From: Hydrogenophaga sp.
GTDB lineage: Bacteria > Pseudomonadota > Gammaproteobacteria > Burkholderiales > Burkholderiaceae_C
Reading direction: 5' to 3'
DNA length: 64,000 nucleotides
NCBI GenBank assembly: GCA_016741995.1
Contig: JACVCO010000004.1
Location: 124,001-188,000 of the forward strand
Shown: positions 1 to 64,000 of the stretch, piece by piece
How positions within the stretch are numbered: position 1 is the stretch's first letter
How the letters are laid out: each line of letters opens with the position of its first letter
The notes under the pieces: model-generated
What the model was told of the DNA's origin: nothing
Seen by the model: the letters and a program-made list of their open reading frames with translations, nothing else
Database searches by the model: none
Program-made: the position numbers and the translations under genes

Positions 1-47
1 GCCGGCAGTCGCGCCAGGCGAGCACCAGCTCGTGAAAGCTCAGTGGA
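1..47 (-). CDS. DGR reverse transcriptase, N-terminal fragment only (truncated by left window edge)
   Basis: Minus strand directly after the TR reads ...LSFHELVLAWRDCR, similar to the N-terminus of DGR-type RTs, and runs off the window; position after Avd and TR matches the usual Avd-TR-RT order. Start codon not determined. Confidence 0.55.
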
Positions 48-51
48 GTGG

Positions 52-156
52 AATCTGCGGACGAGCCGAACGCGGCCCTCGAACTTCTTGTCGTTGTTGT
101 TCTGGTTGCCGTTGTTGAAGTTCTGGTTCCAGGCGTTGTTCTCGGAGTACTGCGTG
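52..156 (-). repeat. DGR template repeat (TR)
   Basis: Coding-sense minus strand encodes TQYSENNAWNQNFNNGNQNNNDKKFEGRVRLVRR with ten AAC codons; near-identical to three VRs except mostly at A positions. Confidence 0.95.
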
Positions 157-327
157 TGCTCGCGCTATCCACGTCGCCCTGCCGGAGGCCTTGGCCGACC
201 AGCTGGGGGACTGCACCGGACCGCACCCGCCCGCTGGCGGGGGTCTCCGTGGTGTGCATGGCCGTGGCCTTGTGGGCCAGGGGCGCGACCAGATTCACAT
301 TGCGCACGGGCATGGGGGCCTTGACCG

Positions 328-690
328 TCATGCTGCAGGCGCCTTCGACTGAGACGATTTCAACCACCCGCCACCCTGCTTGCCGATGCTGTCGAGCAGC
401 TGCACCGAGTCGGACCACAGCTTGGGTGAGACGGCCTTCATGTCGAAGCCCACGCGCAGCAGCACGGTCGCTGCGCGCTGGCGCGCGAGCAGATCCCGGA
501 TGTGGGCCGCGCGCTCGTGGCCGCGCGTGGCGTTGGCCATGGCCATGAGGCTGACCATCTCGGTGCAGTGGGCGGTGATCTTCTCGCCCAGGTGGCGCTT
601 GTGCGCCCTGGGCATCTGCGTCTGCACGTTGAAGGCCAGCTGCACGAGGTCGCAGCCACGCTTGTAGATCGGCAACTCGGTGTGGAGCAT
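328..690 (-). CDS. avd: Avd-like DGR accessory protein (four-helix bundle)
   Basis: 120 aa MLHTELPIYKRGCDLVQLAFNVQ...LLRVGFDMKAVSPKLWSDSVQLLDSIGKQGGGWLKS; Avd-type C-terminal 'IGKQGGGW' and position between VR and TR. Confidence 0.85.
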   Translation of the reverse strand: MLHTELPIYKRGCDLVQLAFNVQTQMPRAHKRHLGEKITAHCTEMVSLMAMANATRGHERAAHIRDLLARQRAATVLLRVGFDMKAVSPKLWSDSVQLLDSIGKQGGGWLKSSQSKAPAA

Positions 691-718
691 CGGGGTGGTG
701 GCTTAAAGGATCAAAGGA

Positions 719-1225
719 TCAAAGCGGCAATCTGCGGACGAGCCGAACGCGGCCCTCGAACTCCTTGCCGTCGCTGAGCTGGTCGCCGTAGCCGAAGCCC
801 TGGCTCCAGGCGTGGTTCTCGGAGTACTGCGTGCTGGTCCAGTGCCACTTGCTGGTGTCGAAGTGCTCGCGCACGTGGGCGTACATCAGGGCCGACTCGA
901 AGCGCGTGGGCATGCGCGCGCCATCGGTGCGGCCCTCGCTGAGCTTCATGGCGCTGTCCCAGTCCAGGGCGCCCGGCTGCTCGGCCAGCAGCACCAGGTG
1001 CGCATCGGGCGCACCGGCTTCGCCGCGCGAGATGCCGGCGTAGACGCTGTTCTCGATGCCGGGCCAGGGTGCGCCGATCGCAGGGATGGCGGCGGGCGCC
1101 GCGGGCGCGGTGGATACCGGTTCGTCGGCGACGAAGCGTGGATCCAGTGATCGGTAGAGCGCGGCCATGATGGCCTGCGAACGGGGTGTGAGCTGCAGCT
1201 CAACGTCAACGGTGATGGCGGACAT
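719..1225 (-). CDS. DGR target protein 1 (C-type-lectin/DUF1566-like fold) carrying VR1
   Basis: Ends WTSTQYSENHAWSQGFGYGDQLSDGKEFEGRVRLVRRLPL; GGAGG Shine-Dalgarno ahead of ATG at 1225 (ORF track start at 1246 is an alternative). Confidence 0.88.
   Translation of the reverse strand: MSAITVDVELQLTPRSQAIMAALYRSLDPRFVADEPVSTAPAAPAAIPAIGAPWPGIENSVYAGISRGEAGAPDAHLVLLAEQPGALDWDSAMKLSEGRTDGARMPTRFESALMYAHVREHFDTSKWHWTSTQYSENHAWSQGFGYGDQLSDGKEFEGRVRLVRRLPL
729..833 (-). repeat. DGR variable repeat VR1
   Basis: 105-nt alignment to TR 52-156; 14 differences counted in the core, all at TR adenines (coding sense). Confidence 0.93.
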
Positions 1226-1259
1226 GTGCGTGCCTCCTGCGTTCAAGGGATTGAAGGAT

Positions 1260-1856
1260 TCAAGGATTGAGGTGAATCAAGCGGACGAGCCGAACGCGGC
1301 CCTCGAACTTCTTGTCGTCGTCGAGCTGGTAGCCGTAGTAGGAGAGCTGGCCCCAGGCGTAGTTCTCGGAGTACTGCGTGGACGACCAGTACCAAGCCTC
1401 ATCGAAGGCTTGCGGGCTGCCCTCGCGGAAGGCCTCAACGCTGGTCTGCACCGGCAGCGCTTCGGCGTAGGGGTAACCCACCGGCACGCTGCTGGGGTTG
1501 TCGCCGTCGCGGAAGCCGCCGTAGGTCTTGTAGCCGGTCGGCTTGAGGTGGCGGTAGCCGAGTTCGAGCACGTCGCGAGCGGGGATGCACCAGTCGCGGT
1601 GGCCACCGATCTCGCGATCGAGCGCCCAGGCGGCGATGGGGCTGCCGGCCGCGGCCATGGCGCGCGTGTTGTCCATGCTGTGCCAGCAGTTCGTGCCGGG
1701 CACGAGCTGGTACTCGGGCAGCCACATGCCTTCGGTTTCGCCGTCGGCTTTGGGCGCCCACACGACTGCCAGGCGCTTGGCGCCGCCGTGGCTCACGATT
1801 TGGCCGCCGTAGAAGCCGCCCTCGAAGGGTTGGCCGATGTCAGGAAGAGTGATCAT
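1260..1856 (-). CDS. DGR target protein 2 (DUF1566-like) carrying VR2
   Basis: MITLPDIGQPFEGGFYGGQIV...WYWSSTQYSENYAWGQLSYYGYQLDDDKKFEGRVRLVRLIHLNP. Confidence 0.88.
   Translation of the reverse strand: MITLPDIGQPFEGGFYGGQIVSHGGAKRLAVVWAPKADGETEGMWLPEYQLVPGTNCWHSMDNTRAMAAAGSPIAAWALDREIGGHRDWCIPARDVLELGYRHLKPTGYKTYGGFRDGDNPSSVPVGYPYAEALPVQTSVEAFREGSPQAFDEAWYWSSTQYSENYAWGQLSYYGYQLDDDKKFEGRVRLVRLIHLNP
1281..1380 (-). repeat. DGR variable repeat VR2
   Basis: 100-nt alignment to TR 57-156; 12 differences at TR adenines plus one T-to-C in a TTC codon. Confidence 0.92.
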
Positions 1857-2299
1857 GGTTTCTCGGGTGATTGAGGGGTGGAAGGGTGGGCCTCGGTCCA
1901 TGGCCCGCTGATGGAGCCGTGTTCGGAGATGAGGAGCCCGTACGGCGCTGTGAAATCCGTTCCGCACTTCGAGCAGGGCCACCGCACCATCCCGGTCTCG
2001 TCGTGCCGTTTCAGATCGATGCCGCGGAAGTGGTGATCGCAGAGGCACGCTTGCAGCGCGGGCTTGGAGGGAAGCCACAACCACTTGTAGACGCCGATGG
2101 CGCTGGTGACCGAGAAAATCGCGTGCTGCGCGGCCAGGTACCACATGCCGTGCACGGCGCCGAAGAAGATCCAGCCGCCGTTGCTCATGAGCCAGAGAAC
2201 CCACGCCCAGCCGGCCCAGCGCGACTGGAAGGCCAGCAGCAGGGCGCCGGTGATGCCCAGCGCGCCGGAGGCCAGTTCAAGGAAGTGCTGCGGGGTCAT
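1853..2299 (-). CDS. Small multi-TM protein with C-terminal CxxC motif (zinc-ribbon-like)
   Basis: MTPQHFLELASGALGITGALLLAFQSRWAGWAWVLWLMSNGGWIFFGAVHG... then CLCDHH...CSKCG; 4-nt overlap with the downstream gene. Confidence 0.6.
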   Translation of the reverse strand: MTPQHFLELASGALGITGALLLAFQSRWAGWAWVLWLMSNGGWIFFGAVHGMWYLAAQHAIFSVTSAIGVYKWLWLPSKPALQACLCDHHFRGIDLKRHDETGMVRWPCSKCGTDFTAPYGLLISEHGSISGPWTEAHPSTPQSPEKP

Positions 2300-2790
2300 A
2301 GGCTCATGACACCCACGTCGTGCGGCCGGCCCTTGCCGGCGAGGATGTCGCGGATCCGGCGCTCGGTCAGCGCGTGTGCCTGCAGCGCCTGGCGGTGCGA
2401 GATCGCGTCCAGCACCTCGGCGTAGTCCGCCAGCACCGCTCGCACGGCCCGAATGCCTGGCGCGTCCAGGCGCAACGCCATGCCGCCGAGATGGCGCCGT
2501 CCCGCGGCAGCCAGTGCGGTCACTGCGTCTTGCAGCAGACCTTGTGGGTCCTCGGCAAGTTGCATGGTGCACACCAGCGTCTCCATCAGGTTCACGGCGT
2601 CGCTGCACACGCGCCAGTCGTCGAGCGATGGCTGCGGGTCGCGCTCCAGCGCCGCCAGACCTTCCCACATGCGCGTGAGCTGGTGCCGCCGGCTCTCCGC
2701 TGGCATGGGCTCGCTGTCGCTGGCCATGAGCACGTCCAGCAGGCGGTAGGTCTGGGCGGGCGCGGTGCGCCTGGTGCGGCGGCGCTTCAT
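2296..2790 (-). CDS. Hypothetical phage protein
   Basis: ORF MKRRRTRRTAPAQTYRLLDVLMASDSEP...; short overlaps with both neighbours. Confidence 0.6.
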   Translation of the reverse strand: MKRRRTRRTAPAQTYRLLDVLMASDSEPMPAESRRHQLTRMWEGLAALERDPQPSLDDWRVCSDAVNLMETLVCTMQLAEDPQGLLQDAVTALAAAGRRHLGGMALRLDAPGIRAVRAVLADYAEVLDAISHRQALQAHALTERRIRDILAGKGRPHDVGVMSL

Positions 2791-3299
2791 TGGACCGTGG
2801 CCGGGTCGGCGCGCTGGAGCCACCCGTCTCGGCTGTCGCCGAGCCGGGCATCGAGTTGCGCCTCGGTCTCTGGCCAGACGTGCATGTCGTGTACCAGGCG
2901 TGTGTAGACGCCATGCCAGAAGAGTCGGATTCGCGGGTCTGGGTGCTTGTAGCCCACGATCTCCACTGCGTGCATGAAGTGCAGCTGGAAGTGGTGCGGG
3001 ATCGCGTCCAGATCGCGCAGGTACTGATGCACGTGCGCCTGCATGCGCTCTTCCCACGGCTCCAGCTCATCGTCTCCGCCGAGCGAGGGGCCGGTGAACG
3101 ATCCGCCATTGGGCTCGATCGGGTCGGGCAGCACGCGCCCATCCATGGCCGACAGCAGCACGCAGCGGCGATACCAACGCAGCAGCATCTTGATGGCGCC
3201 GTATTTCGGGAGGCCGTCGGGCCCACGGATCGCGGTGAGCAGCACGGTCTGCTGCATGAGAGGGATTCGGCCCACCCAGGCCTGCAGCACTGTGCTCAT
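2787..3299 (-). CDS. Hypothetical phage protein
   Basis: ORF MSTVLQAWVGRIPLMQQTVLLTAIRGPDG...; 4-nt overlaps with both neighbours. Confidence 0.6.
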   Translation of the reverse strand: MSTVLQAWVGRIPLMQQTVLLTAIRGPDGLPKYGAIKMLLRWYRRCVLLSAMDGRVLPDPIEPNGGSFTGPSLGGDDELEPWEERMQAHVHQYLRDLDAIPHHFQLHFMHAVEIVGYKHPDPRIRLFWHGVYTRLVHDMHVWPETEAQLDARLGDSRDGWLQRADPATVQ

Positions 3300-5239
3300 G
3301 CTACGTCCCCGATGGTCGATTCGTTGCCGGTGTCCCGGGCGAGGTCCTCGGCCACTTTGTCGCGCACGGCAAGCAGGTCGATCCCATAGGTGCTCAAAAC
3401 CGCCGTTGCGTCCTCGATGTGTGGGTAGGTGGTCAAGACCAACTCCAGCGAGGCCATGGCAATCAGCTGACCCAGTGCATCGGCGTCCATCGCCATGACC
3501 TTGTCGCGGGCCACGACCCAAACGTCCGGCGCGTCCCTGAACTCCTCTGTCCAGCCCATGTAGCCCTCAAGGCGCGGCAGCTCTTCGGACTCCAAGGGGT
3601 CCGCAAGCAAGGCGAGAGCGGTGCGGCGCAGCTCGTCCTCGTTGCGCTGGCCGGTGCGGATCAGGTCGAAAGCCGTGAAGAGCGCCGCGGTGCGCACGCC
3701 GCCTTCGCGCCAGGCCTTCTCCTCGGGCGGACACGTGTCCACCGCATGTGGCGGGCGGGCGGACTTGTCGGCGGGATGCTCTTCGTCATCGGGCGGCAGG
3801 AGCTTGTCCGCCAGCGAGTCCGGGATCACGTGCACGGCCTCGCAGGTGTAAGGGTCGATCAGCACGACGGGCTTGGGCGCCTTGCGGCCCATGCCTCGCA
3901 GTGCGTCGGCGAAGGTCTCCTCGCGCTCCTTCCCGTCATCACCGGTCACCACACGCGCAACATCGTCCACGCGCGTGTAGCCCGTGAGCAATTTGCTGTG
4001 CGGCGAGGGGCGTGCTGCGCTGGCCTCCTCCTCGCTGAGCACCTTCAGCCCCTCGGCTTTGGCCTTGCTGCGCACCACCGCCACGTGGGCCGCCTTCTTG
4101 GCGGCGAAGCAGCCCTCGTCGGTGCAGCTGTCCGTGGCGTGCTCGGCGTCTCCGAACAGGTCCTGCGCGGTGCTGGTGCGCTTGGGGCATCCGCTGCAGG
4201 CACCGGCCTCCGGCACCAGGCTGGCGTCCTCGATGTCGAACACCGCCTGGGCCAGTACCGTGTTGAAGCGCGTGTACAGTGCCTTGGCGATGTCCCGAAA
4301 CGGCGCGGGCTCCGCGTCCGCGCCCTTGCGCGCCACCGCCTGGCTTTTGATGTAGTCCACCACGGCGGCCTGGCGATCGGCCGGGTAGCGCGCCACCAGC
4401 AAGCCGGTGCTGCGGCCCAGGTGACCCTCGTACATCGCCTCGCGGCTCTCAGGCGTCAGGTCGAGCAGCTTCATGGTCTTTCGCACGTAGCTGGCGCCCT
4501 TGCCGCGGCCAATGCGGTCGGCGATCTGATCGACCGTGTAGCCGAGTCGCTCGCGCAGCAATGCGAAGCCCTCGGCCTCCTCCATCGGGTCGAGATCCTC
4601 GCGCTCGATGTTCTCGACGAGCTGGATCTCCAGCACCGCGGCGTCGTCCAGGTGGCGCACGAGCATGGGCATCACCATCAGCTCGGCCACCTGTGCCGCC
4701 CGCCAACGCCGCTCTCCCGCGATGATCTCGTAGGCGGGTCTCGGGTCCAGGTGGCTGGTCTCTGCGATGCGTGACGCCGGAAGCGGGCGGACGAGAATGG
4801 GCTGGGCGATGCCCTGTGCCCGAATGCTGGCAGCCAGGGCGTTGATGCTGTCCATGTCGAGCCCGCGCCGACGCCGAGGGTTGGTCGGACTGTTGATGGC
4901 CTGCAGCGGCCCGACCTCCACCAGTTCGGTGTGGTGCGCGCTCGCCGCGACCTGGGCCGGCGCCGGATCGGCCGCCGCCTGGCCGGCTTCCGGCTTCGCG
5001 ATCAGTTCCAGATCGTTGAGGTCGAAGACCTTGGTCTTCTTTCCGCCGATGGAAACGGTGTAGGCCCCGAGCGGGGTTTGCGCGGTAATCTCGCCGTACT
5101 TGCCAGCCCACATGTGCGGGCTGCCGCTCATCGCATCGGTGGCCTCCAGGCTGATGCGCACCTGCCGGCCGATCAGTGTTTCTGTGTCAGCGGCCGCAGA
5201 GGTGGCGCTCGCGTCCAGGTTGTTCTCGTCGTCAGACAT
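3296..5239 (-). CDS. ParB/RepB/Spo0J family protein
   Basis: 647 aa; AINSPTNPRRRRGLDMDSINALAASIRAQGIAQPILVRPL...YEIIAGERRWRAAQ...LVENIEREDLDPMEEAEGFALL... diagnostic of ParB N-terminal domain. Confidence 0.9.
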   Translation of the reverse strand: MSDDENNLDASATSAAADTETLIGRQVRISLEATDAMSGSPHMWAGKYGEITAQTPLGAYTVSIGGKKTKVFDLNDLELIAKPEAGQAAADPAPAQVAASAHHTELVEVGPLQAINSPTNPRRRRGLDMDSINALAASIRAQGIAQPILVRPLPASRIAETSHLDPRPAYEIIAGERRWRAAQVAELMVMPMLVRHLDDAAVLEIQLVENIEREDLDPMEEAEGFALLRERLGYTVDQIADRIGRGKGASYVRKTMKLLDLTPESREAMYEGHLGRSTGLLVARYPADRQAAVVDYIKSQAVARKGADAEPAPFRDIAKALYTRFNTVLAQAVFDIEDASLVPEAGACSGCPKRTSTAQDLFGDAEHATDSCTDEGCFAAKKAAHVAVVRSKAKAEGLKVLSEEEASAARPSPHSKLLTGYTRVDDVARVVTGDDGKEREETFADALRGMGRKAPKPVVLIDPYTCEAVHVIPDSLADKLLPPDDEEHPADKSARPPHAVDTCPPEEKAWREGGVRTAALFTAFDLIRTGQRNEDELRRTALALLADPLESEELPRLEGYMGWTEEFRDAPDVWVVARDKVMAMDADALGQLIAMASLELVLTTYPHIEDATAVLSTYGIDLLAVRDKVAEDLARDTGNESTIGDVA

Positions 5240-5660
5240 GGGTGATCTCTCCGGTGGTCGAGTGGGTGATGGGGGTGATGCGGCCGTCAGGCCAGTGCAG
5301 GCGATCGGCAACGCGGCTGGGCAGGCCGTATGCGTCCATCGCTCCGGGGCGCGAGCTGGGGACGAACAGCTCGGCGCCGAGGTAGTTGTTGGAGAGCCGG
5401 GCCGCCTTGAGTCGGTCCGCGTCCGAGCGCTGACGACGTAGTGCCTCGCCGCTGAGCTTGTTGCGCCCGCGCGGGGTGATGGAGTAGCGGATCTCTTTGG
5501 TGGTGTGGTCTGCGCTGATGTGACCCATCACGCGCAGGTTGCCGAGCGTGCTGACCGGCAGATCGCCAACGGCAGCCACGACCTCTGCGCGCGTGCACGC
5601 GCCATGGAAGCTCAGGTGACGCAGCACGTCGACCGTGATTTGTGCGAGGACGCCTCTCAT
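5232..5660 (-). CDS. Hypothetical protein, winged-helix-like N-terminus
   Basis: MRGVLAQITVDVLRHLSFHGACTRAEVVAAVGDLPVSTLGNLRVMGHISADH...YSITPRGRNKL; overlaps parB start. Confidence 0.5.
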   Translation of the reverse strand: MRGVLAQITVDVLRHLSFHGACTRAEVVAAVGDLPVSTLGNLRVMGHISADHTTKEIRYSITPRGRNKLSGEALRRQRSDADRLKAARLSNNYLGAELFVPSSRPGAMDAYGLPSRVADRLHWPDGRITPITHSTTGEITHV

Positions 5661-5992
5661 GCGTGCGCGGCCTCTTTGCGGGGATGCAAGCCGGTGACGG
5701 CCGCGAGGAAAGCGGCGTCGCTCTTGAATGCCTTGCGCGCGAGAAAGAAGATCACGGCTGGCCTGTCGAGCGGCGCGGCTTTGCAGAACTCCTCCTCCAG
5801 CCCCGGGATGAGTCGACGAAGGTCCACGCGAAGCACCTCGCCCTGGTGATGGACGTGGCGCTGCAGGGGGTCGTTGGTGGCCTGCTTGAGCCACAGGCGA
5901 GAGCCGTCGTGGAAGCACATCTCCAGCTTGGGCATCTGGAGCGTGGGGAAGGCCACTTCGGGCGTGGCCGAGGATGGGCGTAGCGAGACCAT
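5657..5992 (-). CDS. Hypothetical phage protein
   Basis: ORF MVSLRPSSATPEVAFPTLQMPKLEMCFHDG...; 4-nt overlap with the downstream ORF. Confidence 0.5.
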   Translation of the reverse strand: MVSLRPSSATPEVAFPTLQMPKLEMCFHDGSRLWLKQATNDPLQRHVHHQGEVLRVDLRRLIPGLEEEFCKAAPLDRPAVIFFLARKAFKSDAAFLAAVTGLHPRKEAAHA

Positions 5993-6025
5993 GTCGTTCC
6001 TTTGAACAGGGCTGCGAGGGAGGGG

Positions 6026-6313
6026 TCAGTCGTCGTCGCGGTCGCCGGCGGCGGCCCGCTTGCGGTCGATCCAGCCTGCGGCTGGTGTGCGAAACGCTGC
6101 AGCTGGTGCAGCGCAACGGGGCGTTGGCGCCGGTGTAGGCTTGCGTTGTTTGCTCGCGCTTCGCGCCAGCGTGCGCGCGTATCCGCGGATAAGGTGCGCG
6201 CGGGCCGGGTCTTTCATGGTCTCGGCCAAAGTGCCCGGCCATGCAGGGTGACGCAGAGCGCGCCACGCGGCCTCAAGGTGGTCCGACTCGGAATCGGCCG
6301 GGTTCGCGCCCAT
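6026..6313 (-). CDS. Hypothetical phage protein
   Basis: Minus-strand ORF MGANPADSESDHLEAAWRALRHPAWPGTLAETMKDPARAHLIRGYAR... Confidence 0.4.
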   Translation of the reverse strand: MGANPADSESDHLEAAWRALRHPAWPGTLAETMKDPARAHLIRGYARTLARSASKQRKPTPAPTPRCAAPAAAFRTPAAGWIDRKRAAAGDRDDD

Positions 6314-6317
6314 GGCA

Positions 6318-6527
6318 TCAGCTCACCCACCGCCGCCACAGGTGCACGGCAAGCATCAGGCAGCCGCCGAGCACTACCACCAGGTAGATCACCCAGAAGG
6401 CCACGGTTTCTGGCGGAAGCGGTTTGATGCGCCCGTCTGACGGAGCATCAGCATGGCCTTCGTTCGCGGCTCGGCGTTGCGCGGCCAGGTGCTCTACGTC
6501 AACGCGATGCAGGTTGGTCGGCTCCAT
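6318..6527 (-). CDS. Small membrane protein
   Basis: MEPTNLHRVDVEHLAAQRRAANEGHADAPSDGRIKPLPPETVAFWVIYLVVVLGGCLMLAVHLW; one predicted TM segment. Confidence 0.45.
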   Translation of the reverse strand: MEPTNLHRVDVEHLAAQRRAANEGHADAPSDGRIKPLPPETVAFWVIYLVVVLGGCLMLAVHLWRRWVS

Positions 6528-6769
6528 CAGCAGAGCCTCCACAGCGGTGCGAGGGCACGGCGCCAAGCCGCCGCGGCATGCGCGGTGCGATCGTCGAGCA
6601 GCGCGGTTTGCAGCCTGTCGGCTTCCTTACCCAGCTCGCGCGGCGCGGGCTTGATGTGGCAGCGGCCGATGACCACCTTGCCCGTGTCGACGCAGGTCCG
6701 GCCGGCAACTGGCACCTCGTCCCAGATCCGCCTCGCGCTGGCGGTGCCCTCGGATTCGCCCGCGCTCAT
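6527..6769 (-). CDS. Hypothetical phage protein
   Basis: ORF MSAGESEGTASARRIWDEVPVAGRTC...; short overlaps with both neighbours. Confidence 0.45.
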   Translation of the reverse strand: MSAGESEGTASARRIWDEVPVAGRTCVDTGKVVIGRCHIKPAPRELGKEADRLQTALLDDRTAHAAAAWRRALAPLWRLC

Positions 6770-6984
6770 GGCAGGAACTCCGCACGGAGCGTCGAGCGCG
6801 GCGACAGCTTGCTGAGCACCGAAATGGCCTCGGTCTCCGTGATGCCCCAGTCGGGCTCGGTGAGCGCAAAGCCATCGTCCTGGCCAAACTGCTCACGCAG
6901 GGCCTTGCGAGCATCGCGGTCGTTGAGTTCGGTGGCCTCAATGGCCTGTGTAGCGGTGCTGCGGTTCCAGGGGAAGATGCTCAT
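6766..6984 (-). CDS. Hypothetical phage protein
   Basis: ORF MSIFPWNRSTATQAIEATELNDRDARKALREQFGQDDG...; 4-nt overlaps. Confidence 0.5.
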   Translation of the reverse strand: MSIFPWNRSTATQAIEATELNDRDARKALREQFGQDDGFALTEPDWGITETEAISVLSKLSPRSTLRAEFLP

Positions 6985-7286
6985 TGCTGGGCCCCCTTGA
7001 GCACCGTGGTGCCGGGCCAGCAGAAGAGCAGCTGGCCGCGTTCGGCAACGACCTTCGTATCGTCTTCTGCGGCGCGGCGGAACAAGACGATCGCGCTGCG
7101 CACTGCCTTGCAATAGGGGGTGCCATCCTTGATCTGGCAGAACTTGTCGAAGAGGACCTCGCGGTGGCGGTCGCTTTCGAGTGCTCCTGAGAGGAATCCG
7201 AGGTAGCCGTACACCGGGTGGCTCTCGGTGTCGTCGATAGGCGCTGTCAACGCCTCGATGGTGGTGGTGATGACGCCGCCCTTCAT
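6981..7286 (-). CDS. Hypothetical phage protein
   Basis: ORF MKGGVITTTIEALTAPIDDTESHPVYGYLGFLSG...; 4-nt overlaps with both neighbours. Confidence 0.55.
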   Translation of the reverse strand: MKGGVITTTIEALTAPIDDTESHPVYGYLGFLSGALESDRHREVLFDKFCQIKDGTPYCKAVRSAIVLFRRAAEDDTKVVAERGQLLFCWPGTTVLKGAQQ

Positions 7287-7801
7287 GCCGCCACCTCGCC
7301 CGAAGCATTGAAGGACTGAAGCAGCAATCTGCGGACGAGCCGGACCCGGCCCTCGAACTTCTTGACGTGGCTGCCCTGGCCGCCGCTGCCGAAGTTCTGG
7401 AGCCAGGCGCCGTCCTCGGAGTACTGCGTGCTGGTCCAGGCCCAGCCGCCACCGATCTGCTCTTTCAGCGTGGCAAAGAGCTGCAGCGCCTCGATGCGCG
7501 AGGGCAGGTAGAGCTCACCCTCCAGCGCCAGGATGTCTTTGCCGAGCTTGGAGCCCGACGCGGCCATGGCCTGCGTGTTGGCCAGGCCGTCGTGCAGGTT
7601 CGTCGCCTTGGTGTTGCCGTACTTGCCGCTCCAGGCGCGCAGGCCCAACTGGTCGAAGCCATCGGGCAGCAGCAGCGCGAAGACGCGGCCATCAGCGTAG
7701 GCGACAGGTCCGGCGTACCAGGCGGATTGGTCGGGCCAGTACTGGCCTGGTGTGGGTGGTTGCACACCCTGCTGGGCTGCAACCAAGGCTGCTTCGCGCA
7801 T
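7283..7801 (-). CDS. DGR target protein 3 carrying VR3
   Basis: MREAALVAAQQGVQPPTPGQYWPDQSAWYAGPVAYADGRVFALLLPDGF...WTSTQYSEDGAWLQNFGSGGQGSHVKKFEGRVRLVRRLLLQ; GGAGG upstream of ATG. Confidence 0.88.
   Translation of the reverse strand: MREAALVAAQQGVQPPTPGQYWPDQSAWYAGPVAYADGRVFALLLPDGFDQLGLRAWSGKYGNTKATNLHDGLANTQAMAASGSKLGKDILALEGELYLPSRIEALQLFATLKEQIGGGWAWTSTQYSEDGAWLQNFGSGGQGSHVKKFEGRVRLVRRLLLQSFNASGEVAA
7326..7430 (-). repeat. DGR variable repeat VR3
   Basis: 105-nt alignment to TR; 15 differences at TR adenines, plus two non-A differences in the GC-rich 3' flank. Confidence 0.92.
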
Positions 7802-7836
7802 CGCTTCCTCCAGCGCCCGGGATGGGCGTGAAGGAA

Positions 7837-7865
7837 ATACTACGTATTGTGGTCATGCTTGTCAA
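7837..7865 (-). promoter_or_regulatory. Candidate sigma70 promoter of the DGR-containing gene series
   Basis: Minus strand TTGACA-N17-TAGTAT (-35 at 7860-7865, -10 at 7837-7842), ~30 nt upstream of target 3 ATG. Confidence 0.75.
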
Positions 7866-7866
7866 C

Positions 7867-7878
7867 ACAAAACGTTGT
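7867..7878. promoter_or_regulatory. Candidate operator ACAA-AACG-TTGT
   Basis: Dyad matching ACAA-TACG-TTGT at 8828-8839 in the repressor/cro intergenic region. Confidence 0.5.
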
Positions 7879-7920
7879 ATTCGGCACGTCGCTATCGTTC
7901 CACCCCGCTCCCAGGGGGGG

Positions 7921-8370
7921 TCAGGGTGTTCCCAACCGATGTAGCAGGGGGTGGCTGGTGCCGGGAACAACGCTGCGAATGTTGGTGCCACCAGGCTGGA
8001 AGAGAACAAGGTACGGCTTGAATCCAACATAGCCGCCGTAGGAGTTCTTGGCATTTACCTCAATCGGGACCAGATAGCCAATCCAACGGATGCCGCCGCC
8101 CTGGATGAGCGCTTCGTTTCCGTAGGCCCGCTCCGGCTTCCCAATGCGGTACCTGGCGCTCTCCGGATCTTTAAGGGTTTGCTCAAAGTGCGCTCGAATC
8201 AAGTCTTCGTGGGTGCTGGGTGGGGCCCCGAAATCCGCATTCGCTGGAAGTGGCGCAAACATCCCGCTTGTGGCGCAACCAGTCATCACGAGCGTCGCGG
8301 AGGCCAGCATGAGCCAGGCCAGAGCAGCTCGTGCCCTATGGATCAATCGTCCCGCGCAGTTTGAAGACAT
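7921..8370 (-). CDS. Putative lipoprotein
   Basis: N-terminal hydrophobic stretch and lipobox: ALAWLMLASATLVMTGCATSG. Confidence 0.6.
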   Translation of the reverse strand: MSSNCAGRLIHRARAALAWLMLASATLVMTGCATSGMFAPLPANADFGAPPSTHEDLIRAHFEQTLKDPESARYRIGKPERAYGNEALIQGGGIRWIGYLVPIEVNAKNSYGGYVGFKPYLVLFQPGGTNIRSVVPGTSHPLLHRLGTP

Positions 8371-8393
8371 AGATCTTTGCCCCTTCCTGTTGC

Positions 8394-8789
8394 TTAACCG
8401 ACGGTTCCGTTGCGCGGGCCGCCGTGGCTTTTTTCAGGCGAAGACCCATTGGGGGCCACCGCATCGATCATGGCCTCAATGGCGTCCCAGAAGGTGTGGG
8501 GGATCTCGTGCGCTCGTTCGAGCCGAATCATTCGCTGTAAGGCGGCCTTGCTTTCGGCAGATAGTCCATCCACGGTGTCCTCTGGCGCTATTCCATGAGT
8601 AATCCAGGTGCGAGGCACCTCCAACTTGTCAGCAATCCGGTTGATGTCCTCTAGTGAGGGCTGCCGCGAGCCGGCGAGCCAATGCTGAAGCCCGCCTTGA
8701 GTCATCTCAAGCTGGGCGGAGAGGGCGTCCTGGGTAACCCCAAGCTGCTTCATGCGAGCTTTTGCCCTGTCTCTCCACGTCTTTTCCAT
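8394..8789 (-). CDS. XRE/Cro-CI family repressor
   Basis: MEKTWRDRAKARMKQLGVTQDALSAQLEMTQGGLQHWLAGSRQPSLEDINRIADKLEV: HTH_3-type motif; divergent from the cro-like gene. Confidence 0.75.
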   Translation of the reverse strand: MEKTWRDRAKARMKQLGVTQDALSAQLEMTQGGLQHWLAGSRQPSLEDINRIADKLEVPRTWITHGIAPEDTVDGLSAESKAALQRMIRLERAHEIPHTFWDAIEAMIDAVAPNGSSPEKSHGGPRNGTVG

Positions 8790-8827
8790 CGGAAAAGTGT
8801 GGCCGGCCCACCCACAAAACGGAATCG

Positions 8828-8839
8828 ACAATACGTTGT
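8828..8839. promoter_or_regulatory. Candidate operator ACAA-TACG-TTGT in repressor/cro intergenic region
   Basis: Dyad shared with 7867-7878. Confidence 0.5.
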
Positions 8840-8883
8840 GAGGCGACTTGCCACCACACTCTGTAGTACACCATAATGTGGTC

Positions 8884-9126
8884 ATGAGATTACGCGACTA
8901 CCTTCAGAAGCACCGCCTCACCCAGGCCGCGTTTGGACAGCGCCTCCATCCCCCAGTGACCCAGGGGAAGGTCAACCACTGGATCAACGGGACGCGCCGC
9001 GTGAGCCTGGCGGAAGCGCTTCAGATTGAGGCGGTTACGGGTGGCGAAGTTAGCCCGGCAGATCTCGTCCGCCTGGATTCGGCTCATGCGCACGAGCCAA
9101 GTGGCTCGCCACGCGCTACCTGTTGA
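8884..9126 (+). CDS. Cro/YdaS-like HTH regulator
   Basis: MRLRDYLQKHRLTQAAFGQRLHPPVTQGKVNHWINGTRRVSLAEALQIEAVTGG. Confidence 0.75.
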   Translation: MRLRDYLQKHRLTQAAFGQRLHPPVTQGKVNHWINGTRRVSLAEALQIEAVTGGEVSPADLVRLDSAHAHEPSGSPRATC

Positions 9127-9202
9127 TCTGTTGGCTCGCATCCAAAAATTTTGGCCGCGCGAGCCTCTCAACACCGCACAACGAATTTGAGAGGCACTGG
9201 AA

Positions 9203-9571
9203 ATGCACCAGGTATCCATCCCCGTCCCGGTTGCTCCCCATGAGGTGAGCCGCAAGACTTCGCTCGGCGGCGCAATTGATTTGTGCCTGGAGATCGGGGG
9301 CAAAGAGCCCAAGGAAGTGCAGCACGCGCTGAAACTCGACAAGGCCCAGTTCAGCCGGTGGCAGTCAGGCCAGGAAGGCGTGATCTGGCCGCGCCTGTGT
9401 GGGGTGATGGACCACTGCGGAAATGACGCGCCGCTGCTCTGGATGAACCACTCCCGTGGCTACGACCTGTATGCCATGCGCAAGGTCGAGACCGAGCTGG
9501 AGCGAGAGAACCGCGAGCTGCGTGAGCAGAACATGGCCCTTCTGCAGGTCATTCGAGGCGCCAAGGTCTGA
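9203..9571 (+). CDS. CII-like / HTH phage regulator
   Basis: MHQVSIPVPVAPHEVSRKTSLGGAIDLCLEIGGKEPKEVQHALKLDKAQFSRWQSGQEG; first gene before replication genes. Confidence 0.55.
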   Translation: MHQVSIPVPVAPHEVSRKTSLGGAIDLCLEIGGKEPKEVQHALKLDKAQFSRWQSGQEGVIWPRLCGVMDHCGNDAPLLWMNHSRGYDLYAMRKVETELERENRELREQNMALLQVIRGAKV

Positions 9572-10584
9572 TGGACAACGTTCACCAGGTGCTCCACCAG
9601 ATGATGGAGTTCGGCATCGAGCTGCGCGACAAAGACAGTCGGCGCTTTCCGGTGCTGAGCAGGCGCACCACGTGCGGCGCCGGCGGCAAGTACTGGTACA
9701 AGCTCTACGAGTTCCGGCCTCGTGCGGGGGGCCGCTTCCTGGTGGGCTCTTTCGGCAGCTACCGCTCGGGCAAGGCCGAGAAGGTGGAGGTCGACTGGAA
9801 GCCGCTGGGAGAGGCCGAGCGCGAGCGTTTTCGAGCCGAACGCGAGGCCGCACGGAAGCGCGAGGCGGAAGCTCGCGCTGAGGAGGCCAGGCAAGCCGCC
9901 ATGAGTGCCGCCGACCTGTGGGCCTCGGGCGCGCGCGCCGGCACATCGGCCTACCTGGCCAGCAAGGGCGTGGCGGGCGAGTCCTGCCGCTACCTGCCCG
10001 ACGGCTCGCTGCTTGTGCCGCTGTTGCGATACGACATGCCGCGCGAGCAGGCGCTGCGCGCCGTGCAGCGCATCTATCCGGCACCGCGGAAGCACCCCCG
10101 CACGGGCGAGGCGTTGCCGCAGAAGGTCTTCACCAAGGGCTTCGCTAAGACAGGATGCAGTGTGCGACTGGGCGAGATCGCTTCAGACGCGCCCCTGCTC
10201 ATCGTGTGCGAGGGCTACGCGACAGGCCTGTCGATCCGCGCCGCGATCGAGCAGCGCTGGCCCGTGTTCGTGGCGCTCGACGCCTACAACCTGGCCCCCG
10301 TGGTCGAGCTGCTGCACCGGCTGTATCCGCAGACCTTCATCCTGATTTGTGCCGATGACGACTGGCTGACCGCCGACCACCAGGGGCCGAACCCCGGGCG
10401 ACGCGCAGCGCGCGTGGCGGCCAAGCAGGCCAACGAGTGCGAGATCGTCTGGCCGGTGTTCGCCGCGGCCACGCGAGCGCCCAAAGACACCGACTTCAAC
10501 GACCTGCATCAGCGTGAGGGGCTGCCTGTCGTGCAGCGTCAGCTGCAGCGCGTCGTGGGTTTGATTCTGGAGTTGATGGATTGA
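9571..10584 (+). CDS. Toprim-domain phage primase
   Basis: ...LIVCEGYATGLSIRAAIEQRWPVFVALDAYNLAPVVELL...ICADDDW: toprim motifs (EGYAT, ADDD). Confidence 0.85.
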   Translation: MDNVHQVLHQMMEFGIELRDKDSRRFPVLSRRTTCGAGGKYWYKLYEFRPRAGGRFLVGSFGSYRSGKAEKVEVDWKPLGEAERERFRAEREAARKREAEARAEEARQAAMSAADLWASGARAGTSAYLASKGVAGESCRYLPDGSLLVPLLRYDMPREQALRAVQRIYPAPRKHPRTGEALPQKVFTKGFAKTGCSVRLGEIASDAPLLIVCEGYATGLSIRAAIEQRWPVFVALDAYNLAPVVELLHRLYPQTFILICADDDWLTADHQGPNPGRRAARVAAKQANECEIVWPVFAAATRAPKDTDFNDLHQREGLPVVQRQLQRVVGLILELMD

Positions 10585-12251
10585 CCGACGCCGATGAACC
10601 GGCAGGCATGCCACCACCACCGCCGCCAGTACTCGCCGAGAGCGTCGAGTCCAAGGCTGATGGTGCAGGCGTGCCAGAAATGCCGCAGGAAAGCGCCGAC
10701 GCTGACGGGCCGCCTACCAATGTTGTAGCCCTCAGCCGCGGCCGCAAGCGGGCATCCAAGGCCTCAGCAGCGACGAATGCAGTCGATGCCCCCCCTTCCC
10801 CTGAAAGCGCGAGCGCACCTTCGACGGGGAACGGGGGGGACAAGGCGGGCGGCAAACCCAAGCGCAAGGTCGATTGGGGACGCTACACCTACCTCGTCGA
10901 GAACTTCGTGCTGATCTATCCGACCGACACGGCCTGGGACATGGCCAAGCGCAAGCAGGTCAAGATCAGCAACATGGCCCACATGTTCGGCTCGGACTAC
11001 GTTCGCATGTGGAAGGCCTCCCCCGACCGCCGCTCGATCGACGAGGAGGACCTGGTCTTCGATCCCACGATGGCCTGCGGGCCAGAGAAGATCAACCTGT
11101 ATCGCGGCTTCGCCCTGCAGCCCGTGGCCTGCACCGAGGAGGATGTCGCGCCAATGCTCGATCTCCTGTACCACCTCTGTGGGCGGTGTCAGGGCGACCA
11201 TTCGAGCATTGAGGCCGTCATGGAGTGGGTTCTGCGCTGGCTGGCGCTGCCCCTGCAGCGCCCAGGCGCAAAGCCGCGCTCGGCGTTGGTGTTCCATGGA
11301 CCTCAGGGCACCGGAAAGAACCTGTTTTTCGACGTGGTCAAGGCCATGTATGGCGAGTACGGGATCATGGTCGGCCAGACCGAGATCGAGGACAAGTTCA
11401 ACGGCTGGATGAGCGCCAAGCTGCTCGTCATCGGCAATGAGGTGGTGAGCCGGCAGGAGCTGTACCACAACAAGAATCGGCTCAAGTGGGTGATCACCGA
11501 GGACGTGATCCCCATCCGGACGATGCACACCGACAGCCGCAGCGAGCGCAACCACGCCAACGTAGTGTTTCTGTCGAACGAGCGCCAGCCGCTTGTGCTG
11601 GAAATCGGGGATCGGCGCTACCTGGTGGTCTACACCCCCGTGCCCGAAGACGGCGCGCTCTACACCCGCGTCCGCGACTTCCTGGCCAACGACGGGCCGG
11701 CGAAGTGGATGCACTTCCTGCTGCAGTACGACCTGGGCGACTTCCACGAGCACACCAAGCCGCTCATGACCGAGGCCAAGCAGGACCTCATTGAGCTGAG
11801 CATGCGCCCTGACGAGCGCTTCATGAACGAGTGGCTTGGGGGCTACCTGCATCTGCCCATGCAGGTGTGTTCTGCCGAGCAGCTATACCGCGCATTCCGA
11901 CGATGGTGCGACAACGCTGGCGAGCGCTACCCCCCTCCCCAGCATGTGTTCACGAACGGCGCCAGACGGTGGGTGTCTGAGCGCATCGAGCGCGACGGGA
12001 AGGGCGAGCGGCTTGATCCGTGCCTGAACTACAAAGTGGTGACGCTGCCGGCCGACCCTGCCTCGTCGAGCGGCAGACGGTCGGTGCGGTGCTGGCTTCC
12101 CCGCGGCACTGGCCCGCTGAATGGGGTCAGCGAGGGCGAGTGGGCGGCCTCGGCCGTGGACACGTTCGAGACCGCCCTCGGGCGCTTCCTGCGCACCCGC
12201 GAGGGATCGGATGAGCCTCACGAGGCCAAGTCCGGAGGGTCGAAGCCGTGA
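10581..12251 (+). CDS. Phage replicative helicase-like ATPase (DUF5906/D5-like)
   Basis: Walker A GPQGTGKN, downstream VIGNEVVSRQELYHNKNRLKWVITEDVIPI. Confidence 0.8.
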   Translation: MTDADEPAGMPPPPPPVLAESVESKADGAGVPEMPQESADADGPPTNVVALSRGRKRASKASAATNAVDAPPSPESASAPSTGNGGDKAGGKPKRKVDWGRYTYLVENFVLIYPTDTAWDMAKRKQVKISNMAHMFGSDYVRMWKASPDRRSIDEEDLVFDPTMACGPEKINLYRGFALQPVACTEEDVAPMLDLLYHLCGRCQGDHSSIEAVMEWVLRWLALPLQRPGAKPRSALVFHGPQGTGKNLFFDVVKAMYGEYGIMVGQTEIEDKFNGWMSAKLLVIGNEVVSRQELYHNKNRLKWVITEDVIPIRTMHTDSRSERNHANVVFLSNERQPLVLEIGDRRYLVVYTPVPEDGALYTRVRDFLANDGPAKWMHFLLQYDLGDFHEHTKPLMTEAKQDLIELSMRPDERFMNEWLGGYLHLPMQVCSAEQLYRAFRRWCDNAGERYPPPQHVFTNGARRWVSERIERDGKGERLDPCLNYKVVTLPADPASSSGRRSVRCWLPRGTGPLNGVSEGEWAASAVDTFETALGRFLRTREGSDEPHEAKSGGSKP

Positions 12252-12294
12252 TGCCGTTTCGCCGCCCCCGTAACAGCGATACGCCGCAAGGCCG

Positions 12295-12428
12295 CGTCGT
12301 TACGTGCGTTACGCCTGTTTCGCTACCTCTCCCGCATGGGTGCGCACAGGTGCATGGGCGGGTGCGCGTGCGTACATGCACGTGCACGCGGGCAAACCCC
12401 CGAAACACGCGTAACGCACGTAACGACG
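12295..12428. repeat. Long inverted repeat (two 28-nt arms, 27/28 paired, 78-nt loop)
   Basis: Left arm 12295-12322 CGTCGTTACGTGCGTTACGCCTGTTTCG; right arm 12401-12428 CGAAACACGCGTAACGCACGTAACGACG. Confidence 0.9.
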
Positions 12429-12507
12429 CGGGCTGCTGGCGCAACGCACTCGCGCGCAGGCGTAACACACCCGGTCTTTCCCTTCCAAAAAAAATGAGGA
12501 GTGAGTT

Positions 12508-13308
12508 TTGAAGATCAACATTCGAGAGAACTTCAAGGCTGTGGATGACGCCCTCTTGGAGGCGCGCAACCAGGTGCCCTTCGCGCTGGCCAGAGCGTTG
12601 ACCAAGACGGGGCAGCAGGTGCGAGATGCCCAGCGCAGTGAGATCGAGCGCGTGTTCGATCGACCCACCCGCTACACGCGCAACGCGGTGTTCCTGCGCA
12701 CCGCGACCAAGCAGCGACTGGAGGCAGAGGTGTGGCTTAAGGATGGCGACCGCCCCACCCACTACCTGCTGCCGCAGATCGAGGGGGGCTCTCGCCCGCT
12801 CAAGCGCTTCGAGCAACGCCTGGTGATGGCCGGGTACATGACACCCACCGAGCGCGCCGTGCCCGGCGGCGGTGCACAGCTTGACCAGCACGGCAACATG
12901 AGCCGCGGCCAGATCACCAAGATCCTCAGCCAGTTGCGCACGGCCGCTGTCGCAGGGGACTTCTCGAATGCGAGCGACAGTCGTCGCAGCCGTGCCAAGC
13001 GGGCGAAGGAGGCGTACTTCGTGAGCCGTGGCCCGGGTCGCTGGAAGGGCATAGGCTCGTGGAAGGGTGGCTTGAAGTCCCAGCACCTGCCTCGCGGCGT
13101 CTGGGTGCGCCGCAGCTTCGGCCCGTGGGGCACGGCTGTGAAGCCAGTCCTGCTGTTTGTGCCGCGCGCAACTTACCGGCCGCGCTACCACTTCTTCGAG
13201 CTGGCCCGCCGCGTGGTCGAGCAGCAGTTCGAGGGCAACTTCGCTGACAGCTGGCGCGACGCGATGCGATCGGCCCGTCTGGCAGGGCAGGGGAGGCTGT
13301 TCGCATGA
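12508..13308 (+). CDS. Hypothetical phage protein
   Basis: TTG-start ORF MKINIRENFKAVDDALLEARNQVPFALARALTKTGQQVRDAQRSEI... Confidence 0.6.
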   Translation: MKINIRENFKAVDDALLEARNQVPFALARALTKTGQQVRDAQRSEIERVFDRPTRYTRNAVFLRTATKQRLEAEVWLKDGDRPTHYLLPQIEGGSRPLKRFEQRLVMAGYMTPTERAVPGGGAQLDQHGNMSRGQITKILSQLRTAAVAGDFSNASDSRRSRAKRAKEAYFVSRGPGRWKGIGSWKGGLKSQHLPRGVWVRRSFGPWGTAVKPVLLFVPRATYRPRYHFFELARRVVEQQFEGNFADSWRDAMRSARLAGQGRLFA

Positions 13309-13450
13309 GTCTTCCGACGGCGGCCCGGGGCCCCACCCCCGTCACGGGTCCTTCCAGCAAGGTCCAGCCTGAGGGTAGTTCGGGGCCCGACAACGCGCTA
13401 GCGGAGCAGCCTGGGAAAAGTGAACGATCAGGTGAACGCGGGGGGCATCG

Positions 13451-14038
13451 GTGAACGGCAAGGTCGAACTGATCAGCCAGGCCGAGTACGCGCGGCGCCG
13501 CGGCGTCGCGAAGTCGGCTGTGGCGAAGGCCGTGGCCGAGGGAAGGATTTCCCTCATCGATGGCAAGGTCGATCCGCACGTTGCCGACATCCAATGGGAA
13601 AGAAACACACGCGCGCGCGCCGCCTCGGGGCATGCCAGTGGACACGTATCCAACTCCGGACAGGACCTCATCGATGCTGCCGGCGATGTCGTAACACCCA
13701 CGCCTTCCGCGGCAGTGGCTCCGCAGGCACCGCCTGATGGCTACTCCGCGGCACGGACTCGGCGGGAGCACGCCGAGGCGGCCACCGCAGAGATCCAGCT
13801 TGCAAAGCTGAGGGGCGAGCTGTGCTCTACCCAGGATGTGGCGCGTGGTGGCTTCGAGGCTGCGCGAGAACTGCGCGATGCGCTGGAGTCCTCGGTGAAC
13901 CCCCTGGCGGCCGAGCTGGCCAGTCTCACTACCGCAGACTCCTGCGCCGCTGTCCTGCGGCGCCATAACCGCGCGATTCAGGAAGTGCTGTCCAAGGCCT
14001 TGCGCGAGAAGATGAGCCTTCGAACGGAGGGCGTGTGA
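13451..14038 (+). CDS. Terminase small subunit-like (Nu1-type)
   Basis: N-terminal HTH EYARRRGVAKSAVAKAVAEGRI; 4-nt overlap with terminase large subunit. Confidence 0.7.
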   Translation: MNGKVELISQAEYARRRGVAKSAVAKAVAEGRISLIDGKVDPHVADIQWERNTRARAASGHASGHVSNSGQDLIDAAGDVVTPTPSAAVAPQAPPDGYSAARTRREHAEAATAEIQLAKLRGELCSTQDVARGGFEAARELRDALESSVNPLAAELASLTTADSCAAVLRRHNRAIQEVLSKALREKMSLRTEGV

Positions 14039-16014
14039 ACGACCTGGCCGACGGCTACCACCTGATGCTCGACGCGATGGCGCGCGGGGTAGAGCCGGAT
14101 TCCAACCTGCCGGTGGACGAGTGGGCCGACGAGCACGCGATCATCCCCAAGGAAACCGGCGCGTCGGAGCCAGGTCGGTACCGAACCTCGCGCACACCTC
14201 ACGCTCGCGCGCCGTCACGCGCGCTCAGTTCGGACCACCCATGCAAGCGCGTGGTGGTCATGGGCGCGTCTCAGATGCTAAAGACACAGGTGGCCCTGAA
14301 CTTCCTGGGAGAGACGGTCCATCAAAGGCCGAAGAACTTCTTGTGGGTGGTGCCGACTGGCAAGTTGCACAAGCGCGCGGCGGCGCGCATCGACAAGGTA
14401 GTGGCGGCAACCGAGGTGTTGCGCGCACGCTTTGCGAAGCCCACCTCGCGAACCTCAACCAACAACAATGACATCAAGGCCTATCCGGGGGGCGCGCTGT
14501 ACATCGCCACCGCTGGGGCGGCAGCCAACCTCTCCGAACTGGCAGTCACCTACGTGGTGTACGACGAGGTCGATCGCAGCCGGGAGAACGTTGGCGGCGA
14601 GGGCGATCCGCGCGAACTGGTGGAGACCCGCCAGACCAGCCACGAACGCGACCGCAAGAGCTACTACCCCAGTTCGCCCACGATCGAAGGCGAGTCTGCG
14701 ATAGAGACACTTTTCAAGCTGGGGACCCAGCGAGAGGCTATGGCCGAGTGCATTCACTGCGGCCATGCGCAGGAGTTGGACTTCTTTCGGCTGATCTCCA
14801 GCGACGATGGCAAACGGGTGATGTACCCATGCGTGTCCTGCGGAGGGCTTCACGAAGAGGGCGACAAGCCGCGCATGTTTGCACGCGGGCTCTGGAGCGA
14901 AGGCGTTCCAGGTGATGGAGAGACTGAGAGCTTTCACATCTCCGCGATGTTCCTGCCCTATGGTTGGTTGCCCTGGATAGCGCTCAAGCGGCAGTACGAC
15001 TCAGCCAAAGCGAAGCTGGAGGAGGGCAGCGAGGAGGCCATGATCGTGTTCTACAACACGCGACTGGCGCTGGTCTGGGCACGCACAAAGGAGACCACCA
15101 AGTACGACGCGCTGATGGCTCGGGCAGAAGACTACAAGCTTGGGACGGTGCCGGCCGGCGGCTTGATGCTCACTGGCGCGATCGATACCCAGACCCACCG
15201 CCTTGAACTCAAGGTGGTCGCATGGGGCGAGGGCATGGAGTGCTGGGTGGTCGATTACCAAGTGATCCATGGTGACCCCTCGGACCCCGCCACCTGGGAG
15301 CGAGCCGACGAGATCCTTCGCGGCCGATACCGGCACGACAGCGGCGCCCTGCTCACGGTCAGCGCGGTGTTCGTCGACTCCGGTGGATCGAATACGCAGG
15401 ACGTGTACGCATTCACCTCAGCGAGGAAGCGTCGAAACGTCTTCGCCATCAAGGGCGCGAGTCGGCCCAATCGCCCGATCCTTGCCGCCAAGCCGTCGTT
15501 CGTCGATGTCAACTGGCGTGGGAAAACGGAGCCCCGCGGTGCGCAGCTCTGGTACATCGGAACGGATACCGGCAAAGACTACCTGCAGGCCCGCTGGAAC
15601 CGCGCGAGCGGTCCTGGTGCGGTGCACTTTTCCGTTGATCTGCCGGAGGCCTACTACAAGGGCCTGACCGCCGAGTACCGAACCCACGGCTACCGGCGCG
15701 GGCGCAAGGTCAGTTGGTGGGAGCAGAAGAAGGGCGAGCCCAACGAGCCGCTCGACCTCATGAACTACAACCTGGCCGCCGCGCACTACCTTGGCCTGCA
15801 CAAGAAGAGTGACACCGCTTGGCAAATGCTGCGCAACAGGCTCGCCCCCGAACTCGATCTGTTCGGTGAATCTCAGGCGGCGAGCGTCTCAGTTGAACGC
15901 CCGACAAGTCCTCCGCGCGCCGACAGCTCAGCCCAGCCGCCTAGCCCCGTTGCGCCGTCACGAGAGACATCGACGCCGCGTGCCTCGCGTTCCAACTTCA
16001 GCCGTGAGTGGTGA
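14035..16014 (+). CDS. Terminase large subunit (GpA-like)
   Basis: VVVMGASQMLKTQVALNFLGETVHQRPKNFLWVVPTG...; GpA family pattern. Confidence 0.9.
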   Translation: MNDLADGYHLMLDAMARGVEPDSNLPVDEWADEHAIIPKETGASEPGRYRTSRTPHARAPSRALSSDHPCKRVVVMGASQMLKTQVALNFLGETVHQRPKNFLWVVPTGKLHKRAAARIDKVVAATEVLRARFAKPTSRTSTNNNDIKAYPGGALYIATAGAAANLSELAVTYVVYDEVDRSRENVGGEGDPRELVETRQTSHERDRKSYYPSSPTIEGESAIETLFKLGTQREAMAECIHCGHAQELDFFRLISSDDGKRVMYPCVSCGGLHEEGDKPRMFARGLWSEGVPGDGETESFHISAMFLPYGWLPWIALKRQYDSAKAKLEEGSEEAMIVFYNTRLALVWARTKETTKYDALMARAEDYKLGTVPAGGLMLTGAIDTQTHRLELKVVAWGEGMECWVVDYQVIHGDPSDPATWERADEILRGRYRHDSGALLTVSAVFVDSGGSNTQDVYAFTSARKRRNVFAIKGASRPNRPILAAKPSFVDVNWRGKTEPRGAQLWYIGTDTGKDYLQARWNRASGPGAVHFSVDLPEAYYKGLTAEYRTHGYRRGRKVSWWEQKKGEPNEPLDLMNYNLAAAHYLGLHKKSDTAWQMLRNRLAPELDLFGESQAASVSVERPTSPPRADSSAQPPSPVAPSRETSTPRASRSNFSREW

Positions 16015-16018
16015 TCCC

Positions 16019-16411
16019 ATGCCCAGCCCGCACCCCCAACTCGACAAGCTCATCGAACAAGACCCGGATTTGGTGGACCGGATCTTCGAGTACCTCATTG
16101 CCGAATTCCCGCAGATCCGTGGCAAGGCCGACGAGTTGAAGGCCTCCGTGCGCGACGAGTTTCAGGGCGAGGAGTGCTACATCCGCGGGCGTTCACTTAC
16201 GGAGCGACAGGAAAGAGTGCAGCAGGTCCTGGCCTTGTTCAATGGTCGCAATGGACGAGAGGTCGCTCGCCGACTCAACATCGGAAAGACCACGGTCTAC
16301 CGGATCGTCAAACAGGCGGGAGGGACAGCCCGTCCCGAAATTCCTGGAAGTGGAACTGGGCGGCCGTTACGGTCGGCCACCGCGACCAAGAGTCCGAAGC
16401 CCACTGAGTAA
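16019..16411 (+). CDS. Mor/C-type transcription activator-like protein
   Basis: C-terminus RVQQVLALFNGRNGREVARRLNIGKTTVYRIVKQ resembles the Mor HTH. Confidence 0.65.
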   Translation: MPSPHPQLDKLIEQDPDLVDRIFEYLIAEFPQIRGKADELKASVRDEFQGEECYIRGRSLTERQERVQQVLALFNGRNGREVARRLNIGKTTVYRIVKQAGGTARPEIPGSGTGRPLRSATATKSPKPTE

Positions 16412-16425
16412 CCGGAGCCACATCC

Positions 16426-16638
16426 ATGTCATTCACCACCGCCGATCTCCAAGCCATCGACGCGGCAATCGCCAGCGGCGAGCTGACTGTGAGCCATAAC
16501 GGCCGCACGGTGACCTACCGATCCATGGACGACCTCATGAAAGCGCGCGCCACCATCGTGGCCGAACTGGCCGGTGCGCAGAGCGGCCGCACCGGAGGTC
16601 CGCATCGCTTCACCTTCTCAACGGCGCGGGAGTGCTGA
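16426..16638 (+). CDS. gpW-like head-tail joining protein
   Basis: MSFTTADLQAIDAAIASGELTVSHNGRTVTYRSMDDLMKARATI; between terminase and portal. Confidence 0.75.
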   Translation: MSFTTADLQAIDAAIASGELTVSHNGRTVTYRSMDDLMKARATIVAELAGAQSGRTGGPHRFTFSTAREC

Positions 16639-16639
16639 G

Positions 16640-18364
16640 ATGTCCAACCTGCTAGACAAGGCCATTGGCTTCTTCAACCCGATGGCGGGCCTGCGGCGCC
16701 ACCACATGCGCGAGGTGCTCACCCGGGCATACGAGGGCGCCAGCAAGCGCGATGGCTGGCGCCCGAAACGCCCTGGGGCGAGTGCCAACACCGATCACGC
16801 CATGGATGGGCGCGAGTTGCGAACCCGTTCGCGTGCGCTGGTTCAGAACGTCCCCTACATCGCCCAGGGACTGCGTTCCCTGGTGGCCAACGTGGTGGGG
16901 ACCGGGATCGTGCCCAACTGGATGGGGGCAAATGCCGAGAAGCTCAATGAGGCATGGGCGAAGTGGGTGAGCGAAGCAGATGCAGACGGGCGCCTTGACC
17001 TCTACGGCATGCAGGCTGCGGCCTACCGCGCGATGGAACAGGATGGCGAGGTGCTCATCCGTCTGCGCCCGCGTCGCGTCAGCGATGGCCTCACGGTACC
17101 GCTGCAGCTGCAGCTGCTGGAAATCGACTGGCTGGATGCATCGCGCGCGGGCCGCAGCGAACGCGGCGGCAACACCATCGTCAATGGCATCGAGTACGAC
17201 TCGCTGGGGCGGGTTGCAGGCTACTGGCTCTACGACCAGCATCCCGGTGAGACGACCACGCTCGCGCGCGCGCGTAGCACCAGCCACTTCGTGCACGCCG
17301 ACAACATCATTCACCTATTCACCCCGGAGCGCCCCGGCCAGGGCAGGGGCTTCCCGCGTGTGGCGCCTGTGATCGCGCGCGTGCGTGACTTTCAGGTGTA
17401 CGAAGACGCCGAGTTGCAGCGCAAGAACCTTGAGTCGCGTCTGTCCGTGCTGGCCTCGGGTGACGTGCAGTTGCTGGGGCAGAACCAGGAGGTGGCGAAC
17501 CCGGAGAAGACCGACGAGCTGGGTGCCTTGGCGGGAGGCAACATCATCCAGTTGCCTACGGGGATGAACATCTCGGTGGTCGAACCCAAGGCCGCGCCCG
17601 GCTACGTCGAGTACTCGAAGTGGCAGCTGCATCTCATCGCCGCGGGCTTTGGAGTGACCTATGAAATGATGACCGGCGATGTGAGCCAAGTGAACTTCAG
17701 CGGCATGCGCGGGCGACGCTTGGACTTCCGCCGCGAAGCCGAGATGACGCAGTGGACCTTGCTGGTCCCGCGCCTGTGCGACCGGATTTGTCGCGCGTTC
17801 GCTGACGCCGCTGCGCTCGCAGGCCTGGTCGACGCGCCGAACTACAAGGTAGATCACGCAACGCCAAAGTGGGACTACGTCAACCCCGATCAGGACGTGA
17901 AGGCCGACCTGAACGAGATCGCCGGCGGCCTCTCCAGCATCAGCGAGAAGCTACGTCGACGCGGGTACAAGCCAGATGCCGTGTTCCAGGAGATGGCGGG
18001 CGACGTCAAGAAGTTGCGCGAACTCGGCTTGCTGGACGTGCTGATGATGTTGCAGAAGGGTCGAGCCATGGCCGAAGGCATGACAGAAGGTGGCGGCGCG
18101 GCGGCCTCGGGAGACCCGCGTCAGTCGTCCGGGGGTAGCTCTCAGACACAGACTGCGGAGGCTCCAGACAACAAGGCGGTGGCCGATGCCTATGGTGTCC
18201 TGGTGCGAGCCGGAGCGATCACGCCACAGATGGACGATGAAGTTCTTCTGCGCGGTTTGATGGACCTGCCTAAAGCAGGGGCCGCAGTGAAGCAAGCGTG
18301 GACAGAAGACGGAGGCGTGCGCAGGCCGATCACGATTGCGGAGACGGTGGCAGCCGCGAAATAG
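16640..18364 (+). CDS. Phage portal protein (lambda family)
   Basis: ARAYEGASKRDGW..TRSRALVQNVPYIAQGLRSLVANVVGTGIVP; YEMMTGDVSQVNFSGMR. Confidence 0.92.
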   Translation: MSNLLDKAIGFFNPMAGLRRHHMREVLTRAYEGASKRDGWRPKRPGASANTDHAMDGRELRTRSRALVQNVPYIAQGLRSLVANVVGTGIVPNWMGANAEKLNEAWAKWVSEADADGRLDLYGMQAAAYRAMEQDGEVLIRLRPRRVSDGLTVPLQLQLLEIDWLDASRAGRSERGGNTIVNGIEYDSLGRVAGYWLYDQHPGETTTLARARSTSHFVHADNIIHLFTPERPGQGRGFPRVAPVIARVRDFQVYEDAELQRKNLESRLSVLASGDVQLLGQNQEVANPEKTDELGALAGGNIIQLPTGMNISVVEPKAAPGYVEYSKWQLHLIAAGFGVTYEMMTGDVSQVNFSGMRGRRLDFRREAEMTQWTLLVPRLCDRICRAFADAAALAGLVDAPNYKVDHATPKWDYVNPDQDVKADLNEIAGGLSSISEKLRRRGYKPDAVFQEMAGDVKKLRELGLLDVLMMLQKGRAMAEGMTEGGGAAASGDPRQSSGGSSQTQTAEAPDNKAVADAYGVLVRAGAITPQMDDEVLLRGLMDLPKAGAAVKQAWTEDGGVRRPITIAETVAAAK

Positions 18365-18412
18365 TTTCACGTTTCCTAAAAGTGGGACAGGTGGCTGGGC
18401 AAAGTCCCGGCC

Positions 18413-20524
18413 ATGCCTCAAACCTCAGCACTTCAGACGCGCCGTGACGAGATGCCCCTCGCGGGGCGATCGATGGCGCTGCGCGACTTCCACCGTGCCG
18501 AGGCTGCCTCGGACGGAGCTGACGCACCACTGGCCACTGCCAGTCTGGTGTTCACAGCTGGCGCCGCGGTGCGGCGCTACGACTGGTACCGCGACCGAGC
18601 CTACCTTGAGCAGCTCGTTGTCGAAGAGAGTGCCATCCGCATGGAGCGCCTCAGCCGCGGCGCACCGCTGCTCAACACCCACAGCTCCTGGGACCTGGAA
18701 GCGCAGCTTGGCGTCGTCGAGAACCCGTCGATCTCAGGCGGTGAGGGCCTGTGCGATGTGACCTTCTCGCGCCGACCTTCGGTGGCCGGTTACGTGCAAG
18801 ACGTTGCCGACGGAATCATCCGAAACGTCTCCGTGGGTTATGTGCGCCACCGCGTCGAGATGGTGGCCCCTGCCGAAGAGAACGGCGTCTGGGTGTACCG
18901 AGTTGTGGACTGGGAGCCCTACGAAGTCTCGCTCGTACCCATCCCCGCCGACATGGACTGCCAGGTGCGCAGCGATCGGCCCGCCGAGTCCGTGCAGGCG
19001 GACCGCACCTTCCCTTGCGAGTTCATCGAAGTCCGACAGATCACTGAATCGCCCGCGGTGGGCGTCTCCGCCGAAGTCAACCCCGAAAGGAACCGTTCCA
19101 TGCCTCAAGCAAATGCCGCCGGCGGCAACGCTGCCGCGACCGCCAGCGAAACGCAGCAGCGTGCCGAAACCCAAGCTGCTGTCACAACCTCGGCTTCCAG
19201 CACCGAGACCACGGTGCAGGCCGATGCTGCAGGCGCCGCTGCCACGCAACGTGCGGCCGACATCAACGACCTTTGCGTGCGCCACAACGTGGCCCACCTC
19301 GCCGCTGGCTTGATTCGCGGTGGCCAGACCGTCGAGCAGGCGCGCGCCGCCATCCTCGACGAGATCGCGCACCGCGATGCCGTCGCCGGTGGACACCGCA
19401 ACGTGCGCGTGGAGACCGTGCGGGACGAGACCCAAGTGCGCATGGCCGGCATCGAACAGGCAATCCTGCACCGAGTCGCCGCGACCACGCAGCTCGACGA
19501 CAACGGCCGCCAGTACCGCGGCATGTCGTTGCTGGAGATGGGCCGCGAGTTCCTCGAAGCCCTCGGCCAGAACACCCGTGGCATGGACCGCCTCACCCTG
19601 GCCACGCGCATGCTGACCTACCGCGCGCCGGGCTATCACACGACGTCCGACTTCCCCTCGCTGTTTGCGAACGTGGCCAACAAGCGGCTGCGCAACGCCT
19701 ACGAGGAGAACCCCGGCACCTACGCCATCTGGGCACGCCGCGCGCCCAACGCGCCCGACTTCAAGAACATCAACGTGGTTCAGCTTTCCGGAGCGCCCGA
19801 ACTGCTGCAAACCAACGAACATGGCGAGTTCAAGTACGGCACCATGCGGGACGGCGCCGAGACCTACGCGGTGGTGACTTATGGCCGCATCGTGGCGCTC
19901 ACCCGGCAGGCCATCATCAACGATGACCTGCGTGGTTTCGATCGTCTTGTCTCGGCCTTCGGCGCTTCCGCCCGCCGCCTGGAGAACCGCACCGTCTACG
20001 CCCAGCTGACGGCAAACGCCGCGTTGGCCGATGGCACGGCGCTGTTCCACGCCGATCACGCGAACCTGGGCACGGGCGGCGGCTCCGCGCTGTCCATCAC
20101 CAGCCTGACCTCGGGCCGTACCGCGGTCCGCAAGCAGAAGGGCCTGCAGAGCGAAGAGCTCAACATCGTGCCGTCGTACCTCATCGTGCCTGCGGCGCTG
20201 GAGCAAACCGCGTACCAGCTCACGAGCAGCCAGTACGTACCGGCCACCAAGGGTGAGATCAACGAATTCCGCACCGGCGGTCGCACTGCGCTCGAACCTG
20301 TCGTCGAGCCGCTGCTCGACAGTTCCAGCGCCACGGCCTGGTACCTGGCCGCGCAGAACTCGCAGATCGACACCGTCGAGTACGCCTACCTGGACGGCGC
20401 CGAAGGCCCGGTGATCGAGAGCGAGCTGGGCTTCGAAGTTGACGGCGTTTCCTACAAGTGCCGTCTCGACTTCGCTGCCAAGGCGGTCGACTTCCGCGGC
20501 ATCTACAAGGCCAACGGCGCCTGA
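18413..20524 (+). CDS. Prohead protease-major capsid protein fusion
   Basis: N-terminal prohead protease segment (IIRNVSVGYVRHRVEM..VVDWEPYEVSLVPIPAD), Ala/Gln-rich linker, C-terminal Mu-like capsid segment. Confidence 0.85.
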   Translation: MPQTSALQTRRDEMPLAGRSMALRDFHRAEAASDGADAPLATASLVFTAGAAVRRYDWYRDRAYLEQLVVEESAIRMERLSRGAPLLNTHSSWDLEAQLGVVENPSISGGEGLCDVTFSRRPSVAGYVQDVADGIIRNVSVGYVRHRVEMVAPAEENGVWVYRVVDWEPYEVSLVPIPADMDCQVRSDRPAESVQADRTFPCEFIEVRQITESPAVGVSAEVNPERNRSMPQANAAGGNAAATASETQQRAETQAAVTTSASSTETTVQADAAGAAATQRAADINDLCVRHNVAHLAAGLIRGGQTVEQARAAILDEIAHRDAVAGGHRNVRVETVRDETQVRMAGIEQAILHRVAATTQLDDNGRQYRGMSLLEMGREFLEALGQNTRGMDRLTLATRMLTYRAPGYHTTSDFPSLFANVANKRLRNAYEENPGTYAIWARRAPNAPDFKNINVVQLSGAPELLQTNEHGEFKYGTMRDGAETYAVVTYGRIVALTRQAIINDDLRGFDRLVSAFGASARRLENRTVYAQLTANAALADGTALFHADHANLGTGGGSALSITSLTSGRTAVRKQKGLQSEELNIVPSYLIVPAALEQTAYQLTSSQYVPATKGEINEFRTGGRTALEPVVEPLLDSSSATAWYLAAQNSQIDTVEYAYLDGAEGPVIESELGFEVDGVSYKCRLDFAAKAVDFRGIYKANGA

Positions 20525-20586
20525 TGACCTGAGGGCCAGCCAAGCGCTGGCCCTTGCCTCCACTCTTCTCTTCACAAGGAACCACC

Positions 20587-20946
20587 ATGAAGAACATCGT
20601 GCAAGCCGGCAAGGTCATCCCCTTCACCGCCGGTGCCAACGTCGTTTCCGGCCAGGTCGTGCGCATCGGCAACATCCTGGGCGTGGCCACCGCCGACGTG
20701 GCGAACGGTCAGCAAGGCCTGGCCGCGATCGACTGCGTTGCCACGGTCCCGAAGGTCTCGGCTGCCGTGATTGCCCCTGGCGAGTCCCTCACCTGGGACG
20801 CTTCCGCCGCTGCCTTCGACGACAACCTTGCCACGCCGGCGACCGGCGACGTGACTGGACCGGCCGCTGTCGCCTTCGAGGCGGCGGGCAACGGCGTGAC
20901 CAGCATCGCCGTGCGCCTCACCGGCGTGCCCGGCACGGTGGCCTGA
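20587..20946 (+). CDS. DUF2190-like capsid-associated protein
   Basis: MKNIVQAGKVIPFTAGANVVSGQVVRIGNILGVATADVANGQQGLAAIDCVATVPK. Confidence 0.75.
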   Translation: MKNIVQAGKVIPFTAGANVVSGQVVRIGNILGVATADVANGQQGLAAIDCVATVPKVSAAVIAPGESLTWDASAAAFDDNLATPATGDVTGPAAVAFEAAGNGVTSIAVRLTGVPGTVA

Positions 20947-20959
20947 TAGGGCACCGCTG

Positions 20960-21256
20960 ATGCCTGCTTCCTTCGCTGCCTTGGAGGACCGCGTCAATCG
21001 CGCTGTCCTCGGGCACTTATCCAACGCCATGGCGACCATCGGGGCGAGTACCGTGCCCGTGGTTATCGATCGTCTTTACATCGAGACGTTGGACGGCGAG
21101 GCAGCGGGGTACGCACCGGTGGTGCTGGGCAAGGATGTCGACCTCGTGGGTGTCGCGTACGGCACCACTGTCGTGGTGCATGGCATCGGCTACACGGTGA
21201 CCGCTGTCGAGCCGGATGGCACCGGACTCACGCGCCTTCAGCTGCGGAGAGCTTGA
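20960..21256 (+). CDS. Head-tail joining protein
   Basis: Position after DUF2190; MPASFAALEDRVNRAVLGHLSNAMATIG. Confidence 0.55.
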   Translation: MPASFAALEDRVNRAVLGHLSNAMATIGASTVPVVIDRLYIETLDGEAAGYAPVVLGKDVDLVGVAYGTTVVVHGIGYTVTAVEPDGTGLTRLQLRRA

Positions 21257-21257
21257 C

Positions 21258-21710
21258 GTGCCGCACGCCCAGCAACAGATCCTCGAAGCCATCAAGGCGG
21301 ACCTGCTCGGTGCGCCGCAGACTGCGGCCCAGGGCCGGGTGTTTGTCGATCGCGTCGATGCGCTGCAGCCCACCGAGCTGCCGGGCATCGTCATCGCGGA
21401 GGACGACGGCGGCGAGTCGATCGAGCCTCAGACCGTCCATGGCCTCCTGCGCCGCGAGTTGCTTGTCTCGGTCACCGGCGTGGTTTCCCACGGCATCACG
21501 GCAGCAGCGGATGCCCGCGAACTCGGCCTTCAGATCGAGAAGCGCCTGGCTGCGAGCACTGCGCTGCGCGCGCTGTGCAAGGGCGGCGTGCGGATCGCGA
21601 CAAGCCGGCACATCAACGCTGGCGATGCCGACCGCCTCATGGCGGCGCGCGAGCAGACGTGGCGCATGACCTACCTGGTCAGCCCCATCACCCCCGAAAC
21701 CATCTTCTGA
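21258..21710 (+). CDS. Tail completion/terminator-like protein
   Basis: GTG-start ORF VPHAQQQILEAIKADLLGAPQTAAQGRVFVDRVDAL; syntenic position. Confidence 0.5.
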   Translation: MPHAQQQILEAIKADLLGAPQTAAQGRVFVDRVDALQPTELPGIVIAEDDGGESIEPQTVHGLLRRELLVSVTGVVSHGITAAADARELGLQIEKRLAASTALRALCKGGVRIATSRHINAGDADRLMAAREQTWRMTYLVSPITPETIF

Positions 21711-21728
21711 ACCCCAACGGAGTCAACC

Positions 21729-22376
21729 ATGTCCGATCTCAACGTCTGGAGTAACGTCAAGGTGGCGGTTCAATCCGCCATCGCCGCACCGAAGATCATC
21801 GAATCCATCACCAAGGCCAACCCTGCTGTCGCGGAGATCGAGGCCCACGGCTATAGCGCTGGCGACCTCCTGTTGGTCAAGGTGTCTGGCGGCATGCGCG
21901 AACTCAACTACCGTGTGCTGGAGGTGCTCGCGGCGCCGTCGGTGGACACGGTCAGCCTGCGGGGTATCGATTCCACCGGCTTCTCTGACTTCGTTGCTGG
22001 CACCGTCGAGAGGCTCACCCTCGGTGCGGAATGCAGCACCCTGCAGGACTTTGCGCCCAGCGGCGGAGAAGCCGCGGGCATTCCGGTGGAGACCATTCAC
22101 ACGGACGACACCTTCGAGATCCCCGGCCGCCGTACGCCCTTGGTGATCACCTCCACGTCGCTGTGGCAAACGGCGGACCCTGCACTCGTGGCACTCAACG
22201 GGTTCGACGCCCGCAAGACCCCGGGCGCCGTGGAGGTGACCTTCGCCACCGGCAACCGCATGCTCTTCGCGGCCTACGCGAGCGCCAGCCTCGCGCCCGG
22301 TGGCGCGGCTGGCGGCCTGGTCACCACGCCGGTGAGCCTGCGTTTGCGTGGCCTGATCACCAACTACCCGAACTGA
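21729..22376 (+). CDS. Tail tube-like protein
   Basis: MSDLNVWSNVKVAVQSAIAAPKIIESITKANPAV; position before tail chaperones. Confidence 0.55.
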   Translation: MSDLNVWSNVKVAVQSAIAAPKIIESITKANPAVAEIEAHGYSAGDLLLVKVSGGMRELNYRVLEVLAAPSVDTVSLRGIDSTGFSDFVAGTVERLTLGAECSTLQDFAPSGGEAAGIPVETIHTDDTFEIPGRRTPLVITSTSLWQTADPALVALNGFDARKTPGAVEVTFATGNRMLFAAYASASLAPGGAAGGLVTTPVSLRLRGLITNYPN

Positions 22377-22380
22377 TCAC

Positions 22381-22752
22381 ATGGCACTGGTCAAGCGCAA
22401 TGCCGTCGAAGCGCCCACGCTCCGGAAAGAGACCGTCGAGATTCCCGAGATCGGCGGCGACGTGGTCGTGCGGGCCATGCTGCTCGGCGAGCGGTTGGAC
22501 ATTTTCGCAGAGCAAAAGCGCCTCGCGGTTCCTCGCGACGGCGAGTCCGAGGAAGACGCGCACGAGCGCGCCGGACGCCAGCTCATCGCGCCAACCCTGG
22601 CCTGCACTGTGCTGGATGCGGAGTCCAAACCTCTCTGGACAACGGCCGAGTGGAACGTGTTCGGTTCGCAGCACGCTGCCCGTGCCCTCCATCTCTTTCG
22701 CGTCGTCATGCGCCTCAGCGGTGGGTCCGTGGAGGACGTCCGAAAAAACTGA
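22381..22752 (+). CDS. Tail assembly chaperone (G-like)
   Basis: Position; ends at a frameshift-type heptamer immediately before the stop. Confidence 0.7.
   Translation: MALVKRNAVEAPTLRKETVEIPEIGGDVVVRAMLLGERLDIFAEQKRLAVPRDGESEEDAHERAGRQLIAPTLACTVLDAESKPLWTTAEWNVFGSQHAARALHLFRVVMRLSGGSVEDVRKN
22743..22749 (+). promoter_or_regulatory. Predicted -1 programmed frameshift site A AAA AAC
   Basis: cgA AAA AAC tga in frame with the upstream ORF; downstream ORF open in the -1 frame. Confidence 0.8.
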
Positions 22753-23087
22753 TGGCCCAACCGGAGCGGCGGCTGGCCTTCTTGCTTGCCGACCGGTTGG
22801 GACGCACGGTCGAGCAACTCGGGCGCGAGATGAGCGCCGAGGAGTTCCTGGAGTGGCAGGTGATGTACCAGGCAGAAGGCCTCACCCCCGGCGCACAGCG
22901 ACTGCGGCACGCCCAGCTTCTGGCAGCGATGCACAACGGCCCGCTGGGCCGACGCGACAAGACGCTGTGGAAGCCCGGCCAGTTCGTCAGCTCAGATCCC
23001 TGGCGTCGGGCGGCAGTTGTCGCTGCGCCCACGGCGGAATCCATTGCGGCACAGGTGGCCGCCATCAACGCGCGAATTGACCCATGA
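22752..23087 (+). CDS. Tail assembly chaperone T-like extension
   Basis: MAQPERRLAFLLADRLGRTVEQLGREMSAEEFLEWQVMYQAEG; -1 frame relative to 22381-22752. Confidence 0.7.
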   Translation: MAQPERRLAFLLADRLGRTVEQLGREMSAEEFLEWQVMYQAEGLTPGAQRLRHAQLLAAMHNGPLGRRDKTLWKPGQFVSSDPWRRAAVVAAPTAESIAAQVAAINARIDP

Positions 23088-25309
23088 CCAACCCACGTGT
23101 CCGAATTGGTGGATCTGACGACACGGGCGGCGCCTTCAGCTCGGTGTCGCGGCGTCTGGCCGGCCTGCGCCAGGACGTTGGAGAAACGCAGCAGCGCTTC
23201 GAAGGCATGGGCAGAGTGTTCACTGGGGCGTTGGCCGGCCTGTCGGTCGCAGGCCTGATGTCCAAGTTCGTGCGCGAGACGATCAACGCCCAGAACGAAC
23301 AGGCACAGCTCGCAGCCGTGCTTCGCTCCACGGGTGAGGCAGCCGGGTTCAGCGCAGACGAGTTGAACCGCATGGCGGCCGAGATGGCCGGCAAGAGCGT
23401 CTTCGCCGAGGGCGAGATCACCGCAGCCCAGACTCGGCTGCTTTCCTACACCGGGATCGTCGGCGAGGAGTTCCCCAAGGCGATGCAAGCTGCCATCGAC
23501 ATGGCCTCGCGCATGGGGATGTCGCTGGATCAATCAGCCGAGACCATCGGGCGCGCGCTCGATGTTCCGTCGGCTGGCCTCACGGCCCTGAGTCGCCAGG
23601 GCTTCCGGTTCAGCGAGGAGCAAAAGAAGCTCATCAAGGATCTCGACGATACCGGGCAGACGGCAAAGGCCCAGGGCCTGCTGCTCGAAGCGCTTTCGTC
23701 TTCCTACGGCGGCGCTGCGGAAGCCGCGCGCAACACGCTGGGCGGTTCTCTGCGTGCACTGAAAAACGAGTTTGACTCGCTCATGACGGGCGAGGACGGA
23801 AGCCTGCAGGGCACCGTCGACGGTATCAACACGCTGACCGAGACGTTGCGCTCGCCCGAGGTCAAGGAAGCATTCGGCACGCTCACCTCGCTCATCGCTG
23901 GGCTGGTCACCGCCCTGGCGCAGGTTGCGACCGCCACGCTGTCGCTGCCCCCTCGCCTGGGCAAAGGCATCGCCGAGCTGGTGAACGGCTCCGACACCAT
24001 GCAGGGCCAGATCGACGGCATGCGCCGCGAACTCAAGGGCCTGAACGAGGAGATCGCGCGCTACGACGACGTGCAAGCAAGGATCGCCCGCGGCGAGCGC
24101 GCACGCTCATTCCTGAGCGCCGAAGAGATCAAGGTGCTGCGAGAGCGTCGTGATGCCCTGGCCCGGCAGATCTCCAGCGCCGACTCATTGGTGACTGCGC
24201 TCGACGCGGGCTCGCAGAACCGCCCCGGTGTGCGCCGACCGACGAAACCCACCGGTCCCACGGGGCTGACCGAGGAAGAGAAGAAGGCCGCCGAGCAGGC
24301 TGCGAAAGCAGCACGTGCCTACCTGGAGAACCTTGAGCGCCAGCTGCGCGCCACCGAGAACCTCAGCGTGGCTGAGACCGTGCTGCGCGACATCCAGGAA
24401 GGCCGCCTGAAGCTCGCCGGCGGAGTGACCCGGCAGCAGGTGCTCGACGTCGCGCGCCAGATCGATCAGGCGAAGCAGCAGGCCGCGGCCCAGGAGGAGG
24501 TGCGCAAGGCGCTTGAAGCGACCATGCAGATGCAGCAGCGTATCGATGACGCCGCTCTGGCTGCGGTCGACGTACTCATCCAGGGCAACCAAGCGCTGCG
24601 TGACGAGATCGAGATGCTCGGCCTGGAGGCTGAGGCGCGCGCGGCCGTCGAGCGCGCACGGCTGAGCAGCACGATCGCCCTCAAGCAGGAAGAGTTGGTG
24701 ATGGCGCAGAACGCTGGCGCGTCACAGACCGTGATCGAGTCGCTTGAGCGCGAGATCCGCCTCCTGCAGCAGCGCGACGAGCTGCTCGGCGACAAGGGCC
24801 GCATCGAGAAGCAGCTGGAGGAGACACAGAAGCTGGTCGAGTTCCAGCAGCGCGCCGTGGAGAACATCCAGGACGCGCTGGGCGACACCTTCTACAACGC
24901 CATGCAGGGCAACTTCGAGAACGTCGGAGACGCCTTCGTGCAGATGATCAACCGAATGGTGGCCGAGGCCTTGGCTGCCGACCTGGCGCGTTCGTTGTTT
25001 GGCGACATGGCCAAAGGCGGCTCCGGTTCCGGCATGTTCGGAGATCTGCTGAAGGGTGCTGCCAGCATCTTCACCGGCATCCCGAGTTTCGATGTCGGAA
25101 CTGACTACGTGCCCCGCGACATGCTGGCGGTGATCCATGAGGGCGAGGCCATCGTCCCGGCTGCGGAGAACCGCCGAGGCATGCGTGGCGCCGGCGGCGG
25201 CGACACCTACAACATGAACTTTTACCAGCCGGTGGACAACCGCACGGCGAACCAGGCTGCGCAGCAGGTATCCATGCAGCAACGCCGCGCATCGAGGTTG
25301 GCGGCATGA
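23084..25309 (+). CDS. Tail tape measure protein
   Basis: 741 aa, coiled-coil rich, C-terminal DVGTDYVPRDMLAVIHEGEAIVPA. Confidence 0.9.
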   Translation: MTNPRVRIGGSDDTGGAFSSVSRRLAGLRQDVGETQQRFEGMGRVFTGALAGLSVAGLMSKFVRETINAQNEQAQLAAVLRSTGEAAGFSADELNRMAAEMAGKSVFAEGEITAAQTRLLSYTGIVGEEFPKAMQAAIDMASRMGMSLDQSAETIGRALDVPSAGLTALSRQGFRFSEEQKKLIKDLDDTGQTAKAQGLLLEALSSSYGGAAEAARNTLGGSLRALKNEFDSLMTGEDGSLQGTVDGINTLTETLRSPEVKEAFGTLTSLIAGLVTALAQVATATLSLPPRLGKGIAELVNGSDTMQGQIDGMRRELKGLNEEIARYDDVQARIARGERARSFLSAEEIKVLRERRDALARQISSADSLVTALDAGSQNRPGVRRPTKPTGPTGLTEEEKKAAEQAAKAARAYLENLERQLRATENLSVAETVLRDIQEGRLKLAGGVTRQQVLDVARQIDQAKQQAAAQEEVRKALEATMQMQQRIDDAALAAVDVLIQGNQALRDEIEMLGLEAEARAAVERARLSSTIALKQEELVMAQNAGASQTVIESLEREIRLLQQRDELLGDKGRIEKQLEETQKLVEFQQRAVENIQDALGDTFYNAMQGNFENVGDAFVQMINRMVAEALAADLARSLFGDMAKGGSGSGMFGDLLKGAASIFTGIPSFDVGTDYVPRDMLAVIHEGEAIVPAAENRRGMRGAGGGDTYNMNFYQPVDNRTANQAAQQVSMQQRRASRLAA

Positions 25310-25902
25310 CCTTCATCGATCACCGGCTCAGTGAAGACGTCAGCGCAGGCTTTCGCGGAGGGCCTGAGTGGAGCACCGCGGAAGTGGCTCTCAAGAGTGG
25401 CGTTTCGGACCACTTTCAGCGATGGTCCATGCCGCGCCACCGCTATCAGGCCGACTACCTGGAGCTGGTCGAAGCAGGCCTTGGCGAGGGCATCGTCAAC
25501 GCCTTCATGGCCGCACGCGGCAGGCTGCACAGTTTCCGGTTCCGGGACCACCGAGACCACAAGGCCGACAACGTCCTGATCGGCACGGGTGCTGGAACGT
25601 CGGCGCCGATGCAGCTCGTCAAGCTCTACACCTTCGGCCCAGCGACTTATGCCCGAAAGATCGTGCTGCCGATCGCCTCGACGGTGACCGTGACCCAGAA
25701 CGGGTCGCCGAAGGCCGTCACTGTCAACGCGAGTACCGGCATGGTGACACCCACGAGCGCATGGGCGAATAGCGCCGAGATCCGATGGTCTGGTGAGTTC
25801 GATGTTGAGGTGCGCTTCGGCTCGGACTACTACCCCTTCTCCATGCCCATCATGCGCGTCACTGAGTGTGCGATCGACCTGGTGGAGCGCAAGCGACCAT
25901 GA
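25306..25902 (+). CDS. DUF2460 (TIGR02217-like) phage protein
   Basis: MTFIDHRLSEDVSAGFRGGPEWSTAEVALKSG...FRFRDHRDHKA. Confidence 0.8.
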   Translation: MTFIDHRLSEDVSAGFRGGPEWSTAEVALKSGVSDHFQRWSMPRHRYQADYLELVEAGLGEGIVNAFMAARGRLHSFRFRDHRDHKADNVLIGTGAGTSAPMQLVKLYTFGPATYARKIVLPIASTVTVTQNGSPKAVTVNASTGMVTPTSAWANSAEIRWSGEFDVEVRFGSDYYPFSMPIMRVTECAIDLVERKRP

Positions 25903-26831
25903 ACACCCTGCCGGCCGACCTGATCACTCACATCGGCAATGGCGGCTCCACGTGCCTGCTGCTCAAGGTGATACCTGTCCAGCCAGGGTACGCGCCATTC
26001 GGCGTGACGACGCTTGACGCCACCGTGGTCTACGACGACGGCGACGAGATCACCTACCACGCATCGATGGGCGCGGACATATCTGCATGGCAGAGGCGCA
26101 GTTCCATGGACATCGACAACGCCGAGACGACGGGCCTCATGCCCACCTTCGATGTGAACTCGGTGACCGAAGAAGATCTGCGAGCAGGGGCCTACGACCG
26201 CGCGCTGTGGGCAGCCTACCTCCATCCCTGGGACAACCCTGCCGTGCCCACCGGCCTGCTCAGAACGGGCGAGTTCGGGCAGCTGCGTATCGTTGATGGG
26301 GAGAAGTGGACGACGGAGCTTCTTGGCCTCACGAACAAGCTCAGCCAGAACGTCGTGCGCCAGGCCACGCGGACCTGTGGCGCCACCTTCGGTAGCCAGC
26401 CCTTCGGCACCGGTGGCGGCGTCGTGGAGGAACGGTTCCCGTGTGGTGTGGATACGTCTTCGCTGTGGGCTGCAGGCGAGATCACTGCGCTCACGGACGA
26501 CCCCCGCTACGCGTTTGACACCGATCTGGCCGATGCCGTTGGCACCTACACCCCGGGCGCGATCAAGTTCACGAGCGGCCGCAATGCGGGACGCACCTAT
26601 GAAGTGGAGCGCCACATCATGGGCGGCGTGATCATCCTTGCCTTCCCCCTTGCGTTTGCCCCACAGATCGGCGACGAGTTCGAGATTCGGCCCGACTGCA
26701 CCCATTGGATGAACGGTGCGAACGGATGCAAGCAGCATTGGGGCAGCGAATGGGTGCTGCATTACAGAGGCTTCCCGCACATCCCCACGGGCGAGCAGGG
26801 GCGACTCAACTCGCCGGGGGCATCGGGATGA
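25899..26831 (+). CDS. DUF2163/BR0599-like minor tail protein
   Basis: MNTLPADLITHIGNGGSTCLLLKVIPV...; C-terminal DCTHWMNGANGCKQHWG...FRGFPHIPT. Confidence 0.8.
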   Translation: MNTLPADLITHIGNGGSTCLLLKVIPVQPGYAPFGVTTLDATVVYDDGDEITYHASMGADISAWQRRSSMDIDNAETTGLMPTFDVNSVTEEDLRAGAYDRALWAAYLHPWDNPAVPTGLLRTGEFGQLRIVDGEKWTTELLGLTNKLSQNVVRQATRTCGATFGSQPFGTGGGVVEERFPCGVDTSSLWAAGEITALTDDPRYAFDTDLADAVGTYTPGAIKFTSGRNAGRTYEVERHIMGGVIILAFPLAFAPQIGDEFEIRPDCTHWMNGANGCKQHWGSEWVLHYRGFPHIPTGEQGRLNSPGASG

Positions 26832-27247
26832 GCAAACTGATTGATGCTGCTCGCAAGTACGTCGGCACGCCGTTTCGTCACCGTGGGCGCAGCACCGCAT
26901 CGCTCGATTGCGCTGGCCTGGGCGTGAAGGCCTACGCCGACTGTGGCGTCGTGTTGCCGGACCTGCGCCACTATGGCCGCGAGCCGTATCAGGGCGGGAT
27001 GGAACGCGCGCTGACCACTGCGCTGGGCGAGCCCGTTGGCCATGGCCCCGATGCCGACCTGGAAGAGGGCGACGTGGTGGTCATGCATTTCAACAGCGAG
27101 CCGCACCACGTCGGCCTGATCGGACGTACGCCCTACGGCGCCTTGTCTTTGATCCATGCTGACTCTTTGGTCGGCAAGGTGGTCGAGCACCGCCTCGATA
27201 AGGCCTGGCGTGATCGCATCGTGTTCGTGCATCGGAGGCCTGTGTAA
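26828..27247 (+). CDS. NlpC/P60-family tail peptidase
   Basis: AARKYVGTPFRHRGRSTASLDCAGLGVKAY...EGDVVVMHFNSEPHHVGLIG. Confidence 0.85.
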   Translation: MSKLIDAARKYVGTPFRHRGRSTASLDCAGLGVKAYADCGVVLPDLRHYGREPYQGGMERALTTALGEPVGHGPDADLEEGDVVVMHFNSEPHHVGLIGRTPYGALSLIHADSLVGKVVEHRLDKAWRDRIVFVHRRPV

Positions 27248-30192
27248 TGGTGATGCTCGCGCTTCCGCTCCTCGGCGCCGCAATCGGGTCTTATGCGGGC
27301 TACGCGGCTGTTGGCTGGGCCGTCGGCTCGATGCTCTACACGTCTCTTGCCTCTCGCCAGAAGAAGGGAACGCCGAGCATCAGCGAGGCTGCGACGCAGA
27401 CGGTAATGGAAGGTGCGCCGATCAACATCGTCTATGGAACCGCGCCGATCGCGGGCAACGTCATTGCCGCGGGCCGGGTGCGAAAGGTTTCCACACCGAT
27501 TCGCCAGGGCAAGGGTGGCAAAAAGACCGTGGGCACCGACGTGCAGTACTTCTGCACCTACGCCGTGGCCCTATGCGAAGGCCCGCTGAACCTGCTCACG
27601 GGCATCCTCGTGGCCAAGCGCGACGGCAAGATCGTGTTCGATGCGCGCCCGGGTTCGGGCATGAACGCGGACAACAGCGCCTTCCTGAGCAGGTGTTCGA
27701 TTTATCTTGGCACGGAAGACCAGATGCCCGATCCCGCGCTTGAGGGCATCTTCGGCGTCGGCGAAGTGCCCGCGATGCGCGGCACGGCCTACATCGTGTT
27801 CCGTGACGATGACCTGACATCGCGTTCGGGCTCTTTGCCGCAGTGGGAATTCGTCATTGGCAACGGCTACGTCCCGCCGCCATTCATTGATCAACGAGAA
27901 AGCAGGCTCGTCTCAGTCAGCGCGGTGATGATCAATTCGTCGGGCTTGAAGAATCTGCCTGGAGAAGACTTCGAGGACACGGGCAGGCCAACGTGGAGCT
28001 CCTACTTTTCCGAGTTTGGTGCCGCGGCCGTTCTTGCTTACAGGGACTACAACATCGGGGCCGAGGTTCCGCAGGACACAGGTGTTCAACCGACAAAGAC
28101 GCTGCCTTTCGAACCGGATAGGCAATACCGGGTGTTGATCAGCAGCGGCTTCTGGAGCAACGGGGTTTGTCCATTTCAGTTTGAGTTTTTGAATGCTGCT
28201 GGAGCGACTGTTTGTGTCGTGAAGTCGCAAGGCTTCATAGGGCCTCCGGAAGACGTATCCGTTCCAGGTGGCGGCAGCTTCCGACATCGAGTGAGGTATG
28301 GAACTTCGCTTTCAACCCCATCAACCGCAGGCCCTGAGAACGGAGGAGTTCAAACAAGCGGGGTGTTTGCATGCGCGCCTGGTGAGTTCTCCTTCACAAC
28401 CAACAGCGGTTCGAGCGACACAAGCAGCTTCACGATTTCTTGCAATGCGATGTCGATCACCGCGGTGCGCATCAGCAACTGTCGGGTTTCAAGCAACTAC
28501 AACTTATCGACAACGCAGCTTCCTTGGGCGTCGATTTTGATGTACAGGCTGCCAACAGGAGACGACCCTGAGCCGCCGCCAGATGTGCCGGAAGGACAAG
28601 TTCGGCTGTCTGACATCGTCGCAGACATACACGCCAGATGCGGTGCTGTTGAGCCAGATGCATCGGACCTGGATGGCACGCACATCAAGGGCATGGTGCT
28701 GGGTAGCGCCGACTACTCCGGCGCGAACGTGATCGACGTTCTCCGCAGCGCCTTCTTTTTCGACCGCATCGAGATCAGCAATCAGATTGTCTACGCGCGT
28801 CGCGGAAGGGCGTCGGTTGCCGCGATCGCCGAGGGTGACCTTGTCGACGCAAATGAGTCCATGGACCGCGATGCGGTGGACGAATACCCGAGGAAGGTAT
28901 TGCTCACGGCCATCAGCGTGAGCGCGAACTACGAAACCAGCGCTGTGGTCTCGCAGCGCTATTCGCCCGATGTGAAGATCACCGGCGAGACGTCTGTTTC
29001 GGTGCCCATCGTCATGGATGAACTCGAACAGTCACGGGTTGTGGCCATCCTGCACAAGGTCATGTGGATGGAGGCGGAGGGCGAGGTGAAGTTCTCACTG
29101 CCCTATCGGTGGATCAACCTCGTGCCAGGCGATTGCGTGACACTCACTCTGCGCGGCCATGCAAGGCGCATCCGAATCGACGAGATCAAGGATGCGGACC
29201 ATGTGCTGGAGATCACCGGCAAGCCGGATCGCGTAAGCGCCTACGCTGCCGAGCCGAACTACGTTTTGCTGGCGCCGCCCGAGCCGCCGGTGTCGAGCAT
29301 CCCCGGCGACACCACGCTGGCCATTCTCGATATCGCCGCGCTGCGAGATCAAGACGACTCTCTGGTGTACTACGCCGCCGGCCTGGGCGAGATGCCCGCA
29401 TGGGAGGGCGCCGTCTTGCAACGCAGCACTGATGCGGGCGCCATTTTCAATGACGTGCAGGTGCTTGGTCCTTCGACGGTGGGCCTCTTGCTCGACAACG
29501 TGACTGCGGCACCAGAGCACTACACCGACACCACAAACGTGGTTCGCGTGCAGCTGCTTCGTGGCGACATGGAGCTCGCTTCGCTTAGTGACATTGCCTT
29601 CCTTGGTGACGCTGGCGCCTTCGCCCTGAGCCGCCCTGATGGAACGTGGGAGGTGATGCAGTACTGCGACGCAGTTCATGAGGGCAACAACATCTATGCC
29701 CTGAGCACCTTGCACCGTGGCCTGCTCAACTCCGGTACATCCGACCACTTCAGTGGTGTCACCTTCGTTCTGCTCGACACGGTGGTGCCGATTGCAGCTC
29801 AGTCCATCTGGCTTGGGTCCACGCTTGTTCACAGAGCACCCAGCGCGGGCCAGTCGGCAGAGGAAGCCGGGCAGCAGTCCATGGTGTACGCGGGCATATC
29901 ACAACGTGAGTGGGCAGTGGCCTTCCTCAATGTCGGCATGGCCGGCGCGACCGTGTCGGGCACTTGGGCGCCCCGTCACCGCTTCGGCTCCGATGTGCAC
30001 CCGCTCGCATCAACAAACTTCGACGGGTATCAGGTGGTTCTCGACGACGGCACAAACGTGGAGACGCTGTTGGTGAGTTCGCCCGAATTCACCTTCGACG
30101 CTAGCGGATGGGATACGCCGATCAACGTTACGGTATCCGCCGTCAACCGAATCACTGGCCCGGGCGAGGCCATAAGCACTGAGGTCTCCTAA
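27247..30192 (+). CDS. Tail tip/central fiber protein (J-like)
   Basis: 981 aa directly after NlpC/P60; MVMLALPLLGAAIGSYAGYAAVGWAVGSMLY N-terminus. Confidence 0.85.
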   Translation: MVMLALPLLGAAIGSYAGYAAVGWAVGSMLYTSLASRQKKGTPSISEAATQTVMEGAPINIVYGTAPIAGNVIAAGRVRKVSTPIRQGKGGKKTVGTDVQYFCTYAVALCEGPLNLLTGILVAKRDGKIVFDARPGSGMNADNSAFLSRCSIYLGTEDQMPDPALEGIFGVGEVPAMRGTAYIVFRDDDLTSRSGSLPQWEFVIGNGYVPPPFIDQRESRLVSVSAVMINSSGLKNLPGEDFEDTGRPTWSSYFSEFGAAAVLAYRDYNIGAEVPQDTGVQPTKTLPFEPDRQYRVLISSGFWSNGVCPFQFEFLNAAGATVCVVKSQGFIGPPEDVSVPGGGSFRHRVRYGTSLSTPSTAGPENGGVQTSGVFACAPGEFSFTTNSGSSDTSSFTISCNAMSITAVRISNCRVSSNYNLSTTQLPWASILMYRLPTGDDPEPPPDVPEGQVRLSDIVADIHARCGAVEPDASDLDGTHIKGMVLGSADYSGANVIDVLRSAFFFDRIEISNQIVYARRGRASVAAIAEGDLVDANESMDRDAVDEYPRKVLLTAISVSANYETSAVVSQRYSPDVKITGETSVSVPIVMDELEQSRVVAILHKVMWMEAEGEVKFSLPYRWINLVPGDCVTLTLRGHARRIRIDEIKDADHVLEITGKPDRVSAYAAEPNYVLLAPPEPPVSSIPGDTTLAILDIAALRDQDDSLVYYAAGLGEMPAWEGAVLQRSTDAGAIFNDVQVLGPSTVGLLLDNVTAAPEHYTDTTNVVRVQLLRGDMELASLSDIAFLGDAGAFALSRPDGTWEVMQYCDAVHEGNNIYALSTLHRGLLNSGTSDHFSGVTFVLLDTVVPIAAQSIWLGSTLVHRAPSAGQSAEEAGQQSMVYAGISQREWAVAFLNVGMAGATVSGTWAPRHRFGSDVHPLASTNFDGYQVVLDDGTNVETLLVSSPEFTFDASGWDTPINVTVSAVNRITGPGEAISTEVS

Positions 30193-31049
30193 TGTCTCAA
30201 GATATCTTTCCGCTGGCCATCTGGCCTGAAAACGCGCAGCAAGCTCGGCTGCCGGCGAACGACAACGCACTGCGTATGGAGGTTGCGCTCTCGGGCGCGA
30301 TCGGGATCACCGACGATGAGCCCATTGCGCCGAGCGAGCGGGATCAGTACATCGTTGGAACTCCGTGGGGGGGATTCGCGGAAGACTCCATCGTCATCTA
30401 CCTCGGCGCCACGTGGCTTGAGTTCGTGGCGCCGATTGGCATGTTCAAGTCCATCGGCAGTGACCTCTACAACCTCACGGAAGTCGGTTGGGCCGTGGCG
30501 GTTTCTGGCGGCGGTGGCGGTGGCACCATAGGCAAGCAGGCGATCTACATCGCCGCAGCAGCCATGTCTCCGAGTGCGGCGGTTGGCTGCGCTGCGCTGG
30601 CAATCGTGGCCACTAGCGCGAACCAGCCTGACCTTCAGACGTTGAACTTCGACACGACAACGCAGGAGTTTGCGCAGTTCTCGTTCGTCATGCCCAGGAA
30701 GTGGAACGAGGGCACGGTTACCTTCAAGGCGCACTGGTCACACCCATCGACGTCGACGAACTTCGGTGTTGCGTGGCAGCTGCAGGCCGTCGCGGTGGGC
30801 GACGACGATGCCATTGCTTCAGCCTACGGAACCGAGCAGGTGGTTACCGATACCGGTGGCACCACGAACGACCTGTATTCCACGGCCGAGTCATCGGCCA
30901 TCACCGTCGGCGGCTCGCCCCAAGCGGAGGACATGGTGTTCTTTCGTGTGGCGCGTGTGCCCTCAAATGGCAGCGATACCCTGGCAGTTGATGCGCGGCT
31001 TCATGGCATCACGCTTTACATCACCACCGAGTCGGAGACGGACGCGTGA
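30192..31049 (+). CDS. Putative tail fiber/appendage protein
   Basis: MSQDIFPLAIWPENAQQARLPANDNALRMEV...; follows J-like gene. Confidence 0.55.
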   Translation: MSQDIFPLAIWPENAQQARLPANDNALRMEVALSGAIGITDDEPIAPSERDQYIVGTPWGGFAEDSIVIYLGATWLEFVAPIGMFKSIGSDLYNLTEVGWAVAVSGGGGGGTIGKQAIYIAAAAMSPSAAVGCAALAIVATSANQPDLQTLNFDTTTQEFAQFSFVMPRKWNEGTVTFKAHWSHPSTSTNFGVAWQLQAVAVGDDDAIASAYGTEQVVTDTGGTTNDLYSTAESSAITVGGSPQAEDMVFFRVARVPSNGSDTLAVDARLHGITLYITTESETDA

Positions 31050-31885
31050 TCCCCTTTCCATTCCAGGTTGGGCAACTGGGCAGACGCTCTGCTGCGAGCA
31101 GGGATGTGTTTCCCTACGCTGCGTTCATGTCTGGGAAGGTTGGCGATGTCTGGCTCGCCGATGGCACGCACTATTCGGATACTGGTCGAACGGCGGTCGC
31201 GAACATCAACGACACCGTTGCCAGCATGACTGGATTCGCTGGCCAGTTCAATGCCAACCAAGCCACCTCAGGCTCTCGGCCCACGCTGCGGGAGACCGGA
31301 GGGCGCCGCTACTTCGAGTTCGATGGCGGCGATGTGAGCGTTGCCGGAAACAACGCGAACTGGAACTTTCTTCACAACCCCGCCGGGAATGGGTACGTGT
31401 GCTGCGCAATGCAGTACGGCGGCTCGTCGGACCCGAACGCCATCATGGCTGCGGTTGCCACCTACAACTCTTCTGGCTCCAACACGGGGTTCTTTATCGG
31501 GTTTGACGACCGAGCTTCCGACTCCCGAAACAACGCCACACGCATGACCGTCAGTCGTGGCACAGGTGCACCGGCAGCTGACGCCATCGCGCTGACCTCG
31601 GCGAACAACATCGCACCGCCTCAGACCGATCTCATCATCGAGTACACGAAGACAGGCATCGCCGTCGCCGTGTTCGTCAACACGGTGTCCCGTGGCACGG
31701 GGAACCTTACCAGCGCGAACTCTGGGAGCAGTCAGGTGGCTTTGAACATTGGCTACTCGAACGGCAACTTCCCTCTCACAGGGCGAATTTACGGGTTGAT
31801 CGTTTGCAACGCTGTACCCAACAGCACAGAGCGAGCGGCCATACAGGCCGACATGTCCTCGCGTTGCGTGACTCCGCCGATTTAG
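31046..31885 (+). CDS. Putative LamG/concanavalin-like tail protein
   Basis: YFEFDGGDVSVAGNNANWNFLHNP...GRIYGLIVCN: LamG-like pattern. Confidence 0.5.
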   Translation: MIPFPFQVGQLGRRSAASRDVFPYAAFMSGKVGDVWLADGTHYSDTGRTAVANINDTVASMTGFAGQFNANQATSGSRPTLRETGGRRYFEFDGGDVSVAGNNANWNFLHNPAGNGYVCCAMQYGGSSDPNAIMAAVATYNSSGSNTGFFIGFDDRASDSRNNATRMTVSRGTGAPAADAIALTSANNIAPPQTDLIIEYTKTGIAVAVFVNTVSRGTGNLTSANSGSSQVALNIGYSNGNFPLTGRIYGLIVCNAVPNSTERAAIQADMSSRCVTPPI

Positions 31886-31911
31886 CGCGGGCAGATTCAA
31901 TCACCGACCAT

Positions 31912-32139
31912 ATGAAACAGGAACTTCACGACATTGCTGTGCAGGTGACCAAGGCTTCGCCTGGTATCGCCCTCACGGGCATCACGCTCAACCACATCGT
32001 GGCCATCGTGACCATCCTCTACATCCTGCTGCAGGCCGCCTACCTGATCCGCAAGTGGATCCGCGAGGAGACCGAGTGGGGCAGAAGGCTCAAGCGCTGG
32101 GCGTCCGGCAAAAGCACTCAACCGGGGGACCTCCAATGA
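31912..32139 (+). CDS. Small membrane protein, candidate holin/antiholin
   Basis: MKQELHDIAVQVTKASPGIALTGITLNHIVAIVTILYILLQAAYLIRKW; adjacent to lysozyme. Confidence 0.55.
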   Translation: MKQELHDIAVQVTKASPGIALTGITLNHIVAIVTILYILLQAAYLIRKWIREETEWGRRLKRWASGKSTQPGDLQ

Positions 32140-32396
32140 AGCTCGTCAAAAACTGGAAGCAGGCATGGCGCTGGTACTCCATGTGGGCGTTCTCTGCTAT
32201 CGGCATCATCAGCGGCGGCAGCGGCATTCTCGTGCACCTCACGCCGACCATGCTGGGCGCCAAGGTGCTGTTCATGCCCGCGTGGACATGGGCAGAGGTG
32301 GTGGCTTCGATCGTTGCATTCCTGGCGATCACTGGAGGCATCGGCCGGCTGATCAGCCAAGAGCCGAAGGTGGTGGACGTTGAGGTGGACGCATGA
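32136..32396 (+). CDS. Candidate holin
   Basis: MKLVKNWKQAWRWYSMWAFSAIGIISGGSG...; two hydrophobic segments, upstream of lysozyme. Confidence 0.6.
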   Translation: MKLVKNWKQAWRWYSMWAFSAIGIISGGSGILVHLTPTMLGAKVLFMPAWTWAEVVASIVAFLAITGGIGRLISQEPKVVDVEVDA

Positions 32397-32896
32397 AGCA
32401 TCCGCGCACCGCCGTCGGCGCGCTGGCGTTCAGCGCCATGTCCCTGATCTATCTGGCCGCGTCCGAGGGCTACACCGACAAAGCCATCATCCCCACGAAA
32501 GGCGATGTGCCCACGTTGGGGTTCGGCACCACCACTCGGCCCGACGGCACCGCGGTGCGGATGGGCGACAGCACCAACCCGGTGGAGGCCCTGCAGCGCA
32601 AGGCGCGCGACCTGCAGCGCTTCGAGGGTGCGCTCAAGCAGTGTGTGACCGTGCCCCTCTACCAGCACGAATACGACGCCTACGTCGACCACGCCTACAA
32701 CATCGGAACCGGCGCCTTCTGCGGCTCGACCATCGTGCGCCGCCTCAACGCTGGGGACTACCCCGGCGCGTGCGACGCCATCCTGATGTGGAAGCGGGTG
32801 GGGCAGCAGGACTGCTCGATCCCGGGGAACCGCGTCTGCTGGGGCCTGTGGCAGCGCCGCCTGGCCACGCACAAGCAGTGCCTGGGCGGATCATGA
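32393..32896 (+). CDS. Endolysin (lysozyme, GH24-like)
   Basis: LIYLAASEGYTDKAIIPTKGDVPTLGFGTTTRPDG...VDHAYNIGTGAFCGSTIVRRLNAG. Confidence 0.88.
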   Translation: MKHPRTAVGALAFSAMSLIYLAASEGYTDKAIIPTKGDVPTLGFGTTTRPDGTAVRMGDSTNPVEALQRKARDLQRFEGALKQCVTVPLYQHEYDAYVDHAYNIGTGAFCGSTIVRRLNAGDYPGACDAILMWKRVGQQDCSIPGNRVCWGLWQRRLATHKQCLGGS

Positions 32897-33246
32897 ACCC
32901 TTGGCTCCTGCTCGCGGCCGTAGGCGCCTGTGTCGGCGCCTTCTTCTACGGCCAGCACGTGGGTGAGCAGGGTGCCGAGGCGGCCAAAGCGCGAGAGGAG
33001 CGCATCGGCCGCGTGGCGTATGAGGCTGGCCAGAAGGGCGCGGCCGCCGCGATCGCGGAGATCAAGCCCCAGAACGTGACCATCCTTCAGGAGCTCGAAC
33101 GTGAGATCCGCACGAACACCATCTATCGCGATTGCCGTGTGCCTGCTGACGGCGTGCGCCTCGTCAACGACGCCATCACCGGCCGGACCAAGCCCGCTGG
33201 TGGTGGCGAGCTGCCCCGAGCTGGCCCCGCTGAAGCCGGACCCTGA
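32893..33246 (+). CDS. Rz-like i-spanin
   Basis: Signal-anchor N-terminus, position after endolysin, nested Rz1-like lipoprotein ORF. Confidence 0.65.
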   Translation: MNPWLLLAAVGACVGAFFYGQHVGEQGAEAAKAREERIGRVAYEAGQKGAAAAIAEIKPQNVTILQELEREIRTNTIYRDCRVPADGVRLVNDAITGRTKPAGGGELPRAGPAEAGP

Positions 33247-33337
33247 TGGCACCTTGATCATGGGCAGCGTGGTGGAAAAGCTGGCCCAGGTGGCTGGCAC
33301 CTACCGCGAATGCCGGGCCGCCGCGCTGGCGCCTTGA
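33101..33337 (+). CDS. Rz1-like o-spanin lipoprotein (overlapping frame)
   Basis: MRSARTPSIAIAVCLLTACASSTTPSPAGPSP: lipobox LLTAC, proline-rich; out of frame with Rz. Confidence 0.7.
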   Translation: MRSARTPSIAIAVCLLTACASSTTPSPAGPSPLVVASCPELAPLKPDPDGTLIMGSVVEKLAQVAGTYRECRAAALAP

Positions 33338-33440
33338 TTGGTTGTCTCCTGCGCGGTGGCTTCGGCCATCGGATACCGCGCTTCTGCCCGTCATCCCTCG
33401 GGGGTGGCGGGCATTTTTCGTTGCGGCGTACAGTGATCGC

Positions 33441-34196
33441 ATGTGCAACATTTATGGCTCGCTGGATGAGGAACAGCTCGAGCTATTCCTCGGCCTCGAT
33501 GACGGGCTCACCTGGGACTCGCCCACCTGGGCGCCCGTGCTCGGGCCGCGCGCGCAGGGCGTGTTCGTGGCGCAGGGCATGCAGCCGATGGTGGGGCAGT
33601 GGGGAATGATCCCGCCAGGCTCAGCCGAGCGCGTTCCGAGGAAGGCGTCGCGGCCTGGCCAGAAGAAGGGCGACATCCTGGCCACGAACAACGCGCGGCG
33701 CGAGCGCATGAAGACGGCCTTCACGTTCCGCTGGGCCTGGGCCGACGGCCGCCGCTGCCTTATCCCCGCCGCCTGGTACCAGGAGCCCTACTGGGGCATC
33801 ACCCACGAGGATCCGCTCACGCGCTGGGAGAAGAGCGTCGCCTGGCGGTTCGCGCGCGCCGATGGCCAGCCCTGGATGCTGGCCGGCCTGTGGGGCACGT
33901 GGACCGACCCCGAAAGCGGCGAGCTCGTGCACCACTACACGATGCTGACGCAGAACTGCGATGGTCACCCGCTGCTCGCGTTGATGCACAAGCCAGAGAT
34001 CGACCTCAAGACCAAGCAGCCGCTGCCGGTCGAGCGCCAGGACAAGCGCACCGTGGTGCCGATCGAGCGCGGCGACTGGGAAACCTGGCTCGCCGGCACG
34101 GCCGACGAGGCTGAGGCGCTGATTCGAGTGCCGCCTGCCGAGCTATTCAGCCACGGGCCGGCCGACCATTCCAGCCCGGTGCGCCTGCCAGTTTGA
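33441..34196 (+). CDS. SRAP/YedK (HMCES)-family protein
   Basis: Begins MCNIYGSLDEEQ (catalytic Cys2); WGMIPPG, NNARRERMKTAFTFRWAWADGRRCLIPAAWYQEPYW, LTQNCDGHPLLALMHK. Confidence 0.88.
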   Translation: MCNIYGSLDEEQLELFLGLDDGLTWDSPTWAPVLGPRAQGVFVAQGMQPMVGQWGMIPPGSAERVPRKASRPGQKKGDILATNNARRERMKTAFTFRWAWADGRRCLIPAAWYQEPYWGITHEDPLTRWEKSVAWRFARADGQPWMLAGLWGTWTDPESGELVHHYTMLTQNCDGHPLLALMHKPEIDLKTKQPLPVERQDKRTVVPIERGDWETWLAGTADEAEALIRVPPAELFSHGPADHSSPVRLPV

Positions 34197-34204
34197 CCTG
34201 GAAT

Positions 34205-34226
34205 ACACTGGGCCTTTATACAGTGT
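34205..34226. promoter_or_regulatory. Candidate LexA-like dyad ACACTG-N10-CAGTGT
   Basis: Core CTGG-N8-ACAG is one mismatch from CTGT-N8-ACAG; 4 nt upstream of ATG 34230. Confidence 0.5.
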
Positions 34227-34229
34227 TTT

Positions 34230-34595
34230 ATGAAGGCCTCGATCTACCGCTTGCGCGAGCGCGGCCTGGTTCTGCCCAGGCCGGCCACGCCGGTCATGGG
34301 TGAGTTGCTGCTCAAGCGCGAGGCAATGGAGGGCAACCCGCGCGTCGCGCGCCTGGTGTCGGAGTCCCGGCTGGAGATGCTGCCGGCGTTGATCAAGGCC
34401 GACGTCAGCGTGGTGAGTGCGAACGGCATGGTGATCCACGGCATTGAGCTGCTCAGTCGAGGCGGACAGAAGTCGCGCGTGCACGCTGTGCCGCAGACCT
34501 GGTGGGTGTTCGTACTGACGTCGGAGGCGCTCGATCGCTACGACGGCGAGGATCCGTTGGATGCCCTCGAACCGAAGGGGCCGTGTGGCTTTTAG
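34230..34595 (+). CDS. Hypothetical prophage-end protein
   Basis: MKASIYRLRERGLVLPRPATPVMGELLLKREAMEGNPRVARLV... Confidence 0.55.
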   Translation: MKASIYRLRERGLVLPRPATPVMGELLLKREAMEGNPRVARLVSESRLEMLPALIKADVSVVSANGMVIHGIELLSRGGQKSRVHAVPQTWWVFVLTSEALDRYDGEDPLDALEPKGPCGF

Positions 34596-34669
34596 GACGT
34601 CCGTCGGGTCGGCCTGCGTTGAGCGAAAATGCCGCCTTCAACTGCAGCCCTGCAGGCACCCGGCTAGCC

Positions 34670-34688
34670 GGGGGAGTTTTGGGGGAGT
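34670..34688. repeat. Direct repeat GGGGGAGT-TTT-GGGGGAGT, possible integrase arm-type sites
   Basis: Two identical 8-mers ~95 bp inside the tRNA fragment. Confidence 0.4.
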
Positions 34689-34781
34689 GGCGTATCCAGT
34701 GTTGAGCATTGCAGGGCGGGACGTGTTGGAACGGACGGCCGGAAGCCCTGATAAATCAACTACTTAGATACGGCGGGAGAA

Positions 34782-34826
34782 CTACGAACCAAGGGGTCGT
34801 GGGTTCGAATCCTGCCAGCCGCGCCA
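34782..34826 (+). other. tRNA-Arg(ACG) 3'-half fragment, prophage attachment site (attR-like)
   Basis: CTACGAACCAAGGGGTCGTGGGTTCGAATCCTGCCAGCCGCGCCA = anticodon loop to CCA; no 5' half precedes it. Confidence 0.85.
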
Positions 34827-34831
34827 CAATG

Positions 34832-34865
34832 AAAAGCCTGCAGTGCCAATGCACTGCAGGCTTTT
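34832..34865 (+). terminator. Rho-independent terminator
   Basis: AAAAGCCTGCAGTGC-CAAT-GCACTGCAGGCTTTT perfect hairpin plus T tract. Confidence 0.85.
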
Positions 34866-34887
34866 TTCTTTCAGCCTTTGACGTTTC

Positions 34888-35445
34888 ATGAGCAAGGCAT
34901 TCACCCGCGAAACCGACACCGGGGACGACGATCCGGAGGATGCCGCCGTGGCCGTGCCGGGCGGCAAGAACTACATCACGCGCGCGGGTTATGACCGTTT
35001 GCGTCGCGAACTGATGTCGCTGGTGGATGAGGAGCGGCCCAAAGTGGTCGAGGCCGTGCACTGGGCCGCGAAGAACGGGGATCGCTCCGAGAACGGCGAC
35101 TACCTCTACGGCAAGAAGCGTTTGCGCGAGATCGATCGACGCATCCGCTTCCTGACCAAGCGGCTTGAGATCGCCGAGGTGGTCGATCCTTCCTTGCACC
35201 ATGGCCGCGACCAGGTCTTCTTCGGTGCCACGGTGAGCTACATCGACGGTGACGGTCAGGAGATGACCATCACCATCATGGGCACCGATGAAGCCGACAG
35301 CACCCAGGGGCAGGTGAGCTGGGTTGCACCGGTGGCGCGTGCCTTGCTCAAGGCGCGGGTGGGCGATGTGGTGCCCCTGGCGGTGCCTGGTGGCACGCAG
35401 GAGCTTGAGGTGGTGGCGGTGCGCTATCCGGCCCCGGCGGGCTGA
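34888..35445 (+). CDS. greB: Transcription elongation factor GreB
   Basis: NYITRAGYDRLRRELMSLVDEERPKVVEAVHWAAKNGDRSENGDYLYGKKRLREIDRRIRFLTKRLE. Confidence 0.95.
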   Translation: MSKAFTRETDTGDDDPEDAAVAVPGGKNYITRAGYDRLRRELMSLVDEERPKVVEAVHWAAKNGDRSENGDYLYGKKRLREIDRRIRFLTKRLEIAEVVDPSLHHGRDQVFFGATVSYIDGDGQEMTITIMGTDEADSTQGQVSWVAPVARALLKARVGDVVPLAVPGGTQELEVVAVRYPAPAG

Positions 35446-37707
35446 TCAGGTTTTTGGCAAGGCCTTGTAGCGCTGCGCCTTGAGCACCGAGGGGGTTCGC
35501 TTGAGGCTGCGCAGCACATCGGCGAGGTGCTGGCGGTCCCGCACCGACACCGAGAACCGGATGTCGGTCGCGGTCTGAGCGGGCTCGTCACCCATGTCAA
35601 CGTGGGTGATATCGGCCTCGGCCGATGCGATCGACGACGCCACCCGTGCCAGCACGCCTTTGCCGTTGGTTACCGTCACGAGCACCGTGGTGTCGAAGGC
35701 GCGGACCGGCTCATCCGCCCACTCGACCTCGATGAACCGCTCGGCATCACGGCCTTGCAGGCGGCGCGCGGTCGGGCAATCCTCTGCGTGCACCACCAGC
35801 GCCTCTCCGCGCCCCAGATAGCCCACGATGCGATCCCCGGGGATGGGTTTGCAACAAGGGGCGTACTGCACCGAAAGCCCCTCGCTGCCATCGAGCGTGA
35901 TCACGCCTTGCGTGGCCGATTCGTCCCGCCCGGAGCCGTAGCGTTCCTTGCTGATCAACAGGGCATCGGGCTTGAGACCGGTCTCGGCCAGCAGCACGGA
36001 GAGCTTCTTGCCAACCATGTTGGCGATGCGTTTGCCCATGCCGATATCCGACAACAACTCCGCCCGGTTCTTGTTGCCGGTGAAGCGCAACAGTTTGTCC
36101 CACACGGTGGCCAGGTCACCGTCTTCTTCCGGCAACTGCGCGATGCCTTCCGAACGCAAGGCCTGACGCAGCATGCGCTCGCCGAGCTCAAGGGACTTTT
36201 CCTGCGCCACGGCTTTGAGGTGGTGCCGGATCTTCGACCGTGCCCGCCCGGTCTTCACGAAGGACAGCCAGGCCGGATTGGGCTCGGCTTTGTCGTCGGC
36301 GATGATTTCCACCACGTCGCCGTTGGACAACTCGGAGCGCAAGGGCCGCTGTTCGCCGTTGATGCGCCCCCCCACCGCGTGGTGGCCCACGTCGCTGTGG
36401 ATCGCATAGGCGAAGTCGATCACCGTGGCGCCGCGCGGCAACGCCAGAATCTTGCTTTTGGGCGTGAACACGTAGACCGCATCAGGGAACAGGTCAATCT
36501 TGATGTGGTCCCAGAACTCGCTGGCGTCGTGCGTTTCCTGCTGGATGTCGAGCAGCGATTGCAGCCACTGCGTCCCGAGGCGCTGGGAGGTGTCGCTGCC
36601 GGGCTCGTTGGCCTTGTACAGCCAGTGGGCCGCCACGCCGGACTCGGCAACGACGTCCATGCTGTGCGTACGCAACTGGAACTCGATGCTGGTGCCAACG
36701 GGGCCCACCAGTGTGGTGTGCAGCGACTGGTAGCCATTGAGTTTGGGAATGGCCACGTAGTCGCGGAACTTGCCGGGCAGTGGCTTGTAGAGTTGATGCA
36801 GCAGGCCAAGCGCGGTGTAGCAGTCGGCCAGCTCGGGCACGACGATGCGAAAGCCGTAGATGTCGGTGACCTGGGCGAAAGACAGGTGCTTGCTGTCCAT
36901 CTTGCGATAGACCGAGTAGAGCGTTTTCTCCCTGCCCAGGATGCGAACGGACATCCCATGGCGCGCGAAGACATCCTCCACCTCGCGTTGCACGCGCGCA
37001 ATCAGGTCTTTGCGTCGGCTGCGGGCACGCTCCAGTGCCTTGGCCAGTACCTGGTAGCGCCAGGGGTACAAGAAGCGAAACGAGAGATCCTGCAGTTCGC
37101 GGTAGGTGAAGTTCAGGCCCAGTCGATGGGCAATCGGGGCATAGATCTCCAGCGTTTCCGTGCTGATGCGTTGCCACTTGTTGCGGGGCATGTCGCCCAT
37201 GGTTCGCATGTTGTGGGTGCGATCGGCCAGCTTGATCAGGATGACCCGCACATCCTTGGCCATGGCCAGCAGCATCTTGCGGAAGGACTCGGCCTGATTC
37301 TGCTCGCGCGAGGAGAATTCCAGCCGCTCCAACTTGGTGAGGCCATCGACCAGTTCGGCCACCGGGGCGCCGAAGCGCTCCACCAGCTCCTGCTTCGTGA
37401 CTCCGCAATCCTCGATCGCGTCGTGCATCAGCGCTGCCATGAGCGCCTGGGCGTCCAGCTTCCATTCGGCGCATTGCGCCGCCACGGCGATGGGGTGGGT
37501 GATGTACGGGTCGCCGTTCTTGCGCAACTGGCCCAGGTGGGCCTCATCGGCAAAGCGGTAGGCCTGACGGATGCTTTCGGTGTCGCTGGCGCTCAGGTAG
37601 TCGAGCTTGCCCAGCAGCGCCGCAAAACTGGCGGCAGCCGCGCTCGCGGCCGCACTGGCCGCGCCTTGCACCGGGGTGGCCACGGAGCCTTCGGTGGTGG
37701 ACATCAT
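35446..37707 (-). CDS. spoT: Bifunctional (p)ppGpp synthetase/hydrolase (RelA/SpoT)
   Basis: HD domain (LMHDAIEDCGVTKQEL), RelA_SpoT, TGS and ACT domains. Confidence 0.95.
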   Translation of the reverse strand: MMSTTEGSVATPVQGAASAAASAAAASFAALLGKLDYLSASDTESIRQAYRFADEAHLGQLRKNGDPYITHPIAVAAQCAEWKLDAQALMAALMHDAIEDCGVTKQELVERFGAPVAELVDGLTKLERLEFSSREQNQAESFRKMLLAMAKDVRVILIKLADRTHNMRTMGDMPRNKWQRISTETLEIYAPIAHRLGLNFTYRELQDLSFRFLYPWRYQVLAKALERARSRRKDLIARVQREVEDVFARHGMSVRILGREKTLYSVYRKMDSKHLSFAQVTDIYGFRIVVPELADCYTALGLLHQLYKPLPGKFRDYVAIPKLNGYQSLHTTLVGPVGTSIEFQLRTHSMDVVAESGVAAHWLYKANEPGSDTSQRLGTQWLQSLLDIQQETHDASEFWDHIKIDLFPDAVYVFTPKSKILALPRGATVIDFAYAIHSDVGHHAVGGRINGEQRPLRSELSNGDVVEIIADDKAEPNPAWLSFVKTGRARSKIRHHLKAVAQEKSLELGERMLRQALRSEGIAQLPEEDGDLATVWDKLLRFTGNKNRAELLSDIGMGKRIANMVGKKLSVLLAETGLKPDALLISKERYGSGRDESATQGVITLDGSEGLSVQYAPCCKPIPGDRIVGYLGRGEALVVHAEDCPTARRLQGRDAERFIEVEWADEPVRAFDTTVLVTVTNGKGVLARVASSIASAEADITHVDMGDEPAQTATDIRFSVSVRDRQHLADVLRSLKRTPSVLKAQRYKALPKT

Positions 37708-37798
37708 CGCGTAACTGTAGCGCGATGGGGTCGAGCCCGCCTCGGGCAATGTATACAGGCCTTGAGGCGGTCACAGGAATGTGGGCAGCAGAAAACAG

Positions 37799-37822
37799 AA
37801 AAGGCACCGTACGGTGCCTTTT
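37799..37822 (-). terminator. Terminator hairpin downstream of rpoZ
   Basis: Perfect palindrome AAAAGGCACCGTACGGTGCCTTTT. Confidence 0.65.
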
Positions 37823-37841
37823 CTAGGGGGGGGAGGCCGGG

Positions 37842-38045
37842 TCAGACCGGAACCTTCTTGAGCATTTCCAGGCCAACCTTGCCTTCGGCAATTTCGCGCA
37901 AGGCGGTCACACCAGGCTTGTTCTTGCTTTCGATCTTGGGCGCGTGGCCCTGGCTGAGCATGCGCGCGCGGTACGTGGCGGCCAACACGAGCTGAAAGCG
38001 GTTGGGGATCTTTTCCAGGCAGTCTTCGACGGTGATGCGTGCCAT
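37842..38045 (-). CDS. rpoZ: RNA polymerase omega subunit
   Basis: [34 protein letters not shown]. Confidence 0.97.
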
Positions 38046-38062
38046 GCGGGGCTCCGGAGAAA

Positions 38063-38683
38063 TCAGGTGATGTTGAGCGCCCGGAAGGTGTCGCTGCGGG
38101 CGTTGCGTTGGGCCGCGTACTTGAGGCGCTGCGCGTGAACGATGGCCTTGAGGTCGAACAGGGCCCGTTCAAAAAGCTCGTTGATTATAACGAAGTCGAA
38201 GTCGCGGGCATGGACCATCTCGGTGGCGGCGTTCTTGAGTCGGACTTCGATCACATCGGCGCTGTCCTCTGCCCGACGTTCCAGGCGAGAGCGCAGCTCT
38301 TCCCAGCTGGGCGGCAGGATGAATATCAGCACAGCGTTGGGAAAGATGCGCTTGACCTGGATCGCCCCCTGGTAGTCGATTTCCAGCACCACATCGGCGC
38401 CCTGCTTGATGCGCTGTTCCAGCGCCTGCTTCGAAGTGCCGTAGCGGTTGCCGTGTACCTGCGCCCACTCCACAAAGGCGCCTTGCAGGACCATCTGGTC
38501 GAAGGTGTCCTGGCTCACGAAGTAGTACTCGCGGCCATGCACTTCCTGTCCACGTGGCGCGCGCGTGGTATGTGAAATGGAGGGCTGCACGCGGGCGTCG
38601 AGTTCCATGAGTGCCTTCACGAGGCTGGATTTGCCCGCCCCACTGGGGGCGGCGACGACGAACAGGTTGCCGGGGTAGTCCAT
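38063..38683 (-). CDS. gmk: Guanylate kinase
   Basis: [29 protein letters not shown]...[20 protein letters not shown]-type pattern. Confidence 0.96.
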
Positions 38684-38690
38684 CAGCGGT

Positions 38691-39602
38691 TCATTCAAGG
38701 TTCTGCACTTGCTCACGCATCTGCTCGATCAGCACCTTCATGTCGACCGAGATGCGCGTGAGTTCCAGGCTGGACGATTTGGAGCCCAGTGTGTTGGCTT
38801 CGCGGTGCAGCTCCTGGATCAGGAAGTCCAGCCGTTTGCCGACCTCGCCGCCGCGGGAGAGCAGGCGGTCGATTTCGTCGAGGTGTGAGGACAACCGGGT
38901 CAGCTCTTCGGCCACGTCGATGCGGATCGCGAACGCGGTGGCCTCGGCCAGTGCGCGATCGCGTGCCGCATCGCTGGAGGCGATGGCGCCATTGCCGTCG
39001 GCACCGAGCGCCTCGTTCCAGCGATCAAGGAAACGCTGCCGTTGCTGGTTGACGAGTTGCGGGATCAGCGGCCCCGCCGCGGCGGCCAAGGTGCGCAACT
39101 GGGCGACCCGATCGCTCAACATGGCGGACAAGCGAGTGCCTTCGCGTCCCCTGGCCTCGATCAACTGGGTGATCACGTGGCGGGTCAACTCGGTCACGCG
39201 ATCGTGCATGTCGTCGGGCAGACGGGCCTGGCGTGCCGTGAGCTCCATTACGTCCGCCACCGTCAGGGCCGGCGCCTGGGGCAACCAGGCGCGGATCGCA
39301 TCCTGGGTCGCGAGCAGGCGCTGCAGCTCGGCACTCGAGGGGGCCCGTGATGTTGCATCCTGCCGATTCTCGAACCAGGCCCGCACCTCGACCTTGCCGC
39401 GTTTGAGCGTTTGGGTGAGCAGCTCGCGCAAGGCCGGCTCTGTGGCACGCAATTCCTCGGGGAGCTTGAAGGCAAGGTCGAGAAAGCGGCTGTTGACCGA
39501 GCGGATTTCAACCCCGACGGACGGCCCTGAATCGCTGGCGGCCGGCGTTGCGGCACCGCTTTGCTGGGCGGTGGCGTATCCGGTCATGCTGTAAACTGCC
39601 AT
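38691..39602 (-). CDS. yicC: YicC family endoribonuclease-like protein
   Basis: [13 protein letters not shown]...[21 protein letters not shown]-terminal [22 protein letters not shown]. Confidence 0.95.
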
Positions 39603-39662
39603 CGCTCTGGGCCGGTCGGTGGTGGTGGTCCAAAACGGGGCGTTTCGGAAGCCGATCGAATT

Positions 39663-40673
39663 ATGTCAAAGGTCAAACCCGCACCCTTGCCGCCCGACAC
39701 CGTGATCGGTGGCTATCGCATCGTTCGCAAGCTCGCCGCGGGTGGTTTCGGCGTGGTCTATCTGGCCGTCGACACCGAAGGGCAGCAGGTGGCCGTCAAG
39801 GAATATCTGCCTTCCTCGCTGGCCTCGCGCGCACCGGGCGAGTTGTTGCCCCAGGTGCAGCCCGAAAAACTCTCGCTTTACCGCCTCGGCCTCAAGAGCT
39901 TCTTCGAGGAAGGTCGCGCGCTCGCACAAATCTCGCATCAATCCGTGGTGAGCGTGCTCAACTTCTTCCGCGAGAACGAGACGGTCTACATGGTCATGAA
40001 CTACCTGGAGGGTTCGTCCCTGCAGGAATTCATCATCACCGCCCGCGAACTCAAGAAGCAGAAGGTGTTCCGCGAGTCGACCATCCGTTCGCTTTACGAC
40101 GAGGTGTTGCGCGGCCTGCGCATCGTGCACCAGCACAAGATGCTGCACCTCGACATCAAGCCGGCCAACATCTTCATCACCGACGACAACCGCGCCGTGC
40201 TGATCGACTTCGGCGCTGCGCGCGAGGTGCTGAGCAAGGAAGGCAATTTCATCCGCCCGATGTACACGCCCGGCTTCGCCGCGCCCGAGATGTACCGCCG
40301 GGATTCGTCGATGGGCCCGTGGACCGACATCTACGCCATAGGCGCCTGCATCTACGCCAGCATGCAGGGTTATCCACCCAACGACGCGCCGCAGCGCCTC
40401 GAAAAAGACCGCCTGTCGCTGGCGCTGTCGCGCCTGCGCGGCGTGTACTCCGACAACCTCATCGAGGTGGTCGAATGGTGCATGTCGCTTGACCCGCTCT
40501 CGCGCCCGCAGTCGGTCTTCGCGCTGCAGAAGGAACTCAGCCGCGAAACCGAACGCAGCTACACCAAGCTCACGGTGGCCGAGAAGATGCGCCTGCAGTT
40601 CGACAACATCGTGTCCGACAAACAGAAGTCGCTGCTGCGCAAGTCCACCGACGTCGGTACCAAGTTCCGATGA
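39663..40673 (+). CDS. Serine/threonine protein kinase
   Basis: IVRKLAAGGFGVVYLAVD...VAVKEYLP...LHLDIKPANIFI...LIDFGAAR. Confidence 0.93.
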   Translation: MSKVKPAPLPPDTVIGGYRIVRKLAAGGFGVVYLAVDTEGQQVAVKEYLPSSLASRAPGELLPQVQPEKLSLYRLGLKSFFEEGRALAQISHQSVVSVLNFFRENETVYMVMNYLEGSSLQEFIITARELKKQKVFRESTIRSLYDEVLRGLRIVHQHKMLHLDIKPANIFITDDNRAVLIDFGAAREVLSKEGNFIRPMYTPGFAAPEMYRRDSSMGPWTDIYAIGACIYASMQGYPPNDAPQRLEKDRLSLALSRLRGVYSDNLIEVVEWCMSLDPLSRPQSVFALQKELSRETERSYTKLTVAEKMRLQFDNIVSDKQKSLLRKSTDVGTKFR

Positions 40674-41572
40674 AGTTTTCGGTCTATCAGATCAGCCGCC
40701 AGGGAGGCCGTGAGCGGAACGAGGACCGCATGGGCTATGCCTACACGCGCGAGTCCGGTCTGTTCGTTCTGGCCGATGGCATGGGCGGCCACCCCGAAGG
40801 CGCCATGGCGGCGCAACTGGCATTGCAGACGCTGTCGGCCTATTTCCAGAAGGCAGCCAACCCCACGGTGCGCGAGGTGCCCGAGTTCCTCTCGAGCGCG
40901 CTGATGGCGGCCCACCACCAGATCATTCGCTACGCCGCCGAGAAGGGCATGCTCGACACGCCGCGCACCACGCTGGTGGCGGGGATCATGGAGCGCGGGC
41001 ACATCCATTGGGTGCACTGTGGTGATTCGCGCCTGTACATCGTGCGCGATGGCCAGCTCCTGACGCGCACGCGCGACCACTCCTACATGGAGCAGCAGGC
41101 CCACCTGGGGCGTGCCACCGAGCACATCAACCGCAACATCCTGTTCACCTGCCTGGGCTCACCCGCCAAGCCGGTGTACGACCTCTCCGGCCCCGTGCAA
41201 CTCGTTCAAGGCGATCGCGTGCTGCTGTGCTCCGACGGTTTGTGGGGCACGGTCGAGGACGACGAGATCGTTCACGAGCTCTCCACGCGCCCGCTAGAGC
41301 AAGCGATTCCGGAGTTGGTGGAAACGGCGCTGCGCCGCGGCGGTGCGCGCTGCGACAACGTGACCGTGCTCGCCATGGAGTGGGAAACCGCCGACGAGTA
41401 CCAGACCACGCGCGTGTCCACCGACGACATCGAAGAAGGCGTGTTCGCCTCCACCATCCAGTCGGGCGTGCCCGATCCCACCATCGAAGACCTGGACGAC
41501 GCCGCCATCGAGCGCTCGATCGCCGAGATCAACGCCGCGATCCAGCGCACCGCTGCGGCGCGCAACTCCTGA
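40670..41572 (+). CDS. PP2C-family protein phosphatase
   Basis: [32 protein letters not shown]...[13 protein letters not shown]...LLCSDGLWG. Confidence 0.93.
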
Positions 41573-41600
41573 GTCTTCGGCTTCCCCCGAGGTTTCCTCC

Positions 41601-42329
41601 ATGACGGTTGTTTCCCGACCCGGCCAACGGGCCGCCGATTCCTTGCGCCCGGTGCGTATCACGCGTGGCTACACCATGCACGCCGAGGGCTCGGTGCTCA
41701 TCGAGTTCGGCAACACCAAGGTGCTGTGCACCGCGTCGGTGGAGGAGAAGGTTCCGCCGCACAAGCGTGGCAGCGGCGAAGGCTGGGTGACAGCCGAATA
41801 CGGCATGCTGCCGCGCGCCACCCACACGCGCAGCGACCGGGAGGCCGCCAAAGGCAAGCAGAGCGGGCGCACGCAGGAAATCCAGCGCCTCATCGGTCGC
41901 TCGCTGCGTGCGGTGTTCGATCTGAAGGCGCTGGGCGAGCGCACCATCTCGCTCGATTGCGACGTGATTCAGGCCGATGGCGGCACGCGCACCGCCAGCA
42001 TCACCGGCGCGTTCGTGGCGGCGCAGGACGCGGTGAATCGCCTGATCGCCGACGGCAAGCTCGCCGCCTCGCCGATCCGCGACCACGTGGCCGCCATCTC
42101 CGTCGGCATCCTCGGTGGCGCGCCACTGCTCGATCTGGAGTACGTGGAAGACTCGGCCTGCGACACCGACATGAACGTGGTGATGACCGGCGCGGGCCAC
42201 TACGTCGAGGTGCAGGGCACGGCCGAAGGCGTGGCCTTCACGCGGCGCGAGATGGATGCACTGCTCGCGCTCGCCGAGAAGGGCATTGGCGAGCTCGTGG
42301 CGCTGCAAAAGGCGGCGATGGCCACATGA
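41601..42329 (+). CDS. rph: Ribonuclease PH
   Basis: [35 protein letters not shown]...[17 protein letters not shown]. Confidence 0.97.
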
Positions 42330-42937
42330 AGCTGGTTCTTGCGTCGAACAACGCGGGCAAGCTCGCGGAGCTTCAGGTGTTGTTCGCGCCGCTGGGGGTG
42401 CAGCTCGTGCGCCAGGCCGATCTGGGCATCCCCGAAGCGCCCGAACCGCACCGCACCTTCGTCGAGAACGCGCTGGCCAAGGCGCGCCATGCCGCGCGCG
42501 AGAGCGGCCTGCCTGCGCTGGCCGACGACGCCGGCCTGTGCGTGGAGGCCTTCGGTGGTTTGCCGGGCGTGGACACCGCCTACTACGCCACGCAGCACGG
42601 CCTGCCCAAGGGCGACGACCACAACGTGACCGCATTGCTCGACCAGATGCGCGACGTGAGCGACCGCCGCGCGGCGCTGGTGAGCACCCTGGTTGCGCTG
42701 CGCCACGCCGACGACCCCGAGCCGCTCGTGGCCACCGGGCGCGCGCCCGGTTTGATCACGCGCGAGCGCGTCGGCGAGCACGGCTTCGGTTTCGACCCGG
42801 TGATGTTCATTCCCGCGCTGGGCCAGACTTTCGCGCAGCTCGACCCGGTGGTGAAAAACCACCACAGCCACCGTGGCCAGGCCGCGCGCGCCATGCTCGC
42901 GCTCATGCGCGAGCGTTGGTTCACCCCCACCCCATGA
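42326..42937 (+). CDS. rdgB: XTP/dITP diphosphatase (RdgB/HAM1)
   Basis: [16 protein letters not shown]...[23 protein letters not shown]. Confidence 0.96.
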
Positions 42938-44154
42938 GCGAGACAGCCGCCTCGCGCGACCCGCGCCACTGGATGCGCCCGGGCACGCTGCAGCTCACGG
43001 CCTTGCCGCCGCTGTCGCTGTACATCCACTTGCCCTGGTGCCTGAAGAAGTGCCCCTATTGCGATTTCAACTCGCACGAGTGGAGCGCCACCGCCGCGCC
43101 CGGTGACCCCATGCCCGAGGCGCGTTACCTCGATGCGCTGCGTGCCGACCTGGAGGCCTCGCTGCCCCTGGTGTGGGGCCGGCCCGTGGTCAGCGTGTTC
43201 GTCGGTGGCGGCACACCCAGCCTGTTCTCGCCCGAGGCGATCGACCGTTTGCTGGGCGACGTGCGCGCGCGCCTGCCGCTGGAGCCCGACGCCGAGATCA
43301 CCCTGGAGGCCAACCCCGGCACCTTCGAGAAAGACCGCTTCCGCGCCTTTCGTGATGCCGGCGTCACGCGCCTGTCGGTCGGTGTGCAGAGCTTCGACGA
43401 CGCAGCACTCAAAGCCGTGGGCCGCGTGCACGATGGCCGCCAGGCCCGTGCCGCACTCGACGAAGCCGCGCAGGTGTTCAACACCTTCAACCTCGACCTG
43501 ATGTACGCCCTGCCAGGCCAGACGCTCGCGATGCTGGAGAGCGACTTGCGCACCGCGCTGTCCTACGCGCCACCGCACCTGTCGGTCTACCACCTCACGC
43601 TCGAGCCCAACACCCTGTTCGCCAAGTACCCGCCCGTGCTACCGGGCGACGACGAGGCCTACGAGATGCTCGATCGCATCACCGCGCTCACCGGTGAAGC
43701 GGGCCTGCAGCGCTACGAGGTCTCGGCCTACGCGCGGCCCGGACACGCCTGCCGCCACAACCTGAACTACTGGCGTTTTGGGGATTACCTCGGCATCGGT
43801 GCCGGTGCGCACGGCAAGCTCAGCTTTGCGCACCGCGTGGCGCGCACGGTGCGCATCCGCGAGCCGCGGCTGTACATGGAGCGCGCGCTGGCGGGCGACG
43901 CGGTGGCCAGCATGGACGAGGTGCCGCGCGCGCAACTGCCGTTCGAGTACATGCTCAACGCGCTGCGCCTGCGCGAAGGTTTCGCCCTGGCCGATTTCAT
44001 GGCCTGCACCGGGCTGCCGCTGTCCAGCATCGACGCACCGCTGCGCGAGGCCGAAGCCAAAGGCCTGATGGTGCGCGACGGCGGCTGGGTGCGCCCCAGC
44101 GAGCGCGGCTTCGATTTCCTCAGCGACCTGCAGGAACTGTTCCTGCCGGCGTGA
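42934..44154 (+). CDS. hemW: HemW-like radical SAM protein
   Basis: LSLYIHLPWCLKKCPYCDFNSHEW...SVFVGGGTPSLFS. Confidence 0.94.
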   Translation: MSETAASRDPRHWMRPGTLQLTALPPLSLYIHLPWCLKKCPYCDFNSHEWSATAAPGDPMPEARYLDALRADLEASLPLVWGRPVVSVFVGGGTPSLFSPEAIDRLLGDVRARLPLEPDAEITLEANPGTFEKDRFRAFRDAGVTRLSVGVQSFDDAALKAVGRVHDGRQARAALDEAAQVFNTFNLDLMYALPGQTLAMLESDLRTALSYAPPHLSVYHLTLEPNTLFAKYPPVLPGDDEAYEMLDRITALTGEAGLQRYEVSAYARPGHACRHNLNYWRFGDYLGIGAGAHGKLSFAHRVARTVRIREPRLYMERALAGDAVASMDEVPRAQLPFEYMLNALRLREGFALADFMACTGLPLSSIDAPLREAEAKGLMVRDGGWVRPSERGFDFLSDLQELFLPA

Positions 44155-44169
44155 CGAACGCAGCGCGGC

Positions 44170-45546
44170 TCAAGTCAGACTAAAGCCCACGCGGGTGCGC
44201 CCCGCGCCCGATTCGGCCACCGCAAAGCCATCGTGCATGCGCGCGATGGCCGCCACGATCGACAGGCCAAGGCCGTGGTGCGGTTTCTCGATCTCGCAGC
44301 GCGACGCGTCGGCACGGAAGAAGCGGTCGAACATGCGCGGCAGGTGCTCGGGCGCGATCGCCGGGCCCACGTTTTCCACCCACAGGCGCACGCCGTGTTC
44401 ACCCTCGGGCAGGATGCGCACGCACAGGCGCGAACCCTTCTCGGCGTAACGGATGGCGTTGCCCAGCAGGTTGGAGATCGCGCGCTTGCACAGTGGCTCG
44501 TCGATGGCCAGAAGCGCATCGCCTTCGATGTCGATGCCCAGACTGGCTTCCTCCATCGGCGCTTCGTGGAATTCCACCACCTGGCGCACCAGCTCGGCCA
44601 GGCTCACGGGCGCGCCGCGGCGCGCCTTCACGCCACGGTCGGCCTGCGCCAGGAACAGCATGTCGTTGACGATGCCGGCCATGCGCTGCAGCTCTTCCAG
44701 GTTGGAGACCAGCACGTCCTCCAGCTCGGCGGTGCTGCGCTCGCGGCTCAGCGCCACCTCGGTCTGGCCGATCAGGTTGGCCAGGGGCGTGCGCAGTTCG
44801 TGCGCCACGTCGGCGTTGAAGCCTTCGAGTTGCACGTAGGTGCGTTCCACGCGCTGCATCAGGCCGTTGAACTGCTCCACCAGCGGCTGCAGTTCCTCGA
44901 TCGGTTCCGGCAGCGCAAGGCGTTGGTCGAGCCGGCGCACGTCGACGGCGCGCGTCTGCGCGGCCAGGTCCAGCAGAGGCCGCAGGCTGCAGCGCACGCG
45001 CCAGTAAGTGGCCCAGGCAACGAAGGCGCCGCCCGCCAGCGTGGCAAACACCAGCAGCAGCGCCATGCGCTTGCCGTACTGGGCGTCGCTGGTGCAATCG
45101 AGGACCACCCGCCCTTGCAGGGGCGCGCCGCCATTGGCCCTGGGCACCTCGAAACGCCGCTCGCGCGACGGTGCTTTCAGCGGATCGAAGGTGGGCGAGG
45201 CATCGCGGTAGAGCTCGCTGCCGTCGCCACGCAGCACCTGCACGAAGGTGCCTGGCTGGCGTTCCCCCAGCCAGGCCAGCTTGTTCACCATCTCCGCTTC
45301 GCCACCTTTGGTATCGGCCTCGCGCAGCACCTCGACCAGCACCGCCGAATAGTCGCGCAGGTGCTCGTCCTGCTTGGCCGTGAACAGCATGTGCGTGAAG
45401 CCGTAGATGCTGGCCAGCAGAACACCCAGGCCGATGATGGTCTGCAGCGCGAGCAGCAGCGACAGGCGCTTGCCGATCGAGTAGGTGCAGGGGGTCGGGT
45501 CGACCTTGAGGTCGGTGGTGGCCGCGGCCACCGCTTGGGTGTTCAA
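44170..45546 (-). CDS. Sensor histidine kinase
   Basis: FNADVAHELRTPLANLIGQTEVAL; HATPase motifs; overlaps the response regulator gene. Confidence 0.9.
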   Translation of the reverse strand: MNTQAVAAATTDLKVDPTPCTYSIGKRLSLLLALQTIIGLGVLLASIYGFTHMLFTAKQDEHLRDYSAVLVEVLREADTKGGEAEMVNKLAWLGERQPGTFVQVLRGDGSELYRDASPTFDPLKAPSRERRFEVPRANGGAPLQGRVVLDCTSDAQYGKRMALLLVFATLAGGAFVAWATYWRVRCSLRPLLDLAAQTRAVDVRRLDQRLALPEPIEELQPLVEQFNGLMQRVERTYVQLEGFNADVAHELRTPLANLIGQTEVALSRERSTAELEDVLVSNLEELQRMAGIVNDMLFLAQADRGVKARRGAPVSLAELVRQVVEFHEAPMEEASLGIDIEGDALLAIDEPLCKRAISNLLGNAIRYAEKGSRLCVRILPEGEHGVRLWVENVGPAIAPEHLPRMFDRFFRADASRCEIEKPHHGLGLSIVAAIARMHDGFAVAESGAGRTRVGFSLT

Positions 45547-46223
45547 GTGCGGTCCTCCAGCACATAGCCCATGCCGCGCACGTTGTGCAGCAGCTTGGGG
45601 CGGAACGGGTCGTCCATCTTGGCCCGCAGGCGGCGGATCGCCACCTCGACCACGTTGGTGTCGGAGTCGAAATTCATGTCCCACACCTGCTCGGCCAGCG
45701 TGGTGCGCGACAGGATCTGGCCCTTGCGGCGCGCCAGCAGCGCCAGCAGCGCGAACTCTTTCGCGGTCAGCTCCAGGCGCTGGCCATCGCGCCAGGCCTT
45801 GCGGCCGAGCAAGTCCATCTCGAGGTTGTTGACCGTGAGCTTGGCGTTGGTCGATTCGCTGTGCGCGGGCCCACGGCGCAGCAGCGCGGCCACGCGGGCC
45901 AGCAGTTCGGAGAACGCGAAGGGCTTCACGAGATAGTCGTCAGCCCCGGCCTGCAGGCCACGCACGCGGTCTTCCACCAGATCGCGCGCGGTGAGCATCA
46001 GCACCGGCGTGTTGTGCTTCTCGCGCAGCGAGGCCAGCACGCCGAACCCATCCACTCCCGGCAGCATGATGTCGAGCACCACGAGCTGGTAATCGCCCTC
46101 GGTGGCCAGGTAGCGGCCCTCGATGCCGTCGCGCGCCACGTCCACCGTATAGCCGGCCTCCGACAGACCACGTTTGACGTAGTCGGCCAGTTTGGCTTCG
46201 TCTTCGATGACCAGGATGCGCAT
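45543..46223 (-). CDS. OmpR-family response regulator
   Basis: MRILVIEDEAKLADYVKRGLSEAGYTVDVARDG...; winged-helix C-terminus. Confidence 0.93.
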   Translation of the reverse strand: MRILVIEDEAKLADYVKRGLSEAGYTVDVARDGIEGRYLATEGDYQLVVLDIMLPGVDGFGVLASLREKHNTPVLMLTARDLVEDRVRGLQAGADDYLVKPFAFSELLARVAALLRRGPAHSESTNAKLTVNNLEMDLLGRKAWRDGQRLELTAKEFALLALLARRKGQILSRTTLAEQVWDMNFDSDTNVVEVAIRRLRAKMDDPFRPKLLHNVRGMGYVLEDRT

Positions 46224-46441
46224 GGCGGGCTGGGGCTGTGTAGAAAGGGGCGGCGCGGACTTCGCGCCATGCGAAATTGTCTCGGAAAGTAGTCGATTGT
46301 TGGGTTACGGATCGGTAATTCTGGCGTTCGTGAGATGACAGTTGCGGTTTCTACAGTTCAACCCATGCCGAAACACAAACGGCATGTGGTGTCTCCCTAC
46401 TCAACCTGTCGTCTTCTCTTCTTCACTTCAAAGGAACTGTC

Positions 46442-46831
46442 ATGAAAGCCGCTCTTCTCCCCATCGCCTTCGCCCTGACCGCTGGTGCCGCCTTCGCCGA
46501 AGGCCCGATCTTCGTGGACCCGCCCTTCACCTCCACGCTGAGCCGTGCCGAAGTGCGCGCCGAGGCCGTCGCTGCCCGCGACGCTGGCCGCTTCGAACTC
46601 GGTGACGGCCAGGTCATCGTGGCCGGCAAGGCCGTCGACAGCAGCAACAGCGCGACGCAGTACGCCGCCGGTGGCGCCACCCGCACCCAGGTGCGTGCCG
46701 AAGCCGCCGAAGCCCTGCGCCTGGGTTACTTCAACGGGGGTGAAATCACCCAGTTCCCCAGCGCCGAGCAAGCCGAGCAAGTGCGCCTGTCCGGCCTGCG
46801 CGCCGCACAAAGCGTCACCGCTTCCAACTGA
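46442..46831 (+). CDS. DUF4148-like secreted protein
   Basis: Signal peptide plus repeated RAEVRAEAVAARDAG / RTQVRAEAAEALRLG. Confidence 0.75.
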   Translation: MKAALLPIAFALTAGAAFAEGPIFVDPPFTSTLSRAEVRAEAVAARDAGRFELGDGQVIVAGKAVDSSNSATQYAAGGATRTQVRAEAAEALRLGYFNGGEITQFPSAEQAEQVRLSGLRAAQSVTASN

Positions 46832-46865
46832 TCTCCCGCTGTTTTTCGAGTCTCCAAGGTTGAAA

Positions 46866-46893
46866 GGGCTGCCCACCGGGCAGCCCTTTTTTT
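46866..46893 (+). terminator. Rho-independent terminator
   Basis: GGGCTGCCCACCGGGCAGCCC followed by a T tract. Confidence 0.8.
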
Positions 46894-46901
46894 TTGTGCG
46901 T

Positions 46902-46989
46902 TGGCGGAGACTGTGAGATTCGAACTCACGGACCCTTGCGGGTCGGCAGTTTTCAAGACTGCTGGTTTAAACCGCTCACCCAAGTCTCC
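46902..46989 (-). tRNA. tRNA-Ser(TGA)
   Basis: GGAGACTTGGGTGAGCGGTTTAAACCAGCAGTCTTGAAAACTGCCGACCCGCAAGGGTCCGTGAGTTCGAATCTCACAGTCTCCGCCA; acceptor stem, variable arm and T loop legible. Confidence 0.95.
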
Positions 46990-47020
46990 GCGGCGGGTGG
47001 GATTTTAGTGCCGGGTCGGC

Positions 47021-47689
47021 TCAGGCGGTCTGGGGTTGTTGCAGCAGGCCGCGCGTCTCGATGAAGCGCACCACCGCGTCCACGCCATCGAGCGTCTTCA
47101 GGTTGGTCATCACCCAGGGGCGGCGTTGTGCGTCGGGGCGCATGCGGGCGGTGTCGGCTTTCATTACCTCCAGATCGGCGCCCACGTGCGGGGCCAGGTC
47201 GGTCTTGTTGATGACGAAGAGATCGCTCTTGGTGATGCCGGGGCCGCCCTTGCGCGGGATCTTCTCGCCCGCGGCGACGTCGATCACGTAGATGGTGAGG
47301 TCGCTCAGCTCGGGGCTGAAGGTGGCGGCCAGGTTGTCGCCGCCGCTTTCCACGAACACCACGTCGGCGTTCGGGAAGCGTTCGAGCATGCGGTCGATGG
47401 CTTCGAGGTTGATGGACGCGTCCTCGCGGATGGCGGTGTGCGGGCAGCCACCGGTTTCCACGCCCAGGATGCGCTCGGCCTCCAGCGCGCCGCTGATGGT
47501 GAGCAGGCGCTGGTCTTCCTTGGTGTAGATGTCGTTGGTGATGGCGATCAGGTCGTAGCGATCGCGCATGGTCTTGCAGAGCATTTCCAGCAGCGTGGTC
47601 TTGCCCGAGCCCACGGGGCCGCCGATGCCCACGCGCAGCGGGGGCAGGGGCTTGGTGCGGTTCGGGATGTGGTGCAGCGGTGTGCTCAT
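47021..47689 (-). CDS. ureG: Urease accessory protein UreG
   Basis: [43 protein letters not shown]. Confidence 0.97.
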
Positions 47690-48375
47690 GATCGGAACAG
47701 GCGTGAGTACTGGGTTTCGTGGCGCGCCGAGAGGATGGCGAGCATCGGGGTGAAGGCCTGGCGGTGGTCGTCGTCGAGGGCGATGGCCTCGTCCACCGCG
47801 GCCGGGATGGCCTGCGTGAGGCGCGCGAGCAGGCGCTGGCCCGTGCCCTGGCCCAGCGGCACGGCCTTGATGGCGGCCTGCACCATGTTCTCGGCCCAGC
47901 CGAAGGCCAGGCCCACCAGGGCTTCGCGCGCGGGCGCATCGCCCAAAGCGGCGGCGCAGGCGCTGGCCACGGGCCAGGTGGGTGGGCTCAGTTGCGCGGC
48001 GTTCAAGGCCTGCACCACGGGCTGGCTGAAATCACCCAGCGATTGCGCCCAGGCCAGCAGCGACTTGCCCATCTGCTCGGCCTGCAGGCGCAGCTCGCTG
48101 GTCTCGCGCGTGTGCAGCACCCAGGCGTTGAGTTCGCGCACGCGGTCCAGGTCGTTCGCGCGCCAGGCGGTGATGGCCTGTGCCGCCACGGCGAGGTCGC
48201 TGCGTGCGGGGCCCAGCAGCAACTGGTCGGTGAGCCAGGTGGCGGCGCTGGCTTCGTCGTGCACCTGGCCGGCGTCCACCGCGGCCTCCAGGCCTTCGGA
48301 GTAGGAGAAGCCGCCCACCGGCAGGGCCGGGGAGGCCAGCCAGAGCGTGCGCAACAGCGCGGCGTCAGTGGCCAT
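47686..48375 (-). CDS. ureF: Urease accessory protein UreF
   Basis: [32 protein letters not shown]. Confidence 0.94.
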
Positions 48376-48913
48376 GGTGGCCGTGGCTGTGATCGCCGTG
48401 ATCGTGGCCGTGTGCATGTTCATGGGCATGCCCGTGCCCGTGCCCGCCGTGCGATCCGTAAGCACCGCCCTCGGGCTCGAAACCTTCGCTCACCTCCACC
48501 ACCGTGAGGTGCATGGCGCGCAGCATGTCGGCCAGCACGTGGTCGGGTTCGATCTTCAGGTGATCGGCGCGCAGCTCGATCGGCACGTGCCGGTTGCCCA
48601 GGTGGTAGGCCGCGCGCATGAGGTCGAAGGCCTGGTCGGTGGCCGGGTGGTCGGGGCAGGGCGTGATGCGCAGCACCGGTTGCGGCGCCGCGAGCACGCG
48701 CACCAGTTCACCGTCGGCCGTCACCAGCACGTCGCCCCCGCGCACCACGCTGCCGCGCGGCAGGAACACGGCGAGCTGGCGGCCATCGCTCAACCGCGCG
48801 TCGAAGCGGCTCTTCTGGCGGATGTCCCAATCGAGCTCGACCGTGGGCGCGCGCTTGAGCAGCACGGGCGCGAGCCCCTTGCCTTGCGCAATGAGTTTGG
48901 AGCTTTGCAGCAT
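48365..48913 (-). CDS. ureE: Urease accessory protein UreE
   Basis: UreE pattern with His-rich C-terminus [27 protein letters not shown]. Confidence 0.94.
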
Positions 48914-50631
48914 CAGAACAGGAAGTAGCGTTGCGCCATCGGCAGCACGGTGGCGGGCTCGCAGGTGAGCAACTGGCCGTCGGCGCGCACGGTGTAGGTC
49001 TGCGCGTCGATCTCCATCTTGGGCAACCAGGCGTTGTGCACCATGTGGGTCTTGTTCACGCCGCGGCAGCCCTGCACGGCCGACAGCGTTTTCTGCAGGC
49101 CGAAGCGCTGGCCCACGCCGGCGTTGAGGCCAGCCTGCGACACGAAGGTGAGGCTGCTGCGCGCCAGCGCACCACCGAGCGAACCGAACTGCGGGCGGAA
49201 GTGCACCGGCTGCGGCGTGGGGATGGAGGCGTTCGGGTCGCCCATGGCGGCCAGCGCGATGCTGCCGCCCTTGAGCACCACGAAGGGCTTCACGCCGAAG
49301 AAGGCCGGCTTCCACAGCACCAGGTCGGCCCACTTGCCCACCTCCAGCGAGCCCACGATGTGCGAGATGCCGTGCGCGATGGCGGGGTTGATCGTGTACT
49401 TGGCGATGTAGCGCTTGACGCGGAAGTTGTCGTTGCGCGTGTTGTCTTCGGCCAGCGTGCCGCGCTGCGCCTTCATCTTGTGCGCGGTCTGCCAGGTGCG
49501 GATGATGACCTCGCCCACGCGGCCCATGGCCTGGCTGTCGCTGCTCATCATGCTGATGGCGCCCAGGTCGTGCAGGATGTCCTCGGCCGCGATGGTCTCC
49601 TTGCGGATGCGGCTCTCGGCGAAGGCCAGGTCTTCGGGGATGCCGGCGTCGAGGTGGTGGCACACCATGAGCATGTCGACGTGTTCGTCGAGCGTGTTCA
49701 CGGTGTAGGGCATGGTGGGGTTGGTGGAAGAGGGCAGGAAGTTCTTCTCGCCCACCACACGCAGGATGTCGGGCGCGTGGCCACCGCCCGCGCCTTCGGT
49801 GTGGAAGGCGCAGAGGCTGCGGCCCTTGGTGGCCGCGATGGTGTCCTCCACGAAACCCGATTCGTTGAGCGTGTCGCTGTGGATTGCCACCTGCGTGTCG
49901 GTTTCTTCCGCCACGGCCAGGCACTGGTCGATGGCCGAGGGCGTGGTGCCCCAGTCCTCGTGCAGCTTCAGGCCGATCACGCCGGCGTCGATCTGCTCGC
50001 GCAGTGCATCCGGCCGGCTCGCGTTGCCCTTGCCGAGGAAGCCGATGTTCATGGGCAGACCGTCTGCCGCCTGCAGCATGCGCTCGATGTGCCAGGGGCC
50101 GGGCGTGCAGGTGGTGGCGAAGGTGCCCGTGGCCGGGCCGGTGCCGCCGCCGAGCATGGTGGTCACGCCCGCGGCCAGCGCCTCGTCCACCTGCTGCGGG
50201 CAGATGAAGTGGATGTGGCTGTCGATGCCGCCTGCCGTGACGATCATGCCCTCGCAGGCGATGACCTCGGTGCCGGGGCCGATGACGATGGTGATGCCGG
50301 GTTGCGTGTCGGGGTTGCCGGCCTTGCCGATGGCGGCGATGCGGCCGTCCTTCAAACCGATGTCGGCCTTGACGATGCCCCAGTGGTCGATGATGAGCGC
50401 GTTGGTGAGCACGGTGTCCACGGCGCCTTGCGCGCGCGAGCGCTGGCTCTGCGCCATGCCGTCGCGGATGGTCTTGCCGCCGCCGAACTTCACCTCTTCA
50501 CCGTAACCGCCCGCGGCCAGGGTGTAGTCCTTCTCGACCTCGATCAGCAATTCGGTGTCGGCCAGGCGCACGCGGTCGCCCACGGTGGGGCCGAACATGT
50601 CGGCGTAGGCGCGTCGGTTGATGCTCGCCAT
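48913..50631 (-). CDS. ureC: Urease alpha subunit
   Basis: [35 protein letters not shown]...; nickel-site motifs. Confidence 0.98.
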
Positions 50632-50633
50632 TT

Positions 50634-50939
50634 TTAAAGCTTCCCTTGAACGAGTCCGCGGAAGCCGTGGACCACGCGGTCGCCCGCGTAGTCCACCAAC
50701 TCCACCGTGCGTTGTTGCCCGGGCTCGAAGCGCACCGCGGTGCCGCTCGCGATGTTCAGGCGCATGCCGCGCGCGGCGTCGCGGTCGAAATCGAGCGCGC
50801 CGTTGGTTTCCGCGAAGTGGTAGTGCGAGCCGACCTGGATCGGCCGCGTCGCGGTGTTCTTCACCACCACGGTGAGGGTGCGGCGGCCGGGGTTGAGGGC
50901 GTGTTCGCCCTCGTCGATGAGGTATTCGCCAGGGGTCAT
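50634..50939 (-). CDS. ureB: Urease beta subunit
   Basis: [46 protein letters not shown]. Confidence 0.97.
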
Positions 50940-50944
50940 GGTGA

Positions 50945-51526
50945 TCAAGCGGCCAGCAGGCCCCAGCCCATGTTCAACCCCATCAGCGCCACCACGGCGC
51001 CGGCGGCGCGCGTCCACCACAGGCTGTGGCGCACGAGCACGCGGCCCAGGCCCAGGCCCGCCACGTGCAACAGGGCCGTGCCCGCCACCATGCCCAGCAG
51101 CGCGGCCAGGCCACCCAGCTCCTGGCCGTGCGCCGCGCCGTGAAAAAGCGCGAAACCGCCCACCAGCACCGCGCCCGCGGCCTCGGGCAGTTTGGCGCGG
51201 GCGGCCAGCAGCAGGCCCACCACCAGCATCGACGCCGCGATCATCGGCTCGATGGCCGGGAAGGCAACGCCGCCCTGCGCGAGCAGCGCGCCCGCGAACA
51301 GCGTGAGCGCGAAGGCGATCGGCGCGACGAGGAAGCGGCGCGTGGTGGCCGCGCTCCACACGCCCACGGCCACCATCGCGGCCAGGTGGTCCAGCCCGGT
51401 GATGGGGTGCAGGAAGCCCGAGAGAAAGCCGTGGTGGTCACCGCCGTCGGCGCCCACGTGGGCCAGGGCCAGAGAGCCGGTGCTGGCCAGCAGGGCGGCG
51501 AGCAGGGTGCGGGTCGTTCGGGTCAT
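50945..51526 (-). CDS. ureJ: HupE/UreJ family protein
   Basis: [23 protein letters not shown]...[14 protein letters not shown]. Confidence 0.92.
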
Positions 51527-51535
51527 CGTTGCTCC

Positions 51536-51838
51536 TCAGGAAATCGGTTGGTGCACGGTCACGAGCTTGGTGCCGTCCGGGAAGGTCGCTTCCACCTGGA
51601 TGTCGGGAATCATTTCGGCCACGCCGTCCATCACGTCGGCGCGCGTGAGCACACCGCGGCCTTCGCTCATCAGCTGGGCCACGGTCTTGCCGTCGCGTGC
51701 GCCCTCCATCACGGCGGCGCTGATGAGCGCGATGGCTTCGGGGTGGTTGAGCTTCAAGCCGCGGGCGCGGCGGCGTTCGGCCAGCAGCGCGGCCGTGAAG
51801 ATGAGCAGCTTGTCTTTCTCGCGCGGGGTCAGGTCCAT
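51536..51838 (-). CDS. ureA: Urease gamma subunit
   Basis: [53 protein letters not shown]. Confidence 0.97.
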
Positions 51839-51921
51839 GGGCGGTCGGTTCTCCTCTCTGCCGGGTCAGCAAGAGCCATACCCGCGCAGGTTAGTGGCAT
51901 GAAAGCTGCACCGCCAGCCTT

Positions 51922-54900
51922 GTGAGTGCCGCTCCCAACGCCCCTTCCGCCGACGCCCCGCAGCGCATCATCAAGGTGCGCCGCGACTACAACAGCTGGG
52001 TCGGCAGCGAGACCATGGAGGACTACGCGCTGCGCTTCACGCCGCAGCGTTTCCGCAAGTGGAGCGAATGGCGCGTGGCCAACACCGCCTTCGGCGCCGC
52101 GTCCTTCCTGATCCTGGAGGCGGTGGGCGCCACGCTGCTGGTGCAATACGGCTTCGTCAACGCCGCGCTGGCCATCCTGGCCACGGGGCTCATCATCTTC
52201 CTGGCCGGCCTGCCGATCAGCGTGTACGCGGCGCGCCACGGCATCGACATGGACCTGCTCACGCGCGGCGCGGGTTTCGGCTACATCGGCTCCACCATCA
52301 CCTCACTGATCTACGCCTCGTTCACCTTCATCTTCTTCGCGCTCGAAGCCGCGGTCATGGCCTACGCGCTCGAACTGGCGCTGGGCATTCCGCCGCACTG
52401 GGGCTACCTGGTGTGCGCGGTGGTGGTGATCCCGCTGGTCACGCACGGCGTCTCCGTCATCAGCCGCTTCCAGGTCTGGACGCAGCCGCTGTGGCTGGTG
52501 ATGATGGTCGTGCCCTTCGTGGCCGTGGGCCTGATGGCGCCGCAGGCCTTCACCGACGTCATGCACTACGGCGGTGCGTCCGGTTCTGGTGCATCGTTCG
52601 ATTGGCACCTGTTTGGTGCCGCGCTCACCGTGGGCATCGCCCTCATCACGCAGATGGGCGAGCAGGCCGACTACCTGCGCTTCATGCCCGCGCCGCAGCC
52701 GGGCCGCGAGCGGCGCTGGTGGCTCGGTGTGCTGGCGGGCGGGCCGGGCTGGGTGGTGCTCGGGGTGGTCAAGATGCTGGGCGGCGCGGTGCTGGCTTAC
52801 CTGGCCATCAGCCACATGGTGCCGCCCGATCGCGCGGTGGACCCGAACCAGATGTACCTGGCCGCCTACGAGTACGTGTTCTCCGACTACGGCTGGGCGG
52901 TGGCGGCCACGGCCTTGTTCGTGGTGATCTCGCAGATGAAGATCAACGTCACCAACGCCTACGCGGGTTCGCTGGCCTGGAGCAACTTCTTCTCGCGCCT
53001 CACGCACAGCCACCCGGGGCGCGTGGTGTGGGTGGTGTTCAACACCTTCATCGCCTTCATGCTGATGGAGATGAACGTGTTCCAGGCCCTGGGCCAGGTG
53101 CTGGGCGTGTACTCCAACATCGCCATCGCCTGGATCATGGCCGTGGTGGCCGACCTCGTGGTCAACAAGCCCATGGGCTGGAGCCCGAAGGGCATCGAGT
53201 TCAAGCGCGCGCACCTGTACGACATCAACCCCGTGGGCGTGGGCGCCATGGTGCTGGCCTCGGCGCTGTCCATTGCCGCGCACATGGGCCTGATGGGCCC
53301 CACCGCCGAGGCCTTCTCGGCGGTGATCGCCATGGTCACCGCCTTCGTCACCGCGCCCCTGATCGCCTGGGCCACGAAGGGCCGCTACTACATCGCGCGC
53401 AGCGACGAGGCCGTGACCGCCGGCAACTACCGCCGCCTCGGCATTCGCCGCTGTGTGATCTGCGAGCGCGACTACGAAGGCCCCGACATGGCGCACTGCC
53501 CGGCCTACCAGGGGCCGATCTGTTCGCTGTGCTGCACGCTCGACGCGCGCTGCGGTGACCTGTGCAAGCCGCACGCGCGGCTCTCGGAGCAGTGGACGGC
53601 CACGCTGCGGCGCCTGATGCCGCGCCGCGTGTGGCCGTATCTGGATGCGGGGCTCGCGCACTACCTGCTCATCATGGTCGTCATCGCGCCGGTGCTGGCC
53701 GCGGTGCTGGGCCTGCTCTACCGGCAGGAGGTGCAAAGCCTGGCCGAGGACCTGGGCGGCAACCTCTCGCTGCTCGACACCGCGCTGCGTTCGGGCTTTC
53801 TGCGCGTGTACGCGGTGCTGCTGCTGATCGCGGCCACCGTGGCCTGGTGGCTGGTGCTCGCGCACAAGAGCCGCGTGGTGGCGCAGGAAGAATCGAACCG
53901 CCAGACGCGGCTGCTGATGCACGAGATCGAATCGCACAAACGCACCGACCTGGCGTTGCAGCAGGCGCGCCGCGCGGCCGAGCAGGCCAACCAGGCCAAG
54001 ACGCGCTACATCAGCACCATCAGCCACGAGTTGCGCACGCCGCTCAACAGCATCCTGGGCTACGCGCAGTTGCTGCAGGAAGACAGCGGCCTGCCACCGC
54101 ACCGCGCGCAGGCGCTGCGCGTGATCCAGCGCGGCGGCGAGCACCTGCTCTCGCTGATCGACGGCACGCTGGACATCGCGCGCATCGAGGCCGGCAAGCT
54201 CGCGCTCGACGCCCGACCGGTGCCCTTCGCCGCCACGCTGGCCGAGGTGGCGGGCATGTTCGAGCTGCAGGCCGCGTCCAAGGGCCTGCGCTTCGTCTAC
54301 GACACGCATGGCCGCCTGCCCGAGGTGGTGCGCGCCGACGAGAAACGCCTGCGCCAGATCCTCATCAACCTGCTGGGCAACGCGGTGAAGTTCACGCGCG
54401 CCGGCCAGGTGCGCCTGCGCGTGAGCCACGCGCGCGAAATGGCGCAGTTCGAGGTGCACGACACCGGGCCCGGCATGACAGCGGCCGAGATCGAGCGCGT
54501 GTTCGAACCCTTCGCCCGCGGGCAGGGCGAGAGCGCGGGCCCCACCGGCACCGGCCTGGGCCTCACCATCACCAAGATGCTCACCGACCTGATGGGTGGC
54601 GAGCTCACCGTGCGCAGCGCGCCCGGTGAGGGCTGCGTGTTCACCGTGCGCCTGTTCCTGCCCGAGATGCGCGGCGCGCTGCCCGTGCGCCCGCTCGTCG
54701 TGCAGCCCGTGGGCTACCTGGGCGAACGCCGCCGCGTGCTGGTGGTGGACAACGAGGAGGCCGACCGCGAGCTGCTGCAGCGCTGGCTGGAGCCCCTCGG
54801 CTTCGAGGTGCTGCCCGCCACCAACGGCCTGCACGCGCTGGAGTTGCTCGATGGCCTCGCGCCCGGCGACCCCGGCGCGCCGCACGCGATCTTCCTCGAC

Positions 54901-55365
54901 CTCGCCATGCCCGGCATCGACGGCTGGGAAACGCGCCGGCGCCTGCGCGCGGGTGGCTGGGGCGAGGTGCCGCTGGCCATCGTCTCGGCCAACGCCTTCG
55001 ACAAGGGCCTGCACGTCGAGCTCGATGGCGAGGACGGCGTGCACGCGCAGGATTTCATCGTCAAGCCGGTGCGGCGCACCGAACTGCTGACCTGGCTCGC
55101 GCAGGCGCTCGGCCTGCAGTGGATCGAGGCCGGCACCGAGCAGGCACCCCCCGAGCCCGTGCGGGCGGCCGCACCCGCGCGCGACGAGATCGAGCCTCTG
55201 CTCGAACTCGTGCGCCTGGGCTACACGCGCGGCATCCTGCAATGGCTCGACGACTGGGTGCGCCGCCGGCCCGAGCACGCCGCGCTCGCCACCACGCTCG
55301 CGGCGCTCGCGCGCGAGTTCCGCTTCGAAGCCATCGAACAAAGACTGATCCATGGCGATGCCTGA
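51922..55365 (+). CDS. NCS1-type permease fused to hybrid histidine kinase plus receiver
   Basis: N-terminal NCS1-like membrane domain; HisKA ISTISHELRTPLNSILGYAQLL; HATPase; receiver RRVLVVDNEEADRELLQRWLEPLGF. Confidence 0.88.
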   Translation: MSAAPNAPSADAPQRIIKVRRDYNSWVGSETMEDYALRFTPQRFRKWSEWRVANTAFGAASFLILEAVGATLLVQYGFVNAALAILATGLIIFLAGLPISVYAARHGIDMDLLTRGAGFGYIGSTITSLIYASFTFIFFALEAAVMAYALELALGIPPHWGYLVCAVVVIPLVTHGVSVISRFQVWTQPLWLVMMVVPFVAVGLMAPQAFTDVMHYGGASGSGASFDWHLFGAALTVGIALITQMGEQADYLRFMPAPQPGRERRWWLGVLAGGPGWVVLGVVKMLGGAVLAYLAISHMVPPDRAVDPNQMYLAAYEYVFSDYGWAVAATALFVVISQMKINVTNAYAGSLAWSNFFSRLTHSHPGRVVWVVFNTFIAFMLMEMNVFQALGQVLGVYSNIAIAWIMAVVADLVVNKPMGWSPKGIEFKRAHLYDINPVGVGAMVLASALSIAAHMGLMGPTAEAFSAVIAMVTAFVTAPLIAWATKGRYYIARSDEAVTAGNYRRLGIRRCVICERDYEGPDMAHCPAYQGPICSLCCTLDARCGDLCKPHARLSEQWTATLRRLMPRRVWPYLDAGLAHYLLIMVVIAPVLAAVLGLLYRQEVQSLAEDLGGNLSLLDTALRSGFLRVYAVLLLIAATVAWWLVLAHKSRVVAQEESNRQTRLLMHEIESHKRTDLALQQARRAAEQANQAKTRYISTISHELRTPLNSILGYAQLLQEDSGLPPHRAQALRVIQRGGEHLLSLIDGTLDIARIEAGKLALDARPVPFAATLAEVAGMFELQAASKGLRFVYDTHGRLPEVVRADEKRLRQILINLLGNAVKFTRAGQVRLRVSHAREMAQFEVHDTGPGMTAAEIERVFEPFARGQGESAGPTGTGLGLTITKMLTDLMGGELTVRSAPGEGCVFTVRLFLPEMRGALPVRPLVVQPVGYLGERRRVLVVDNEEADRELLQRWLEPLGFEVLPATNGLHALELLDGLAPGDPGAPHAIFLDLAMPGIDGWETRRRLRAGGWGEVPLAIVSANAFDKGLHVELDGEDGVHAQDFIVKPVRRTELLTWLAQALGLQWIEAGTEQAPPEPVRAAAPARDEIEPLLELVRLGYTRGILQWLDDWVRRRPEHAALATTLAALAREFRFEAIEQRLIHGDA

Positions 55366-56371
55366 CTACGAAACCCCCGTCGACAGCGCCCGCCTGCCAC
55401 GCGGCGAGCACCGCGTCGTGCTCATCGTCGACGACGTGCCCGACAACGTGGCGCCGCTGCACGACGCGCTCGACGACGCCGGCTACACCGTGCTGGTGGC
55501 GCTCGACGGCGAGAGCGCCATCCGCCGCGCGCGCCAGGCCTTGCCCGACATGGTGCTGCTCGACGCCGTCATGCCCGGCATCGACGGCTTCGAGGTGGCG
55601 CGCCGCCTCAAGGCCGATGCCAGCACTGCGGGCATCCCGGTGATCTTCATGACCGGCCTCACCGACACCGAGCACCTGGAGACCGCGTTCGGTGCGGGCT
55701 GCGTGGACTACGTGACCAAGCCCATCAAGCCGCGCGAGGTGATGGCGCGCATGGGCGTGCACCTCAAGCAGGCGCGCGAACAGCGCGAAGGCGCCATCGA
55801 ACGCAGCCAGGCGCGCCACGCGCTCGACGCCTTCGGCTACGCCACCATCACCGTGCGCGCGAGCGACGGGCGCCTGGTGTGGCAGACCCCGCTCGCGCGC
55901 GACCTGCTGCGCCTGCACTGCGGCACCGAAGCCCCAACCACACCCAGCGTGGTGCTGCAGTGGCTGCGCCGCCACCTGGCCGAAGCGCAGGCGCAGCGCG
56001 AGCCCCCGCGCCTCACCATCGAGAACGGCCCGCGCCGCCTCACCTTTCGCCTGCACCAGCGCGTGGGCGACGAAGACACCGGCCCGCGTGACCAGGGCGA
56101 CTGGCTGATCGTGATGCAGGAAAGCTCCAACGAATCCGTGCACGCCGCGCTTGCCGCGGCCTTCGGCCTCACTGCGCGCGAGGCCGAGGTGCTCTACTGG
56201 GTCGTCAAGGGCAAGATCAACCGCGACATCGCCGACATCCTGGGCGCCAGCCCCGCCACGGTGAAGAAGCACCTGGAACGCATCCACATGAAGATGGGCG
56301 TGGAGACGCGCACGGCGGCGGCGGCGATGGCGATCAACCGCGTGCGCCAGCTGGATACGCCGGCGGGCTGA
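55352..56371 (+). CDS. Response regulator, receiver plus LuxR-type HTH
   Basis: VVLIVDDVPDNVAPLHDALDDAGYTV; FGLTAREAEVLYWVVKGKINRDIADILGASPATVKKHLERIHMKMGV. Confidence 0.92.
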   Translation: MAMPDYETPVDSARLPRGEHRVVLIVDDVPDNVAPLHDALDDAGYTVLVALDGESAIRRARQALPDMVLLDAVMPGIDGFEVARRLKADASTAGIPVIFMTGLTDTEHLETAFGAGCVDYVTKPIKPREVMARMGVHLKQAREQREGAIERSQARHALDAFGYATITVRASDGRLVWQTPLARDLLRLHCGTEAPTTPSVVLQWLRRHLAEAQAQREPPRLTIENGPRRLTFRLHQRVGDEDTGPRDQGDWLIVMQESSNESVHAALAAAFGLTAREAEVLYWVVKGKINRDIADILGASPATVKKHLERIHMKMGVETRTAAAAMAINRVRQLDTPAG

Positions 56372-56524
56372 AGCCCCGATCGTCCCCGCATACGCCACCC
56401 GGCGTACATACGCCGCCCACCCTTCTCCCTAAATTCCGTTGCGACCGCTCCCCATGGCCCTGGCCACGGTGAAGCGGCACGAACACCCATCCCGGGGCCA
56501 TCAACGGATCACAGGAGAAGCGCC

Positions 56525-57817
56525 ATGTCGAAGATTTCCCAACCGCGTCGTCTGACGCTCAAGACCCTGGCCGCCGCGGCCACGGTTGCCTCGCTCGGCT
56601 TCACCGGCCTGAGCGCCCACGCGCAAGAGACCATCAAGGTCGGCGTGCTGCACAGCCTCTCGGGCACCATGGCCATTTCGGAAACCGTGCTCAAGGACAC
56701 GGTGCTGATGGCGATCGACGAGATCAACGCCAAGGGCGGCCTGCTGGGCAAGAAGCTCGAGCCCGTGGTGGTGGACCCGGCCTCCAACTGGCCGCTGTTC
56801 GCCGAGCGCACCAAGCAACTGCTGACGCAGGACAAGGTGGCCGTGATCTTCGGCTGCTGGACCTCGGTGAGCCGCAAGTCGGTGCTGCCGGTGGTGGAAG
56901 AGAACAACGGCCTGCTGTTCTACCCCGTGCAATACGAGGGTGAAGAGCTCAGCCCCAACGTGTTCTACACCGGTGCCGCGCCCAACCAGCAGGCCATCCC
57001 CGCGGTGGAGTACCTGATGAGCAAGGACGGCGGTTCGGCCAAGCGCTTCGTGCTGCTGGGCACCGACTACGTCTACCCGCGCACCACCAACAAGATCCTG
57101 CGCGCCTTCCTCAAGACCAAGGGTGTGGCCGACGCCGACATCATGGAGGAGTACACGCCCTTCGGTCACAGCGATTACCAGACCATCATCGCCAAGATCA
57201 AGAAGTTCTCGGCCGAAGGCAAGAAGACGGCGGTCGTCTCCACCATCAACGGTGACTCCAACGTGCCGTTCTACAAGGAACTCGGCAACGCCGGCCTGTC
57301 CGCCAAGGACGTGCCCGTGGTCGCCTTCTCGGTGGGTGAGGAAGAACTGCGCGGCGTGGACACCAAGCCGCTGGTGGGCCACCTGGCCGCCTGGAACTAC
57401 TTCATGAGCGTGAAGAGCCCGGCCAACACCGCCTTCGTGAAGAAGTGGAGCGACTACGCCAAGGCCAAGAACATCGCCGGCCACAAGGACAAGCCCATCA
57501 CCAACGATCCGATGGAAGCCACCTACATCGGCTTCAACATGTGGGCGCAGGCGGTCACCAAGGCCAAGAGCACCGACGTGGACAAGGTGCGCGCCGCCAT
57601 GTACGGCCAGACCTTCCAGGCCCCGGGCGGCTTCATCTCCACCATGGACAAGGAAAACCACCACCTGCACAAGCCGGTCTTCATCGGCGAAGTGCGCGCG
57701 GACGGCCAGTTCAACGTGGTGTGGAAGACCCCGGGCCCGGTCGTGGCCGACCCGTGGAGCGACTACATCGCCGAGAACAAGGGCAAGAAGAACGTGCCCG
57801 CCAAGTCGGCGAAGTGA
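56525..57817 (+). CDS. urtA: Urea ABC transporter substrate-binding protein
   Basis: QETIKVGVLHSLSGTMAISETVLKDTVLMAIDEINAKGGLLGKKLEPVVVDPASNWPLFAE. Confidence 0.97.
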   Translation: MSKISQPRRLTLKTLAAAATVASLGFTGLSAHAQETIKVGVLHSLSGTMAISETVLKDTVLMAIDEINAKGGLLGKKLEPVVVDPASNWPLFAERTKQLLTQDKVAVIFGCWTSVSRKSVLPVVEENNGLLFYPVQYEGEELSPNVFYTGAAPNQQAIPAVEYLMSKDGGSAKRFVLLGTDYVYPRTTNKILRAFLKTKGVADADIMEEYTPFGHSDYQTIIAKIKKFSAEGKKTAVVSTINGDSNVPFYKELGNAGLSAKDVPVVAFSVGEEELRGVDTKPLVGHLAAWNYFMSVKSPANTAFVKKWSDYAKAKNIAGHKDKPITNDPMEATYIGFNMWAQAVTKAKSTDVDKVRAAMYGQTFQAPGGFISTMDKENHHLHKPVFIGEVRADGQFNVVWKTPGPVVADPWSDYIAENKGKKNVPAKSAK

Positions 57818-57838
57818 TCGCCGAGCGGGCCTGACACG

Positions 57839-59434
57839 ATGCGAAGACTGCTCGTTCTGTGGTGTGCCGTGCTGGGGGCCTTGTGCGCCCTGGCACCGGC
57901 CCATGCCCTCACCGTGGAGGACGCGCTCGCGGTGGCGCAGGGCGCCACGGACGAGCGGATCGACGCCATCAACAAGCTCGCCGCCGCCGACGACGCGCGT
58001 GGTCACGCCGTGATCCGCGCGCTCGCCGACGAGGCGCTGAAGTACACCGACACGGCGGTCTTCATCGCCGACGGCAGCACGGTGCTCGACGCCGTGACCG
58101 GCCAGGCCGCCACGCTGCCCGAGGGCGCGAGCGATGCCATGGTCAACAACCGGTTGCGCGGTGCGCTCGACACCGCGCTGGCCGGCATCGAACTCTTCAC
58201 CGCCGGCCCCGCGCGCCAGCGCGAGGCCGCGCGCAGCCTGCAACGCAACGCCTTCAGCGACCCCGACCCCGAGGGCTTGCCCCTGGTCGAAAAAGCGCTC
58301 GCGATCGACCTCGATCCGCAAGCGCGGCAGTCGCTCGAACTGGCGCAGGCCGCCATGCAACTGGCCAGCGACGACGAGGCCGTGCGCCTGGCCGCAGCCA
58401 TCAAGCTCGGTGAGGCGCGCGCGCCCATCGTGCGCCCGCTGATCGAGGACCGCCTGAAGGAAGAAGCCAGCGCCGATGTGAAGGCCGCGCTGGCGAAGTC
58501 GCTCGCCGCCATCGACCGCCGCGTGGCCCTGGCCAGCGGCCTGGGCCAGGCCTTCACCGGCATCAGCCTGGGCAGCATCCTGCTGCTCGCGGCGCTGGGC
58601 CTGGCCATCACCTACGGGCTCATGGGCGTGATCAACATGGCCCACGGCGAACTCATCATGATCGGCGCCTATGCCACCTGGCTGGTCCAGACGGTGTTCC
58701 GCCAGCACTTCCCCGACTGGTTCGACGCCTACCTGCTGGTGGCCCTGCCCGTGGCCTTCGCCGCCTCGGCGCTGGTTGGCGCGGTGATGGAGCGCACGGT
58801 GATCCGCTTCCTCTACGGCCGCCCGCTGGAGACGCTGCTCGCCACCTGGGGCATCTCGCTGGTGCTGATGCAGACCGTGCGCAGCCTGTTCGGTGCGCAG
58901 AACGTGGCGGTGGAAAACCCGAGCTGGATGAGTGGCGGCATCGTGGTGCTGGGCAACCTGAATCTGCCCTGGAACCGCCTCGTCATCCTGGCCTTCGCGG
59001 CGGCCGTGCTCATCGGCGTGTCGCTGCTGATCGCGCGCACCCGGCTCGGCCTCTTCGTGCGCGGCGTCACCCAGAACCGGCCCATCGCTGCCTGCATGGG
59101 CGTGAACACCGCGCGCATCGACACCTGGGCCTTCGCGCTGGGCTCCGGCATCGCGGGCCTGGCGGGTTGCGCGCTCTCGCAGATCGGCAACGTCGGCCCC
59201 GACCTCGGGCAGGCCTACATCGTGGACTCGTTCATGGTGGTGGTGCTGGGCGGCGTGGGCCAGCTCGCGGGCACGGTCTACGCCGCGCTCGGCCTGGGCA
59301 TGCTCAACAAGTTCATCGAGGGCTGGGCCGGTGCCGTGCTCGCCAAGATCGTGGTGCTGGTCTTCATCATCGTGTTCATCCAGAAACGCCCGCAAGGCAT
59401 CTTTGCCCTCAAGGGCCGGAGCGTCGAGGCATGA
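57839..59434 (+). CDS. urtB: Urea ABC transporter permease UrtB
   Basis: GLAITYGLMGVINMAHGELIMIGAYATW; N-terminal extension typical of UrtB. Confidence 0.95.
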   Translation: MRRLLVLWCAVLGALCALAPAHALTVEDALAVAQGATDERIDAINKLAAADDARGHAVIRALADEALKYTDTAVFIADGSTVLDAVTGQAATLPEGASDAMVNNRLRGALDTALAGIELFTAGPARQREAARSLQRNAFSDPDPEGLPLVEKALAIDLDPQARQSLELAQAAMQLASDDEAVRLAAAIKLGEARAPIVRPLIEDRLKEEASADVKAALAKSLAAIDRRVALASGLGQAFTGISLGSILLLAALGLAITYGLMGVINMAHGELIMIGAYATWLVQTVFRQHFPDWFDAYLLVALPVAFAASALVGAVMERTVIRFLYGRPLETLLATWGISLVLMQTVRSLFGAQNVAVENPSWMSGGIVVLGNLNLPWNRLVILAFAAAVLIGVSLLIARTRLGLFVRGVTQNRPIAACMGVNTARIDTWAFALGSGIAGLAGCALSQIGNVGPDLGQAYIVDSFMVVVLGGVGQLAGTVYAALGLGMLNKFIEGWAGAVLAKIVVLVFIIVFIQKRPQGIFALKGRSVEA

Positions 59435-60555
59435 GCGGTATGCCCCATGCAAACACCGTGGTGCTGCCCGAGCGCGCCCCCTTGCTCACGCGCGCCGGCT
59501 GGAGCGCCTTCCTGGTGGCGCTGCTCGTGGTGTGCGCGCTGGCGCCCGTGCTCAACCTGCTGGTGCCGGCCGGCAGCCCCCTGCACCTGAGCGACTACGC
59601 GGTGGCCCTGATCGGCAAGATCATGTGCTTCGCCATCTGCGCGCTCGCCATGGACCTGATCTGGGGCTACAGCGGCATCCTCTCGCTCGGCCACGGCCTG
59701 TTCTTCGCGCTCGGTGGCTACATGATGGGCATGTACCTCATGCGCCAGATCGGCCGCGACGGCCAGTACCAGAGCGACCTGCCGGACTTCATGGTGTTCC
59801 TGGACTGGAAGGAACTGCCCTGGCACTGGGCGCTGTCCGACAGCTTCATCGCCACGCTGTTCCTCATCGTGCTCGTGCCCGGCGGCGTGGCCTTCATCTT
59901 CGGCTACTTCGCTTTCCGCTCGCGCATCAAGGGCGTGTACTTCTCCATCATCACGCAGGCGCTCACCTACGCCGCGCTGCTGCTGTTCTTCCGCAACGAG
60001 ACGGGCTTCGGCGGCAACAACGGCTTCACCGATTTCAAGCGCATCCTGGGCATTGCCATCGCCACGCCGCAGATGCGCATGTTCCTGTTCGTGCTCACGG
60101 GCCTCACGCTGCTGGGCTTCTTCCTGTTCGCGCGCTGGCTGGTGCGCAGCAAGTTCGGCCGCGTGCTGCAGGCCATCCGCGACGCCGAGAACCGCACCAT
60201 GTTCTGCGGTTACGACCCGCTGCCCTACAAGCTCGCCATCTGGACCATCTCGGCCGTGATGTGCGGCGTGGCCGGCGCGCTCTACGTGCCGCAGGTGGGC
60301 ATCATCAACCCGAGCGAGATGAGCCCGGCCAACAGCATCGAGATCGCGATCTGGGCCGCGGTGGGCGGGCGCGGCACGCTGATCGGCCCGATCGTGGGCG
60401 CCTTCCTGGTCAACGGCGCCAAGAGCTGGCTCACCGTTACCTTCCCCGAGTTCTGGCTCTATGTGCTGGGTGCGCTGTTCATCGCCGTCACGCTGTTCAT
60501 GCCGCAGGGCGTGGTGGGGCTGGTGAAGAAGCTGCGCAAGGGGGGCAAGGCATGA
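59431..60555 (+). CDS. urtC: Urea ABC transporter permease UrtC
   Basis: LIWGYSGILSLGHGLFFALGGYMMGMYLMRQIG. Confidence 0.96.
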   Translation: MSGMPHANTVVLPERAPLLTRAGWSAFLVALLVVCALAPVLNLLVPAGSPLHLSDYAVALIGKIMCFAICALAMDLIWGYSGILSLGHGLFFALGGYMMGMYLMRQIGRDGQYQSDLPDFMVFLDWKELPWHWALSDSFIATLFLIVLVPGGVAFIFGYFAFRSRIKGVYFSIITQALTYAALLLFFRNETGFGGNNGFTDFKRILGIAIATPQMRMFLFVLTGLTLLGFFLFARWLVRSKFGRVLQAIRDAENRTMFCGYDPLPYKLAIWTISAVMCGVAGALYVPQVGIINPSEMSPANSIEIAIWAAVGGRGTLIGPIVGAFLVNGAKSWLTVTFPEFWLYVLGALFIAVTLFMPQGVVGLVKKLRKGGKA

Positions 60556-61427
60556 CGCCCGATCTGATGCAGGCCGGCGCCGAGCGCATGCAGAAGTTCG
60601 CGGGGATCATCCCCTCGGGCAACACCGAATCGGGTGGGCGCAAGGCCGGGTTCTCGCGCCCCGTGGTGCCGGGCGAGGTCGACGTCACGCACGGGCGCAT
60701 CCTCTACCTGGAAGACGTGCACGTCGCCTTCGACGGCTTCAAGGCCATCAACGGCCTGTCGCTGGACATCGCGCCCGGCGAACTGCGCTGCATCATCGGT
60801 CCCAACGGCGCGGGCAAGACCACGATGATGGACATCATCACCGGCAAGACGCGGCCCGATCAGGGCACCGTGTTCTTCGGCTCCACCATCGACCTGCTGC
60901 GCCACCGCGAGGCCGAGATCGCCAGCCTGGGCATCGGCCGCAAGTTCCAGAAGCCCACGGTGTTCGAGCAGCTCACGGTGTACGAGAACCTCGAACTGGC
61001 GCTGGCCACCAACAAACGCGTGTGGCCGTCCATGCTCTTCAGCCCCACGGGCGAACAGCGCGACCGCCTGGCCGAGGTGCTGCTCACCATCCACTTGGCC
61101 GGGCACGTGACGCGCCCCGCCGGCGAACTGAGCCACGGCCAGAAACAGTGGCTGGAGATCGGCATGCTGCTCATGCAGGACCCGAAGCTGCTGCTGCTGG
61201 ACGAACCCGTGGCCGGCATGACCGACGAGGAAACCGAGCGCACCGCGCAACTCTTCCTCACGCTCAAGGGCCGGCACTCGCTGATGGTGGTCGAGCACGA
61301 CATGGCCTTCATCCGCACCATCTCCGAGAAGGTGACGGTGCTGTGCGACGGCGCCGTGCTGGCCGAAGGCACGCTCGACGAGGTGCAGGCCGACGAGCGC
61401 GTGATCGAGGTTTACCTCGGTCGTTGA
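60552..61427 (+). CDS. urtD: Urea ABC transporter ATP-binding protein UrtD
   Basis: IIGPNGAGKTTMMDIITGKTRPDQG; ELSHGQKQWLEIGMLLMQDPKLLLLDEPVAGM. Confidence 0.96.
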   Translation: MTPDLMQAGAERMQKFAGIIPSGNTESGGRKAGFSRPVVPGEVDVTHGRILYLEDVHVAFDGFKAINGLSLDIAPGELRCIIGPNGAGKTTMMDIITGKTRPDQGTVFFGSTIDLLRHREAEIASLGIGRKFQKPTVFEQLTVYENLELALATNKRVWPSMLFSPTGEQRDRLAEVLLTIHLAGHVTRPAGELSHGQKQWLEIGMLLMQDPKLLLLDEPVAGMTDEETERTAQLFLTLKGRHSLMVVEHDMAFIRTISEKVTVLCDGAVLAEGTLDEVQADERVIEVYLGR

Positions 61428-61444
61428 CCCGGACGGAAGACGCC

Positions 61445-62149
61445 ATGCTTGAAATCAAGGACGTTCACCAGTACTACGGCGGCAGCCACATCCTGCGCGG
61501 CGTGAGCCTGCAGGCCAAAGTGGGTGAAGTCACCGTGGTGCTGGGCCGCAACGGCGTGGGCAAGACCACGCTGCTCAAGTCGCTCATGGGCCTGGTGCCC
61601 ATCAAGAGCGGCGACATCGTCTTCAACGGCCAGGCCGTGCAGGGCGCGGCGCCTTACGTGCGTGCGCACCTGGGCATGGGTTACGTGCCGCAGGGCCGCG
61701 AGATCTTCGCGCGTCTGACGGTGCAGGAGAACCTGCAGATGGGCCTGGCCACACGGCCCGCGGGCACGCCCGTGCCGCCGCAGTTGTTCGAGCTGTTCCC
61801 GGTGCTCAAGCAGATGCTGGGCCGCCGCGGGGGCGATCTCTCGGGCGGGCAGCAGCAGCAACTCGCCATCGCGCGTGCGCTGGCCAGCAAGCCCCGCGTG
61901 CTCATCCTCGACGAGCCCACCGAAGGCATCCAGCCCAACATCATCAAGGACATCGGGCGCGTGCTGCGCCAACTGGCCGACCAGGGCCTCGACGGCGAGC
62001 CCATGGCGATCCTGCTGGTGGAGCAGTACTACGACTTCGCCGAGGCGCTGGCCGACCGCTACCTCGTGATGGAGCGCGGCGAGGTGATCGCCAGCGGCCC
62101 GGGCAGCGAGATGCAGGAAAAAGGCATTCGCCAGCTGGTGGCGATCTGA
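61445..62149 (+). CDS. urtE: Urea ABC transporter ATP-binding protein UrtE
   Basis: MLEIKDVHQYYGGSHILRGVSLQAKVGEVTVVLGRNGVGKTTLLKSLMG. Confidence 0.96.
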   Translation: MLEIKDVHQYYGGSHILRGVSLQAKVGEVTVVLGRNGVGKTTLLKSLMGLVPIKSGDIVFNGQAVQGAAPYVRAHLGMGYVPQGREIFARLTVQENLQMGLATRPAGTPVPPQLFELFPVLKQMLGRRGGDLSGGQQQQLAIARALASKPRVLILDEPTEGIQPNIIKDIGRVLRQLADQGLDGEPMAILLVEQYYDFAEALADRYLVMERGEVIASGPGSEMQEKGIRQLVAI

Positions 62150-62168
62150 GCCGGCCCCGGCCCGATCT

Positions 62169-64000
62169 TCAAACCGGCATCGGCAGGCGCACCCAGAAGG
62201 TGGCGCCTTCACCGGCCGCGGAGACGGCCCACACCTGGCCCCCGTGGCGTTCGACGATGCGCGATGTGATGGCCAGGCCGATGCCCAGGCCCGGGATGCT
62301 GGCGTCGGTGTGCAGGCGCTGGAACAGGCCGAACAGCTTGGCCGATCGGGCCATGTCGAAACCCACGCCGTTGTCGCGCACGAAGTAGGCGCCCTGGGCT
62401 TCGTCGAAGCCCACGTGCACGCTGGGTGGCGTGCGCTCGCGCGCGTACTTCCAGGCGTTGTCCATCAGGTTGCGCAGGGCCTGCTTGATGAGTTTCTCGT
62501 CGCCCCGCGCCACGGGCATGGTGTCGATGGTGAGGGCCACGCCGGCGGCGCGCATGCCGAGCTGCTCGTCGATGTCGCGCGCGAGCGCCGCGACATCGAC
62601 CTCGCCGTCGACCAGATCGGCCCGCACCACGGCCAGCACGTCGAGCATTTCGGTGAGCATCTGCCCCATGCGCCGCGAGGCGTTGACGATGCGCGCCAGC
62701 GTCTGCACGCCCGCCGGGCTGAGGTTGGCCTGCTCGTCGTCGATCAGCACGCTCGCGAAGCCGTTGACCGAGCGCAGCGGGGCCCGCAGGTCGTGGGCGA
62801 TGGAGTAGGCGATGGCCTCCATGTCGCGCAGGGTGCGCTCCAGGCTGCCCGTGCGCTCCTTCACCATGCGCTCGAGGCTGCTGTTGAGGGTGGCCAGGCG
62901 TTGCCGCTCCAGGGCCAGCTCCTGCTGCGATCGCACGTAGGAACTGACGTCGGTGATGGTGCGCACCGCGCCGCCTTCGGGCAGCTCGCGTGTGCCGACC
63001 TCCAGGTAGTGCCCGGCCTGGGTCTGGCGCAGGTAGATCGACGGGGCCGAGCCGGTACCGGCCGAGCTCACGTAGTCGCGCGCCAGCAGGTCCACGAACT
63101 CGAAGTTCGTGCCGAAATCGCCGCGTTGCGCCAGGTAGGCCGAGACCTCGGCGTGCGTGGGGTACGACGCCATGAGCGACTCGGGCACGTTGAGCAGTTC
63201 CAGCATGCGCCGGTTGTAGAAGGACACGCGGCCATCGGCCTCGATCTTGGCCAGGCCCTGGCCCATGCTGTCGAGCGTGATCTGCAGCGCGCGGCGTTGG
63301 GTGTCGAGCTGTTCGCTCGTCTGCGCGAGCTGGTACAGGGTGGCCGCCTGCGCGCTTGCCGCCTGGCGGGCGAGCAGCATCTGCGAGGCGGCGTTGGTCA
63401 TCGGCTCCAGGAAGGCGAGCTGCTCCACCACCTCGTCGGGGCGCTCGTGCTGCAGGCCGAGGATGCCGGCCAGCGCCTGTTGCGCCCGCAGCGGGATCAG
63501 CACCAGCGGGGCGTCGCCGCGCAGGTACCCGTGCACGCCGCGGTGGCCCGCGTGCTCGGCCGAGAGGATGACGCAGTGGCCCCGCTGCAACTGGTCGCGG
63601 ATCGCGGGGTCGTCGATGCGCAGGCGCCCGCCCGCCGGGTCGGTGCCGAGCAGCGCGCCGTCGATGGCGCTGCTCGCCGCGCCGGGCCCGCTCTCGCCGA
63701 GGTCGGCGAGGAACGCGGCCTGCGGCCCGATGACCTGGCCGATCTCGGCGAGCAGGCGCGCGAACACGCCGCTCTTGTGCCCGGCGCTGATGTACAGGCT
63801 CTGGATGGAGCGCACTGCGTCGAGCAGGCGTTGCTGCCGCTCCAGGCGCTGGCGGGCCCGGCGGTCCTCGGTCACGTCGGCGATGTAGCCGTGCCACAGC
63901 ACGGCGCCGTCGGGTTGCGGGCTGGGCGCGGCTTCGAAGCGGAACCAGCGCTCGGCACCGGAGGGCAACCGCACGCGATAGCGGTTGCGCCAGGGGATCA
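62169..64000 (-). CDS. PAS-containing sensor histidine kinase (5' end beyond window)
   Basis: AIAYSIAHDLRAPLRSVNGFASVLIDDE; PAC-like IPWRNRYRVRLPSGAERWFRF reading in from the right edge. Confidence 0.88.
   Translation of the reverse strand, partial: IPWRNRYRVRLPSGAERWFRFEAAPSPQPDGAVLWHGYIADVTEDRRARQRLERQQRLLDAVRSIQSLYISAGHKSGVFARLLAEIGQVIGPQAAFLADLGESGPGAASSAIDGALLGTDPAGGRLRIDDPAIRDQLQRGHCVILSAEHAGHRGVHGYLRGDAPLVLIPLRAQQALAGILGLQHERPDEVVEQLAFLEPMTNAASQMLLARQAASAQAATLYQLAQTSEQLDTQRRALQITLDSMGQGLAKIEADGRVSFYNRRMLELLNVPESLMASYPTHAEVSAYLAQRGDFGTNFEFVDLLARDYVSSAGTGSAPSIYLRQTQAGHYLEVGTRELPEGGAVRTITDVSSYVRSQQELALERQRLATLNSSLERMVKERTGSLERTLRDMEAIAYSIAHDLRAPLRSVNGFASVLIDDEQANLSPAGVQTLARIVNASRRMGQMLTEMLDVLAVVRADLVDGEVDVAALARDIDEQLGMRAAGVALTIDTMPVARGDEKLIKQALRNLMDNAWKYARERTPPSVHVGFDEAQGAYFVRDNGVGFDMARSAKLFGLFQRLHTDASIPGLGIGLAITSRIVERHGGQVWAVSAAGEGATFWVRLPMPV

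Follow-up and report, generated by a model that had tools for sequence, protein, structure and literature searches.

The locus described here raises the question of whether one short repeat that recurs at the ends of several phage genes marks a complete diversity-generating retroelement (DGR) and, if so, how its template is recognized and where its products act. Here, we use the window, meaning the whole 64,000-nucleotide stretch of DNA that was analysed, together with the sequence adjoining it and related phages, to argue that the element is in all likelihood a DGR with all its parts, belonging to a temperate tailed phage, with present-day retrohoming activity inferred.

Parts of the element and its prophage

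The reverse transcriptase (RT) lies on the minus strand at C23:122955-124034 (C23 being the contig), immediately left of the window, where the earlier note had expected it. The parts of the element are as follows.

1..331, minus strand: 5' portion of the RT open reading frame; the rest extends beyond the left edge of the window as far as C23:122955, for a total of about 458 aa
52..156, minus strand: template repeat (TR), 105 nt with 34 A and ten AAC codons in the target frame
328..690, minus strand: avd, accessory variability determinant, 120 aa, Pfam bAvd PF22296 at 42.9 bits (cut-off 40)
719..1225, minus strand: target gene 1, encoding a small protein of Lcl_C type (168 aa) whose C-terminus holds VR1
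729..833, minus strand: variable repeat VR1, 14 differences from the TR, 14/14 on template A
1260..1856, minus strand: target gene 2, encoding a protein of Lcl_C type (198 aa) whose C-terminus holds VR2
1281..1380, minus strand: VR2, 13 differences from the TR, 12/13 on template A
7283..7801, minus strand: target gene 3, encoding a protein of Lcl_C type (172 aa) that holds VR3; distal, about 6 kb from targets 1 and 2
7326..7430, minus strand: VR3, 17 differences from the TR, 15/17 on template A

The RT carries the motifs LPIGNLSSQFF, which includes the DGR-type IGNLSSQ, and YVRYVDD, and it matches PF00078 (53.2 bits) and the PHROG 1423 reverse transcriptase family (E 2.5e-105). The avd product also matches PHROG 3206, 'Avd protein of DGR' (E 6.6e-23), and scores 47 bits with the NCBIfam model DivGenRetAVD, under its cut-off of 80. 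Taken by itself, the DGR adds another example to a thoroughly studied class: an RT of the type with SQ replacing SP, TR-VR differences lying almost entirely at template A, Avd, which most DGRs have, and VRs at the C-termini of lectin-like targets are all present.

The element sits in a prophage of approximately 40 kb inserted in a tRNA-Arg gene. That it belongs to a prophage, as the earlier note also recognized, is borne out by genes for integrase, terminase, portal, capsid and tape measure, together with attachment repeats in the tRNA gene. Its targets lie in a leftward early operon, between a repressor at its head and an integrase at its end, and the tail genes at 23-32 kb (plus strand) hold no VR. 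The landmarks of this setting are the following.

7837..7865, minus strand: promoter-like site TTGACA-17-TAGTAT, 10/12 match, just upstream of target gene 3 (two such sites found against 0.9 expected by chance, which is weak evidence)
8394..8885, minus strand: CI-like transcriptional repressor, head of the leftward operon, PHROG 4 (E 9.2e-13)
34782..34827, plus strand: right attachment site, where 46 bp or more from the 3' half of tRNA-Arg(acg), at C23:118731-118807, are directly repeated

Divergence at template adenines

That the TR recurs at the 3' ends of three genes, as had been read from the letters alone, was upheld, as was the count of its AAC codons. BLAST against the whole assembly returned four copies, namely the TR itself and the three VRs, each VR encoding the C-terminus of a target. 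Compared position by position, VR1 is changed at 14/34 template A and 0/71 other positions (Fisher p=1.5e-8), VR2 at 12/32 and 1/68 (p=2.2e-6) and VR3 at 15/34 and 2/71 (p=2.9e-7). The hand counts for VR1 and VR2 thus agree with ours, and the 15/15 claimed for VR3 had overlooked two changes outside A, a C to G and a T to C, both near its 3' end. A dead DGR, made of chance or decayed repeats, could be read into the one non-A change of VR2 and the two of VR3, found in a host genome that is 82% complete, yet RT, avd and each of the three targets keep an uninterrupted frame, every one of the only four repeat copies genome-wide is in its expected place and the A bias of each VR is strong (p = 1.5e-8 to 2.2e-6), so that we regard this reading as barely credible; a chance origin of the repeats is excluded by the bias together with the placement of the four copies.

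The same bias was found between relatives, as the earlier note would have it: across 27 disjoint pairs of related prophages with the same TR, the VRs differ at 423/875 A sites and at 17/1924 other sites, the latter figure being somewhat low by design, as only few non-A changes pass the VR finder. For the same reason, the pooled figure of 1297/1317 A-site differences in relatives is no test, since the finder itself restricts other changes. Relatives with an identical TR and near-identical flanks have VRs that differ almost only at template A, and one pair of related loci (L075 and L076) does so in all three VR classes. Judged from sequence, this divergence between near-identical relatives lends indirect support to mutagenic retrohoming. 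The possession of three targets for one template had been considered notable; it is not remarkable, given that 28.6% of 948 DGRs carry multiple VRs (PMC6642488) and that two or three are typical of the relatives. Among the approximately 80 relatives listed, a pair of adjacent VRs is the rule, and the third, distal VR recurs.

A structured RNA abuts the template

Directly 5' of the TR lies a structured RNA.

153..344, minus strand: RT-15 structured RNA (Rfam RF03018), scoring 161.3 bits where the gathering threshold is 82

The match is full-length (positions 1-192 of 192), and its 3' end abuts the 5' end of the TR. The fold is supported by covariation in 39 of 56 pairs and by paired cells at 92.2%, compared with 34-39% when slid, a level matched by 0/500 shuffles. 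RT-15 was found in 8/8 loci tested starting from the RT, in the phages Magia, Haboob and QDWS and in the genomes of four relatives. Starting from the RNA instead, a pattern scan of viral contigs gave at least 80 loci; an RT lies downstream in 73 of the 74 listed loci whose downstream sequence reaches 700 nt or more, and a TR with a VR follows directly in 72 of the 80 matches listed. Wherever measurable, the end motif of RT-15 and the TR start are 3-10 nt apart (14 in one VR pair), save in one shortened match, and this adjacency is kept in two loci (L031 and L040) where genes lie between TR and RT. A class-wide genome search, filtered more strictly and covering a single genome from each species, returned the window's own copy only.

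On the other side of the template, we found neither an RNA element nor any covarying pair, and the 5' codons of the RT show no suppression of synonymous-site change. Among the in-frame representatives described below, only 16-40 nt separate the end motif of the TR from the RT core, which leaves no evident room for a 3' spacer. RT-15 is most likely the landing site for RT and Avd and the barrier that ends cDNA at the 5' boundary of the TR. The Rfam entry, of which the window RNA is a full-length, above-threshold member, has a name that gives no function, and the TR directly 3' of it and the probable role in a DGR are added by the present analysis; an earlier publication may have made this link. 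A family named only for its nearness to RT genes is now tied to a DGR template by position, co-occurrence and covariation.

The template lies within the reverse transcriptase frame

The RT frame, too, runs across the TR, which there would encode part of the RT N-terminus. This frame begins with an ATG at 331-329 that shares bases with the avd stop (ATGA), and it stays open from there through RT-15 and the TR into the RT core. Among relatives, the RT-frame start overlaps the avd stop exactly in 26 of 49 representatives and lies near it in 39 of 49. The spacer from the TR end to the RT core has nine lengths between 16 and 40 nt, all 1 mod 3, in 43 of 45 anchored representatives; none of these 43 has a stop in the RT frame of the spacer, whereas the +2 frame is stopped in 20 representatives. 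ATG, GTG and TTG are absent from the spacer in 39 of the 43, and the two out-of-frame representatives have their own ATG. In a subgroup typified by L042, a stop at -99 means that the RT would start inside the TR. We dropped the RT-15-to-RT distance modulo three as evidence on frame, and only the spacer between TR and RT is informative, because the target frame already holds length changes of the TR in threes.

The codon-position bias ratio is 1.20 upstream of the TR and 1.04 within it, against 2.69 in the RT core. This weak signal suggests that there is hardly any selection on the N-terminal extension at the protein level and that conservation there is mainly at the RNA level, so the case for the frame is built from stop codons, the lengths of the spacer and the overlap at ATGA. 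The weak signal is also what would be expected if a non-standard start codon downstream of the TR were used for RT translation, with the TR non-coding and the open frame incidental to G+C-rich sequence, and annotators of Haboob and QDWS did place the beginning of the RT no earlier than the RT match. Nevertheless, the retention of one unstopped frame over nine spacer lengths beside a +2 frame often interrupted, the lack of start codons in most in-frame spacers, the ATG of the two representatives that lost the frame, and the overlap with avd make such a late start quite improbable.

Target proteins and where they may act

The AlphaFold model of target 2 has a mean pLDDT of 93.2. The best solved relative of the targets is the C-terminal domain of Legionella Lcl (8q4e), with a profile E of 3.6e-10 and a fold match of probability 1.00 (TM 0.67 on the shorter chain), and we regard the targets as kin of the DUF1566/Lcl_C family by profile and predicted fold, not by Pfam score, Lcl_C PF07603 reaching 20.2-26.1 bits under a curated cut-off of 34.9. 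An NCBIfam search gave no name for them.

The most probable mechanism is one in which a leftward transcript through avd and RT would carry both the RT-15 RNA and the TR, with translation of the RT presumably beginning on the avd stop codon, so that in this lineage the template would lie inside the coding sequence of the RT itself. RT and Avd would most likely land on RT-15, copy the TR to cDNA while misreading template adenines and stop at the TR 5' boundary, after which the cDNA would take the place of the 3'-terminal VR in all three target genes. The targets, small and soluble-looking predicted Lcl_C-fold proteins from the early operon, several per phage, would equip each lineage with a number of separately diversified surfaces for binding, which probably do their work in the lysogen or infected cell and not as tail fibres. 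Taken as a whole, the reading that the RT uses its own mRNA as mutagenesis template, with a translated TR, RT-15 on its 5' side without a 3' spacer, priming that must then differ from that of BPP-1 and several targets acting inside the cell and not in host attachment, is one that we put forward tentatively, as a possibility short of even odds.

The remaining alternatives concern the targets. This could be an ordinary phage DGR whose small targets are receptor-binding proteins added to the tail tip, setting host range as in BPP-1: phage DGR clades 1, 4 and 6 aim mostly at tail proteins (PMC8144416), the authors describing Magia proposed a change of host range (PMC7883833), structural neighbours of the targets among viral proteins include tail fibres, a collagen-repeat protein and a peptidase S74 protein, and the solved relative is a trimeric adhesin domain. 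We consider it rather unlikely, as the target operons of the window, Magia, Haboob and Cruim01 run between integrase and repressor on the strand opposite to the structural genes, and targets here and in relatives, at about 120-240 aa, have no recognizable part for tail attachment and usually occur as several diverse copies per phage. Display on, or secretion from, the lysogen, altering its surface in adhesion or superinfection exclusion, for example, would suit an operon beside the repressor and a family whose members are often surface adhesins (PMC11162425, PMC6642488); however, by inspection, the three window targets have no hydrophobic N-terminal signal and no lipobox, and we hold this to be improbable. 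The phage DGRs of this lineage aim at sets of small early-operon proteins, a class of target that the tail-fibre picture leaves unexplained.

Comparison with known systems

Legionella Lcl shares the fold of the targets at only 17% sequence identity, and is a secreted collagen-like adhesin that is no DGR target. The closest parallels are phages. In Burkholderia phage Magia (MT701587; PMC7883833), the RT belongs to the same clade (62% identity) and RT-15, Avd and the integrase-repressor operon are shared; two short lectin-fold targets are annotated (genes 47 and 57), where the present scan finds three VRs. Magia differs in being a myophage with baseplate genes and in its host, and its paper does not discuss RT-15 or a TR inside the RT frame. 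The Pseudomonas phages Cruim01 and Haboob, which are otherwise different phages, have RTs 62-64% identical to that of the window and share the four-helix/Avd gene, the small targets and the early operon; the Cruim01 record itself annotates RT-15, and a literature search on the DGRs of these two phages found no paper. A survey (PMC3521204) noted TRs overlapping the RT reading frame, as in the window, on the basis of annotated ORFs only, with no frame test and no RNA element.

With the Bordetella phage BPP-1 (mtd/avd/TR/brt), the element shares the order target-avd-TR-RT, Avd, a DGR-type RT and A-specific VR divergence at the target C-terminus. The likeness to mtd drawn by the earlier note holds for that divergence and fails for location, as the targets here are three early-operon genes and not one gene of the tail module. 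The window also has its TR inside the RT frame, no structured spacer RNA between TR and RT and no target in the structural module. In BPP-1 and BalMu-1, the structured RNA is 3' of the TR (in a BPP-1-type phage used as control, vB_BbrP_003, Rfam RF03022 Phage_DGR sits there), whereas in the window RT-15 is 5' of it. The tie between RT-15 and TR thus spans a large lineage of proteobacterial temperate phages on the opposite side of the template, and, since cDNA synthesis in the BPP-1 model is primed from the 3' spacer (PMC12875486), for which this lineage has no evident room, its cDNA may be primed in another way.

The retroelement and its prophage setting

That the element is a diversity-generating retroelement (DGR) is close to certain. 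One template repeat (TR) and three variable repeats (VRs), as the earlier note had read them, were located at the following positions, each VR at the 3′ end of a target gene, together with the associated features.

Features of the element (window coordinates unless stated)
52-156, minus strand: TR
153-344, minus strand: RT-15 structured RNA (Rfam RF03018; cmscan 161.3 bits), ending at the TR 5′ end
331-329, minus strand: ATG opening the reverse transcriptase (RT) frame, overlapping the avd stop codon (330-328)
328-690: avd (accessory variability determinant)
729-833, 1281-1380 and 7326-7430, minus strand: VR1, VR2 and VR3, of targets 1, 2 and 3
8394-8885: CI-like repressor, start point of the leftward operon
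Contig C23, 122955-124034, minus strand: RT, directly left of the window, which covers C23 124001-188000 (PF00078, 53.2 bits; PHROG reverse transcriptase, E 2.5e-105)

Searched by BLAST against the whole assembly, the TR matched only itself and the three VRs, and no VR lies in the tail region. Compared position by position with the TR, VR1 differs at 14 sites, all at template adenines, VR2 at 13 (12 at adenines) and VR3 at 17 (15 at adenines), a bias that lies far beyond chance (Fisher p = 1.5e-8 to 2.2e-6). The counts made earlier by hand were right for VR1 and VR2, while the 15/15 claimed for VR3 had overlooked two non-adenine changes close to its 3′ end. The RT, predicted to lie left of position 1, is indeed there and carries both the IGNLSSQ and YVDD motifs.

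Leftward from the repressor, the operon runs through target 3, small genes, a ParB-like protein, targets 2 and 1, avd, the TR and the RT, continuing beyond the window with a helicase-methylase, a small gene and a tyrosine integrase; the rightward genes encode terminase, portal, capsid/protease, tape measure, tail protein and endolysin. The prophage spans about 40 kb and is bounded by a direct repeat, at least 46 bp long, that corresponds to the 3′ part of tRNA-Arg(acg). The ParB-like protein of this early operon (3296-5239, between targets 2 and 3) has PRTRC_parB as its best NCBIfam match, below that model's cut-off. In stretch L006 (16325-18958), an 877-aa protein just downstream of the RT fuses a DNA-helicase match to a DNA-methyltransferase match.

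Relatives and probable continuing diversification

Searching IMG/VR with the RT gave 375 relatives, from the best 80 of which one representative per 90% RT identity was taken (n=49). In the stretches examined, most representatives carry a pair of VRs close to the RT, with three VRs in eight representatives and five in one; by these counts, a pair of adjacent targets is standard and the distal target recurs. This agrees with the literature, in which more than one VR is reported for 28.6% of 948 DGRs and DUF1566 is the most frequent target label (PMC6642488).

The adenine bias expected between related genomes was also seen: across 27 disjoint pairs of related loci sharing the same TR, with flanks up to 99% identical, VRs differ at 423/875 adenine sites vs 17/1924 other sites, the latter figure being affected by the VR finder, which restricts non-adenine changes. 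Two such loci, L075 and L076, differ at 18 adenine sites in the proximal VR, 17 in the middle one and 19 in the distal one, each VR also showing one non-adenine change. These differences support continuing, independent diversification of all three VR classes, though the finder limits non-adenine changes.

The target proteins

The three targets share PHROG 4245 (function unknown) and resemble Lcl_C weakly, with scores under the Pfam cut-off. A profile built from 55 sequences matched the Legionella Lcl C-terminal domain (PMC11162425) with E 3.6e-10, and the same domain was the best PDB match of an AlphaFold target model (mean pLDDT 93.2), whose viral matches were DUF1566 and tail-fibre-like proteins. 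Inspection revealed no signal peptide in the window targets. In phages Magia, Haboob and Cruim01, as in the window prophage, the targets lie in the integrase-repressor operon. They may be binding proteins that work inside the infected cell or the lysogen, a reading we favour over a role in tail attachment.

Phages Medea1 and Aurca01 retain two targets at the same operon place (8268-9576 in both L097 and L098, positioned as in Cruim01), with no RT annotated there and no RT-15 match in these stretches, and so targets can persist without the DGR machinery. Cruim01, with the full module, and Aurca01, without it, infect the same Pseudomonas syringae strain and form a natural presence/absence pair.

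The RT-15 RNA and the template

RT-15 was the single cmscan match in the region. In 41 relatives, 92.2% of cells are paired, vs 34-39% in slid versions, with both-sided changes in 39/56 pairs, a level that 0/500 shuffles reach; the structure is thus strongly supported in relatives. RT-15 was present in 8/8 RT-first loci tested, in Magia, Haboob and QDWS, and in four genomes of relatives. A reverse scan, using a DNA pattern built from RT-15 alone and demanding no RT, gave at least 80 loci, sampling the same lineage since the pattern derives from the RT-first set; among the matches listed, an RT of the same type is found in 73/74 having at least 700 nt downstream, and a TR with a VR immediately after RT-15 in 72/80. 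Two of these loci depart from the pattern: in L128, RT-15, Avd and VRs are present, with no RT match within 8 kb downstream, and in L178 the RT match (44% identity) begins 691 nt downstream and no VR was found.

In loci L031 and L040 a gene intervenes between TR and RT, yet the TR stays 3-9 nt from the RT-15 end, which argues that the TR travels with RT-15 and not with the RT. The intervening genes look by eye reductase-like (L031:9168-9932) and methyltransferase-like (L040:9135-9974, in one frame with the TR). Position and co-occurrence strongly support the view that RT-15 belongs to the DGR RNA; its function there is inferred.

Probable translation of the RT through the template

From the TR end motif to the RT core, a single frame is kept in 43/45 anchored representatives over nine different lengths; these 43 have no RT-frame stop in that stretch, and 39 of them no ATG, GTG or TTG. 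The two out-of-frame representatives each have their own ATG. An RT-frame start codon overlaps the avd stop exactly in 26/49 representatives and lies near it in 39/49. In one subgroup, a stop lies 99 nt before the RT core and the RT would begin at an ATG within the TR. The codon-position signal of the N-terminal RT part is weak, as expected if selection sees RNA and not protein. That the RT is translated through the TR is well supported rather than proven.

Comparison with known DGRs

An overlap of TR and RT frame is not unique to the RT-15 lineage, since DiGReF already lists TR overlap with annotated RT ORFs as a structural group (PMC3521204) and the TR likewise lies within the annotated RT ORF in VP58.5 (L221) and phiARM81mr (L222), whose RT group differs. 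Neither of these DGRs gave an Rfam match; in VP58.5 the avd/RT overlap is 4 nt.

On the 3′ side of the TR, the RT-15 lineage has only 16-40 nt between TR end motif and RT core (in-frame representatives), and neither covarying pairs in this area nor synonymous-site suppression in the first RT codons were found. In alignment A3, GCAGAT at the TR 3′ end (columns 25-30) is complementary to ATYTGY within the RT coding sequence some 180 nt further along (columns 208-213) in nearly all representatives; it lacks changes on both sides and could be chance.

In BPP-1, the 3′ spacer brings in RT and Avd and also serves to prime cDNA (PMC12875486). A Bordetella phage of this type carries the Rfam Phage_DGR RNA (RF03022; L217:2813-2945) 3′ of the TR, and BalMu-1 carries RT-14 (RF02921; L218:2777-2920) on the same side, a position from which RT-14 is probably also a DGR RNA, whereas in the window lineage RT-15 lies 5′ of the TR.
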